Shown here: positions 1 to 64,000 of the stretch, piece after piece
Position numbering within the stretch: position 1 is the first letter of the stretch
Layout: the number at the start of each line of letters is the position of its first letter
DNA from: Rhizophagus irregularis
Lineage: Eukaryota; Glomeromycota; Glomeromycetes; Glomerales; Glomeraceae
Length of the DNA stretch: 64,000 nt
Direction: 5' to 3'
Assembly (NCBI RefSeq): GCF_026210795.1
Contig: NC_089456.1
Span: 1,428,501-1,492,500, forward strand
Translations under genes and position numbers: made by a program
Notes under the pieces: model-generated
The model's input: only the letters and a program-made list of their open reading frames with translations
What the model was told of the DNA's origin: nothing
Database searches by the model: none

Positions 1-468
1 TTATTTTGTTTGTGCCCTGAGGTATATATTTAATTATTACAAGAAACAATACAATATACAGTGTATAACAGGAAGTTGTTGTAAAAGTTGTAATAAGATT
101 AGGTAAAGATAAAGGGATTTAAAAAAAAAATGCCGATTAAAATGTGCAAATGTATAGCAAAGAAAGAAAGATAAAACGCAAATATGTAATAGAAATGTGA
201 GAAATAGTAGAGATGGGAAAAGAAAAAATGGCAGGCAATGAATGGTAACGACCAATCATGATATCACGTGACAATATGACTATAGTCAGAGACGATAGAA
301 AATGGAATATTTGATATATATGTGTTGCATAGCAACTTATTTAGTAGTTAAATTCTGTGCAAATTAAATACTGGCTTTATTGCACGGTAGGTCTTTAAAT
401 AAATCATCCGGCAATGTTAAAGAAGAATGATAAGGAATACATAGTAAATCGTTACAATACGAAAGGTA
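1..468. other. AT-rich non-coding stretch
   Basis: I see no convincing gene. Short reading frames on the minus strand are hydrophobic and low in complexity, as expected from poly(T)/poly(A)-rich DNA. Confidence 0.5.
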
Positions 469-799
469 CGGTACGATCAGTCGCCACTGGTTATAGCGAA
501 CTTGTTTGTACTGAAATCTCGTTATACCGAACCGGAATTTCCAGAACCGATTTTTTATAAATAATTTCGCTGGAATATAACGAATAGTCATGTGACTATA
601 TACTAATCCAGGCCAAATTTATAGTGCCGGCCGGGATTATCAGTAATTTTTTCAAAAAATTTTTGTCAAACGAAATTATAATTCTGGTCAGCGCTCAAAT
701 TTCCCAGAAGTTCAGTATATTATATAACGAATTCACTATATACCGAACTAAACCTCCTCCTGAATGGAGATTCGTTATATCCAGTGGCAACCGTACAGG
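469..799. mobile_element. Candidate pogo/Tc1-like MITE
   Basis: The ends are imperfect inverted repeats around GCCACTGG followed by TATARCGAA (positions about 478-500 and 770-795), with TA on each side (467-468 and 800-801). Further CGTTATA/CGAA motifs lie inside. CAGTCNNC...CGTTATA ends with TA duplications are typical of pogo/Fot1-type elements. No transposase is present, so it would be non-autonomous. The outermost 10 bases match poorly, so the exact ends are uncertain. Confidence 0.4.
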
Positions 800-1093
800 T
801 ATGATTGTTGTTATCAAGTTAAGATGTTACGATTGATTTATCTGATTTCGATTTAGCTGAATTCGATGAAATGAATGAACCATTTAGAATTTGATCCATT
901 TGTAAGAAAAATTTAAAAAATTGTGAAGAATAAATTTATTATTGTAAAAGGAATGGTAAAAGAGTTCTATAATTAACAAGTTTCAGTAGCAATTTTTTTG
1001 CATGTTTAAAAAAAGAATAAAATAAAATAAACGTATAATATCAAATAAATTTTTATTACATAAATAAAATAAGTTTGACAATTTTATTAATTA

Positions 1094-1936
1094 GTGCTCC
1101 TACCGGGTCGGATTCGGTCGGGTTTGGAGAATATATCCGACTCGACCCGGCAAAAATAGAAATGATCCGATTTTAACCTGACCCGAGTATATTTAATTCG
1201 AATAACCCGGGTTAGACCCGAAATTTTCATTGGATAATATACTGTATGCTTAGAAATATATCAAAAATATTTTTCAAATATAATTTTTTCAATAACGCAA
1301 GGTAATTGATCTACAAAATGATCATATAGGTCACACAACTTTTTGTTATTAAAACTAAAGCTAAGCACGAATTTAAAGATATCTTAAATTCCTGTTTATT
1401 TATTGCTTTATATTTGAACTATAAAATTGAAATTATATCACTTGCTTTAACAGAAATTTTACTATACTTTACGTCTGCCAGGACTTTAAACACATGCATG
1501 CTATAATTGTATCTGCTTTAAGATTACATCTTTTTGCAGCTATCAAATCGGTTCCACCGGAAACTACTGGAATGCTGGTTGTTTTATTAATCATCAAAAT
1601 CAACTTATTAGTTAATGTAATGTTAATAATTAAAATAATAATTCATACACATACCCGTAATTGCAAGGTGTCTCTAGCAATTTTCGCTAAGTGAGCATAT
1701 ACTACCTCATTCATCTAACAAAATTATATAAACATAATCAATATTAACGCGTAATTGATATGTGATTAGTGATTTTAATGATCATCCAGGGTCAAAACTC
1801 GAGTCAAGGAAATGAATGACCCAACCTGACGGGTCGGGTCATGCGGGTCACGGGTTATTAAAATTGTTAGTACCGACCCGATTTAAAATTCACTCGGGTT
1901 GAATTATCCGGGTTAGACCCGAATTTTGCGGAGCAC
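1094..1936. mobile_element. TIR element with iterated CCCGG motifs, TA duplication
   Basis: It starts GTGCTCC and ends GGAGCAC, a perfect 7-bp inverted terminus, flanked by TA at 1092-1093 and 1937-1938. Just inside each end lie repeated, inverted GC-rich words (GGGTCGG, GACCCG, CCGGGTTAGACCCGAA) at about 1100-1220 and 1795-1925, in otherwise AT-rich DNA. The centre has no recognisable gene; a 66-codon frame at 1494-1694 is not supported. TA duplication suggests mobilisation by a Tc1/mariner-type transposase (inference). Confidence 0.65.
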
Positions 1937-2312
1937 TATTATTAATTATTATATAGTATATAAATGAAATTATTATTCATCACAAATATAAAAAATCAAT
2001 TTTTTAAAGAATTTTTATTATTCGTCATGTGAGACATAAGATTGATTTGCGGATGTAAAAATTTTAGATTTTTAGTAGACCTATTTCAGCTTCTTTATCT
2101 TAATTATCAGATGGGCACAATTTGAACACCCTTATAATAATCACGCTTGTATTATTACAAGTACGATCTTTGTACCTGTAACTTTAGTGGTAGTAATAAA
2201 TACATACGGCCAAAATTCCAAAACAAGTACGGTGATCAGTAAATGAACGTTAATTGACATGTAATAAATAAATTCATTTTCGTAAAAAAAAAAATTTATT
2301 ATTATTATTAAT

Positions 2313-2683
2313 TAGGATTTTCACCAAATTATTCCAAGTAGATCGCAAATTTTTTTTTCTTAAGCCCTAAATAATAAACAATTTTATTGTGGCTGCGAAT
2401 TTGTTAAATTAGCCGCTGGGGGCTTATTGATTACCTTTTTTCAAATCATTTTCGTAATGAAAATTTTTTTTTATTTTTTTTTCACAATTATTTATTTTTT
2501 ATTATTATTTAGGATTTTCATTAAATTATTCCTTAAACGTACAAGTAGATCGTAATTTTTTTTTTTAATAATAAATAACTGCAGTTCGTTAAGCCTCAAT
2601 ATTTCCTTAATAATAAACAATTTTATTGTGGCTGTGAATTTGGTTAAATTTAGTCGTCGCTGGGGCTTATTGATTACCTTTTA
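2313..2683. repeat. Direct duplication, about 120-170 bp units
   Basis: The unit 'aggattttca...attattcc...agtagatcg...aataataaacaattttattgtggctg...ggcttattgattacctttt' appears at about 2313-2432 and again, diverged and with a small insertion, at about 2511-2683. The first half of a third copy (tttccttaaacgta...gtagatcg) is at about 2821-2849. It has no coding content. Confidence 0.6.
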
Positions 2684-2736
2684 AGACCCAAGTTCGCAAG
2701 GTGGTAGGGTGGGCTGCTACTCTACTCAATAATGGT

Positions 2737-2790
2737 TAATGACTAATGACTAATGATTAATGATTAATGATTAATGATTAATGATTAAAT
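2737..2790. repeat. Short 7-bp tandem repeat (TAATGAT-type)
   Basis: Consecutive 7-bp units of the ATTAATG/ACTAATG type run for about seven copies, a simple minisatellite. Confidence 0.8.
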
Positions 2791-2849
2791 GTTAAATGAT
2801 TAATAAAATTTCACCAAAAGTATTTCCTTAAACGTATGAGTAGATCGTT

Positions 2850-4148
2850 ACCGAAAAAGAGTATTTGTTGTAAGTGTTTTGAAGATCTTTGTATGGGAAC
2901 TTCACGGAGTACATATATAAAAATAAAATAATTATTTTACTTAAATAACCTTTGCGTTACAAGGTACAAATAATAAAATAGGGAAAATGTAGGACTTGTT
3001 TTCTATCCTACGATAAAAAACGAATTTACATTTCAAGTCACATTTATGAATGTGCCAACTTTGATACTTAATTCCACGCTAGTTATGACTATAAGAAGAT
3101 TTTCTTAGGTTTTAAAAAAAAAATGGAAAGTTTGATTCAATGTAGTAGAACGGCATTTAACTTTGACCAATTATAATTTTGACCAGTCGGCCATCACCTT
3201 ACTGTGATGATAATTAATAATTATTCGGTCTGAGTGCCTGTTTGCCTGATACATAATGATCATTAATTATAAAATACCGGATAATTACTGGTATGTACAA
3301 TCGTGGGACAATACTCTTTTTCTCTCTTTATTACAGTATACAGTACATCATGTTTAGGAGATTTATTCGAATTAACATTTAACTTTCTTTGGAATGATTT
3401 TTTCAACTTTATACTCATGTATTTTAGCTAATGTAGCTTAATGATTTCATTATTATGGGAAAATCTATTAACTTTATTGAAATTTACATACATCATTAAT
3501 TGTCCTAATCCACTAAACTTATATATTTGAATTTTACAAATTTTTGGTTGATAATACTGAAAAAATATAAAAGGATTAGTATGATGACAAACATATAAAC
3601 CCTATGAGAAAGTACTATCATGCAAAAGAGCAAGGTGCATAGAGGTACCTCCTACAGTCACGAGCTATAGTTGTGAATTTATATACACTAATACATTATA
3701 TACAAATAACAAATACAAATAAATGAAATCTTCACTAAATACTATTAAATAAATCTAACAAATAAATAACATTAATCACTTATAGTATAAAATAAATTAA
3801 AATCTAAATACAATAAATATATGAAATATCTTCACTGAACATTGCCACAATATTCATCATAAATCACTCAACTATAGAACCTCAGGCTACAGCTGGTCAT
3901 TAGCAAAATATAATTTTGCCTAGCAAACAGAGCCATGTACACATGAATTTCTTTCTCTTGTAAGAACATAAAATGATACTTACCAACCCAAACTGAAGTC
4001 CTAGTGAAAAAGAGAGAAGCTCAAGTCTTGTATACGTTGGCCTGTAAGACGTTCTAGCTGTGAAATGTAAACTGCTGAAGCAGCCCAAAAAGGAAGGGAA
4101 GAAAGTAAATTATGTGGTATAGCTTCATCGCTTGTACCAACTTCATCC
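2850..4148. other. Non-coding AT-rich stretch
   Basis: No gene or structured element is recognised. A 62-codon minus-strand frame near 3900-4088 has no family features. Confidence 0.5.
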
Positions 4149-5300
4149 ATGACGTCTACAGTATCCTTTAAGACAGGGAAGATGAACCATCAATAATGAT
4201 CTATAAATAGAAATAAAAAGGTTATCCTATGATCACTCAGATAAATGAGTTATTGAATTACTAGGCTATTATCAGAACGCTCATCCACGCTTACTCAGGC
4301 ATATATACCAGATTTCATCTAGACTCACAGAGAATCCCGACAAATAAATATATTTGGAAAACCTTAGACATATACATACGTGAGCAGACCCATGAAAAAA
4401 GCCTTCATTGTAATTAAAGCTCAAAACACAATAACTCACTTAATATCAGGGATAATAAATAAATTTCGTTAAGAATACAAGTGAGAGTGTCTACAGTCAA
4501 CTTTAAGCACAAGCCATGTCCATCAGTACAGCTCCGCCACTGATCGAACCATAACTTAAAGTAAAAAGTTTGAGAGTTGCGTGTGAATTTAATAAGTTCT
4601 CCTAAAGAAAAGAGAGTAAGAAGTCCCAAAGAAAATAGAAACGTCTACAGTATCCTTTAAGACAGGGAAAATGAACCATCAATAATGATCTATAAATAGA
4701 AATAAAAAGGTTATCCTATGATCACTCAGATAAATAAGTTATTGAATTACTAGGCTATTATCAGAACGCTCATCCACGCTTACTCAGGCATATATACCAG
4801 ATTTCATCTAGACTCACAGAGAATCCCGACAAATAAATATATTTGGAAAACCTTAGACATATATATACGTGAGCAGACCCATGAACTAAATCGTAAAAAA
4901 GCCTTCATTGTAATTAAAGCTCAAAACACAATAACTCACCTAATATCAGGGATAATAAAAAATTTCGTTAAGAATACAAGTGGGAGTGTCTACGGTCAAC
5001 TTTAAGCACCATCAGTACAGCTCCGCCACTGAACCATAACTTATCATTCTTATCATGCTGACTTAGTGGTTCCCTTCTTTGTTCTCTTCTTTTTGCTATT
5101 ATTCGTTCTAGGCCTTTCTTTTGGAAGCATACGAAAGGTACTACGCGAAAAGATTACAAAAAAAATTGGGAAAAAAGAAATTTTTTTTTTAATTTAAAAA
5201 TAAAAAGTTCGAGAGTTGCATGGGAATTTAATAAGTTCTCCTAAAGAAAAGAGAGACGTCCGAAAAGGGGAAGTAAAAAGTCCCAAAGAAAATAACGAAG
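4149..5300. repeat. Tandem duplication of a ~490-bp unit
   Basis: The block beginning 'cgtctacagtatcctttaag' at 4150 recurs at 4642 with near-identical sequence for about 400 bp. The tail of the unit ('agttgcrtgkgaatttaataagttctcctaaagaaaag') is at about 4575-4615 in copy 1 and 5212-5252 in copy 2. Copy 2 carries about 160 bp of extra sequence (about 5043-5205) and lacks short pieces near 4510. Copies are highly similar, so the duplication is fairly recent. It is non-coding. Confidence 0.75.
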
Positions 5301-6158
5301 TCCTAAGAATAGAGAGAGGCGAGTCCCAGAAAATGCGTGATCTGATTTTATCCCCTTTTACTCATCACATGATGAGTCAAAATTAGTCTATTATGAATAT
5401 TGCTATTAATCTACTCAACTGATGTAATTAATGGCTAATATATCTATATTTAGAAATAACTATGGCTCATATTACATAATAGTATCAAACTTTTAAAACT
5501 TTTTTAATGACTTATGAGCCATATGGTTCATTTATATTACCAATATTTACATCTGGATCTATCAAATGCATCGAATATCAAACTCAGATTCAGGTCATCA
5601 TGTTTATTTCCATACAAAGTACTTAATTGTGATACAGTTATTGGTTATTAAATTACGCATAAAAGTATTCCGCAGTATTTATTTCGGACATAGTAAGGTA
5701 CTTCTACCCAAACTTATCAACCTCAAGTTGGCGGGTTCATTTATAAAATCAGTTATGCACGTAATCTAATGGCTCAATAATATATAGTATAATACAAAAT
5801 AAGTACGTTGGAGTATTGCACGGCTGGTTTTCAAAAATCGTACAGTAAATACTTACAATTGTGTTACGCAAGTATTGTTATTTTTTTATTTTTATTTTAC
5901 GCTATTTACAATGGATTACAATATTTGAATACGGTACTAGTTACTAAGTGCCCATTTAATATAATATATTTCGATTTATTCAATTTGTTATTCCGAAGTG
6001 TAACGAAGGAATATATATATTATTCGTATCCGGTACGTGATGATGCGCAATGATAACTGCGCTTTGGATTTGATAACGGTTCCTACTTCCTAGTTATTGA
6101 TATCATAACTCCGTTACATCATACAGTAGCGATTTGAATTATACTATCAGGAACTATC
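5301..6158. other. Non-coding stretch
   Basis: Frames of 67 and 81 codons (5566-5769, 5808-6053, +) show no family features and biased residue composition. Nothing else is recognised. Confidence 0.4.
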
Positions 6159-6590
6159 TTAATATGGAAATCCGCGGTGCTGATTATCCCAAAATTGCGA
6201 GCACGCAAATTTATATTCACGGTTCGCACGTACCCGGCCGGGTAATTCGCTCAAATATATAAAAAAATTTATCACGTGATTCAAGCTATTTATTACGAAT
6301 AGTAATTTAAACATTTTTCCGTTTACTTGATATGGAAAATATTCTCCATAATTATTTTTTTCACATTCTGCCCCATAGTTAAAACAAAGTGCTTCTTTAA
6401 TCAATCCACTTGAACAATATGGAATTTTAGTGGAACTATTGCATGTTAGAGTATTTATTGACTTTGACAATAATTGTTGAGATAAGAATTCGTCGAAGTT
6501 AAATTCCATTTCAAATAAATCATATGTTTCAGAAAGCGTTTTTAAAGCGCTAAACCAAAAATGGCCTGAAAAAGAGGTCGAAATTGACAT
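6159..6590 (-). CDS. Hypothetical 143-residue protein, possible gene fragment
   Basis: An ATG-initiated frame of 143 codons on the minus strand, longer than expected by chance in DNA this AT-rich. The residue mix is fairly normal, with six cysteines spread over residues 50-130. No signal peptide, membrane segment or known motif is recognised. It could be one exon of a longer gene or a relic, since a retroelement fragment lies directly beyond its 5' end. I do not recognise a function, and chance cannot be excluded. Confidence 0.25.
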   Translation of the reverse strand: MSISTSFSGHFWFSALKTLSETYDLFEMEFNFDEFLSQQLLSKSINTLTCNSSTKIPYCSSGLIKEALCFNYGAECEKNNYGEYFPYQVNGKMFKLLFVINSLNHVINFFIYLSELPGRVRANREYKFACSQFWDNQHRGFPY

Positions 6591-6689
6591 GATATATTTA
6601 AACCATAATCAAAATGGTGTAGAAGAGTGATTATTGAATGGGGACCATTACGACTACAATCGGAATTGACAGGTACGAAAAGAAGATCG

Positions 6690-6895
6690 CCCAAAGACAG
6701 CCTTCGTTACACATTTCAATTTGAATGGACGTGAATGCCTTTTGGTATTGTTAACGCGCCTTCACAATGGCAAAGATATGTTGACAATGTATTTGTGAAG
6801 ATTAAATTAGAACCTTTGGTTCAAAGTTTATCTTGATGATCTAATAATAGCAGGAGATGATGAGAAAGGAGAACAATTTAGGACAAATTTTTATA
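6690..6895 (+). pseudogene. Relic of a Ty3/Gypsy-type reverse transcriptase
   Basis: Conceptual translation shows pieces of the RT core. MPFGIVNAPSQWQR (about 6739-6780) is the block that in Ty3/Gypsy elements reads MPFGL-NAP-TFQ. After a frameshift and stops near 6832, the YLDD box (V-Y-L-D-D-L-I-I, about 6825-6850) follows. Upstream residues resembling the KTAF...F-EW block are also broken. The fragment is about 70 codons, has at least one frameshift and several stops, and no LTRs are visible nearby. It is dead. Confidence 0.65.
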
Positions 6896-7260
6896 TAACC
6901 CAATAAATAGAAGAAAAGAACCTTCATTTAAAGATTACTTAAGTGATCCTGAAACCAGATTGATTTTGGTTAGTAGTTGAGTGATTAAGTGGTTTTTATA
7001 TTATTTATAGAGCTCGATGTTCCGGTGTTCATCTTTTAGCTCGTTCCTTCTTTTTATGTCCAGCCCATCGTTTTTGTGCTGCGGCTCTTCTTATTTCAGA
7101 AATTCTGTTTTTTTTTGAGTGTGCCAAAGGCGCAGGTAGTCCTCTGAGTTGAATGTCACGGGTGTGATATTTTGCATCATCTGGTTTCAGGATCACAAGT
7201 TAGGTTTCCAACCTTTAAATGATGGTTCTTTTCTTCTATTTATTGGGGTATGTAAAATTT
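6885..7260. mobile_element. Foldback element with ~70-bp inverted arms
   Basis: The left arm at about 6897-6960 (acccaataaatagaag, aaaagaacc, gatcctgaaaccagat) is repeated as its reverse complement at about 7183-7247. Between the arms is about 220 bp that includes a T-rich, GC-richer stretch. It abuts the RT relic and may have inserted into or next to it. No coding content. Confidence 0.6.
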
Positions 7261-10029
7261 TATGTCTTAAATTGAATTAAATATTGGGTTACTAATTGGA
7301 ATACCCAAAGTTGTTGATAATTGGTAGTGGGTTATTGCGAACATTTTCGAACAATATCGATTCCTATCCTGCAAATTTTTGATAAAAAGCTATATTCAGT
7401 TATTTTTCTTAGAGTCTTAAACTCTAAAGTTTTTATCAATTGTTTATTTTGTATGAATTATTCGAACTGAATCTGAAGCTAACAACGAATACAAATGCAA
7501 ATGCTAAATTACGTGATACCAAAATGGATCTGCAAATCCCTTGGATTTGTATTGGTATTGGTATTGGTATATTACGTCATTATTTCTATCATGTACTTTT
7601 TGACGATCCGACTCGTGTGGTCAAGTATTGTAGCGCGCACACTCCGAAGTCTCTAAAAGTCATGGCTCAAAGGATGATAATATCAAAGGCGAAAATAAGT
7701 GAACTTCACCTCCATGTTCCGCTATTGCCTCTTGGTATGTCCATGGATTACCAGACGACGACAGGACTAGAAAATAATTTTTCTAAAAGAATCATTTGTG
7801 CTATGAGAGCTTCGTATATTTATACCTTTAGAGATAGATATTTCGTAAGAAATATCCCACATGTATATTGAATTTCATCTAAAATCTGTACTTCCATGTG
7901 AAGATAACTTTGATTTTGAATAGATTATACGCCATTTGCTACACTTTCCACATTGAATTAGTAGTATTATATAAATTTTTTTTTAGTTTATATGAGATTA
8001 CTTTTTAAACCTATAAATTTTGGTTAAAAATAAATAATTCGCAAAAAATCATTTAAAATTATGTTTTTGAATTCATAGAATTAGCGTAAGATAGAGAGAT
8101 TGTTCAAAACATTTGGCGTCAGATTGTTTTTGAACAAAAGTATAACCACAATTTCATTTTATGTGACAAATTTGGTAAGTTCGAGAATGATCTCAACGAT
8201 CAATTCTAATACGATCGGAATTTTTTTATGTTAAATATTTCCAATAAACTTCGGAATGATTTTAAATACAATTTCAGTTAGTGTGATTAATTGGCGTTTG
8301 AAATTAAAGTTAGATTCAATTAGCCATCAGAATCACGTGTACGTTTATAAATGATCATCCACCGATTTTAAATATTGAGCAAAAAAACTAGTTTTTTAGT
8401 TATTTGGCGTGGATTATTTTTCTATTTTAACAATTAAACAATAGAACTCAAAACCCTTTAGAAATAAATAAATATAAATAATTATATAATATAAATTCCA
8501 ATCAGAATTTTATTCTGGATTTATTATTAATTTTAAATTTTTTTTGCCAAATTACCAAAGATATACAATAAACAATTTATTCTGAATTTATTACTAATTT
8601 TTTTTTTTTTTACCAAATTACCAATAAAAATACAATAAACAATTTAAACACTCATGCAACCGCAAATTGCAGCTGATTCAGATCATGCCGCAGATCATGA
8701 TCGAATTAACTCAATATCAATATCAATATCAATATTTTTTATAATATAATAATATATTTTATAATATAAAATACTTAGCGCATAAAAACTAACTAAATTA
8801 GTAAATTTCTCCTTCCTATTCAGGATAGCAAATTAGTATAACAACCAATCACAAGGAATGTCATCGCCTAAGTTCACCGTCAAGCATATGTTATGAAAAA
8901 AAAATTACATTTAAAAATAATTCCTTTTGGTGTGCAAATTTTATACGATATTAATAACGAAAATAAATATTCATCAACTTTTCTTTCTCTTAGTTTTATC
9001 TCCGAAATTATTAGGGGTACATCATAAATCATAATTAGTCATTTAATACCATTTTTATTTATTTAATACATTTTTAATAATGAAAACATTTTAATTATCA
9101 TATTAAACAAAGAAATTATAAACTGAATTTTAAACAAAAACAAATCTTTTTTTCCAAAATAAGAAAGAAAAATGAAAAAGTATTAAGACTTATTAATTTT
9201 AAAGATTTCTTTTAAAAATAAAAAAAAACTTCTTTTTCGACTTAATTTATTTAATTTTTTTTATTTTCTTACCGTTATTTAAATAATACTTATTGTTATG
9301 ATTATTGCTATTGTTGTTAAACTTAGTTAATACTAAGAAAATAACTCCGAAACTCCGAAAAAGATCTGTTTTTTAAATCGAAATGCAAATGTGTAATACA
9401 AACAAATCAGTACAGTAACAAATTATGTGAGACGAAAAAATTCTTTGACTGAATTGTTAAATTTTTAAGGAATATCGTTACATTATTGATCGACACATTG
9501 CAGTATTTCAAATTCTAAAAATAAAAAAAAAATAAAAAAAAAATGAAATTATATTCCATAATTCCCCACAAGTTAAATTCAGCTAACATTTTCTGATTTA
9601 ATTTAATTTTAATCTATCGGAAAACTCAAGTGGGAGAATATTTATAAATTTTAATAACAATCGATAGTGAAATTTAATTAACATTTTTAAACGAAGAACG
9701 AAGAAAATTATTAAGTTCAAAAAACTTAAAAACTTAAAAAACTTGTAAAAAACATTTGTGCAAAAGACGTAAAAAACTTGTAAAAAAAATTAACAAGTTA
9801 AAATGTCTTTTTATAGCATGAAACATTAAGGGTGATACAATTAGAGGTTAAAATGGTTAAAATGAAAATAAAAATAAAAAATTTAATATAAAATAAGCAT
9901 TTTTTTTTTTAAAAAAAAAATGTTGGTTTTAGAATCTGCAGGTATTACCCCGGAGATAAAAGTTTCACTGATAGAATAACTGAAGATAATATAGATAATA
10001 CTATACATTGTAGTACCTAATCAGCCATA
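7261..10029. other. Long non-coding AT-rich stretch
   Basis: No supported gene. A frame at 7524-7871 (+) encodes about 115 residues from its first ATG but has no recognisable features. A short TTGGTA-type microsatellite lies at about 7545-7575 and an ATATCA-type one at about 8707-8735. A single CTCCGAAACTCCGAA word at about 9344-9358 matches the end of the element at 10030 and may be a solo end. Confidence 0.5.
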
Positions 10030-10260
10030 CTCCGAAACTCCGAATCTGTCAAGCGATCAGTAACTAATTTAATTATTACAATTTTAATAATTTAATGTAA
10101 GAATTCAAAATAAAATTCAAACTTTAAAATTCTTTAAATTTGTTAGCTCAAAACGGGATCAATTATAATATTAATTGAAATCGATATTCATTAAATCAAA
10201 GGATTTATTCGCTTTACAAAATTCGTTACTGATCACTTGACAGAGGTCGGAGTTTCGGAG
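10030..10260. mobile_element. 231-bp MITE with ~38-bp inverted repeats
   Basis: The ends CTCCGAAACTCCGA...GTCAAG...GATCAGTAAC (10030-10067) and their near-perfect reverse complement (10222-10260) are flanked by TA at 10028-10029 and 10261-10262. The interior of about 150 bp is AT-rich and non-coding. The TA duplication suggests cross-mobilisation by a Tc1/mariner-type transposase. It lies about 600 bp upstream of the channel gene start. Confidence 0.75.
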
Positions 10261-10851
10261 TATAATTGATAGTAATATAATGCATACATTGAAAATATAC
10301 AATATATCGTATTTTTCAAACATTTGTTTGTTTATGCACGGAATCTCCGTTTGTTACGAAATTACAAATGGCGGATGCATGATTGATTTCCTCTCGCATT
10401 TGCATTGAATTTCAGATTAATAATTTAGACAATAAAGGAAAGTTGGTATTAAATATTTATTCTTTGTAGGTGATTTTGTACAACATTGCATATAATAATG
10501 ATTTACCATATTAAGCCCGTTTTTTATTTACGTTATTTATCACTGTACGCCATTAATTATTACCTTAAAAAAGAAATGTTCCTTCACGTACATATGAACG
10601 ATATTTTTGTGTGATATGTTACAAATTATATAAAAATAAGGTTATATTATTAGTTTAATAACTATATAAATAAAGAATTTTCATGAAAAAATCAAAAAAT
10701 CAAAAAAGTAAAAAAAAATAAATTTTTTTTTTAGAATAAAATTTCCTTTTACCTTATTTTCCAATTAATCCTTTGAAAGGATTAATATAAAATCATTTTT
10801 TTTTTTTGAATACATATAAGACATAACATATAACGTGTAGTGTATAAAATC

Positions 10852-13800
10852 ATGTTAGCATTCCAGAAAATTAATCAAACACCATCGCATTTATTTAGCG
10901 ACGAAGAAAAAGCGGAGACTAGGTCGATCGCTTCTTTCGAATCAAAGTTTAATAACAAAAAGAATATATATAATGGTCATCAATATATTGCTATAAGTCC
11001 AGATGGTACTCAGATAGTAACGTTAAATACCACAACTTATCAATTAAAATTATGTCAATCCGATAATATTTCAAAATTATATACATTGAATTATAATAAT
11101 TTTAAAAATGCTGATGCTCCTGCTGTAATATGGAGTTTAACTGTGTCTAATGAAATTACTTTGCCTGATAAAACAACTGATGTGTTAATTGCCGTCTCTT
11201 GCTTTGATGATGACGTCAATAATGCTGATTCAACTATTAAGCATACTTGGGTTATTTCTGTTGCAAGACAAGCAAGAATTTCTTCTGCAATTAATGATAT
11301 GGGCGGTATAATTAAATTCTTGGATGATGACAGCTCAGTTTGTGACAAGACAGATTTGATTCTTATAAATGCTTATGGGATTTCAAGATTATCTATTCAT
11401 CATGAAAAAATGAACCTTATGGTAAATGAAAATTATGATCAGGGTTGGTTTAAATTCTTTTCTGATAAAACCGTTGAACATTTTTATTTACCCAGTAAAT
11501 TATCAAGTAATGAAATTTCTAGTTTTTTTATTCAACAAAATATTGTGAAAGGTCGTTTTGTAGTAGAAAGTTATAAAGATAAAATACAAACTGTTGAAAT
11601 GTATAATTTGAAAACAGGTTTATTAGAAAACACTTTTCAAAAATCCGAAGAAACCGCTGCTTCAGTATTAGGAAGAGGTTATTCTTGTTTTGCTATTTCA
11701 AATAATGAATCTTTATTTGCTTATTGTCGTGGTGCAAATAGTATTACCATTTATTTAATGGAGAATGGTTTGGAAGTTACAACAAAAATATTTAAGGAAA
11801 CGAATATTCAAATCCTTTTTTTTGATTTTGTTAAGAATGATGAAAAATTATTGATCGTTATTGAAGAAGAAAGATATAAAGAAGATACTTCAGAAACTGT
11901 TATTACTCCTATTATTGTAGTTTGGGATTTATTTAGTAGTACTGATAATTGTGTTAGAAAAATCAATGATACTTTTTCATTATTTCCCGATAAATGTGAA
12001 CATCATCAAAAGTTGGCCAATTCTTCAGGATATCTTATTACAATTACAGATTATGGAAATATTACTTCTTTATTAGATGATTCAGAAATAGTTAAATTAA
12101 TAGATCCTATAAATTGTAATACGAAAAACATCATTCGACTTAATAAGTCTAATTCTTTCTCACCAACTGCCGTAGCAACTAATAATACCACAAATTATCA
12201 TTCAATTTACGATTCTTCTGGAAATTATTTGGGCTCTAAATTCGAAAATAGAATTATCATTAGGACTCCTGAACCTTGGATATTAAATAAAAATTATGAA
12301 CGTACTTCGGTTTATCTTGATGATAATAAAACCATTCAATTATTTATTGGAGAATCCACCGTTCAAGTATGGCATAAAAGAAAAAGTGAAACATCATCTT
12401 CAAAACTATCATTTTCATCATCTACGAGAGTTCTTGAATATATTTGGACGAATAATTCTAATGGACCAATGCAAATTCAATCTTTGGAAATTGGTCATAA
12501 AGAATTCTCATTAATATTATATATTCCTTCTAGAAATTCTCTTTCCGAACCTGGAGAAAAAATTATACTTGAATGGCCTGAAAAAGTCAATTGTCCAGTA
12601 CATGCTTGTCAAGCATTAGAATTTTTTAACGAGAAAAAAGATCAACCTTTAGATCCAAAAAGACAACATCAATTTGATGATTTGGTTCAACAAACTGAAC
12701 GCATCATTAAAAAATATTTGACTAAAAGTTTTGGTTTATGGAGAATGTTGGATATACGTTTTGATATTATGGCAAATTTAATTCGCGGTAACTGCACGTA
12801 TATCATTAAAAATATTTTATTTTCTATATCTGATGGGAAAAATAATCATTTGCATATTCCAAGATGTAATTCTTGGGGTGGACAACTCATAAAAGAGACC
12901 GATCTTGAAACCGCTATCGTATGTACAAAAGGAGGTTATCGTAAAGATACGATTATAGTTAAATATTTATTAGATTATTATTCAAATAATGCTTTAAAAT
13001 CTTCAAATTGGATGTTTACTGTTGCTAAAGCGATTCCAATCCTTTATGAATATAATTTAGAATTCTATGTTAAAGAATTATTTCAAAAACCTTGTTTTGG
13101 TGCTAGTGAAGTTTACTTGGATCAATCTAAAATTCGTGATAGTGACATGAATAAAAGTAATCACAAAGATGTTCATGCATTAAACGTAAATTTGGGTCTC
13201 ATCAAGAAGAAAGAAGAACGTAATAATTTCTTACAAAAATCATTTGTTCAGGGGAAACAAAGGTAAATATTAATATAATTAATAACTGATTGTGTCACAA
13301 ACAAATACAATTATTTTATTTCTAATCATTTTTTATTTTTTTAGTGGAGGGAAGATTTTTTCAGATATAGTGAACAAAACAATATCTACCAATAGTTCTT
13401 CACTTATTAATCAGGTTTACATGGTGCCACTTCCAGATTTTACCGTATATCCCGAGAAATTTGAAGATAAACGAGAAGAATACTGGAAGATTCCTCTCAG
13501 ATTTTTAAAATTATTATTTTGGCCTCGTGGTCATGTGATTAAAAAAAAGAATCACTTGAGTCCATTCTTGAGAATGATAAGAGAAGACAATAGTGCAGAA
13601 ATTTATGATAATCCATCAATGGCCGCAGTAATTGACTTTAAATGGAACGCAGCAAGAAATCATTTCTTAAGACATGGACTTATATACCTTGCATTTGCAA
13701 TAATTTTTGCATTGTTAAATGGTGCAATTCAAATAGAACAAGTAGAAGGAGGTTTTGACTTTGTGGGGTTAATCATTGCTCTTGTTTTATTTTATTGGTT

Positions 13801-15301
13801 GGGATTTTATTTATTGAATACTGAAAGAATTCAATTAAAATATGAGGGATGGAGAAGATATTTTGGACTTTACAATTTTTTTGACTTGTTTTCAGTCATT
13901 TTTCCATTAGTGATAACTAGTATAAGTTTGTACTATGAAATTAGTGCCGCATTTTCCCCAGAAGAAGAAAATGATGTTAAATATACAACTCAAAGTCAAA
14001 TTGTTACTATTCTTGTTTCGTTTGCAGTTTTAGTAATGTGGTTGGAACTTTTTTTGGTAAGATTTTGAATGAATATTTAATATACATAACGTATAAATAT
14101 TTAATATTAAATTTTTTTATAAAAATAGTTGTTGCGATATTTTGAAAGATCTGGAGCTTACATTTATATTATCGTCAATATCTTTAAGCAAATTATGCCT
14201 TTCTTAATCTTTATCCTAGTGGTTGTCCTCGGATTTGGTCATGCTATGTGAGTAAGATGTTAAAATAAGTAACTCAACATAATTCTATTGATCGATATTT
14301 TTACTAAAACTTCATAAAATTTTAATTTTTTTTTATAATAGGTTTGTTTTACTTAATAGTACTGAAACCATAGGTATTAAACCTGATGGTTCCTCCTTTC
14401 AAATCACTGATAATACTGATGGGACTGATGAGAATAAGGAACCATTACCATATAAAGTGGAACAAGTTATTGATGTGAATAGCATATCGGATAATTTTTA
14501 CTCAAATTTTGGTAAATCTGTGGAATCAGTTTTCTTTTGGACAGGTGGTCGTTGGGATCAATTAGAACAGTGGAATTTTTGGCCAGTAGATGTTTATTCT
14601 ATTATTGGTAGTATCCTTCTCGTTACAATTTTACAAAATATGTTGATCGCGATCATGACGTAAGTTTTTTATTAAAAATGTTATGTTTATAAATTACAAA
14701 AAAAAATAAACTTATAATATTTTATATATATATTAGTGGTGCATATGAAGATGCGAAAGAAATTGGTAGACATGCCGTATTAGAATATCGAGCGGAATTG
14801 ATCGAAGATTATGAAACGATCGAAAAGCCACTTGGAAGTAAAAGAGGAAATCCTCGATATATTTATTATATCGGAAAATCTGATTATATTGAAGAATGGT
14901 TAAGAAAATCCGAGAAAGCTAGAAAGCATCATGAAAATTTCTTGTCCAAGGTTGATGACAAAAATCCATGGGATGATGATGATAATAATGGTGATGATAG
15001 CGACAATGGGGGAGAATATAATTATCTAGAACTTTATTATTCTGAAACGGATTCTATTGCTTCAAAAGAACAAGAAGTTCCACTATCCTTATGTTGGTTT
15101 ATTGATGAAGATAGAGAAAAAATATTAACAAAATTTTCAACTACTAAACCAATTAATATTATTCAAGATGATGATCAAGATGAAACTAGAATATTGCAAG
15201 GAAAAATTCAATCAATGGAAAAAGAATTTTCTGGAAAATTAGATTCTATGGAAGGAAGTATCAAAAATTTAATCTTTTTAATACAAAATAAATCAAAATA
15301 A
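10852..15301 (+). CDS. TRP-like ion-transport-domain channel with long N-terminal domain
   Basis: Five exons: 10852-13262, 13345-14056, 14129-14247, 14342-14659, 14737-15301. All introns are GT...AG, 72-94 bp, and phases close without a break, giving 1,374 residues. The ATG at 10852 is the first in frame. Residues 1 to about 800 form a long region with repeated beta-strand-like segments (SPDGTQ, VWDLF, VQVWHK), suggestive of a divergent WD-like propeller. Six hydrophobic segments follow at about 915-932, 944-962, 978-1002, 1022-1041, 1057-1079 and 1164-1187. A pore loop with FFWTGGRWDQLEQW lies before the last one, which ends LQNMLIAIMTGAY. S5 ends FGHAM. This S1-S6 plan with a TRP-style S6 supports a plasma or internal membrane cation channel. 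The C-terminus has an acidic stretch (about 1230-1255) and a short coiled coil (about 1345-1370). The ligand and ion are unknown. Confidence 0.88.
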
Positions 15302-15901
15302 TTAATTTTTAAACTACACGAGAATTAAATAATATAGAGATCTTCGTCATAAGAATTTAATTAAACAAATAGAACATTTTAATACATTAATATCACAGGG
15401 CGTGCTAGCAAATGTTATGAAATCTTTATTAAGCTTTATTATTTATTTGTTAAGAATCACAATTAATAAACTTTTTTTTTGAATTTTTCTTTTTTCGCCA
15501 AGAATAATATAAATTACAAGAAATAGATAAAAAGTCACATGATAGTGAAATCTTCCCCCCGGTAAAAGCATTATATATTGAATTATAGTTTCTTTCATTT
15601 AGTTATACAAGAATTTTTGTACAAAAAAAATAATTTATTTATTTCTTTAAACGAATCAAATGATAAACAAATTTCGTCATTTTTTAAAAAATTGCAAAAA
15701 AAGTTACACGAAAAAAAAAATAAATTGTGCGAGTAAAATTCAATGCATTCACTATATTAATGTTTAATCTAATATTCTTTTAATTACTATATTTAACATC
15801 TAACACATAAAACCAAAATTATTATTACTGTATTATATCATTTATTTAAAAATATACTAGGTAACAGTGACCGTTAAATGTCCGAAGCGAACCGAACGGT
15901 A
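15302..15901. other. 3' flank of the channel gene, non-coding
   Basis: AT-rich, with no gene or structured element recognised; the channel gene's transcript end must lie here. Confidence 0.5.
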
Positions 15902-16466
15902 GGGTTAGATTGATACGGTCCAATCCGGTACGGTTCCAAAAAGACCGATCTTTCAGCCAGGACCGGACCGAACCGGTCTTTTGACCGACCGGTCCTTAAA
16001 TTTTTTAAAATTGTCTTGTTTATATTTATAACAGCGGTATTGTTGGTCAACGAGATAATGAAATACAGGTCGCACTAAAAATTATGACATTATTATTATT
16101 ACCAGATACCTTTGTTGTCATTGTATGATTGTAAACTAAGTATGACCCAAATAAAATCCCAAAGTTTAAGAGTAAAAATACTGGATAGAATTTTAAACCC
16201 TTTACGACTGTCAAAAAAAAAAATTGCAACCGGAAATAAAAATAAAATTATTATTCCTCGTACTTAAGCATCATTGAGGAATCAAATGATATTGATATTA
16301 CAAAATACCAAAATATGAAAATTTTGATATTTCGAAATGAAAACTATTAATAATATATAATTTATCATTTTTATATTAGAAGATAAATTCTATATCGGAC
16401 TGAAGACCGTGAAGACCGGTCCCAAGACCGATACAGGACCGGTCTTTGCCGGGACCGAACCAACCC
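15902..16466. mobile_element. TIR element with iterated ACCGGTC motifs, TA duplication
   Basis: It begins GGGTT and ends AACCC, with TA at 15900-15901 and 16467-16468. Inside each end are dense inverted GC-rich words (ACCGGTC, GACCGG, CGGTCC) at about 15915-15995 and 16395-16460. The middle is plain AT-rich DNA without a gene. Architecture matches the element at 1094-1936 (TA duplication, short terminal match, GC-rich iterated subterminal blocks) although the sequence differs. Confidence 0.6.
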
Positions 16467-16995
16467 TACAGCGAACGTCACGCTGTCATGATACAAATTT
16501 TCTTTCAAAGAGAAATTTTGTATTTTAATGATTTCGAATTTGATTAATAATTGTGATAATTTTAGTAAAATTTTTTTTTTTACAAATAGGATAAATTAGT
16601 ATAATTTAACATGATAACTATAAAATCAAACACTAAAATTAAATATCTTGTAATATAATTTTAAATTGTTTATGAAACTACGTTAAGATTTAAAAAATCA
16701 TTGAAATTAATCGGCTTTATTCAGACGGGCATGGTATGAAATCCCGAAACTTAAAATCCGACAGGCAAAATCCCGAAAATATATTTTGTTTTCATAAGAC
16801 CTGAGAGCAAATATACGTCACTATGAAGGGGTGACCCCTATCCAATAATTGTGTTACATGCTGGTCATTACAACCCCGTCAACTCCCTGATCAACATTAT
16901 AGAAACATGATTTCGATGACAAAATTGTTATATAAATTATTATTTTTTTGAGTTACATCCTTCTAATAATAAATTTTTTTTTTTATAATAAATAG

Positions 16996-17495
16996 GTTTT
17001 TTGAATATAACACCCGCCATTTTCGGTTATGGATTAAATTGTAGTTTAGGTGCGATTCCATATAAGATAACCACATTTGATGGACAAACGAGATGTCGTT
17101 TATTCCTTGTCAGTACAGCTCTTTCATATTTCGCCCTTTTTACTACAGTTGTTACATTAATGTTATCAAAATCAAGATGGGACAATAGAGAATTAATTCA
17201 ATCATCGAGTCGTAATCGTAAATTGCAAGCATTTTACAAAGTTCAAAAAGGTTCATTAGATAATGGTGAACCTGCATTATTCTTTTATTCAAGGAATACA
17301 TCTCCTAATAGTTTACATAGAACTAAATTAAGAAATTCAATTAAACATACTTTACCACCATCATCATCTCCTATTAATATTTCAATACCAGAACCTGAAA
17401 TGGCTGCTATTACAAAAGATAGTAAAGAGACTTCTATTGCTATTAATGATGAAAAAAATGAAAATGAAAAAGATGATTCAGTTTTGAAATATTAA
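16996..17495 (+). pseudogene. Orphan last exon of a membrane protein
   Basis: An open frame of about 166 codons follows directly after an intron-like acceptor (poly-T then ATAATAG at 16989-16995). It has no in-frame ATG near its start and ends in TAA at 17495. It encodes a hydrophobic segment (residues with TALSYFALFTTVVTLML, about 17120-17170) after a cysteine-containing GYGLNCSLG stretch. A polar Ser/Glu/Lys-rich tail typical of a cytoplasmic C-terminus follows. No upstream exons are recognisable between 16467 and 16990. The 5' part is probably lost, or lies too diverged to see. I do not recognise the family. It could be a live short gene only with an unseen first exon. Confidence 0.45.
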
Positions 17496-17639
17496 AAATT
17501 TACATTTGTTATAATATATATACATTTTTTATAATCTTAATATCTTAATTAACAAACATATGTTCTATACTATTTGAACTTTTTTTTTCTCTTTTCCTTT
17601 ATTTTATATTATATATTTAATAATAATTATAGAATTAAT

Positions 17640-18670
17640 TTAAAATTCACCCTAGGTTATTTTTTAATTTTAATCACCTTAGGTGAAATTCACCCCCTTG
17701 ATTTGTGTTACATTTCACAATTATTTATTTATTTATTTATCACGTTATGATTATAAAAAAAAAAAAATTTCTTTTCTAAAAAAAATTTTAAAAGCTTTGT
17801 TATTAACACATATTAAACACTTTGACTCAGTTTTGTTACTTATATCTTGTGAAGATACAGGTATTTTATACAATTCATAGTATATTTATTTCTAAATTTC
17901 TTTCGTATTATATTTTCTAACTTCAGAGCGTAATTTCGTCACTTTAGTCAAATGAAATCAACTTTCTTTATTAAGTGAAAGTTGTTCAGCTATGTCGAAA
18001 CTACTTATATCTTGAATATCATAAGCGTAGGTATAATACTTGTGGAAATATTCATGTTTTTTATAATAACAATAATTTTTGAATTTTTCGTTTTCCGTTT
18101 GTTAATTTCAGAGCGTAATTTCACTACTTTAGTCAAATGAAATCGACTTCCTTTATTATGTAAAAGTTGTTCACCGATGTCGAAACTACTTATATCTTAA
18201 AATTCATGAGCGTAGGTATAATACTTGTAGAGATATTCGCGTTTACGTAATGGCAATAATTTTCGAATTTTTCATTTTTTGTTTATTAAATTCAGAACGT
18301 AATTTCACTACTTTACTCAAATGAAATCGACTTTCTTTATTAAGTGAAAATTGTTCAGCAAGGTGGAAAACACTTACATTTTAATTTTCATGAGTGTAGG
18401 TATTATGTTTGCAAAGATATCCGTATTTTTCATAATGGTACTAATTTTCGAATTTTTCTTGCTAAGAATATAATTTCACCATTTTGGTCAACATTTTAGC
18501 TATCAAATTTTATAATGCTTTAATAAAGTAAAGAGAAAAATTTTTAATTTATAATTTATTAAAAAATCAGTTTTACTTTACATGTATAAATTTTAAAAAT
18601 CATATGACCAGGTGATTTTCACCTGGGGTGAGCGTTAAAATTACCCTCTCAGTTATATAATTTTTTAACA
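17640..18670. repeat. Tandem array of ~185-bp units between imperfect inverted ends
   Basis: Units starting CAGARCGTAATTTC begin at about 17924, 18109 and 18292, with a decayed fourth at about 18465. Each carries 'tttagtcaaatgaaatc', 'gtcgaaactacttatatctt' and 'gcgtaggtataatactt'. The array is bracketed by short related inverted motifs (CACCTTAGGTGAAATTCACC near 17676-17697 and AGGTGATTTTCACCTGG near 18610-18627), suggesting a mobile or satellite unit. No coding content. Confidence 0.6.
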
Positions 18671-18966
18671 TACTTCAGTTAAATTCAGGCAATGATACTT
18701 TTACATATCCAATAATACTTAGTTTAAAGATTTTTTTTCAGTGTTAAAAAAAAGATAATTTTTAATTTATAAACTTAACAGTTAATAAAATTATACTAAT
18801 TTATTTATGATTTTCTTACAATATAATTTCTAATAATAAAGTATAAAACTTTCTTAATAAATACTTATCTATTTATATAATATATAATAAGATTTTAAAT
18901 AAACATCTTAAATTGCTAATTTATAATTACATATAAAAATACATCTCTTGAAAAAATACATATTTG

Positions 18967-21900
18967 CTAAAAGAAATGTAAATGCCTTCTATTTCGAATA
19001 TAACTTACAACTTGATATAATCTTCCTACAATATTAATTGTAAGATTTATAACTGAAGTATATAAAGTTAATTTTGGAATAATGTCATATGTTATTGAAT
19101 TAAATTCAAATAATATCTAAAAAAAAAATAAAAGATTAAATTAGTATACCGTCAAATATAAAAAAAATAATAGATTATAATAATCTTAAAAAAATTGCAA
19201 TTACCTGAATGATTACTTGAGGAATATCTTCAATAAAAATGTTCGTAATACCACCCCAAAATATTATTGATTTAGCGGAATTGGAAAATGGAGCTTGAAA
19301 GATTTTTAATCCCGCCAAGTTTGATCCTAAAATACTTAAGATTTCAACATTGGCCCCTGATAATACTGTAAATACACTTGCAAGTCTAAAATTTTTCGTA
19401 AACCAATGAAAAAATTCTGGTCTCATGTTTTCCCCTGAAATTATTACAAACGCCATTATTATATTAAATCCTACTGGTAATGTAAAGAATATTAAGCTGT
19501 TGCAAAAAATTAAAGAATATTAATTAATTATATAGGTTTATTTTGATATTTTTCTTTGATATTAATATATTGTACCTTGGGATGTAGAGACGTGGTATGT
19601 CTTTAGAATTATTTACTAAAAAAAGAATATCCACAATAAAATCAAAAATAAATATGGCGACTTTAAAAATAGCAAAATTACGACCCTAAAAGAATTAATA
19701 GGTTTTAAATATAAAAAATTTAAATTAAAAAAGTAAAAAATTAAATTAAATTTCAAGATTTTAATTAGAAATACCTCTCTCTCTCTTAAATAAGCAAGAA
19801 CGAAAAGAACGACTAATATTATCACAGATATTATTATACCCAATAATTTGAACTTATATTCTTGCCAATAATTTGCTAAATATTTCAATTCAAAAAATTT
19901 TTTAAAACAAATAAATCATATGTTAATTAATCATGACTGAAATATAACAATTTTAATACTTACGTGCAGGGACAAAACCATAATTGGAGTCCAAATATGT
20001 GGTAGAATCACCCATTCCAATAAGAGTTTGATCTTTATATATAATTGCGTCATTAATATCTCTTATTATAGTGTTAACGTCTTTTTCATCTTGATTTTTA
20101 GTTTCCTCAATAAATATAGAGATCAAAAGCTGTTTTTGATTTGAACTGGGATCAATTTGGTTTACATTACTTTTACTTAGACGAGATAATTGTATTTGAA
20201 CCGTTTCAGCTATATCATTCAATAATTGATCAACAAATTGATCTTGATCACTAATTGATAAATTTTGAAAATATTTTGTTCCAGGTACGGTTAATCGAAC
20301 TAAACCAGATGTTGAACGAGTAATATCATATTCTTTTTCATTTATAAAATTAAATTTCCAAATATGTGCCCCAACGCCTAATAAAGGTTCTTTATAAGTT
20401 ATATCCTTAACAAAATTGTTTTCAATTTTGATAAAGTAATTTCCACTTATACCAAAAGTAAACCTAAATATTTGTATGATAACATTTTTATTATTATTAA
20501 ATATCTTGCATTTTGAATTATCATCAGTACAAGATATATTTTGACGTAATAAAATTGTTTGATCGTCTAATAGTTGATATATTAATAATCTACCATCTGA
20601 TAATTCTATTGGATGATTATAATTAATTGAAATATTATTAATACCTAAACCTACTGAAGAATTAATCTCAGGATATGTTGATATTATATTTGCATTTAAA
20701 TATCCGTTATCATCTACAGATTTAGGAACGTCAATCACATCGAAATTCCAAGAATTATAAGAATTACTATTCATTCCAATCCTGGAGAACAAAACAGTAT
20801 TATTTGGTAATATTAAATAATTACCCACTATATTAGATTGTAAAGATATACTTGTACCATTTTCAGTAAATAAAAAAATATATAGAAAATTTTGAGCTTT
20901 CGTACTACTTGAAACTAAATAACCACCAAATGGTAAATTACGTAATACTATAGTCATATTACTAATTACTGGAAAATTATAATGAATATTACTAGACAAA
21001 ACAATTGAACCAGATGATAAGAAGTTTATCTTAATATTATAATTTCCATTCCGAGATTTGGTGGTTATCAAAGAACAAGTTTGACCAACTCTCACGTAAT
21101 TAAAACCGCAAAATACTGATGAATATATTAATTCAGAGTATTGATTCTGATAAAGTAAAAAAGTTGTTGAACCATTTTTATTATAACCTATAAGTTCGAC
21201 AAATAATTCACCTTTTGGTGCTAACGAATCTATTGCTTTTATTGCATTAATACTATTATTATTATTATTATTTGTTAAATCTTCATAATATGCAATAGCG
21301 TAATCTCCATCAACAGTAGGAAAAATTGCAGAATTATCGATTGTGACATTATTATCAATCACTCCTTTAGCTAACGCTATAAATTTTCCATCCGAATCAA
21401 CTTTATATTGTTGCCACGTACTCGCTTCATCTTCTGAATATTTTACAACAATGAATCCTTTTTCTCTATCAATATTTAATTCCACTTCAACTTGATCTGT
21501 AAATTTAAATTTTCCAAAAGATGTTTTATCATATATTTTACCATCAAAATCGATTATAATACCATATTCTTCGTATGTATTGACATCATCAACATCTGTT
21601 GCATTATAATAAAGGACTAAAATTTGATTCTTCCTTATTAATTCATATTTTATAATATCATTATTATTTTTATATTTAAAGCAATAATTAAATTGTTGAA
21701 CTCCCTCTAACTTAATATCTTTAATAACGATCGTTCCATCGGTATTAATGATTCTTAAAGAAAACATTTCATAACTGCAATTTCCAATTATTCTTACTAC
21801 TACCGTACCATCATCGTATGTCCTTGCATCCCACACATGAGGTGGTACGCCTCCATAATCTATAACTTCAGTATATGAAATTTTTCTTATTTGTGCTTTC

Positions 21901-21989
21901 GTATTTAAAGGATATATGCATAAAATAATTATAATCAATGTAAATACTTTAATAAAAAGATTTCGTGAAATTGATCGCATTTTCCACAT
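18967..21989 (-). CDS. Ectodomain multi-pass membrane protein A (892 residues)
   Basis: Five exons, minus strand: 21989-19964, 19875-19775, 19685-19576, 19496-19205, 19116-18967. All sites are GT...AG and phases close without a break. A hydrophobic signal segment lies at residues 8-32. A large extracellular-type domain follows to about 675, rich in Asn/Ile/Ser with many N-X-S/T sites and scattered cysteines. Hydrophobic segments follow: one in exon 2 (after NYWQEYKF), one in exon 3 (IFKVAIFIFDFIVDILFLV), three in exon 4 and one in exon 5. Exon 4 contains FIEDIPQVIIQ, a Glu-Asp-x-Pro-Gln motif within a membrane span. Together they suggest a type-I-like ectodomain plus a six- or seven-span C-terminal region. 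It is the downstream paralogue of the gene at 23938-27008. I do not recognise the family by name; a receptor or sensor role is only inference. Confidence 0.82.
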
Positions 21990-23937
21990 TTTTTTGGGGG
22001 TATATTACGTTCAATAATGACACAATGATCCGTATTTATTATTAAGTACGTAACCCAAAAATTATTAGGATTAACTCGATAAAGAAGAAAGAAAAAGAAA
22101 AAAAGAAAAAAAAAGTATATAAAATATATATATATATATATATATACTGTATGTATATATATTATGGTTATTTTATATAAGCTTTAATTATAAAATGGTA
22201 TATTGGATTTTTTCCTCTTTTGTTAAATTTAAATTTACAATTTTCGCAATGAATATTTTATTAGATTAATATGACAATAAATTAAAATGATATTGGCATT
22301 ATCAAGTCTTATATCTGATATACTTCAATACGTCTATGAATAATATGGACTTCATACTATGTCTTAAAAAAGTCTGATAGGATCATCCGGGTTAGCGCTT
22401 CTAAAGGTTAATTCGTAGATCTTTACATATTCGTAGTAATTCAAAATTAGTAGATCAATAGTCTGATCATCAGTTTTTAACTCCTTAAGTTTACGTTAGC
22501 AATTTTTCAACATCCATATTTGATTTTCCGACATGGCAATTTCGAAAACATATTATTCCAAGATTATTCCTGTCAAGAAATTTTATCGAAAATTGAAAAT
22601 CATTTACCAAAATGTTTTGATTTTAATAAAATAAATTTATTAATAAGATTTTTGTCATCATATATTTATAGTCAATTTCCCATGGAATTTATGGATGAAA
22701 AATTTTCGTGTATGGAATTTTATTATATAATTAATTTTATAACTATCATGAAAAAATAATTGAATAGCCATCAATATAAACTGAAACGTTTAATTTATAA
22801 ATTCAATATTATTTGTATAATTATTTGACAAAATATTATTTCAAATTAAAGAAAAAATTTTATTATTATTAATAATACAAGTTACATTTTCGTAGGAAAT
22901 ATATTCCCGTTGGAAATGATTTCGATATAATGTCATTGAAAAAAAAATGATATATTGATAAAACGTCCTGGAAAATGACTTGTCGGTCGGAATGACTTGT
23001 CGGTCAATCGTTGTCGGACAAAGAATGTGTCAAAAAATGGCGATTAGATGATATATTAAAGAAAAACAAATTAGTATACTTTATTCTAAAATATAAAGTT
23101 TCACGTTTGAAGTTATCTTCATTTTTAAGGATTGATGTTCATTTTAAAAAGAATTTTTACTTATCGGTCGTACAAAAATTACGATGATCATTAATTACTC
23201 TAATTAATTGAATGTACCGGATATGGAAATATGGCTGAAACGTTTGTAATAAACATCACCTGAACGCCTCTTTTGCGGGGTACTTAAATTGCAATAGATT
23301 TTATTATCCGAGAGCGTAGTGAAGAACTATTTATTACGGAATCATAAAAATGGGTTATCCCATGTCATTATGCCTTACCCTTGCTTATAATACTGAATGT
23401 TACTTCATAACCTAGTTTTATAATTTATGATATATTTAAAATTTCGGATTTGTTTATTTATTTATTTGTTTGTTTATTTTATGGATAGTTGGAGAGGTTT
23501 AAAATTTCGGATTGAACACGAATTCGTGTAACTCGATTCTTTAAGAATGATCACATGATATATCATGTATGTTAGTTAAAAAGGGTACGGGACATTTCAC
23601 CGAAAACCATTTCGCCGAAAGGAAAAATAGGGTCAACTTTATAAACTCAGGCCAGATTATTTTTTCGGCGAATTGGTTTTCGGAGAAATGTTCCGATACC
23701 AGTTAAATGTTGTAATTCCAGTTAAATTTTTCATAAATTCGAGGTAAACTTAAGAATTTATCGTTAGCTTGAAGACTATGCTAACATTTGTAATTTCGCA
23801 ATAAATTGTAATGAAAAATTTGTACATTGTAAAAACTTATAAAGGATCAAAACAATTTTTTAATAAATATAATAAATATTAAAATAACAAATAATATATT
23901 AAATAAAATGGTTTAAATAAAAATTAGGTATATAAAA
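21990..23937. other. Intergenic stretch between the two paralogues
   Basis: It contains an AT dinucleotide microsatellite at about 22122-22146 and the foldback at about 23586-23701. A frame at about 22520-22759 (+) encodes about 79 residues with no ATG at its start and no recognised family; it may be a gene relic. The rest is non-coding. Confidence 0.5.
23584..23701. mobile_element. Short foldback/MITE, ~38-bp arms
   Basis: GGGACATTTCACCGAAAACC...TTTCGCCGAAA at about 23588-23621 is repeated as an imperfect reverse complement (TTTCGGCGAA...GGTTTTCGGAGAAATGTTCC) at about 23662-23697, with a loop of about 40 bp. The boundaries are uncertain. Confidence 0.55.
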
Positions 23938-26900
23938 TCAATAATGTTCATTATCTACTAAATCATCAAGTTCAAGAATGGATACACGACGCTCGCTTCT
24001 CTTATCCCGAATATAATTTATAGATTGATGCGAGCGACTTATAATGTTAATTGTAAGAGTTATCGCTGAAGAGATTAAAGTAATAATTGGAATAATATCA
24101 TATGTTATCGATCTCCTTTTAAATAAAATCTGAGAGGGAGGGGAAATAATCAAATTAATATTCTAAATATACCAATATAAAAAAAAATCTTTAAAATTTT
24201 AAAATACCTGAATGACAAATTGAGGAATATCTTCAATGAAAATATTTATAAAAGCAATCCAAAATATTATCGATTTAGTAGAATCAGATAATGGAGCTTG
24301 AAAATATTTAAACCCCGCCAGATTTGAATATAAAACACTTAATATATCAATATCAATCCCTGCCAATATTATAAATATGCTAGCAAGTTTATTATTTTCT
24401 GTAAACCACGATAAAAACTCATTTCTCGTATTTTCTTTCGCTATTATTAGAAATGATGATGCCAAATTTAGTCCTATTGGAACAGTATAAAATATTAAAC
24501 TATAAAAATATTATAAAAATTTCTTTTAATTAAAAATAAATAAATAAATAAAAAAAATTAATTATTTTAATATAATATGTATCATACCTTGGAATATATA
24601 ACCTTTTTACATCATTAGCATTATTAATTATAAAAAGAGTATCAATAACAAAATCAAAAATAAAAAAGCTAACTTTAAAAATAACAATATTCTGACCCTA
24701 AAAAAAAAATTTTTTTTTTAAATGTGAAATTTTAATCAAAAAAAAAAAACAAAAAAAATATTATGAAAAAATGTTTTTAATTAATAATACCTTTCTTTCT
24801 CTTTTTTTAGCAAGAAAGTAAAGAATAACTAAAGGTATTGCAATTGAAACTGAAATCAATGATCTTGGTCCATATTCTTCCAGATAATTCGCTAAGCATT
24901 ATTAAATAATAATAATAATAATAATTTTTTTTTAGAACCACGAATTAATTATATTGAAAATTTTATTATTAATAATAATACTTACGAGCAGGATTAAAGC
25001 CATAAGTAAAGTCCAAATTAGTAAGTTGACCATATCCAATGGGAGTCTGATCATTATTTGACATCATGTAATTTATATCTTGTATTACAGAATTAACATC
25101 TTTTTCATGTGGATCTTTAGTTTCCTCAATATTTATATTAATCAAAAGTCTTCCATCATTTGAATTAGGATCCATTTGATTTTTAATACTTCTAAGACGA
25201 CCACGTGATATTTGAACTGCATCAGCTAATTCATCCAATAAAGTATTAACAAAATGTTTTTTTTCATCAATAGTAGAATTTTTAATTATATTTGTCCCTC
25301 TTACAGTTAATCTAAGTAAGGCAGTTGTTGAACTAGTAATAGTATATAAATATCTTTTATCTTCAATTATGAAATTCCAAGTATCTTCTCTTACCCCTAA
25401 TAAAGGTTCTCCATAAATTCTACTTTTAACAAAATTACTATCAATTTTAATAAAATAATTTCCTCCTGATTTACTAAGAGTACTGTTAAGTATATTTACA
25501 ATAACTCTTTTATCATCGTTATCTAATATACATTGGATACCAGAAGTTGATTGACGTAAAATTTTTCTTTCCCCAATTGTTTGAAATATTGATAATCTAC
25601 CACCCGATAGTGTTACTGGTATATAAAAATTAATTGAAGTATTCGTAATACCTGAAGGTATTGTAGAATTAATTTCAGGGAATGTTGACTCTATATTTGT
25701 ATTATAATATCCATTATCATTTGTAAGTTTAGGTATATCAATCGCATTAAATCCCCAAGTATTATTATATTCCATTTGTGCGATCAAGAGAGTGTTATTT
25801 GGTAATACTTCAAGTGCATAATTTGGATTTGTTTGTAAAGGTTGTTCTGAACCTAAAGTATTATATAATGTACCATTTACAGAAAATACGTAAATATATA
25901 ATCTAGAATCCGTACCTACTTTTATACGTTCAGGTAATATATAACCACCAAATAGTAAACTTTTTAACTTCCAAGTTCTAAATTTAAATCTGTTACCAGG
26001 AAAAATAATTTGTGTAATATTTAATGAAATAATTGCTCCGGATGATAAAAATCCAATTTTAAGATTATAATCACTTTGATTATACATTATAGGTAAGGAA
26101 CAAGAATGTCCAACTCCCACATATTCTATACTACAAGATATTGGTTGAGGGATTCTATTTAATAAATTTGCTCGATAAAGGTAAATTTTAGTCGTATCAA
26201 ATTTATTATAACCTATAAATTCTGCAACAATTAGATCTCGTAACATTGAATTTGGTAATGTATCATTTAATTTATAAATAAAAGAGTAACCTTCATCAAT
26301 TGTCGATATTAATGCATTAAGTCCAAAGATTGCACTAGAATCTAATTTAATTAATCCGTTAGACAAAGTTGTAAATTTTCCATCTGATTCTATTTTATAT
26401 TGTTTCCATTCAAAATTATTACTTGCAAGTGGTCTATAACCTATGATAAATCCTTTTTCTTTTTTAACATTGAAACTTATTTGCACACGTGGTAATCTGA
26501 AAATACGAAAATCTTTATATCCAATAACTCCTATAAGTGTCCTATCAAACACTTTACCATCAAAATCAATTAACATTCCCCATCCTTCGACTTTCATATA
26601 ATTTATTGAATTATAATAAACGACGAGAATTTTATCCTTTTCAATCATTTCATACCTTAAATGATCATCTTCTTTTCCCGGTCTAATAGAACAATAATTG
26701 AATAGTTGAACGCCTTCTAATTTAATATCCTTTTCTATGACCGTTCCATTAGGATAAATAATTCTTAAAAAAAGTGTATCATAACTACAATGAACCATTG
26801 CATCAGATCTACTTGTATCATTTCTAACAATTCTTACTGCAATAATATTATCATATGACTTTATTTTTGACACACGAGGTGGTGATTCTAATCCATAATC

Positions 26901-27008
26901 TTTTTCTTCAACATGTAAAAATGGTTTTACTTCTGCTATAGTGTGCAAGGGATAAACGCATAAAACAATTGCAAATAGTACAAACACCTTAAGATAATTG
27001 GATTGCAT
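23938..27008 (-). CDS. Ectodomain multi-pass membrane protein B (905 residues)
   Basis: Five exons, minus strand: 27008-24986, 24891-24791, 24697-24588, 24499-24208, 24129-23938. Exons 2, 3 and 4 are 101, 110 and 292 nt, exactly as in protein A, with the same phases. A signal peptide is clear (hydrophobic residues 5-25 ending near the A of TIA). The ectodomain to about residue 674 aligns with protein A over its whole length (shared WGM/GIIIDFDGK, TFPEIN, EPLLGV, RLTV-GT, ETKD-HEKDVN motifs). The C-terminal spans follow, with FIEDIPQFVIQ in exon 4. The C-terminal tail is longer than in A (SERRVSILELDDLVDNEHY), charged and probably cytoplasmic. It is an intact tandem duplicate. Function unknown; surface sensing or adhesion is possible but not shown. 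Confidence 0.82.
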
Positions 27009-28749
27009 TTTTTTTTTCTTTTTTTAGAAAATTCGGCCAATTAATTATCATGTTATATACTTTTTTAAAAAATAATTTGTATTCCAAATGAGGCTGGTTA
27101 TGTGGCTTAATTATGTTTAGGTTTTTTAAGTAATTATTTATTAGGTAAAAATAAGATAAAAACAAATGTCCCAAACCATCAGAAGTCGGTTCATAATTCC
27201 GATTAATTATCTATAAAAGGAAATTTTGGTGGCAAGGCTATTTAAATTTCATCGGTAAATCAATCATCGATTAATAATCTAAGCCTCAACTAGTTTAATT
27301 TAGATACAAATCATATGCATATACAAAATATGCACATTATTTTCAGAATTTCATATGCCTTCTAAACTTAAAATATGGTCATGTTTATTTGGCCACAACT
27401 GAAAATTTAGCCGCGACCAAAAAATTTAGCCGAGACCAAGTTAGCATACTAGGTAAAAGGTATCTCAAAATAATTCCGCCAATACATTATTAATTAACAG
27501 GAGAATGTTGCCGAAATTTAAACGTCATAATTACGTAAATCACATGATTTACTCGACGATCCCTAACGTGCATTTTTCTTAAATATGATTTGGTGCATCT
27601 GATCTGTGATGGCGCAGTAGGCGCAGCGTACAATACATCAACACTCTTTTGCCATTTCTTATAATGTAAACGTGCCACATTAATTATTATTAATGGTATA
27701 CTTAGACTAATTTTATAGGGAGAAACTCTTGCAAATTTATTGTAAGTATTGAAATTATGATCTTTGAATATTTTTAGTGGAGAAATTATTTATTTTATTT
27801 TATTTATTTTAATTTAGAAGTGTAGTTAACTATTATACAGCTAGGGGCTGCCAAGGCTTAACTACCCTATAGATGAGAATTTGTACTACAACACCCATCC
27901 AAAACGAGATTGAATCAGACCCACCCTTCAAAAAAAAATTTTGAGATGGAAGAGCTAAGGTACAATGAAGAAGAAAAGCGATTTTTCTTTTATTTAATGA
28001 TATAATATGTAAATACATTCAGGTATAGAATGGTGCATTGATAAAGGTCTGTAATTGTTTTTATATGGAGAAATTAGTCATGCTCCGGGGTTGGCAGATA
28101 TATAACTGAGGCCATGGAATGGGCAGAAATGAAAGATTGATCACTCTCAGTAGTATTTAAGGTATTATCTGGTGGAGGAGTTCTTCTAAAAATGTTGTAG
28201 GGTCATTAATTATCAAGTTATCACGTTGAGATATAACATAGCAAAAAAATTTGTTTGTACCGAGTTGTATTCTTCCATACAAATGGAAGTAATCATAACT
28301 AAGTACATTGTCACAATTCCATAGCTTTTGTATAGCTATAGTGAGCTGATGCCAAATTTACATCTGATCTTGTAATCAAATAAGTTAATATATGTTTTAA
28401 GATAATATATTTGAGAGTCACCTGGATTACCCAAGGGTAGACCTTTCATTAATTTGTTTCATTTCTTTGTACGTCAGATCAGATCCAGTTTTTCTTGCAT
28501 TTTTTCAATTTCTATTTTCCGTCAAACAGGAAATATTCGCTCAACCTAGGAAAGCATATTTCGCATGCAGTGGGAGCATGTAGAACTTTTGGTTGTATTT
28601 TGTAATCAAATCGTTCTTGTTGAATTGTACATCTTATTAGGCGATTTTATTGCTCTTTCTGTATCAAAGATTGGTAGATATCAATTTCAAATTTGAATAT
28701 TCTTTGTAGTATAGCTGGACTTTATAAGTTTGGTTTTTTTTGGGTATCA
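27009..28749. other. Non-coding stretch upstream of protein B
   Basis: The promoter of protein B must lie here, but I see no defined motif. Minus-strand frames of about 60 codons (27490-27678, 27833-28018) have no family features. Confidence 0.4.
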
Positions 28750-29015
28750 TGATTTTATTAAGCACAGTAACAGTATAACTGACACCAAAATGGTTAGAAT
28801 GTACTTCTTTAACGTTTTTTTTATTTTTTTGAGTACGAGATGTGAGAAGTTTTTGATTTGTTCTTTATAGAAACAAGAATGTTGTGCTATGTGCTTAACA
28901 TCATGACAGATATATTGGTTGATTTTTTTAGCTTAATATCCATTACAGCACCAATGGTTTCTTGACATAGCATATACCACAGGAATATTACATTCATTGT
29001 AGTTGCAACAGAAAA
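28750..29015 (-). pseudogene. Decayed frame, possibly L7Ae/SBP2-like
   Basis: Minus-strand translation gives CNIPVVYAMSRN (about 28964-29000). After a frameshift, GAVMDIKLKKSTNISVMML follows. The order 'IPVVYAMSR-LG-A...K...ISV' resembles the conserved segment of L7Ae-type RNA-binding domains such as SECIS-binding protein 2 (IPIVFSLSR--LG-A). Stops and frameshifts surround it. The match is short and rests on memory of the family, so this is a weak call. Confidence 0.25.
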
Positions 29016-29097
29016 AAAATCTAGGTAGATTACATGTATATTAGCACTAAACTGGATAAAAATTTTAGTAATTGGTTATTTTCTTTACCAGAATTAT

Positions 29098-29848
29098 ATG
29101 AAGTGCCATACTAATTAAAAGTCTGGGTTTAAACTAGAGATGGCAACAGTCAGTTATGGTTGGTTATGGTCAGTTATAATCAGTTATAGCAGTTTAAATG
29201 GTCAGTTATAGTCAGTTAAAAATTGGTTAAATGGTCAATTAAATGGTCAGTAATATCATTTTACTTAAATAATTGGTTAAATGGTCGGTTAAATGGTTAA
29301 AAATGGTCAGTCAAATGTTAAAATGGTTGGTTAAATGGTGGTTAAACAGTCGGTTAAACAGTTATGATCATAACCATTGCCATCCCTAGTTTAAACCTTG
29401 TATCAAATCCTGGATTTATCTGGGTGAAAATGGATTAATCCATATTTTATTCCAGGAACATCTCATTTAAAGTTATAAGAGAAGTTTTCTAAAATATAAA
29501 CAAAAATCTGATCATATAAATTAGAAACTTCTGTGATATAATCAGCCTAAGGAAAAATACAAGATAAATTAAATCCAGGATAAAATATAGATCAAATCCA
29601 GGATGAAATATGTAATAGAATATGAATTAATCTAGGGTTTGATAATTGGATGTGATGTAATTTTTGGTGAAATTTAAGGAATTAATCCAGGATAAAATGT
29701 GGATCAGATCTAGGAAAAAATATGAAAAGATTCAGAATGAAATATAGGAAAATCTGGAATAAAATATATATTCACTCTAGATAAATCCAGGGGTTGATCC
29801 AGGGTTTAATCCTAGGCTTTTGATCAGTATAAACGTATAGTGCTTCAT
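29098..29848. mobile_element. MITE (outer) with ~45-bp diverged inverted ends
   Basis: Left end ATGAAGTGCCATACTAATTA...AAAAGTCTGGGTTTAAAC; right end, reverse-complemented, reads ATGAAGCACTATA...ATACTGATCAAAAGCC...GGATTAAACCCTGGATCAA. Subterminal AATCCTGGATTTATC-type words recur many times inside (29400-29800). The element is split by the hAT-like insertion at 29135-29388. Exact outer ends are uncertain. Confidence 0.55.
29135..29388. mobile_element. hAT-like 254-bp MITE with 8-bp target duplication
   Basis: Inverted ends TAGAGATGGCAA / TTGCCATCCCTA, flanked by a perfect 8-bp duplication GTTTAAAC (29127-29134 and 29389-29396). TAG-G-ATGGCAA ends plus 8-bp duplication are the signature of the hAT superfamily. 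The interior is a run of GGTCAGTTA/GGTTAAATGG tandem words without coding capacity. Removing it restores a continuous outer element. Confidence 0.85.
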
Positions 29849-30358
29849 AGAATTAATTCTATTTTAAGTGCCATTAGTTTGCTTTTAAGGAGTTGTCATA
29901 ATCTTCTAAAATATTTGGAAATGATATCTTTTGGGAATTGTCAATTAAGAGAGAAGATAAATATGAGATATATTCCAATTAGGTGATTAAAATTGGGTTT
30001 GATGCTTGTAGATTGATATCATTAGTGTGAATGAAAAATTGATTGCTTTTGTAATATTATACAACATACTGCAGTTACATGTATTGCACAATGGTAATTT
30101 GTGGTATAAAAAAAGTAATGGACTTTCACAAGTCAAAGGAGTACCATTGTCCAAATTTCAAAAAATGCAAATTTCACATTTTTCTGAAAAATGGTGGAAA
30201 ATTGTGAAAAATGCTGCAAATTTTATGAAAATTTGGGAATATGCTACATTACACCTCAAATGTAATATTATTGTAACATTTCACAACATTGTTATAACAT
30301 TGTCAATTAAAATCAAATTTTGTCAAATATTCTAATTTTCTGGCAAATGGTACATTTT

Positions 30359-30555
30359 TATAATGGTGTAGTTAGCTGAAAAATTCAGCCGAAGGCGCAG
30401 TAAATTTTCGGCTAACAACACCCAGCCGAAAAAAATTCATGTTGATCTAGAATATTTTATTGAATATCTATTGGTTCAACATCTACTATTTTCGGCTGAA
30501 TATTTTCGTCTAACTACACTTTTTTAAATAATAGTATAGTTAGCCGAAAATATCT
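30359..30555 (+). repeat. Left terminal inverted repeat of the 4.35-kb element
   Basis: It contains two outward GTAGTTAGC motifs (about 30368 and 30534) and matches 34507-34705 in reverse complement with about 80-85% identity by eye. Confidence 0.75.
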
Positions 30556-30777
30556 AACTAGAAGCACAAGAAACACCAATATATAATATTCCAGGAGACC
30601 AAAGCAAACCAGCAAGACAAGGAGGCAACATCAAAATGTGATAATTTTATATATATTTAATATATTTAACTTATTTAATTTATAAAATATATAAAATTTT
30701 ATAATCATTTATACTTTATTAAGCTATAATAAATGTTCAAACAAAATTTATTTTAATTATATTATTATTCAATTTAA

Positions 30778-31591
30778 TCATACCACAAATGCCTTACTTT
30801 CAGTTTGTTTTTCAATCCATAATTTAATAGCATCTCTCGTCAATGCATTAGCAGGTAATTCAGATCTTTTAATAATTTTAGAAACAGCTGATTGTCCAAA
30901 TCCAATTTGTGATTTAGTTAATTCACAAATTTCATCAGCAGCAATTTGTTGTGTAATACCTTTAAAAGAATTTTTACGCTTTTGAAATGCTTCAACAAAT
31001 CCATTTGCTATTATTTGATCCTCTAGTGATACTTTTGTTTCTTTCCATTGTTCAATGGAATCATCATCTTTAATTCCGTTTAACCTTTGTTTTTTATTTG
31101 GTTGAGAGCTTTTTACATATTTTCGTGATATTTATATTTAACTGAGGCTAAACCATAAGAGCACCTAATGGACTCCATGCTCCTATACAACACATTTCCA
31201 TAATTTCAGCAACAAATGGTGCAATATTTCTATATTCTGGTTGCTGATATCTCTTATTATTTGCTTTTGAAAATGCTCTATCTGAATACGAATAATCTTT
31301 TTCAAAGACTTCTAAGACAAGATATTCATCGGCATATGCCATCAACTCTAATATTGTAGATAGACGAAGTTATGTTGATAAAGAGTTTTTGTGAATAAAA
31401 AAATAGGATACTGCATTATATAAGCAATTTCCATCAGCAGTTGTATCAGCACATATATAGCCATTAAATTCATCTGGTAATAACAAACATGTACCTTCAT
31501 CTATAACTATACCCTCAGATATACAAACATCTACATATGAAAGATCACAAAATAAAATTTGAATTTTTTTATGCTTTTGTCCATAAGACAT
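30778..31591 (-). pseudogene. Broken OTU cysteine-protease gene followed by HTH-like block
   Basis: Translation on the minus strand from 31591 reaches ADTTADGNCLYNAVSYF (DGNC codons at 31424-31435). This is the Asp-Gly-Asn-Cys catalytic motif of OTU peptidases, followed by the usual LRL-T-LELM helix. An in-frame TAA at 31370-31372 breaks it, and the frame then runs to a TAG at 31148-31150 just after IGAWSPLGALMV. The histidine half of the domain is not visible. In another frame, about 31130-30778 encodes a block with an HTH-like segment (GITQQIAADEICELT...GQSAVSKIIKR) ending TGA. OTU domains occur in the proteins of several large eukaryotic transposons. An intron between the two blocks cannot be excluded. 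Confidence 0.65.
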
Positions 31592-31905
31592 TATCTCACT
31601 TAAACTTGGTAATTTGGCAATCTAGTTTTAGCTAAAAGTTGTTTAGTGGAAATAGAATCCATAATTAAGTGAAGTATTTCAGTAAATTTAGCAAATTTGA
31701 TAACAAAGAAAAAAAGTTTATTAAAAAAAAAATTATCTTTGATTATATTTAAATCCATTTTATTGAATATTTTCCGTGTCTAGTATAATATAATTTATCC
31801 CCTGATCGATATCATTTACGTGGTTATGCAAGTGATTTATGCCTACTAGACGATCAATTCATATATATTTATTTATGCATTTCCAGTACATATAATAACT
31901 ATAAT

Positions 31906-33882
31906 TTATTTTGTAATATTAATAGTAATGTTTTTACATTTAATAAATTTAAGTTTACTATTGTTAAAAAGTAAGTCATTTTTACGTTTTGAAGGAACTG
32001 TATTTTGGATTTCAGATAGTGGTTTCCTTTCTGTTTCAGATGATATATCAATTTCCTCAGCATTAGAAATTGCTGCTTCATTAAGGTTTTCTTTTGCATT
32101 GGATTTTTTCGCGTTTGAATTTTCTGTTGTATTAAAATTTTCTGGCACATCCTTGTAAATAGAATATACAAAATAATTAATAATATTTAAATAAAATTAT
32201 TTCAATAGTTAATAACAATATAGTCAATATACCTTAGAAACACTTGGGAGGGTTAACTTAGCGATAGTTAGCTTTTGTTTTTCATTCTGTTTTCGATATC
32301 TAATAAGCAAGACAAATTAATAATTTGGTAGCAACATAAAATTAATAAATTAATAGTTACTTACGCATTTAATCCTGCTAAAGATTGATGTAATGTTACG
32401 TTCATTATTGCTTGTGAATCTAATCCCTCGTCATTTAATTTCCAAGCAGTATATTTTCGTAATGAATGATTTACAATTCTTTTATTTGTTTAACATTTTG
32501 CTAAATTTCTTGGTACCTATTGATTGTAAAAAGACGATTAATAGCTCGTTGGAATCGCCTCATCAAGACGAATCGAATGGTGGTAAGCACATCTCTCTGT
32601 GATCAATATTGACGGAGTTACTACTTAAAAACCATTTAATATTTTATAATTTCGGAAATTGATCTAGTGATTGGATTTCGATGTATTTTATACCATTAGA
32701 TTCTTCGCATCAAGACGAATCGAATGGTAGTAAGATCGTCTCTCTAGGATCAATATTGGCAGAGTTATTACACAAAAACCATTAATATTTTTTTAATTTC
32801 GGAAATTAATCTAGTGATTGGATTTCGATGTATTTTATACCATTAGAACCATCTCATCGAGACGAATCTAATGGCGGTAAGATCATCTCTCCATGATTAA
32901 TATTGGAGGAGTTACGATACAATAAAGTTTTAAGTATAATTTTGGCCAAAATTATGTTAATTTTTGGCCGGAATTATGATATACTAATATAAGAAATTTT
33001 TTATATAGTCACATCTTTTTATAATCACCAAATATGGACTGTTCCAAATGTGTGACTATAACGAGAGTTGACTGTATAGGATGTTGATTAGAATTTGTTT
33101 TATGGTAATACCCACCTTGATGAGTTTTATCGTGAATTGTTATAACATTAAATCCACCATCATCTCGTTCTTTAAAATGTTCAGCCATAATATTATGGTA
33201 AGATCCACCTCTCCGTGCTGTACAACATCCAACCCATAAAAAGACCCTTCTTAATAGTCCATCTGGCATATTATTTGACATATCAGGATGTTCAAATATT
33301 TGGATCATTTCTTCATTAGTAAAAGGATCAGCTCCATTATAATCGTCATTATTAATTTCTTCTAATTCAATCATTCTAGCATGTAAAGTATCATGTACAG
33401 ATCTAAACTCATGATCTTCATGTATATATATTAAATGATTCATTAGTTTTAAATATTTCCTGATAGAACCTATTTATAGCACATATCCCATTGTATAAAG
33501 AGTTTGCTTTGTATTCTTTATTCTCCCTTGTTTTTATAACTATTATAAATTCACATAAAAGTAGTGCAATAACCTTTTTATCATAAAGAGTAAGTAAATC
33601 TATAGCAGGTTGTGTATTTTTTACAAATTCGTCAAATCTAGAAAACCATAAACGTGTATTTTGTTGAGTATTTTTAGGTTTTGCAACTGTAGCATACTTT
33701 TGTAAAGTTTCTATACAAGGATGGTTATATGTTTCTTTAAAAGTGGATGATTTTGAAGGTTCTTTGTATATTTCAGAAAGTTGTGCATTTTCTATATGAC
33801 TTAACTTTTCTTTTAGTTCGTCTAAAATAACAGTATTATTTTTTGAAATCAATAATTCAGAAGCTTTCATAAAACTAGCCAT
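31906..33882 (-). pseudogene. Broken Crypton-type tyrosine recombinase (DUF3504-like)
   Basis: Minus strand. 33882-33418 encodes the N-terminal core-binding domain (NTRLWFSRFDEFVKN...YKANSLYNGICAINRFYQE). A frameshift in an AT run near 33430 leads to the catalytic domain, 33443 to about 33079 (LRRVFLWVGCCTARRGG, box-I Arg in ARRGG). About 560 bp of foreign repeat then replaces part of the domain. The frame resumes at about 32515-32365 with NHSLRKY (HxxR box) and TLHQSLAGL. After an intron (32364-32300) it continues with NAYRKQNEK, where Tyr at 32296-32298 is the likely nucleophile. A further intron (about 32230-32152) precedes a polar tail to 31906. A stop in KC-TNKR lies near 32490. The order matches KIAA1958/ZMYM-type Crypton recombinases. 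It is inactive. Confidence 0.75.
32517..33078. mobile_element. Repeat insertion interrupting the recombinase
   Basis: Three ~155-bp tandem units (about 32560-32710, 32705-32860 and 32850-32930, the last partial) each carry the AAGACGAATCGAATGG / TCTAGTGATTGGATTTCGATG motif pair. The right end (33050-33078) reads ...ATAACGAGAGTTGACTG followed by TA, a pogo-like terminus (reverse complement CAGTCAACTCTCGTTAT). The left terminus is not clear. It sits where about 100 recombinase residues should be. Confidence 0.55.
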
Positions 33883-34002
33883 ATTAATATAGAGAAAAGG
33901 AGAAATAAGCTTTTAAAATTAAATTTGGGGCTTTTTATACAATATTAGACTATTAGACTATTAGTAAGCTTTGATTACGTAAATGACAGGAGATAAATCA
34001 AT

Positions 34003-34123
34003 TATATCCTGGCTAATTGGAATAGTAAAATTTTACTTTAAAATCGGAACATGATCGGCCTATCGGCTGATCATTTATCTGATCCTAGTAAAATTTTACT
34101 TATTCCTAATTAGCCAGGATATA
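34003..34123. mobile_element. 121-bp palindromic MITE
   Basis: TATATCCTGGCTAATTGGAA...AGTAAAATTTTACT on the left and its near-perfect reverse complement on the right, with a loop of about 50 bp. TA/TATA borders. It lies inside the 4.35-kb element between the recombinase start and the right end. Confidence 0.7.
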
Positions 34124-34506
34124 AGTAATACTTACTGCGTCTATAATATAATTTTCCGATAGCTATAATTAACCATGCAGATCATTAGAATTGTTAGAAC
34201 TAATTCAAATCAATCAAAAAAAATAAAAACTGGTATTTAACTTTTTAAAAAGAAAACCAAAGAATTTAAAAATTATTTACAAGCAAATATTAAAATTAAA
34301 CATTTTAAAGAAACAATTTTACACCAAACAATACCATTTAATAATTGACGATTCTGTATTACATAAATTAATATTATCAAGAAAAGTATATAATTATTAT
34401 TATTATAATAATTACATAATATTTACCATTAAATAATAATGGTAAATATTGTAATATGAACAATCAGGATTTTCATTACCTGTTACCACTTAAATTATTG
34501 TATTAC

Positions 34507-34705
34507 ATTTGATATTTACGGCTAACTACACTTTTTTAAAATAATAATGTAGTTAGCCGTAAATATCTAGCCAAAAATAGTAGATGTTGAACTAATATAA
34601 TATTCAAAAAATATTCAAGATCAACATGAATTTTTTTCGGCTGGGTGTTGTTAGCCAAAAATTTACTGCGCCTTTGGCTGAATTTTTTGGCTAACTACAC
34701 CATTA
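34507..34705 (-). repeat. Right terminal inverted repeat of the 4.35-kb element
   Basis: Reverse complement of 30359-30555. An internal palindrome at about 34511-34566 (TATTTACGGCTAACTACAC and its mirror) forms a strong hairpin at the inner edge. Confidence 0.75.
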
Positions 34706-35330
34706 TTACATTTTTTATGAAAATTCTATATTTTTTGTCAAATGTTGCATTTTTTTAGCAAATTTCATGTTTTTTTGGTCAAATGTTTCATTTCTGTCAG
34801 AATATTAAGATGTTACATTTTTTTTTGGAAAATACTCAATAATATAGCATTACACTGGAAAATGTAGCATTTCATCAAATTACATTAAAAAACATCCCAA
34901 TTATCACATTTTTTGGAAAATTCCATATTACATTAAATTATACAAAAAAATGTAGCACTATACTAGATTATGCAGCATTGCACCAAAAAATACCACAATT
35001 ACACTGGACAATGTAGCATTACACTAAAAAGTACTACAATTATTATATTTTTTAGAAAATTTTACGTTATGCTGGAAAATGTAACATTATGCTAGAAAAT
35101 GTGGAATTGCGCTAAAAAATATAAAAAAATACTACAATTACACTGGATAATGTAGTATTACACTTAATTACATTAAAATTGTCAAAAATTATTTGCAAAA
35201 ATCACAAACATGATTAAATTTATAATATTTATATAATATTTATATTTAACATTAAATACATTGTTAATATTAACAATGTATGTGTTATGATGTGTTGTTT
35301 AATTTAATACTAAACCTTATTACTGAAGAC
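34706..35330. repeat. Decayed tandem words (GTAGCATTACACTGGAAAAT type)
   Basis: From about 34730 to 35180, words such as ATGTAGCATTACACT, ACTACAATTACACTGG and TTTTTTGGAAAAT recur irregularly. Similar words lie left of the 4.35-kb element (about 30160-30310), so that element probably inserted into this older repeat. Confidence 0.5.
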
Positions 35331-35574
35331 TCCTTTTTTTGTCACTATAAACAGGCAGAGGGAGCAGCAATGGCTCTCCTTCTATAGGTACTTTATAGTA
35401 CAGAAAAGGGGCTTTTTGTAACATTATTAGATAGATATATATATATGTATATATATAGGTATCTATCATTAAATTAAAAAAATAGTTTTGAAAAAAAGTC
35501 CCCTATTTATATATTATGTGTATCACGTGATATTACTTAATAATTACTACAGCTTCAGCTGCAAAAAAATTAAG

Positions 35575-35790
35575 CTTTTTCAGTAAAAGTTTAATTTTTT
35601 TTTTCTTACAACTCTCAATTTTCTTTCTTTCACCCTCTTTCTTTCACCTTTCCCTTTCACCTTTTCCCTTTCCTCTTTCTCTTACCTTCCCTCTTTTTCT
35701 TTTCTCTCTTTTTCTCCTCTTCTCTTCCCTTCTTTCTTCACCTTCCCTTTTACCTTCGCCTTTCACTTTTCCCTTTTCTTTCCAAAATCT
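35575..35790. repeat. ~215-bp polypyrimidine tract
   Basis: Almost uninterrupted C/T on the plus strand (CTTTCACCTTTCCCTTTCAC and similar). Such mirror-like pyrimidine runs can form triplex DNA or act as promoter elements. It lies directly upstream of the tandem array below. Confidence 0.8.
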
Positions 35791-35794
35791 TCTA

Positions 35795-36530
35795 ACAAAA
35801 TAGTAAGTTTTGAAGCATTTGCTTTGAAACTTTTAATAATTTTTTTTTATTTTAGGAAACATTTCTAACGCTTCCTATACTTTCTTTTTTTAGATCTTAA
35901 TATTCAATTTTGAAAATCTAGGAAATTAAGGGTAAGTTTTATTGTTTTTTTAATTTCTTTTAGGAAATATTTCTAATATTTTCTTCCTATTTTTTTGTGT
36001 AGATCTTTCAGTATTAAACTTTGGGAAGCAAGAAACTGAAAGGGTAAGTTTCAAAGTATTTTGCTTTGAAACTTTTTAAAAAAAAAAAATTTTAATTTTT
36101 TATAAGGAAATGTTTCTAATGTTTCCTATTTTTTTTGTAGAGATTTTCAGTATTTGACTTTGGAAGGCAAATTGGTAAATTTCAAAGCATATTGTATACT
36201 TCAATTCTTTTAAAAAAAATTTTTTTTTTGTAAGGAAACATTTCTAAGTTTCCTTTTTTTTTGTAGGATTGGATAATGAAAATTGAAACAAACTGATAAG
36301 TTTTGCAATATTGCAAAACTTAATTTATTATTTTTTTTATTAAAAAAAATGTTAACTAATATTTTTATTCTTTTACTTTTTGTAAGTTCCAGACGTTTGG
36401 ATAATGGAAATTAAAACAAACTGATGTTGCATTGCAAAATTTAATTTTTAATTTTTTTTAAAGAAATGTTAACTAACATTTTTTTCTTCTTTTTATAAGA
36501 ATACTGGACAAAAGTACAACCTAAACTTTA
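35795..36530 (+). repeat. Tandem ~110-135-bp units with splice-site-like signals
   Basis: Five or six diverged units. Each opens with a donor-like GGTAAGTTT (about 35797, 35931, 36043, 36173, 36296). A run TTTGAAACTTTTT and AGGAAAYATTTCTAAYRYTTCC follow, then a T-rich acceptor-like TTTTTGTAG (35893, 36002, 36141, 36267). A 28-41-nt segment then leads to the next donor. The order donor, pyrimidine tract, acceptor, short 'exon' repeats throughout. No long frame results, so coding is unproven. Confidence 0.5.
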
Positions 36531-36768
36531 GTAAAAAGTAATAAAATAAGGGAAAGAGAATTAGGGAATTTTTATTTTTTTTTGTTTATATTTATTAAAT
36601 TTTTATTTCTTTTTTTATATTTCTTTAAGGGAAAGGAGAAAATGATAACTTTCAAAATTTTCAAAATAAATTTTTTCTTAATTAATAATTTTTTAATTTT
36701 TTTTTTAGGAAATTACAGTAATTTTTAAATACTTATTAATATAAAAAATAAAATTTTTCTAACTATTA

Positions 36769-36883
36769 CCAGGAATGATAATTACTGGTAACTGAAATTA
36801 TGATGATCGACCAGCATTAAAAAAATATAGTGCCAGTAAAATTGATAATTCTGGCCAATAGTGATGATTACCAATAATTTAAA
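36769..36883. mobile_element. Small MITE, same family as 63210-63332
   Basis: Contains TGAAATTATGATGATCGACC, AAAAAAATA, AGTGCC-GTAAAA and GATAATTCTGGCCAA. The same words occur in reverse complement at 63210-63332. Ends are diverged inverted repeats (RGTGATRATYACYGGT-like). Confidence 0.5.
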
Positions 36884-37177
36884 GTAAAAAATTATAAAAT
36901 AAATATTATTATATCTTTAATTTTTAATAATAATTTTTTTTTAAAGCCAAGCAAATTAAATTTTATGTTTCTCATCACCAGCTGTGTGACTTCAATCAGG
37001 GACTGCAAATATTTTTTTATTATCATCACATGATTACATTAACATTTATATTTCACAACTATTTTGTTATACAACTGCATGGATTTTTTTATTGGTCAAA
37101 ATTTTTGCACTTAAGCCTTTTTGGCTTTTTTTCTTTTGATGTTCTTCACCACCAAACTTCAAACCTTTTCCTCTTTT

Positions 37178-37390
37178 TCACTTAAATCCTAGACCTGTCT
37201 CACATTTACTACAATACAGGTAAATATCTTTGCTACTTGATATCTCAATGTCAGCAATACTACAATTAAAACATACTGCTGTGAAACATTTAGCAGAATA
37301 ATAAGGTTTTTCTATTTCATGTTGACATCTTAACTTTACATTCACAAAAATATCCTTAAACAATTCTCTAACTGTTTCCTCTTATTTTTG
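37178..37390 (-). CDS. Short cysteine-rich frame, possible gene fragment
   Basis: About 68 codons, minus strand, no ATG at the start. Cysteine pairs (KCFTAVCFNC and YCSKCETG) suggest one zinc-ribbon-like fold. Composition is normal rather than low-complexity. Probably a fragment of a larger or mobile gene. I do not recognise the family. Confidence 0.25.
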
Positions 37391-38015
37391 TTCCATATTG
37401 CTTGTATTTGAATTTATAACTATAGACAAATCTGTAAGTTCTACAAAAGTAATGCCACAGCTATAACTAACAGTCACTAAAAAAGAATGCAATTTTTGAA
37501 TTATTTCCTGTTTGACTTTATATTTAAAACACTAAAAGATTTGTTGGTTGCCGATCGTACTAAAATAGAAAAGCTTGATTCGAAATGTATTTATATAATC
37601 AGCAAATCAATACCAAAGATGGGGGATCAGCATCTTAAAATGGAAATCACTCAAAAACTAATCTTATGTTAACGTTAAGTTAACGTTAACCTATCATGAC
37701 ATGTCAATCATTTCAAGTCATAACAATAACGTGACGCGCCACCCACCCACCCATAGGGTGATATTGCACTTATATAGAATGATCTTTCTTGCTTAAAAAT
37801 TATGGGATAAAATTTTTAGCAAATCATGTGAAAACTGAATAATTTTTTTGTTAGCCAAAAATGATCAACAACCGGATGACAAATTTTAATATTATGTAAA
37901 TAAACAATTTGTTTGTATTACTTATTTAAATATAGATACATTTTTTTTTTATTTTGAACCAAAAAATAAACAATAATCAAATGGTAAATTTTCATTATCG
38001 TCGTCATTACATTAT

Positions 38016-39293
38016 CATTATAATTAAAGTTCCCTGCCGAAATTAGGGAGTTTCGGCATGTCAAAATTGTCAAAACTATTTTGACATGTCAAAATTGTCG
38101 AAACCTAAAAATATTACATTTCACGTAATAACTCCGCGTCCAATGATCATAGAAAGATGCACTATAGCTCGTTGGAATCGTCTCATAACGACGAGTCGAA
38201 TGGTGGCTAAATCGTCTTTCTACGATCACTGGATGCCGAGATATTAAGCGAAACGTCAAAAATCGGCATTTTGTATTTTGCGATACTGCGCCATTTGACG
38301 TTTCACTTAATAACTCGGCATCCAATGATCGTAGAAAGATGCACCATAGCTCGTTGGAATCGTCTCATAACGACGAGTCGAATGGTGGCTAAATCGTCTT
38401 TCTACGATCACTGGATGCCGAGATATTAAGTGAAACGTCAAAAATCGGCATTTTGTATTTTGCGATACTGCGCCATTTGACGTTTCACTTAATAACTCGG
38501 CATCCAATGATCGTAGAAAGATGCACCATAGCTCGTTGGAATCGTCTCATAACGACGAGTCGAATGGTGGCTAAATCGTCTTTCTACGATCACTGGATGC
38601 CGAGATATTAAGCGAAACGTCAAAAATCGGCATTTTGTATTTTGCGATACTGCGCCATTTGACGTTTCACTTAATAACTCGGCATCCAGTGATCGTAGAA
38701 AGATGCACCATAGCTCGTTGGAATCGTCTCATAACGACGAGTCGAATGGTTGCTAATCGTCTTTCTACGATCACTGGATGCCGAGATATTGAGCGAAACG
38801 TCAAAAATCAGCATTTTGTATTTTGCGATACTGCGCCATTTGACGTTTCACTTAATAACTCGGCATCCAATGATCGTAGAAAGATGATTTAACCACCATT
38901 CGACTCGTCGATATGAGACGATTCCAACGAGCTATGGTGCATCTTTCTACGATCATTGGATGCCGAGTTATTAAGTGAAACGTCAAATGGCGCAGTATCG
39001 CAAAATACAAAATGCTGATTTTTGACGTTTCGCTCAATATCTCGGCATCCAGTGATCGTAGAAAGACGATCTAACCACCATTCGACTCGTCGTTATGAGA
39101 CGATTCCAACGAGCTATGGTGCATCTTTCTACGATCATTGGACGCCGAGTTATTACGTGAAACGTAATATTTTTAGGTTTTGACAATTTTGACATGTCGA
39201 AACTATTTCGGCATTTCGGCATTTCTACAGGTTTTAGTTTCGACATTTCGACAATAGCCTGTAGAGTTTTGGCAGGCAACTTTAGTTATAATG
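38016..39293. mobile_element. Palindromic element made of 182-bp tandem units
   Basis: The outer ends ATTATAAYTAAAGTT-CCTGCC are inverted (about 38016-38042 and 39268-39293). Inside are TTTCGGCAT/TTGACATGTC blocks on each side. Next come units of 182 bp: 'cgatactgcgcc' recurs at 38281, 38463, 38645 and 38826. Each unit is itself palindromic, with TTCACTTAATAACTCGGCAT and its mirror. Orientation flips at about 38886, and inverted copies run to about 39165. Frames of 60-85 codons arise from the repeat and are not genes. Confidence 0.8.
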
Positions 39294-40480
39294 CTATCAT
39301 GAAAATTTTTTCAGGGTAGTAATTCTAAAAATGATTAACAATCAGATAATAAGATTGTTGTTTTATTATAATGTTATCATAAAATTTTTTTTTCTCAACA
39401 ATTGGATGATAAAATTAAATAAATGTTATATCAAGTAATTTTTTATTTTGAAACAAAACAATAAACAACAACTAAATGGTAAAATTTCATTATCATTGTC
39501 TTATTATTATGATATTCAGTTATCATAATTTTCCAGAACTAAAAATGATCAACAATCGGATAGTAGAATTGTTTTATTACAATATAATCATGAAAAATTT
39601 TTTTCCAGAGCCGTAATTCCAAAAATGATGATAGTAAATATTAAATAAATGCTTTATCAAGTAATAAACAATCTTTCTGTATTGTTATTTAAAGTTAATC
39701 ACATATTCTGATATATATATTTTTTTATTTTTAAACCAAAAAATAAACAACAATCAAGATAATTAACCTTAAAATGATTAACAAGTGAAATAACTAAGCC
39801 AAAAATGATTAACAAGCAAAATAAACCGAAAATGATCATCCTTTACCAAATGAGAAAAAAATTATGTTAATAGCTAGTTAAGAGTAATTTCTCATTTTTT
39901 TTTATAGATATGTTAAATATAATCAAAAATTTTGCAAATAAAGTGAAAGTTATGGTTTGGCTAGAAAAGCCCGGCGAGCGAAGCGAGCCAAATGAAATTG
40001 CATCATCATAATAAATCACATGAATATTTAATACACAATCACATGATCTACCAGTAATTTTTCCACCAGTTAAAATTTAGAAATTCTCTTTAAATCTTAA
40101 AAACTATTTATCATAATAATTATGATACTGTATGGTAGTATAAACCAACTTAATTAAAAAAAAAGTCAGAATTATTACAGTTCTAATTATACTATGACTA
40201 TAGCTCCCTGCCATGTTTAATGTTAACTTGTTAGAATATAAAACTCTTGGCTTATTACATTCAATACATGAAATACATTGTAACCATGGATATTGGACTT
40301 AATGGAATAGATAAATAATATATCGAATAGAAGATTACATGGTAGGAAGTCACATGATCGGATAAATAATTAGCCGGAAAGGATAAATGATTAACGATAA
40401 ACCAATAGATTAATCAGGAAGGTCGATCGATGCAGCTTAGCAACCAGTTTATCAAGTTCATCAATAGGAATAATTAGGAG
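39294..40480. other. Non-coding AT-rich stretch
   Basis: No gene is recognised. Several short diverged repeats of the type 'caacaatcrgatrataaaattg' recur between 39320 and 39780. Confidence 0.45.
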
Positions 40481-40489
40481 GAGTAACTA

Positions 40490-40870
40490 TAAGCCACAAA
40501 AGATAGATTATGGGATAATATGAAAAGATAATATAAAAGATAATATAAAAAGATGATACAAAAAGATAGCACAGCCACAAAAGATGGATTATTTCTTTAT
40601 GATATAATATTTGAAAGATTATGTTATTTTAAAGAAAAGATAGCACAGCCATAAAAGATGGGTTATAAATTATTTCTTTATGATGTAATATTTAAAAGAT
40701 AGAAAAGATAACATATAAAATAGTATATAAATAGCATATTAAAAATAGTGTATTAAAAAGATAGCATATTGAAAATAGTATATTAGAAAGATAGTACATA
40801 AAAGATAGTACATAAAAGATAGTACATAAAAGATAACACATAACATAAAATATTAGATAAGAAGTAAGAA
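40490..40870. repeat. Irregular tandem repeats of AAAAGATAGYACATA type
   Basis: Words AAAGATAGTACATA, AAGATAGCATATT and AAAGATAGCACAGCC repeat with variable spacing; three perfect adjacent copies of the 14-bp unit lie at about 40798-40838. Confidence 0.7.
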
Positions 40871-41284
40871 AAAGAAAGAATAAGAAAGTTTGTTAAAATA
40901 GGAGTGGAATGGGAATGGAATTCCACAGTCGCCAGTGAGGATTTTGAATTTTAGGTAATTTAGTTAGTTGTGAATTTTATGAAGATCAAAATATAAATAA
41001 AGTACTTTTTACCCATTAATTAATGATTATCGACTCTTTTATACTGTTTTCTTATGATGAAAAAGTATGTTAAATAATGAATTCCTTTACCATTTGATAT
41101 ATGAGAAACGCATGAACATAATAGTTCGGTTAGTCGGAATGTACACAATCATATGGGTAAAGGGTTCATAAATGTTTGTAAAAATGTTAATTATTAAAGT
41201 TATTTCGAATATACTTATGGTTCACCTAAGTTTTAATTAATGTTAAATAAGTATTAAAATGATGGAATGAATATGAATATAAAG

Positions 41285-41450
41285 AATTAAGGAGTCCCAA
41301 GTGTGACTCGTATTATTTTGAGAAACCCGAGTGTGGTTTATTGAGAAGCCCAAGTGTGGCTTGTATATTAAGAAAGTCCGAGACCAGTGACTTTAGAGCC
41401 CAAGTGTGGCTAATGTATATTAAGAAGTCCATGTGTGACTTAGAAATGGG
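41285..41450. repeat. Repeats of GAAGCCCAAGTGTGGCT
   Basis: Six diverged copies of AAG(T/C)CC-AGTGTGRCT, 25-45 bp apart, in a non-coding context. The flanking DNA (40870-42390) has no recognised gene. Confidence 0.7.
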
Positions 41451-42391
41451 TGAAAATCAAGTTAAAGATGTAAAACTAAACCAAGCAAAAATATTAATGT
41501 TTCGCCGAGAGTACATATAATAGAAGTAGGGAATTTTGTTTACCGCCGGGTAGCAGATGGGGGTGACAACGCGAATTTTGTAAGATATTTAACTCTTTTC
41601 TTTGATTTTTCTTTTAATAAATAGTACTAATATTCATCTTACTTTTTTCAGATGGTTTGTTCTTCAACTCTTTGGACTTGGTGTAATTATGCATTTCAAT
41701 AAAAATTAGACAAAATATAAACTGATTTGAGGTTAGAAGTCATAAGCTAACTCACCAGCTGGCAAAGTGTATGAAATTTCTTTAAAATCACAAAGAAAGC
41801 CTTGCTAAAGTCATCTTTAGTGTAGGTCTAGTAATACATTGCCTTAATTGAGCGTGGCTACGAAGTTTATGATTCTATATTTATGTTTTTGTTTAATACA
41901 TGTATAAAAGTCTCTGTACAAGTCATTTTATAATAAATGTTATACTTATTTCATTGTAATTTCAAATTTACATAAAATTGTTAAATCAATTATCTGTATA
42001 TTTACATTTAATTATGTACATTTAATGTTAAAAGATGGTTAAATTTATGTTTAAATTAATAAAGTAATTCATATATTATTCAGTAAACATTGTTTTTTAT
42101 ATAATTACTAATGATTATTTAATGATAATTTAGCATAGTATCAGTGTATCACACGGTTTTAATACAGTTTCAATATTATCACTATGCAATTACAAGTATT
42201 ATAACTATGTTTTTGACAATTCTGAAATTTATTAATATTAAAATAGTTTACCGTTTTATAACATTGAAAAATTTAAATTCACAGTATCATTACGATATAC
42301 CTAACAACACTGTCACAGCATCGTGAGTGTATTGTAACTTTGCATTAATGTAAAATGCATTGTCACATTATTACAACCATGATGTTACATC

Positions 42392-42617
42392 AGGACCCCG
42401 CCTACTACTAAGATATGTTACCGGTAGAAATTTCACTTTCATATGAAACCTTACCTTAGGATTTGCTTAAATTCTATTGGTTAATTGACTAAAAAGGAAA
42501 AAAAATCATAATAATGTAACATAAAATTTCCTTTTATAGTAGGATCTTCAAAGAGTTTTATATGTAAACCTTACCTTAGGCCACAGGGTGACCTATCTTA
42601 ATAGTAGGCGGGGACCT
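42392..42617. mobile_element. AGGACC MITE, 226 bp, 8-bp duplication GTTACATC
   Basis: Ends AGGACCCCGCCTACTA / TAGTAGGCGGGGACCT; target duplication GTTACATC at 42384-42391 and 42618-42625. A longer inner inverted block (AAACCTTACCTTAGG) occurs twice in direct orientation. No coding content. Confidence 0.85.
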
Positions 42618-43591
42618 GTTACATCATAGTGAAAGTGTTGTCTTAAAATCATAAGTTTCTGCTATGTGGTGTATTTTCTGGATAAATTGCAGCAATTTGA
42701 TTGTGTAAATCTTTTACTAATATTGCTTTTGCTAGATAAACAATTGTGTCATGGCATCATTCATCAACAGCTAATAAAGAATCTACTGAATTTTTTATGG
42801 TACCATCCAGAAATTTTTGACAATATTTCCAGAAAACATTATACTTTTCTAACTGACTAAGATTTAATTCATGCAAATCAATTACAATTTTTGGATTACT
42901 AAATTGTAATGCTCTTATTATACAAAAATCAACTTTTTAGTATTTCAACTGCAGAAAATTCAATCTGATCTGTTTAATATTTATCACCCATCAAACTAAT
43001 TCGTCTAATAAAATACAATCCAGATATTCATAGTGACAAATTAAAGATTATCCAGACATCTTAACAGTCCATCTGGATATTCTTTAATAATCTAAATATA
43101 TGGAAATTTACTACGATGTCTCCAAAATTTAAGTGGCTGAAAAATCAAACGATTTAAAGAAGAAAAACAAAATTAGTGAAAAAAACAAAAAAAAAGTAAC
43201 AAAAAAAAGAAATAAAAAAAGTTAACTTAACTATTGTTTTTGAAGCCAAGTGGTCAAAAAACTGAAGGTCTAACAAAATTAAAGGATAATCTGTTAATGA
43301 TACAAATAATCTAGATAATCTGTTACAGATAACCTTCAATCCTCTCATTTATATTCATTTATCATCCATATTCGTTTAAAAAATCCTATCTGGATAACCG
43401 TAAATAGCAGATATCCATCCATGGATATAAATTGCGGGTAAATGGGTTGAAACACTACAACTTCTGCCTCATTTTCACAATTTGCTGCAGTGTTATCTTG
43501 TAAAAGTGTCTTATAAATATTTCGAAAAATTAATTTTTTTACTGTATTTATATTAATAAATGCATATTTTTGTTTTCTGAAAAGGTATTAT

Positions 43592-43885
43592 AGGACCCCG
43601 GATATCTCCAAAACAGGTCATAAGTCACACTTTCGGCAGATTGGCCCATTTTCAGGGGCTCAAAAAATCGTTTTTTGTAAATATCTCAGCATCTAGTAGT
43701 CCAATTTTGATGAACATTTTTTTAAATTGTAGAGCTAAATGAGGGCTACAAAATAAAAAATAATTCATTAAAATTGAATCACTGGATGCTGAGATATTTA
43801 CAAAAAACAATTTTTTGAGTTTTAGCAAAAAGGGTGTTTTGGCCAAAAGTCCATTATGACCTTTATATTAGATATCCGGGGTCCT
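43592..43885. mobile_element. AGGACC MITE, 294 bp, 8-bp duplication GGTATTAT
   Basis: Ends AGGACCCCGGATATC / GATATCCGGGGTCCT with duplication GGTATTAT (43584-43591, 43886-43893). The centre carries the shared core ATCTCAGCATCTAGTAGTCC and its mirror ATCACTGGATGCTGAGAT. It lies inside the decayed gene. Confidence 0.9.
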
Positions 43886-44224
43886 GGTATTATGGTACAA
43901 ATTCTTTAAGATTGGAAATAATCTTTCGTAATTCATTCATTATTTCTGATTCTGCTGTTACATGTATATCAACCTTTCATATCCAAGTGACATTAAATGT
44001 ATTATTGCCAGAATTAAAAGAATAACGATTAACTTTAAAAGGAAATGCTTTTTCAAAACCATTAAGATATATAAACATATCGTTTTCTACAAATTAATTG
44101 TATATTAATTTTTTATTGAATTAATTTTAGTAAATTATTAATTACTTACGTAGGATAATGTAGTGTTCTGCACGAATTGATTCATGACATGGTGTGACCC
44201 TGATTGCTTTCAAATAATAAAAAC

Positions 44225-44365
44225 GTATTTTGCAAATAACTTTAATCTAGCAATTCATTTTCAATGATCTTTTTTTATTTTGATCAATACAATGAGACCT
44301 ATTGATTAAAAAAAAAGATCATCAAAATTGGATCACTAGATCCTGAGATAATAATTTTTAGAGGT
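44225..44365. repeat. Remnant of the shared-core palindrome
   Basis: GGATCACTAGATCCTGAGATAAT at about 44330 and the facing AATCTAGCAATTCA...AATGATC at about 44245, around CAATGAGACC, match the core seen in the 294-bp elements. No clear termini. Confidence 0.45.
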
Positions 44366-45708
44366 CAAATCGAGTTTGAATTGAATCTGAATCAAATCGA
44401 ATTTCAGAGGAGAAATTTGATTCATGCAGAATACTAATCTAACAGAATCCAATATTCTAATTCTTGCAAAACATTAACTAATGTTTCATATTTATTTATA
44501 ACATCACTTAGATGAAACTTATTAGTATTATAAATGATAGTAGTTCCAGAATCTGCAATAGAATGAATTGATTTATCCAGGATGTGATTTTCATTTATAA
44601 TCTTTGTTTGATTATCTAAATATAATACATATGATACTAAAGAATCTAAAAATTCAATAAATATTTCTTTGAACCAATTAAATGAAGGTTTGTTAAATCA
44701 TTTTGCTTCTTTATAGGGTATCAAATTTCCAATATACTCATTTAATATATCTTTATCAAAATCGGGTCTTTTTTTTTGTATTTTACTGGATTAGCACATT
44801 TAAAAAAATTATCCAATTGTTTGGAAATGCTATATCCTCAATTTTTAAGTTTTTTAACACCACACATATCAATATACCAGATTGCTTCTGTTACATATTT
44901 AACAAATTCTTGTCCAAGACTTTCAACTACATCTTTTTCAACCCATCCTGCATTATTTTCTTGAAGATAATCAATAAAATCAAAAATCATACATTTTTTT
45001 TCATTACCATTTTCCTTCATTATCAGTAAATAACGCTAATTTGATTCTTGTAATAAAATATTAAAAGCATTTTTTTTAACTAATGATTGTCTTGGTATAT
45101 CTTGCAATCGGAATTCAATGTATTGACCAAAATTTTTTGTAGCATTAGCAATTGAACAATCTAAAACCACCCATTAGAAACACTATTAACATGTTTTCCT
45201 AAAAAAGCTTTAACTTCTAACTCCCGATTTTCTTCAGGCAAAATATTTAATAGTAAATCATTATAAAATTGTTCAATTGTATATTCATTATCCATGGCAT
45301 TAAATGAATGGATCATCTATCTATATATTTATTTTAGACCTCTTTTTATAATATGTTGATTACACTCATTTTTTAAACAACTGTGGAATTTGTGAAATGT
45401 GGTTTTATCACATTTTTTTGTACATTTTTATTAACAATTAAATGAAAAGATTACAGAACATCCAATAACTTTATAAATATATTGTACATCCCATTTTATT
45501 GCACAAATAGAAATAATTTGGATCAATAAAATTGATTTACATATATAAAAATAAAAAAAAAATCTGGCCTTTTATGTCAAATCATGTGATTTTAAAAATA
45601 AGAAACATAAAATTTAATTTGTTTGGCCTAATAATAATTTTTTTTTAATAATATTTTTTTTTAATAATAATTTTTTTTTTTATAATAATTTTTTTTAATT
45701 TTTTTTTT

Positions 45709-46076
45709 GGGTATTGCTAAATATCACCAGTGGTGATCGTTACCACATGTAAATTATTTTTTGAATTTTCAAAATTTTTGACTGAGATATTATTCTAATT
45801 ATAATATAAATAGTTTTTAAGAAAAATAGGAAGGTTTGATTTTATAAGTAAAATAAAATTTTTTGTTTTAAAAAAGATTTTTTTTAGTCAAATTTTCAAA
45901 ATTTTAGTGTGATTAGTATCTATCTACTCAGGTTTGTTTTATACATTTATTATTTAAATTGAAATTTTTGAAAAAAAAATTTACGATGTGTTTTTTAACT
46001 CTGGCCAAAATTATAATTTTCGGCCAGAATTAAGTGGTGTAGTGACGATCACCACTGGTGATATTTAGCAATACCC
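45709..46076. mobile_element. 368-bp MITE with ~37-bp inverted ends
   Basis: GGGTATTGCTAAATATCACC on the left and GGTGATATTTAGCAATACCC on the right, continuing AGTGGTGATCGT / ACGATCACCACT. Flanked by T runs on both sides (possible T8 duplication). The inside contains CTGGCCAAAATTATAATTTT-type words; non-coding. Confidence 0.85.
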
Positions 46077-46665
46077 TTTTTTTTTTATAATATTTTTTTT
46101 TTAATAATAATTTTATGATATATACAAATTTGCATCACTATTTATAATATTCTTAAAAAAGTAATTAATCTTAATAAGAAAATTATCTTCTTATTTTAAT
46201 TTAGTAAAAAAAGTTTTTTAAATTAATGAAAAAAAAATGTGATAAATTCTAAAAGAAAAACAAATATTAAAAATTAATATAATCAATAACCTTTTAATTT
46301 AATCATTAAAAAAAAAATTTTTCATAATTTCATAACTGATAAAAGGTGAAAATATTTTTTACCTTAGGTAAAATTTAATATTCTTTATCCTTTAAAGCCA
46401 TAAATTGTCAAAAATATTAAAATAATATTTTATAATTTTTCTTAAGGTATTAAGTAAATTTGTAGAACAATCAAAATTATCTAGTATAAATCATAATTTA
46501 AAAGATATATAAAGCTTTAATTTATTTGACAAAATAATTTCAGATTTGCATTGTATTAACATTTGCTTATACTTCTTATATGATATCAGTTATTATAATA
46601 CTACTAGATAAACTTGTACCATCTTTAAATAGTTTTCACAAAATTATTTTTTCTAGAACTAAACC

Positions 46666-46959
46666 AGGACCCCAAACATTACATATACAACTCAGTGGCA
46701 ACTTTTTCGCAGATTGACCTAAATTTTACAAAAAAAAAATCAATTTTTTTGCGATTATCTCAGCATCCAGTGGTCCAATTTGTACAAACTTTCTTTTGTT
46801 TTGTAGCTCTCATTGAGCTCTACAAAATAAAAAAATCCGCATGAATCAGATCACTGGATACTGAGATAATCGCAAAAAATGGAAAATAATAAAAGAGCAA
46901 ATTGGGTCTTTTTTGGCAAAAAGTCAGTTGTAAATTCTATAAGAGATGTCCGGGGTCTT
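46666..46959. mobile_element. AGGACC MITE, 294 bp, 8-bp duplication ACTAAACC
   Basis: Ends AGGACCCC / GGGGTCTT with duplication ACTAAACC (46658-46665, 46960-46967). Same length and inner plan as the element at 43592, including ATCTCAGCATCCAGTGGTCC and ATCACTGGATACTGAGAT. Confidence 0.9.
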
Positions 46960-48382
46960 ACTAAACCAGTATAACTAAATTTACTAATGCAAATTGAACC
47001 AATTCTTTAGTTTTTAACACCTTTCTTTTTTCAGATAGGTCAGATAGAATCCCGAATAATACTAATATAACTCACAAGTAAACTTTAATAAGTACTGAAA
47101 TAAAAATACATTTTATAATATAACTCTGTTAATATTAAAGCTAAGAATTTGATTTTACTATCATTAGAATCCTCTCATTGAGACGAATCTAATGATATAA
47201 ATTTTATTAAAATCTAATCACTAGTTGTGTTAAAAACAGGGGTATGTAGGATAACGAAATTTTGAAAATACCCCTGTAATACACAACTTTTGAAAAATTT
47301 TAATATAAACTCTCAAATGATAGTTGTATATGTACTTTTTCGTGCGACTATTTCATTTTTGACTTTTCTTATGTTTGTTATCTCTTGTATATGTTTTGAG
47401 TGCGCATAAAGTATGACTGTTGATAGTTGTATTAGTATTGTTTGGGATCCTGATCAGATAAGTAGATAAGTAATGTATTACATTTTTTCTATTTTACTTT
47501 TATTGTTTTTTCATTTCTAAAATTGTTAATCATATCATCTGGACTAACTTATTCTTCTTGTAAAAGAAACTCTACTATTTCCAATAATTTTATTATTTCT
47601 TTTTTGCTATCAAATAATTTTGGTTTATTGGCAATTCTCTTATAAATACAATTATCGTATTTATTATATATAGATAGTTTATTTTCATCTGGCTATGTTT
47701 AATACTGCCAAATTAGCTGTTGATGGCATTCATACTGTAAAATGCAGTAGTAGAAGACTTTAAAAATATTATTTGCAACCTGTTCAAACTTGTTAGTTAG
47801 ATTCTATTTATTTATAAAATATCTATAATAAATTCTTTACCAAAAAAAAAAAGAATTTAGCAAATAGTAAAATAAAGAAGATGAAAAGATATAAAGAATT
47901 ATTATATTTTTTGATATTTTGCTATTATTGAATAATTTGTGCATATATCTTTTTATTAAAATATCACATATATTGCAGTAGTATTGCAGTAAATAAATAA
48001 TTTTTTTTATCTTTTTATAACATTTATATAACCTGTTCGGTTAATACTAATTAAAGTATTATTATTATCTTTTTTTTTTTATTTATCCTCATAGGGATCA
48101 ATATTTTATTATGGTAGTTAGTTTATATATTCATAAATATAAACTTCTAAAATATCTCACTTAACCAGTAAATATTTCTGATGAACTAAATCAAAGTATT
48201 ATAAATATATAAAATATATAGTTTACTTAATAAAACTTAAATTTATTAAAATATTAATAAAAAATACTTAATTAACATTTATTTATTTTTATATAATTAA
48301 ATAAAAATAAAATTTTTATTTAAAAATATAACTTTTAAAACAACTTTTGCATAAAAAAAAATTAGAAGAAATCTGTAAAACC

Positions 48383-48595
48383 AGGACCCTGAAATATATA
48401 TATAGAGGTCAGATCCAGAAGTAGTCCAAAATACGCATTCTTTCAGGGCCGGAATTACGATAATTTCAGCCATTATCTAAATTAGGAAATATTATTTTGG
48501 CTGGGATTATCCATAAAAGGAATGATCTACATGATTTTTTTGACTCATTATACGCAAACTCTGACCTGACCCTTTTATGTATATTTCAGGGTCCT
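48383..48595. mobile_element. AGGACC MITE, 213 bp, 8-bp duplication GTAAAACC
   Basis: Ends AGGACCCTGAAATATA / TATATTTCAGGGTCCT with duplication GTAAAACC (48375-48382, 48596-48603). Subterminal AGGTCAGATC / CTGACCTGACCC. Belongs to the GAAATATA subgroup with 56473 and 57050. Confidence 0.9.
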
Positions 48596-48728
48596 GTAAA
48601 ACCTCATATAAACTTGATAACTAACTTTTATTTGGTAAATAACTAAATATTATATTTATAATCTTATAAGTATATAATTTGTTATAAAAAGTTTATAAAA
48701 TCATAAAAAATTTACAAAAATAAATTTA

Positions 48729-48753
48729 TCGCCGTTTTCGAATTACTGTGATC
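48729..48753 (+). repeat. Left TIR of the Tc1-like element
   Basis: 25 bp, identical in reverse complement to 52260-52284. TA immediately outside. Confidence 0.9.
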
Positions 48754-49037
48754 GGCAATTTTTTAATTTTAATAAAAAAAATTGATTTCCAGAATTTCAA
48801 AAAAAAATTGATCACGTTATACATATAAAATTGTGTAAATTTGATCTACGTAGTGTTAAGCCATTATTGTATCACATTCGTTGTATTTTTTTGCTATTCG
48901 CTTCGTGTTTTTACAAGTAACTTAGAGACCGATTTTAACTGATTCCTAATCGGCTCCAACCCTTCTATCCGATTTCAAAATATTTACAGACAAAAACCAT
49001 AATAAATATATTTTTTTTTTGCTAAAAGACCTCAAAC

Positions 49038-50126
49038 ATGCCTCAAGAATTTAGCGAAGATTTATGCTGGCGTATTATTTATCTTCACATTGATAGATTT
49101 TCTACTGCAGATATTGCTAATACATTATACGTGAGTAAGGGTTTTGTAAATAAGATAATAAGGAGATATAACCGTTGGGCATGTGTTAAAAATCCTTTCA
49201 AAGGTATTCCTGGTCGTAGAAAACTATTTAGTAGAGCAGATATGGCTGTACTTAGAAATCTTGTAGCAGAAAAAGCAGACTGGTATTTGGACGAATTAGT
49301 ATATGAAATGGAGTGTCTAACTGGAAAAAGAGCATCTATTGCAGCTCTTTGGCGTTCACTTCAATACATGGGAATTACTCGAAAAAAAGTAAGTAATTTA
49401 TTTATATTATGAATTTTTGAAATAAATATTTATTTTTTATTCAATACAGTTACATAAGGCAGCACTGGAAAGAAATGATATTATACGTGCACATTATTTA
49501 GGTGTTATTGGTGAACATTACACCCCAAACCAGTTGATTTTCCTTGATGAAAGTGCTAAAGATGAGAGGAGTCTATCAAGATTATATGGATATTCTCCTC
49601 GCAATATACGCGCACATAAAAAAGTTGTGTTTGTACGAGGAAAAAGATATACAATTTTACCTGCTCTTACATTAGAAGGATTTGTTGCTGTTGATATATT
49701 TGAAGGAGCATGTGATAGAAAAAGATTTGTTGATTTTGTTCTTGATCAAGTGGTAAATAATAATTATACAAGTTTATTTATTTATTTATTTTATATTCTA
49801 ATTGATAAATTTATCTTTAGGTACCAATAATGAACCCATATCCAGATAATAATAGTGTAATTATTATGGATAATGCAAAAATACACCATGACGATGAATT
49901 AATAGCACTATTAAGAGGATTAGGATGCCATGTTGTTTTTCTTCCACCATATTCACCTGATTTCAATCCTATCGAAACTGCATTTTCAACTATCAAATCA
50001 TGGATCAGGCGTAATCGTGATTTTATGGAAGCTTATAATGATCCTATACATGCATTATTAGTTGCATGTAGTCAAATAACGTCTCAAATGGCACAAGCAT
50101 TTTTTGAAGCATCAATTTATATTTGA
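49038..50126 (+). CDS. DD34E Tc1/IS630-type transposase (319 residues)
   Basis: Exons 49038-49388, 49450-49752 and 49821-50126, with introns of 61 and 68 bp (GTAAGT...CAG, GTAAAT...TAG), all in phase 0. The N-terminal helix-turn-helix lies at about residues 5-45 (FSTADIANTLYVSKGFVNKI). A second paired-like region follows to about 115, with PGRRK between. The catalytic triad is Asp150 (FLDES), Asp235 (IIMDNAKIHH) and Glu270 (SPDFNPIE), with 34 residues between the second Asp and the Glu. PPYSPDFNPIE is the hallmark of Tc1/IS630 transposases. It cuts and pastes the element at TA sites. It has no stop or frameshift. Its 3' end faces the partner gene with 128 bp between stops. Confidence 0.93.
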
Positions 50127-50254
50127 TAATCAATTTAGAATAAAAAAAAATAGAAATATAACCAATTTAGAATAATAAAATAAAAAACTGGAACAAGAAT
50201 TTATATTTGAAATATTATCTTTATTATATTATATGATAATCAAAATACATTAGG

Positions 50255-52025
50255 TCAATATTGTTGCGCTGCTTGTTTAATATTTTTTTGCCATCCAATT
50301 TTCACCACGCCTAACTTTTGCAATTGCTCATCTGTTAAATCTTTTATAGCATTAACTGTAATTTCTTCTTCAAGAAATGCATCTTCAAATTTAGCATATA
50401 TATTATTACAATTATATTTCAGGTCTAAGTTATTAAGAAACTCACCAATTGATGGTAATTTGCTTGATGAAGGTAATTCCAAATGAGTATTTGTCGGATT
50501 TTGATAAACTTGACTTGGTAATTGAATAAAAATAGGAGTAGGCGTATTGGATGTTTGACTATTTTGCATTTGCGTTGCAGAATTATTTTTATTGATAAAT
50601 ACACTTGATTTCATATCAAATACTGGATAAGATGGAGGAATATCATAGGTTGTTCCTTTGTTTATCTAAACAAAATTAATAATTAGTAGGTATCATTTTT
50701 CATTTGAATTTATAAAAAAGCATACTTTACATACAATTTCACGAGCCCAAAGTTGTAATCTAGAAGGATTAAGCTGCAAATGCCGACCATCTTGAATAAA
50801 ACATGGAGTAGAATGTAAATCACATTTATACATTTCAACCAAATCAGCAATGACTTCAGATCTTCTTTTCTCCTCTTTTGATAAATCATCTTCTCTTAGT
50901 GAACGAGATTTCTTTTTCTTTTTGGTTTGTATTTCAATTTCTTCAGAAGATGATCTAATATTATCATCAGAATGCTAAAAAATTATAAATGTTAAATATT
51001 TTTGCCTATTATCTCGCATTATACATAAAATACTTTACCTTTTTATGTTTCCTATTTTTTTTTTCTGTCACGTTATTCTTCACAATTACTACCACTATCA
51101 CTGACATTTTTTTCCCAGTTAATGTTACCTTTTGATATTCACTAATAAATTCCTGAAAATCCAATTTATCTTCAAGTGTATTTGATGGTCCACGTGCATT
51201 TACAGCTTTATACGAAATAGTATAACTGTATTTTGATTTTGTTTCTTTTTCTAGAATTTTTTTAGTTGCTAAATTTATTTTTTCTGTAAAATTTTTATAA
51301 CTAGCAGGCCGAATAGTTAGAGTTTTTGCTGTAGGGATTTTTATATTATTATTTTTTACAACTAATTGTATTTTTATTTCCTCAATAATATCAACTTCTT
51401 CATATTTTTTATTGTCATTATCACTTTCTTCATCATAATCTCCATTATCATCGTCTTCTTCATAGTTTTCATCATTAACATCACTATCTTTGTCATAATA
51501 ATCATCATCTTTATTATTAAAATCTTTATCATCGTCTCCTTCATCTTCTATTTCATTATCATTGTCTTTTTCGTTTTCTTTCTTATTATTATAACTTCCC
51601 ACTTTTCTTTTACTATTTTCTGTTGGCAAATCATCTATTGAAATGATTTCTTCATTGTTTATCTGAGCTTTCCTATTGCTTTTTTTGTTACTTTTTAGTT
51701 GAGATTTTTTATCACTAGTTTTTAATCGTTGAAGTTTACTATTACAAGCACTGCAAGTAGTATAGGAAAAGTTTTTTTCAAAATTATTATTGTAACCAAA
51801 TTTAGTATTTATATCTAGTAAAAAATTATTGAGTTTTGGAAAAATTTGGTTTGTAGTATAAGCACGTTGATATATTTGTTGTCCATGCAGTGGTTTTTTA
51901 ACTCTTGATATTTTATCTTTCTGACACTTGCACGGATTTTCTTGTGGAAGTTTGAAACAACGCAAACACTTTTGACATATATAACAAATACCGGGAAGGT
52001 AATTGCAAGTTAAATTTTCCGCCAT
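50255..52025 (-). CDS. Partner protein of the Tc1-like element: Cys-rich, acidic, SAM domain (545-548 residues)
   Basis: Exons, minus strand: 52025-51039, 50974-50735 (or to 50726), 50665-50255; all phase 0. The N-terminus (residues 7-40) holds closely spaced cysteines (CYICQKCLRCF, then CKC), with another pair at about 92-95 (CSAC), suggesting zinc binding. Residues about 125-215 are lysine-rich and then strongly acidic (Asp/Glu/Asn runs). About 215-310 is a folded-looking domain (KTLTIRPASYKNFTEKI...VTLTGKK). A basic patch KKKKKSRS follows. The last ~65 residues match a SAM domain (SIGEFLNNLDL...IKDLTDEQLQKLGVVKIGW). It is contained wholly within the TIRs, so it moves with the element. A DNA-binding or targeting cofactor role is inference. 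The second donor site is ambiguous. Confidence 0.8.
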
Positions 52026-52259
52026 TTAAATAACTCCAAACGCGAAAAATTACTTCAACTTCTTTTTCGCGTAAGTATTATATAATCTATTTACTAATTA
52101 CTATATTAAGTAAATGACCAGTTTTATAAAAAATTGACCAATAATTATTTAGAAAATTTTACAAGGAATATTTGCATGTGTTTTGGCTTATTTTTAGGTT
52201 GTTTTCGGTTATTTTCGGTGTTTTCAGTATTTTTTAATTATAAATGATCGACATCACCT

Positions 52260-52284
52260 GATCACAGTAATTCGAAAACGGCGA
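52260..52284 (-). repeat. Right TIR of the Tc1-like element
   Basis: Perfect inverted copy of 48729-48753, with TA at 52285-52286. Confidence 0.9.
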
Positions 52285-52967
52285 TAATAAGAAATTTTTA
52301 TTAGAAATAATTGAAAAAAATAGAAGAAATCGGAAAAATTAAATTAGATTTATATTTAGTAAAATCCTAAAAATATATAAAAAGGCTATATTTGAGTTTA
52401 CTTAAAAAAACTAAATTTTCATAAAAATCTTAACTTTTTTAAATAATATTGGCTTAAATTTTATTGTCTTTTTTTGATACTAATTGGCATTATTATAATT
52501 CTAGTGAAACTTTGAAAATTATTAAAAAAACTCAAATCTGAATTTGTATAAACTTTATAATTAATTTCTATTTTAAATATATAAAGTTATACATAGATTT
52601 TAGCTTCAAATTTTGCTATTTTTAAATTTAATAATTAGATTTAATAATCTTTTTTTTAAAATTTATCTTAATAAGATAAATATTTTGATATATAATTTAT
52701 CTTTTTAGATGTAATATTAACTAAAATATTGCATTTTAAAATTTTAGTTATACAGGATTTAGTAATCTTTTGGATCTTATTTTGATTCTAAAAAGTTGTT
52801 TATTTTAGGCCAAAATCTTGCTAGTTATTTATAATCTCTATATGTATTTTTTAGGATTCTTATTTAGTTACATAATTAAAAGAATTGCATTAAATTAAAA
52901 ATAGTATGGTGGTTATTACAGAATCCTGAACAATATTATTACGACTCATATTTGAAGATATATTATT

Positions 52968-53503
52968 CACAGGTCAAAAAGTGAAAAATCAGGTATCAAT
53001 CAGTCACCAATCGGTCACCAATCAGGTACCTGATTGGTGACCGATGGTGACTGATTGGCATTTTCGCCAAATACTGTCACCAATCAGGCAGTTTGCTAAC
53101 TTTTGATCCAGTGATCAGAAAAGAATGAAACATAGCTCATTGGAATCGTCTTAACAAGACGAATTTAATGGTAGTAAAAACGCATCTCTAGGATTAATAG
53201 TTAATAAAAAATTAAATAAAATATAAATGATACATTTTTATTTTTATATTTTACTTAATTTCTCATCAAGTATTAATCCTAGAAATGAGATTTTACTACC
53301 ATTAGATTCGTCATGTTGAAACGATTCCAATGAGCTATATTTCATCCTTTTCTGATCACTGGATCAAAAGTTAGCAAACTACCTGATTGGTGACAGTATT
53401 TGGCGAAAATGCCAATCAGGCACCAATCGGTCACCAATCAGGCACCAATCAGCTACCTGATTGATGACCGATTGGTGCCTGATTTTTCACTTTTTGACCT
53501 GTG
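52968..53503. mobile_element. 536-bp foldback element
   Basis: Ends CACAGGTCAAAAAGTGAAAA / TTTTCACTTTTTGACCTGTG, followed on both sides by iterated CACCAATCGGT/ATCAGGTACC words. Next come GCTAACTTTTGATCCAGTGATC and AGCTCATTGGAATCGTC...AAGACGAATTTAATGG, with mirrors on the other side. The arms are over 200 bp around a short AT loop. The target duplication is unclear (ATTAT-like). Non-coding. Confidence 0.85.
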
Positions 53504-53509
53504 ATTATA

Positions 53510-54515
53510 CTCTGGAAGGAATGGTCATCCTAAGAAGGACCCCATCGCACATGTCACATTCCCACAGGGGTAGCACCATTTTTATGATACTACACTACCT
53601 ATACGGGATCTGTATAACACGTCCTGAAACTATCTTGGGCCAAGACCCAACTCCATGTGGCCTTCCCTACTAACCATTCACCCACTGTAAAGTAGCCTCT
53701 AGCCAGTATATTTATTCACGAGTTCCTCAGCTAATGGTACAGTGGTGGCTTTCGTGATATCAGGCAACCATCTAGAACCCTTCCATACCACCATATTAGG
53801 TACTAGGTCTCACTCAAAGGCCACTACAGCCCGTGATTACCTACCACCGATGGTATAGTTGTGAACCCCTCAGTGGTAGCTGTGAAGAACTAACAACACA
53901 AACCGTGACTACCAGGACAGGAAACCTCAAGGAATTTCCAGGCTCACCTTTTATAGTGGCTACCATACCACCAAGGATCACCAACCAGGAGCTGAGTATG
54001 GTGGGGAATCGAACCCCATACCTTATCCCAATACCATCTGTTCAGGAACATACAGGCTGATCTAAACCTATTAGAAAGTAAACTACCATAAAGACATTGC
54101 AACCTGACTTTACCATCTAAGGTACCCATCTAGCACAACTAACTTCACGCAGTAAAGCTAGCCACACCCCCAGTGGCATAGTTCTTACCAGTGGCTACCA
54201 AGACAAGACACCTTTCCGATGGTATGCAAGCAGTGACCATCAAGACAGGACTCCAAACATACCAATGACCTCTTAGGAAACGTGGAAAGGACATTGAGGC
54301 TCTTTGTTGAAATATGCGGCCGTTACCGTACATACTAATATACTAAGATGCAATCCAATCCAACTAATCCCTGTACCTTCACGCTATTGGTAGTAGCGTC
54401 TGCAGTAAAATTCGTTTTATTTCCGTGATCGGCAGAATTGAACCTGTGACTTCACCATACTCAGGCTTAATGAAGGTCTCAGTCACATACCACTGAGATA
54501 GGGTGATCAACCCTT
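53510..54515 (-). repeat. GC-richer tRNA-like (SINE-like) stretch
   Basis: About 1 kb with markedly higher GC than its surroundings. On the minus strand, TGGGGTTCGATTCCCCA (54018-54002) is a perfect tRNA T-arm with a Pol III B-box. A second B-box-like ACAGGTTCAATTCTG lies at about 54447-54433, preceded by an A-box-like TATCTCAGTGGTATGTG (about 54500-54484). TGGTATGGTAGCCAC-type words recur. Together they suggest one or more tRNA-derived SINE copies. Neither tRNA-like unit folds well enough in its acceptor stem to be a working tRNA. No protein frame is supported. Confidence 0.45.
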
Positions 54516-54640
54516 ACAACTCATATTTGATAGTACTAACAGTTAAAGTTTATTAATTTTTATGCGCACTCAAAATATATAAGAGATAACAAACATAAGA
54601 AAAAACAAAAATGAAATAGTCGCACAAAAAAGTACATATA

Positions 54641-56215
54641 GAGAAGAAAACTAAACTATAAATTCCTAAATTGTATACTCCAACTTTAAACCACAAATAG
54701 CAAAATTTCAAGTCAACTACCCAAGTCTAAACAATCTCAACCCACGACAACGAAGGCTAATATATAAGTTCAAACGAGGACTGTTCAACTACTCTAATGA
54801 CTCCAGCAGATAATAAAATCCTAGAAAGGCTAGAGTCACAAATTTATAGCGAGGAAGGAAGCACATTGGCTAAGGAAGAGTAACGCATATTAGCTATAAA
54901 AAGAATTTTAAAAGAAAATGACACTATATAAATACTGTGCAGAAAACCACATATTCTGCAAGTAAGTACAAAAAGTCCAGCATATATTTCAAATAAACAC
55001 GTAAAGCGAGCTATTTGATCATAAATGGAAGGATGAAGACGATACAGTCTATCATAAAATTTAAAATCTGCAGACGAAAAAGAAGGAGGAACTAAGACCG
55101 CTCCAAAACCTGAAAATCGTACAAAAAGTTTCCAAAATAACCAACGTCCATGAGTGACCCTTAAGTCGAGGAAGGAGAGCGGAGGCAAAGAAGCAGGAAG
55201 TTGTTTCGAAGAGATTTCAGTCAAATCCAAATTAATAAAGGGAGGCCGTAAATAAAGCGGAATAAAGGAAAAACAAACTGAACGGAAAAATAACTCTATC
55301 CATTCAGTTTCATAATACAATAAAGTTTCATCATCAAAAGGCAGGAAAGAAGATTCATCATCAGAATCTGAAAATTCATCATCCGAATCGGATAAAAATA
55401 TCAAACTCGTATCATCATAAGAAACTAAAACCGAGAAAGAAGAAGAAGAAATAGTTGATAAAACCGAAGGAAGACCAAATGCAGCATACACTGAGTCCAA
55501 AAATTCATCCATTTTTAGGTCATCCTCAATTAATTCATCTTCATTAACATTGGGATCAAGATAATTATTCCAATTAATAGTCGGAGTAATAATATCACCA
55601 AAAAAATTATCTGAAGAACCCGTATTTTCAAGGGAGCTATCCAAATGATTTACATCATGGGAACTCAGATTGGCAGGAAGGGGACTCTCAAATGAGTGAT
55701 CAACAAAAAGAGCTGTAGATGGGCTGATTGGTGTAACAGGATAATCAGAAGTCGATCTTTCGTAGAGAGTAAACTGAATATCCATTTTTTCAGTATATAC
55801 TTCAGAAATAAAATTCCGAGTAGGTAACGATTAAGTATTCCAAAAAGGAGTGTTAATAAAGGGCTCATAACGAGCTCTATGGAATAAAAGATATTTTCTG
55901 ACGTAAGGAAGGTCATTATTATATTGAACTTGAAGAGAAATAAGCCAGAAGATAAGGCAAGGGTCATCCTTGTCATCGTCAGAATCTTCTTCATGTAAAC
56001 CTTTGTCGAGATGCATAACCACTCAATATTATCAAATAAAATAATATTAAACAAAAGTAAATAAAAGGAAGGAGAAAAATTTGTCTCAGGTAACTGCCAA
56101 GAAACCCTATAAAGATGAAGAAAAATATTTAAATTTGTTTTAATTATTTTACCCCAAAGAGGGGAACGGAGAAAGAGTTACGAAGATCCTCTTACAAACT
56201 CATATTTGAATTTGC
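54641..56215. mobile_element. 1.6-kb insertion in the right arm of the nest
   Basis: It separates two parts of the right inverted arm that are contiguous in the left arm (break at about 47310-47345). Slightly GC-richer than the flanks. It contains the long minus frame at 54844-56022. Exact ends are not defined; short CTCATATTTGA words occur near 54520, 56196 and 52942. Confidence 0.5.
54844..56022 (-). pseudogene. Ser/Asp/Glu-rich element protein frame with one stop
   Basis: One minus-strand frame runs from ATG at 56022 to TAA at 54844, broken only by TAA at 55831-55833, giving 63 plus about 329 codons. The first part is acidic (HEEDSDDDKDD) then hydrophobic. The second has Ser/Pro/Asn-rich and acidic stretches (DSDDEFSDSDDESS) and a conserved-looking aromatic-rich C-terminal half (THGRWLFWKLFVRFSGFGAV, LYRLHPSIYDQIARFTC). 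It might be a gag-like or other element protein with a nonsense mutation, or two frames starting separately at 56022 and 55785. I do not recognise the family. Confidence 0.4.
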
Positions 56216-56472
56216 ATAAAGTTTATATTAAAATTTTTCAAAAGTTGTGTATTACAGGGGTATTTTCAAAATTTTGTTATCCTACATACCCCTGTTTTTA
56301 ACACAACCAGTGATTTGATTTTATTAAAATTTATATCATCGAATTTATCTCAATGAGAGGATTTTAATGATATTAAAATCACATTTCTAGCTTTAATATT
56401 GACAAAGTTATGTCATAAAATGTATTTTTACTTTAATATTTAAAGTTTATTTGTGAGTTACCTGCTGTTACC

Positions 56473-56706
56473 AGGACCCAGAAATATATATAAAAGGGTC
56501 AGGTTTGAGTTTGCGTATTTTGAACTAAAAAAATCATGAAAATCTTTCCTTTTTTAGATAATTTTTGATAATTCCAGTCAGAATTTTATTTCCCATTATA
56601 GTAACTGACTGACATTATCATAATTCTGGCTCTGAAAAAATGCATACAACTCATAGTAAAAAATTTTTTTCATCACCTGACCCCTATATATATATTTCTG
56701 GGTCCT
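56473..56706. mobile_element. AGGACC MITE, 234 bp, 8-bp duplication CTGTTACC
   Basis: Ends AGGACCCAGAAATATATATA / TATATATATTTCTGGGTCCT, with duplication CTGTTACC (56465-56472, 56707-56714). Subterminal GGGTCAGG / CCTGACCC. It lies just outside the nest. Confidence 0.9.
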
Positions 56707-56815
56707 CTGTTACCTATAAACCACACTAATATTGTATGACTTCAAATTTTTATAAATTGTAAATTAAATAATAAAAAGAAAAAACTAAACTAATAAAATG
56801 ATAGAGCAATATGTA

Positions 56816-56987
56816 CAGTCAATCCTTGTTATAATGAATCCTAGGTTTTAAACCTTAACTTTACTATAGGGCTATAGTGAAGATTTTAAGAGATTTGATT
56901 AGTTAATTCATTATAGAAAGGGGAAATTTATTATAGTTGTCTGAAAAATTCACCATATCAAGAGTTCGCTATATCAAGGTTTGACTA
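56816..56987. mobile_element. Pogo-like 172-bp MITE, TA duplication
   Basis: Left CAGTCAATCCTTGTTATAAT; right, reverse-complemented, AGTCAAACCTTGATATAGCG. TA at 56814-56815 and 56988-56989. CAGTCAA-CCTTGTTATA ends are characteristic of pogo/Fot1-type elements. Confidence 0.75.
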
Positions 56988-57049
56988 TACTAAACATTTC
57001 TATCAGATTATTTTATAAAATTTAATAAAAATTTTAATTAATATTATGC

Positions 57050-57615
57050 AGGACTCTGAAATATATATGTAGGGGTAAGGTGCATAATTATGTTGCCAGC
57101 ATAGAGAAATTTTATGGAATTAGGTATTGATTTGCATACAACCTGAAGATTTTTTAGCCACGGTCAGACTATTAAAATGCATATTTTTAACAGGTTTTTG
57201 TTTAAGTAAGGGTTTATTTTGCGTATTTTTAGTAATTTGACTGATCATATATATATATATTTCATTGAAATAAATAAAAATAAATATAAATAACCATTAG
57301 TGCAAAAAAACTTTATATAGTGCTAAAAAATGCATAATGCTTGTGCATTAATAAATACATTTATATAATTATGTGATATATAAAGTTATTAAATTTTTTT
57401 TTAAAAAATAATTTTCTGATAAACGTGGTTTGATCAATAAAACAATATGTAAATCACATGATTATTTGTGGTTAGAAAATTAATTTGCGTATTTTTTATA
57501 ATTATCCAAAGTAAGGAGATAATTTTGCATACTAAACTTATAGAAAATCCTTGCGTACAGCTATTAGTAAAAGTTCGAAGGTCACCTTACCTTTTTATAT
57601 ATGTTTCAAGGTCCT
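57050..57615. mobile_element. AGGACY element, 566 bp, near-perfect 8-bp duplication
   Basis: Ends AGGACTCTGAAATATATATG / TATATATGTTTCAAGGTCCT; duplication TATTATGC / TATTATGT (57042-57049, 57616-57623). Subterminal GGGGTAAGGTG / CACCTTACCT. The longest of the group; no transposase inside. Confidence 0.8.
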
Positions 57616-57623
57616 TATTATGT

Positions 57624-59680
57624 GTTAAAGTGGGATAATTTTAATAAGTAGCAATAATAAAAACATAAAATTTTGGACTAGTTTTCATGTAATTTTTATG
57701 GATTTTACAAAATTCCATGAAAATCTACAAGAATTCTATATAATATGGCAAAAAAAATTTTGCTACTTATATGGCAATTATTATATTTTAACAAAGTACT
57801 TTAAAAAATAAGTTATAAATAAAATTTCAAATGTTGACAACCACTATAATAATTAAAAAAATTTATTAATAAGAATTTATTTTATTTTTATTTTTTTTGC
57901 AGTATATTTAAAACTTTATTAGAACTAATAAAGAATTAAATTATTTGTAATAAAAATTATTTTTTTATAATTAAATACTAATATAATTTTTATATAATTT
58001 ATAAGATTTTCTTATTTAGTTAAATTTTAATTAATTTTGTTGAAATATTAAAATTTTAATCTTTTTTTTAATATTATGATAATAAATTAATATTATTAAA
58101 AAAATTTTAAAAAAAATTTTAATAAAATTTTTTATAAAAAATCTTTCTTATTAAAAAGATTTTTTTATTTATAAGATTTTTTTTATTATAATTGCTTAAT
58201 AAAATAATATTTGGCATATTATTGTAATAGATTTAATAAATTTTAATAAATATTTAAACTTTAATTAAATTTATTCTTATTTAACTAAAAATGTTGTTTT
58301 TTTTGAATTAGTTTTAAATATAATTAAAATATTAAAATACTTTTATTATATATTTATTATTATTTTGTAATTATATATACTATATCTGGTTTTATAAAAA
58401 TAATTCAAAATAATATCACAATAATTGTTTAATATTTTTATAATTATTTTGCAATATTATTTTAATATATTAATTTCAAAAATACTAAAAATACTTTATT
58501 TAAATTTATAATAATGTTTTATAAAATTAGTAATTTTTTGTAAAATAATTAGTATAAATTATTAGTATTAAACTAATTTAATTTAAATTAATAACAGATA
58601 AATGATTTTTTCTTTAATTTAAATACTTTTTAATACTTAATAATATATTACAAGTATATAAAAATTTATCAAGATTTTTATTAAATAATATTGAAAGTAT
58701 AAAAGTATTATTGCTTTACTAAATTATATTACTGGATATATATATATATAGTATGTATTTTCTTAAAAGTTATAAGATTTAATTAGTAATATTTTTTTTA
58801 TATTGCAAATATTAAAAATAAATACTAAATATATATTATCAATATTTTTTTTTCTTTTTTTTAAAAAAAAAAAAATAACTAACTACTATAAATGCACCTC
58901 CTTGGAACTGAAAAATACGAAAGGTATGCATTTATAGAGAGTAAATAATTAGAGGTTATATAATATATAATTAATACTTGAGACTGAAGTGTGCATTAAG
59001 AAGGGAGTTGATTGTACTTTAACTACTTTATTCAACCTATCCAATTTTACAGATGTATCTTTTTAAGAGGTTAATCAATTAAGATGTAATATTAATAATT
59101 TTTATTAAAAAACATTTTTTACAAGAATCATAATTTAACTTTATTTAATTCACTGAAAAAACTCTATTCTTACCCAACAAATCCACTCCAAATTTACATT
59201 TATATATACAATAATTAAGAATTTAGTAAAATTACTTCATTATGTTATTAGTTGACTAATAATTATAAATTAATATAGCGTACAATTTTCCCTAAATCCC
59301 TATAAATTTTTATTCATTCCCATTTGCTAATTTTATGAGATCCATAAAACTTCTAAATCCTTCCTCACAACTTCTCTAACTCCATTAAGAGCATATTTTA
59401 AACTACAAAAAAGAACATTTTCTCAATAAACTATAAACGATTAATGATTTTAAATGAAGATCAGTACGAGAGAAAAATTCATTTTTCAATAAAACAATTG
59501 CATAATATATTGGAGCTTTTCTTTTTTCCGACGTTCATTTTTGATCAAGACGAAGAATGTGAACGATATTTTAAGCTCAAATAAGTTCTTTTAAATAATT
59601 TTCTTGCAAAATAAAGATAATATAATAAATCTTTTAAAAGAAAGTAATAAAATACACATATGAATAAATAAAATTCAAAA
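57624..59680. other. Extremely AT-rich non-coding stretch
   Basis: No gene; long runs of A, T and TTTTTTATA-type words. The 3' flank of the F-box gene lies near 59.4-59.7 kb. Confidence 0.5.
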
Positions 59681-61764
59681 TTACATCGCCTGTACCTGAT
59701 GTGAACCCATAGTAATGAAATTTCCGGGCCAAAACTGTGCTGCTATACACCCTCTATTTTTCCTACTAAATTCTTGATAATACGCTTTCATGTCTTCAGT
59801 GTTCCCCAAATAAAACACTACGTCTTTAAGCCGACGATGCGTTTGTAATTTTTCTAAATGTTGTCGTCGTGCATCTTCACCCGGATATATTGTTAATGAT
59901 TCAAGGTTTTTGAATTTCAATAATGCACGGAATAATGACTTTATGAAAAAAATATAATAGAAATAATGTCAATATTATATTAAATCACAAAAGAACGTCT
60001 CGTTAGGAATAATCAATAACTTACCGTAGGACTTGTTTCTTGATGATATGTATGAAGCTCCAGAATTTTTAGTTTCGGACATCTCTTTGCTAACCTTTCA
60101 AACAAATAACCATCAAATCTATATTTATCGTATGACTCCGTATCAGTTATACAAGTATTTCTATCATGAAACTTTAGTACTTCAAGAGTCCCTCTATTAC
60201 GATTAGCTAGGGTAAAAAGAAAAGCTGCCGTCATTTGCCAATTATATCTCCTGCTACAGAATTCGGCTTTAACCGTCACCAAATTTTTACAATCTCTAGC
60301 AACTTTAACTAAAGAATTTTGCGTTAAACTCTCGCAATGTACCAGATGTAGTTCCTGTAATTTTGGACAATTGTCAGCAATTGTTATTAATCCGTCATCC
60401 TTCAAATCTTTTACATGATAAAATTGCAACTTCTTCAAGGCGACATTCCTATTACAAGCAAGTGCTTCAAAAGACGCATCTGTAAATCCACCACACCACC
60501 ACAAAGTAATGGCTTCCAAACTTGTACAATTTTGAGTGATTGGAATGAAACTTTCATCACTAAGACCTTCTCCGAATGAAAGATGCAATTCACGAAGCTT
60601 TGTTTGATTCTGAGACCATGATGATATGAACTGAGGAAAATTATTTTTTCCGAAAATCTTCAAGTTGAAAGTTTCCAATTGGGGAAAAATATGAGCGATA
60701 GAAACGGCCATCTCATCATTCAGTTCCGTTGCGAATGTAAAATCAAAATATTTTAGCTTTCGACATCCCGATAATAAAATTCTCAAACCATCATAGTTAA
60801 CACTACGGCAAGTTAATTCTTCAATGTTCGGAAAAGATTTGACAATAATTTGTGCCATCTTTAATCCTTTGATTTCCCAACGGGTTTTGAGCCTATTGAT
60901 CCTTGGACAGTGCTCGCCAATCCGTTGAAGAATCCAAGCGCATTTATCAGTATCACCATTTCCAGGAATTTCTAAAGACGTTAATTTGGGACAAAATCCC
61001 TCAGCAATTGGCATTAAAGTTGAATCTAAAGCGTGCTGCCAAATTGCCTCTGTTTTGAAAGAAGTCAACCCCGGCAAGATCTTCAAAAACATCGCTACAT
61101 GTACGGGTTCAAAAGTACCATGAAGGCAATAAAACTCAATATGCTTCACGTTAGTACAATGGTTAGCGATATGTTTGAGCTCATTAACATTATACTTGTC
61201 TTTCCCGCATCGAGGATGAGGACAAAATTTTAATCTTTGAACCATTTTTGCGTAATCAAACGTAGTATTTGATGATTTCAAAGTTCTAAACCATTTTTTG
61301 TATGATTCGTAAAATTTCCATTCAGGATCTTTCCATAAAATTCTTACAATCGTCTAAGAATTAAAATAATATTAGCGTTAATTATATTTGAACACGTGGA
61401 CGACATCTGATTTGTCAGTGACACAAAAAAATCAATAATTATAAATAATGCAAAAATTGAGAAAAAAAATTCGTAATTTTTTGATTAAATAATAGACTTC
61501 ATCATCCTCTTATTCTCCCAATAACATTCACATATTGTAAATCATAAATTTTATCCCTCGAACAACCTAGATCCAAAGAAAAAGAATAACAAAACAAGGT
61601 GGCTGAGTCGTTCTTACCATTGCCCATAGCGAATTAATCAATAGACAAGAAAATAAATCATCTTGATGTTCAAACTCTGAAAAGATCAAGTGTAATAATT
61701 CTCCTGTTTGTAACACGGATTGTGCTGCTTTAGTTTTATTGAGTCTTTGATAACTGTATGACAT
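59681..61764 (-). CDS. F-box / cysteine-type LRR protein (577 residues)
   Basis: Exons, minus strand: 61764-61618, 61353-60025, 59938-59681; all phase 0, GT...AG. The N-terminus (residues about 20-60: GELLHLIFSEFEHQDDLFSC...LWAMTIVRILWKDPEW) has the F-box layout that binds Skp1 in SCF ubiquitin ligases. From about 115 to 500 there are some 12 cysteine-containing leucine-rich repeats of the AMN1/Grr1 type (for example CPKLQELHLVHCESLTQNSL, CTSLEAITLWWCGGFTD). The C-terminal ~80 residues finish the solenoid. Probable substrate receptor of an SCF complex, target unknown. No defects seen. Such genes are multicopy in Rhizophagus-type genomes, so orthology cannot be assigned. Confidence 0.9.
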
Positions 61765-63209
61765 TTTATTATTTTAAGTTCGTTCTCAAAATTGTTCTTT
61801 GTGAAATAAATTTATAAACTCTTAAAAAAAAAAAATTCACCGAAAGGGGTTAAAGAGTGTACAACTTTATAGACTTTTTAGGAATGTGTAACTGGATGAT
61901 TCTCATTTTAGAAGCAATCATAACAAAAAAAAAAATTTAAATAAGTATAAATAAAAAATGTGATACGCGGATCAATCCTATGATGCAACGTGATCTCATA
62001 TTAACATGATGTCACGATTGTCACGTCTAAAGGGCTGCGGCGAGCAGGCGATCTCAATTAAATTGTTATTTAACTCGGAGATCAAGCCGATAGTTCGGTT
62101 AATCAGGAATTTTTCTTCTTTTGTTCTTAAATGCCACAACAAAGATTTATTTAAAAATTCATTAATGATATTTTTACGGAATTTTTAATCTTTTAAGACG
62201 TACATTTTTAATCCCTAATTCGGATATGGCTAGCCGGTCAGTTTCTTGTACTAAACGTAACCAAATCTTCAACATCACTGAAACACCTCCGGAAATTCAA
62301 AATGGTAAGAAGTTTTCATATGTATAAAGAGTATAAATTCTATAGACTTTGATTAACGTATTATACTGCACAAAATTTATTAGTGTCATCATTCAATTAA
62401 AATCCTTTAACGAAACCGTCTAATACCATATTTAACACAACTACAAGTATTGTCGTAGTTAGTTTTGTGTGGGTGGCAATTTGTGGGCGTCTTATTAGTA
62501 CTGTACTTCTTAATCCTTTTACTTATGAATACAAACGAAAGTGTCAGATGCGCGTACACATCTCTTATCGTGACACTAAACTCGAGTGCCAAGACCTGCG
62601 TCAAAATATTTCTGTTCTCAGCATTTATTGATTGCCAAAATCCCAAATCCCAAACCACTCTCAAATTCCAAACTATTTATATATATATAATTTTTTTATT
62701 AAACTGTAATGTATTAATTTTTTTAATATAGATTACCAAATCTTTATTATATATTAATTATTTACATACTGCACATATACAATCATTAATAAACTCATTA
62801 CATCATTAATCATTTTGTTGTTTAACATATGTCTGGAATTTAGGCATATTGGTATAGTGCAAAAACTATATTTTGGCATATGTACATTATTTAATTCCTG
62901 ATAATTAAATTAAGATTTAATCTATTCTGCAATTTTGGTCAGAATTAAATGTAATTTTAGAAAAATAATAATTCTATTATGGTAATATTATTTATTATTA
63001 TCCAAAATTACATAAAATAAAATCTTATTCCTTAATATTAAAATTTAATTTATTAAAATAATTTTTTATATAATATAGTAAAATTATTACTTTTAACTTT
63101 ACCATAAATTTTACCTTATTTAAAATTAAGGTTTCTTTAAGGATCTTACTTTAATAAGACTGAAAAAATTTTCAGTAAAAAAAGATATAACTTTTAAGTT
63201 TTTTACTTC
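61765..63209. other. 5' flank of the F-box gene, then AT-rich DNA
   Basis: The promoter of the F-box gene should lie here, but no element is clear. Frames at 62006-62188, 62407-62664 and 62465-62731 overlap each other on both strands and show no family features. Confidence 0.45.
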
Positions 63210-63332
63210 AAATCAACGGGAGTGATCATCACCGTTGGCCAGAATTATCAATTTTTACCGGCACTTTATTTTTTTAATACTGGTCGATCATCATAATTTC
63301 AGTCACCGGTGATCATCACCTCCGGTGATTCT
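63210..63332. mobile_element. ~123-bp MITE, same family as 36769-36883
   Basis: Ends AATCAACGGGAGTGATCATC / GATCATCACCTCCGGTGATT are inverted. Inside, GCCAGAATTATCAATTTTTA and GGTCGATCATCATAATTTCA match the 36.8-kb copy in reverse orientation. Confidence 0.65.
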
Positions 63333-64000
63333 TTAAGAAATATATAGTAAAATAGTACAGTATTATATAATATAATAAGATATTATTAATTATAACTACT
63401 TGGACATAAGTAGTATTTTAGAAATTCTTTAAATCTAAACTATTATTTTTAAATATTGTAAAATAGTTTTTATTACTTTAAATAACTGATTTCTATTTAT
63501 TAATAAGAAACCAGGCTTTTTTTTTTTAATATACTAGTTTAAATAATTTTTTTTATTTATAAGTTATAAATTATCAAAAATATTAAAAATAATATTTATA
63601 AATTAAATAAACTTATAAAGTAGGCAAAATTACTTATAAATTATAATTTTAAAAATTATATAAAACTTATATTAAGTTTTATTTAAAAAAATTTTTTTTT
63701 TTTGGTCAAAAATTACATTATTTTTTTGCAAATAATCAGCATATCATTTTTATATATAAAAATAAATTTTTTCTATATAAGTTATACTTTTTAATTATAA
63801 ATATCAATAATTTTAGATAAGAAATCTTGAATAATCAAAGAATTTCCTATAAAAGAAAAAAAAACTGATAGTAATAGTTTATTATTAAAAGAAAAAAAAA
63901 TTCTTATTAAAAAATAAATTAAAGAAATATTTAAAATATTTTTTTTTGAGTTAATTTCTTTATCAAAAGAAAAAAAGCTTAATATTTTTTTTAAATAAAG
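63333..64000. other. Extremely AT-rich non-coding stretch
   Basis: Only A/T-rich low-complexity sequence; nothing recognised. Confidence 0.5.

Follow-up and report, generated by a model that had tools for sequence, protein, structure and literature searches.

A Tc1/mariner lineage of Rhizophagus irregularis that carries a SAM-domain gene beside its transposase

The window analysed here is a stretch of 64,000 nucleotides from the genome of the fungus Rhizophagus irregularis (contig NC_089456.1, positions 1,428,501 to 1,492,500). Window positions 48729-52284 are occupied by a transposon of 3,556 bp, in which two genes, one for a DD34E transposase and one for a protein with a SAM domain, lie between TIRs. 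For both genes, the exon boundaries are an inference from open frames and GT..AG signals, without RNA data. The features are:

48727-48728, no strand: TA of the target-site duplication, left copy, in TTAA context (from the sequence and empty-site alignment)
48729-48753, plus strand: 5' TIR, 25 bp, perfect, TCGCCGTTTTCGAATTACTGTGATC
49038-50126, plus strand: DD34E transposase gene, 319 aa; exons 49038-49388, 49450-49752 and 49821-50126
50255-52025, minus strand: SAM-domain gene, 548 aa; exons 52025-51039, 50974-50726 and 50665-50255
51690-52025, minus strand: Cys-rich N-terminal module of the SAM protein, C-x2-C-x2-C-x2-C-x8-C-x-C and later C-x2-C
51390-51689, minus strand: acidic low-complexity linker, its length varying among family members
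51039-51389, minus strand: conserved central domain of unknown fold, with Y, K, L, F and Y invariant in 26 members
50726-50974, minus strand: exon 2 module, a basic stretch followed by C..H..C....H..L....W
50258-50452, minus strand: C-terminal SAM domain, residues 484-548
52260-52284, minus strand: 3' TIR, 25 bp, perfect, inverted copy of TCGCCGTTTTCGAATTACTGTGATC
52285-52286, no strand: TA of the target-site duplication, right copy (from the sequence and empty-site alignment)

The two TIRs are identical over their 25 bp, and TA stands directly outside each. The transposase exons splice to an open protein that matches both DDE_3 in Pfam (E 8.2e-28, 97.5 bits; cut-off 28.6) and IS630 in NCBIfam (139.8 bits; cut-off 100). 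The spacing of the second D and the E, counted by eye, is 34 residues. Matches of the N-terminus to HTH_23 (E 0.016) and to the Sleeping Beauty HTH (E 0.044) are below cut-offs, and a PDB search with the transposase returned SETMAR and Sleeping Beauty only, at E 0.22 and above.

The SAM gene is convergent to the transposase gene, and its exons splice without a stop. Its domain assignment rests on two matches: SAM_1 in Pfam (residues 484-547, E 3.7e-7, 30.8 bits; cut-off 23); and SAM domains in the PDB, found with a profile of the family's exon 3 (best E 9.5e-7). The Cys-rich module, in which eight Cys are invariant or nearly so among 17 aligned family members, probably binds zinc, although binding is inferred; searches of Pfam and the PDB gave it no match of substance. 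The linker is 37% D+E in the window copy and 10-37% in the open-reading linkers of other loci. For the central domain, the model is of low confidence (pLDDT 63) and at E <= 0.001 resembles no fold in the PDB, so that a beta-grasp or PB1-like fold, guessed from the pattern, was dropped. The exon 2 module is matched 50 times in the genome, and by hand count 40 of these matches have a transposase of the same lineage within 6 kb. Fold models of the modules are of low confidence, and the Cys-rich, central and exon 2 modules have no convincing match to any family of known function. Pfam yields no Myb match for the protein, and SAM exon 1 had no relative in a scan of IMG/VR.

A sequence-only reading had described this arrangement beforehand: perfect 25-bp TIRs with a TA duplication, enclosing two open and convergent genes, a three-exon DD34E transposase and a three-exon, Cys-rich, acidic SAM-domain protein. 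All of this is borne out by the sequence, the spliced translations and the Pfam matches, and for the duplication also by unoccupied target copies, which hold a single TA. In a test for in-frame introns across loci, intron 2 passes at 36 of 43 loci for the transposase and 29 of 41 for the SAM gene, and intron 1 at only 20 of 44 and 4 of 40, respectively; at intron 1 of the SAM gene the test failed even on the window gene. Its search range was probably too narrow, and no inference is drawn from any of its results.

The gene pair recurs across the genome. In a pairwise search of this genome, 54 of the 63 loci with a transposase of the lineage had a SAM-gene match no farther than 6 kb away (convergent and downstream of the transposase in 53 of the 54), as did none of 100 control loci of other DDE_3 transposases. 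A transposase as the only gene, a usual but not universal trait of the superfamily, is thus not what this lineage displays. By profile search, at least one SAM-gene block lies on the opposite strand in 42 of the 43 loci that have all three transposase blocks. Four SAM profiles, at E up to 0.1, found no match in seven control transposase loci, three MITE loci or the other 59 kb of the window. Where both TIRs were recognised, both genes were present, in all 27 cut loci and on many contigs. At nine of the 63 transposase loci the pairwise search gave no SAM-gene match, and at one of these, L041, the profiles gave none either. Locus L059 (contig C29) was considered as a complete transposase without a SAM gene and rejected: its 97.5% identity to L005 ends abruptly at the intergenic region, and no 3' TIR was found in the cut stretch. 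L044, compared with L037, is truncated in the same manner. The sequence-only reading would have been refuted had most full-length copies lacked the SAM gene, and it survives; the 27 copies in which both TIRs were recognised carry both genes.

The pair also moves as a unit. The window copy is 99.94% identical to L002 over 3,556 bp, 99.4% to L001 and 97.8% to L003, and the flanks are unrelated; the first two of these copies support the earlier suggestion that the family was recently active. TA flanks both ends in 27 of 27 elements, a figure of limited weight, since TA was a condition of the TIR search. Duplication is properly tested at empty sites. All eight fetched unoccupied copies of the repeat that flanks the window element have one TTAA at the joint, with a single TA. 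The one paralogue of the L031 site has a single TA as well and reads TTAG, its fourth base differing. These copies removed two other descriptions of the target: a piggyBac-like duplication of TTAA, since TA alone is found on both sides and empty copies hold a single TTAA; and a TIR reaching to TTA without duplication, since TTAA stands at the window element's target even in the copies that hold no element.

A TTAA context with TA duplicated was found for all 27 elements and all 18 MITEs examined; the background rate, taken over the window's TA sites, is 13.9% in TTAA. Single-gene control elements have the context in one case of five, a comparison that rests on those five elements alone. Judged from its insertion sites, the lineage targets TTAA, of which TA is duplicated. 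The strict TTAA context with TA duplicated is new here; the transposase by itself may account for the choice of TTAA.

Transposase and SAM trees, built for 36 loci, have 26 of 33 splits in common (with shuffled labels, mean 0.18 and maximum 3), and no conflict was seen between splits with support >= 95. The Mantel r between the two is 0.91, matched in none of 2000 permutations. The SAM gene accompanies the transposase through families down to 39% transposase identity, and its protein evolves faster (median pairwise identity 30%, versus 55% for the transposase). Omega for the SAM gene is 0.10-0.26 in the 12 informative pairs of 23, those with SAM dS between 0.4 and 2.1 (2dlnL 29.5 to 152.9), and purifying selection, which the sequence-only reading had put forward as a check, is thereby supported. 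Omega is uninformative in near-identical pairs; the likelihood ratio was negative in two of these and implausibly large in W-L003, results taken as optimiser failures. On such comparative evidence, both genes are co-inherited through deep divergence and both are under purifying selection. The window element is a member of the IS630-Tc1-mariner superfamily, from an old two-gene lineage that has recently been mobile. Joint travel and evolution of the two genes in so old and diverse a family suggests a transposon that relies on two proteins, not one.

What the second protein does is less certain. The sequence-only reading had named three possibilities: a transposition cofactor, a target selector or a captured host gene. 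The last is rejected on co-occurrence, trees and dN/dS, and a partner in transposition is now the most likely reading. Such a dedicated role for the SAM protein is put forward with little more than even confidence, by inference and without an assay, a transcript or a solved structure; the choice among cofactor, target selector and other roles stays open. SAM domains are self-association modules. In the proposed mechanism, the DD34E transposase would perform cut and paste itself; the Cys-rich N-terminus and the C/H/C/H module of exon 2 would contact DNA or transposase; the SAM domain would self-associate, an inference without biochemistry; and the resulting oligomer might help the transposase to pair the ends or to hold the TTAA target. 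A bolder version, an obligate two-protein Tc1/mariner system in which the SAM/zinc protein polymerises on the ends or on target DNA and dictates the strict choice of TTAA, is rather unlikely. If it were true, a superfamily regarded as one-protein would have gained a distinct subunit for target selection or synapsis. Besides the missing matches and low-confidence fold models of its modules, the nine loci without a SAM-gene match and a TTAA choice that may belong to the transposase, two observations count against a transposition partner: ISY100, a related bacterial transposase, excises without any other protein, according to the available part of PMC2170065; and the faster evolution of the SAM protein is also expected of a regulator or anti-silencing factor.

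The main rival, possible but on balance doubted, is just such a factor. The SAM protein would be an element-encoded anti-silencing or expression regulator with a role like that of VANC, which binds the DNA or chromatin of its own element, counters host silencing and is dispensable for the chemistry. Co-inheritance and conservation fit this rival equally well, as does the rate of SAM-protein evolution, and there is precedent in VANC of the Arabidopsis VANDAL elements, a sequence-specific anti-silencing protein in the accessible portions of two reports (PMC5735166, PMC10398659). A weak SUMO-interaction-like motif, present in 13 of 20 linkers (shuffled mean 7.4; reached in 3 of 1000 shuffles), points the same way, although the pattern was picked post hoc and two simpler patterns are not enriched. 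No known anti-silencing protein was matched in Pfam, however, and by itself this rival leaves the strict TTAA context unexplained, though not in conflict with it.

Very improbable is a host gene captured and carried as a passenger. Its support comes from SAM-gene matches away from any transposase (25 of 79 loci, with none within 6 kb), and from L014 on contig C30, which is open in its matched exons without a transposase or recognisable TIR. Yet 17 of those 25 matches are shorter than 400 bp, and the C30 copy is 81% DNA-identical to L004 and L005, with homology beginning in the element's intergenic part, so this copy derives from an element. No large host family apart from the elements came up when the genome was searched with the window gene's three exons and, from two diverged copies, exon 1; and the SAM gene tracks the transposase down to 39% transposase identity. 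The passenger was rejected on co-occurrence, tree congruence and dN/dS; a SAM gene seated at a fixed non-element locus, which would have undone the sequence-only reading, did not emerge. The notion of unrelated neighbours or an assembly or annotation artefact has a negligible chance, with nothing in its favour beyond the missing RNA data: both genes lie between both TIRs at the 27 loci, copies of flanking repeats without the element exist, and chance origin is excluded by the pair's recurrence.

Textbooks present Tc1/mariner elements as one-protein transposons, and genome engineering uses them in that form. A lineage in which selection has retained a second protein across deep divergence offers a natural experiment on what such a partner brings: target choice, synapsis or escape from silencing. 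With near-identical open copies, related MITEs as ready substrates and a strict TTAA context, the question is directly testable in yeast, and the lineage could yield transposases with tighter target choice.

Single-gene IS630-Tc1-mariner elements (ISY100, and the 1.3-kb DDE_3 elements among L050-L056) share with the window element the DDE_3 domain, the IS630-type transposase, the TIRs and the flanking TA. The window element differs in its length (about 3.5 kb versus 1.3 kb), its introns, its second conserved gene and its strict TTAA context; its TIR has TCGCCGTTTTC, versus CAGT, CACT or CAGA in the single-gene elements. PIF/Harbinger elements are two-gene transposons with a Harbinger-type transposase, a Myb-like partner and a 3-bp TWA duplication. 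Both systems thus join a transposase to a second conserved protein, whereas the window element has a DDE_3 transposase, a TA duplication and a SAM partner without a Myb match. In piggyBac, TTAA itself is duplicated by a piggyBac-type transposase; the window element targets TTAA, duplicates TA alone and has a DDE_3 transposase. VANDAL elements have a MULE transposase and, where they carry VANC, resemble the window element as DNA transposons with a dedicated non-transposase gene.

The sequence-only reading had also held that Tc1/mariner elements normally carry only a transposase. The statement stands for the single-gene controls of this genome, but multi-gene elements were already known. As far as the available text of PMC7325037 goes, the TBE and Tec elements of ciliates combine a Tc1/mariner DD34E transposase with further ORFs, including a zinc-finger protein in TBE; they have three ORFs, with no SAM domain mentioned in that text, whereas the window element has two genes, one of them for a SAM protein. 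Mariners with Fanzor1, an endonuclease or a methyltransferase hold extra genes inside TA-flanked TIRs, and appear in the accessible portion of PMC3627910 as single-copy relatives that differ from one another towards the 3' side. Here, by contrast, one partner gene is retained throughout a lineage of dozens of loci.

Within the 146.7 Mb genome (32 contigs; the window is G000:C28:1428501-1492500), the two-gene element lies where the sequence-only reading placed it, at 48729-52284: its TIRs are identical over 25 bp, with TA at either end. Both genes proposed for it are open as well, given inferred splice sites. The transposase has 319 residues and a DDE_3 domain, and the IS630 model (NCBIfam) matches most of its length. 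The convergent gene, on the opposite strand, encodes 548 residues with a C-terminal SAM domain. The two stop codons lie about 130 bp apart.

The same reading proposed testing whether the two genes occur together in most copies, and they do. Exon-wise transposase matches number at least 186; clustering listed matches within 3 kb yields at least 63 transposase loci, and several pooled exon searches yield at least 79 SAM-gene loci. Among the matches listed, a SAM-gene match lies no more than 6 kb from 54 of the 63 transposase loci, and in 53 of these 54 it is convergent and downstream (the sole exception is C1:7473834). The loci without a pairwise SAM-gene match are varied. A profile recovered a SAM-gene block in L019, L020, L045, and L046 (L numbers denote loci cut from this genome), and in L046 a Pfam SAM_1 match adjoins the transposase; homology ends before the SAM gene is reached in L044 and L059; L043 is a fragment; C8:1970914 lay outside the cut set used for profiles; and L041 has no SAM-gene match, either pairwise or by profile. 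As a control, Pfam DDE_3 matches define at least 149 loci, at least 100 of them from other lineages; among the matches listed, no SAM-gene match falls within 6 kb of any of 100 such loci.

Iterative profiles, comprising three transposase blocks and four SAM-gene blocks, were run on the window plus 48 cut loci (49 in all; 45 from the transposase list, three chosen for SAM-gene matches alone). Transposase blocks occur in 46 of the 49, and all but three of these loci also yielded one or more SAM-gene blocks (43 of 46); where the set of three transposase blocks is complete (43 loci), the fraction is 42/43. Only a single SAM-gene block was found in L019 (i-E 1.0e-6), L020 (5.4e-11), and L045 (1.5e-4). 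All SAM-gene hits lie opposite in strand to the transposase, save one short hit in L037, where the cut stretch extends into a neighbouring element of the other orientation. The four SAM profiles gave no hits in the control set (L050-L056, which carry other DDE_3 transposases; three MITE loci; and the window's other 59 kb). The transposase profiles hit most control transposases, as expected.

Five of the seven loci L050-L056 show paired TIRs that are flanked by TA, lie 1.3 kb from each other, and start CAGT, CACT, or CAGA; no TIR pair was found in L051 or L056, leaving their extent undefined. In those five, antisense overlap aside, the transposase is the only gene-sized frame (split over two frames in L055). 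The IS630 model scores 97-122 bits for six control transposases, one just under its cut-off of 100. Thus a second gene, introns, length, and TIR type distinguish the studied lineage within one genome. Several multicopy families are represented among the other DDE_3 transposases (at least 100 loci), many of which have long open frames.

The two genes share a history. Thirty-six loci retain enough of both proteins for trees (13 of the 49 were left out for coverage), with identities down to 39% for the transposase and 21% for the SAM protein. The maximum-likelihood trees have 26 of 33 splits in common; label-shuffled trees share 0.18 on average and three at most. No split supported at 95 or above in either tree conflicts with a split so supported in the other. 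The distance matrices correlate at 0.91, a value matched by none of 2000 permutations. Pairwise codon models (23 pairs, which share branches and hence are not independent) indicate purifying selection on both genes: in 12 pairs with SAM dS of 0.4-2.1, SAM-gene omega is 0.10-0.26 (2dlnL 29.5-152.9), and transposase omega is 0.06-0.25 for the ten pairs among them with a transposase. Three saturated pairs (SAM dS 2.5-4.5) give 0.07-0.10. The other eight (0.03-0.75) are too similar to judge, L022-L040 excepted (omega 0.27, 2dlnL 14.8); L031-L036 (0.62) is not significant.

Some dispersed copies are nearly identical. The element's first 172 bp occur at nine places, three of them identical, counting the window's own. 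Across 3,556 bp the window copy is 99.94% identical to L002, on a different contig; identity is 99.4% to L001 and 97.8% to L003. Among these four, no flank homology was found past short matches of 23-25 bp. In four further subfamilies, copies that contain both genes and have differing flanks are 98.4-99.4% identical (longest flank match 49 bp, at 73%). The insertion point of the window element lies in a dispersed repeat (48560-48728 and 52287-52430). The element's flanks, once joined, have matches spanning the joint at 11 other places (the query was one base short there), and all eight unoccupied repeat copies that were cut have one TTAA at the element's position. L031 too has an unoccupied paralogue; it holds one TA, within TTAG in place of TTAA.

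An outer TIR, TATCGCCGTTTTC, is common with few changes to 27 cut loci, enclosing both genes on either side; transposase identity among them falls to 47%. Selection of these loci required that the cut stretch contain a convincing TIR match beyond the genes at each end; the remainder show one end or neither in their cut stretches (the 3' end of L008 lies just past its cut). The genome contains 241 exact occurrences of the 14-mer TTATCGCCRTTTTC, versus two of the reversed pattern. Eighteen MITEs of 340-394 bp (L058 and L062-L078, with L057 and L078 being one place) have lineage-related TIRs, mostly TTGCTGTTTTCTAATTACTGTGATC. The insertion context is TTA-element-TAA throughout, both in the 27 two-gene elements and in the 18 MITEs read, against 13.9% of 7,364 TA sites in the window and one of five single-gene controls; the end searches demanded TA, not the outer T and A. 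The MITEs, with TIRs of the two-gene lineage and this context in 18 of 18 cases, likely were mobilised in trans. Across the genome, the outer TIR also recurs in many inverted pairs spaced merely 100-190 bp or so, which suggests another, shorter family of MITEs; for example:

G000:C1:4457921-4458097, close inverted TIR pair
G000:C3:1847957-1848134, close inverted TIR pair
G000:C4:423747-423937, close inverted TIR pair

Other loci are unusual or derivative:

G000:C30:551539-553121 (L014), solo SAM gene, its matched exons open, lacking both a transposase and a recognisable TIR
G000:C7:3905400-3909600 (L060), L031/L036-type derivative, transposase mostly gone, SAM-gene exons and 3' TIR kept
G000:C2:3353308-3357804 (L049), MITE copy with an insert of about 4 kb between its ends, holding minus-strand ORFs of unidentified kind
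G000:C21:1726300-1730500 (L020), diverged transposase locus inside a quite different perfect inverted repeat
G000:C7:4011303-4015794, two related lineage loci in opposite orientation within 4.5 kb

L014 resembles L004, another cut locus, from the intergenic part until shortly before the 3' TIR; it could be either a remnant or the start of host use. The L020 repeat spans at least 40 bp (beginning CAGCAAAATTC), its copies 3.5 kb apart.

The SAM protein is composite. Its Cys-rich N-terminus has five positions that are invariant in 17 members and six that are nearly so, eight in all being Cys; the linker, where it reads open, spans 20-111 residues; and no recognisable relatives were found for the conserved central domain. 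Exon 2 encodes a C/H/C/H module: of 50 genome matches listed, 40 lie near a transposase of the lineage and 10 at SAM-gene remnants or solo copies. The SAM-domain profile matches the SAM domains of Caskin, CNK2, Shank, Bicaudal C, and tankyrase. Pfam SAM_1 has 26 genome matches listed, 14 at these elements or the C30 solo copy; the 12 others indicate that SAM domains as such occur elsewhere in the genome too.

Near-universal presence, tracking of the transposase through deep divergence, and purifying selection together imply that the second gene must serve the element. Most likely it serves transposition itself; the strongest rival is that the SAM protein acts against silencing. A tie between the SAM partner and the strict TTAA context is a hypothesis.

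In the literature searched, which left most subscription papers outside its coverage, no Tc1/mariner element was described as carrying a SAM-domain gene. Mariner, SAM domain, and Rhizophagus are all absent from the text of PMC12730594. A curation of R. irregularis transposons names Tc1-Mariner and, in the portion available, leaves the SAM gene unmentioned (PMC11075540). TBE and Tec elements have three ORFs (PMC7325037), and there are Mariners carrying Fanzor1, endonuclease, or methyltransferase (PMC3627910).
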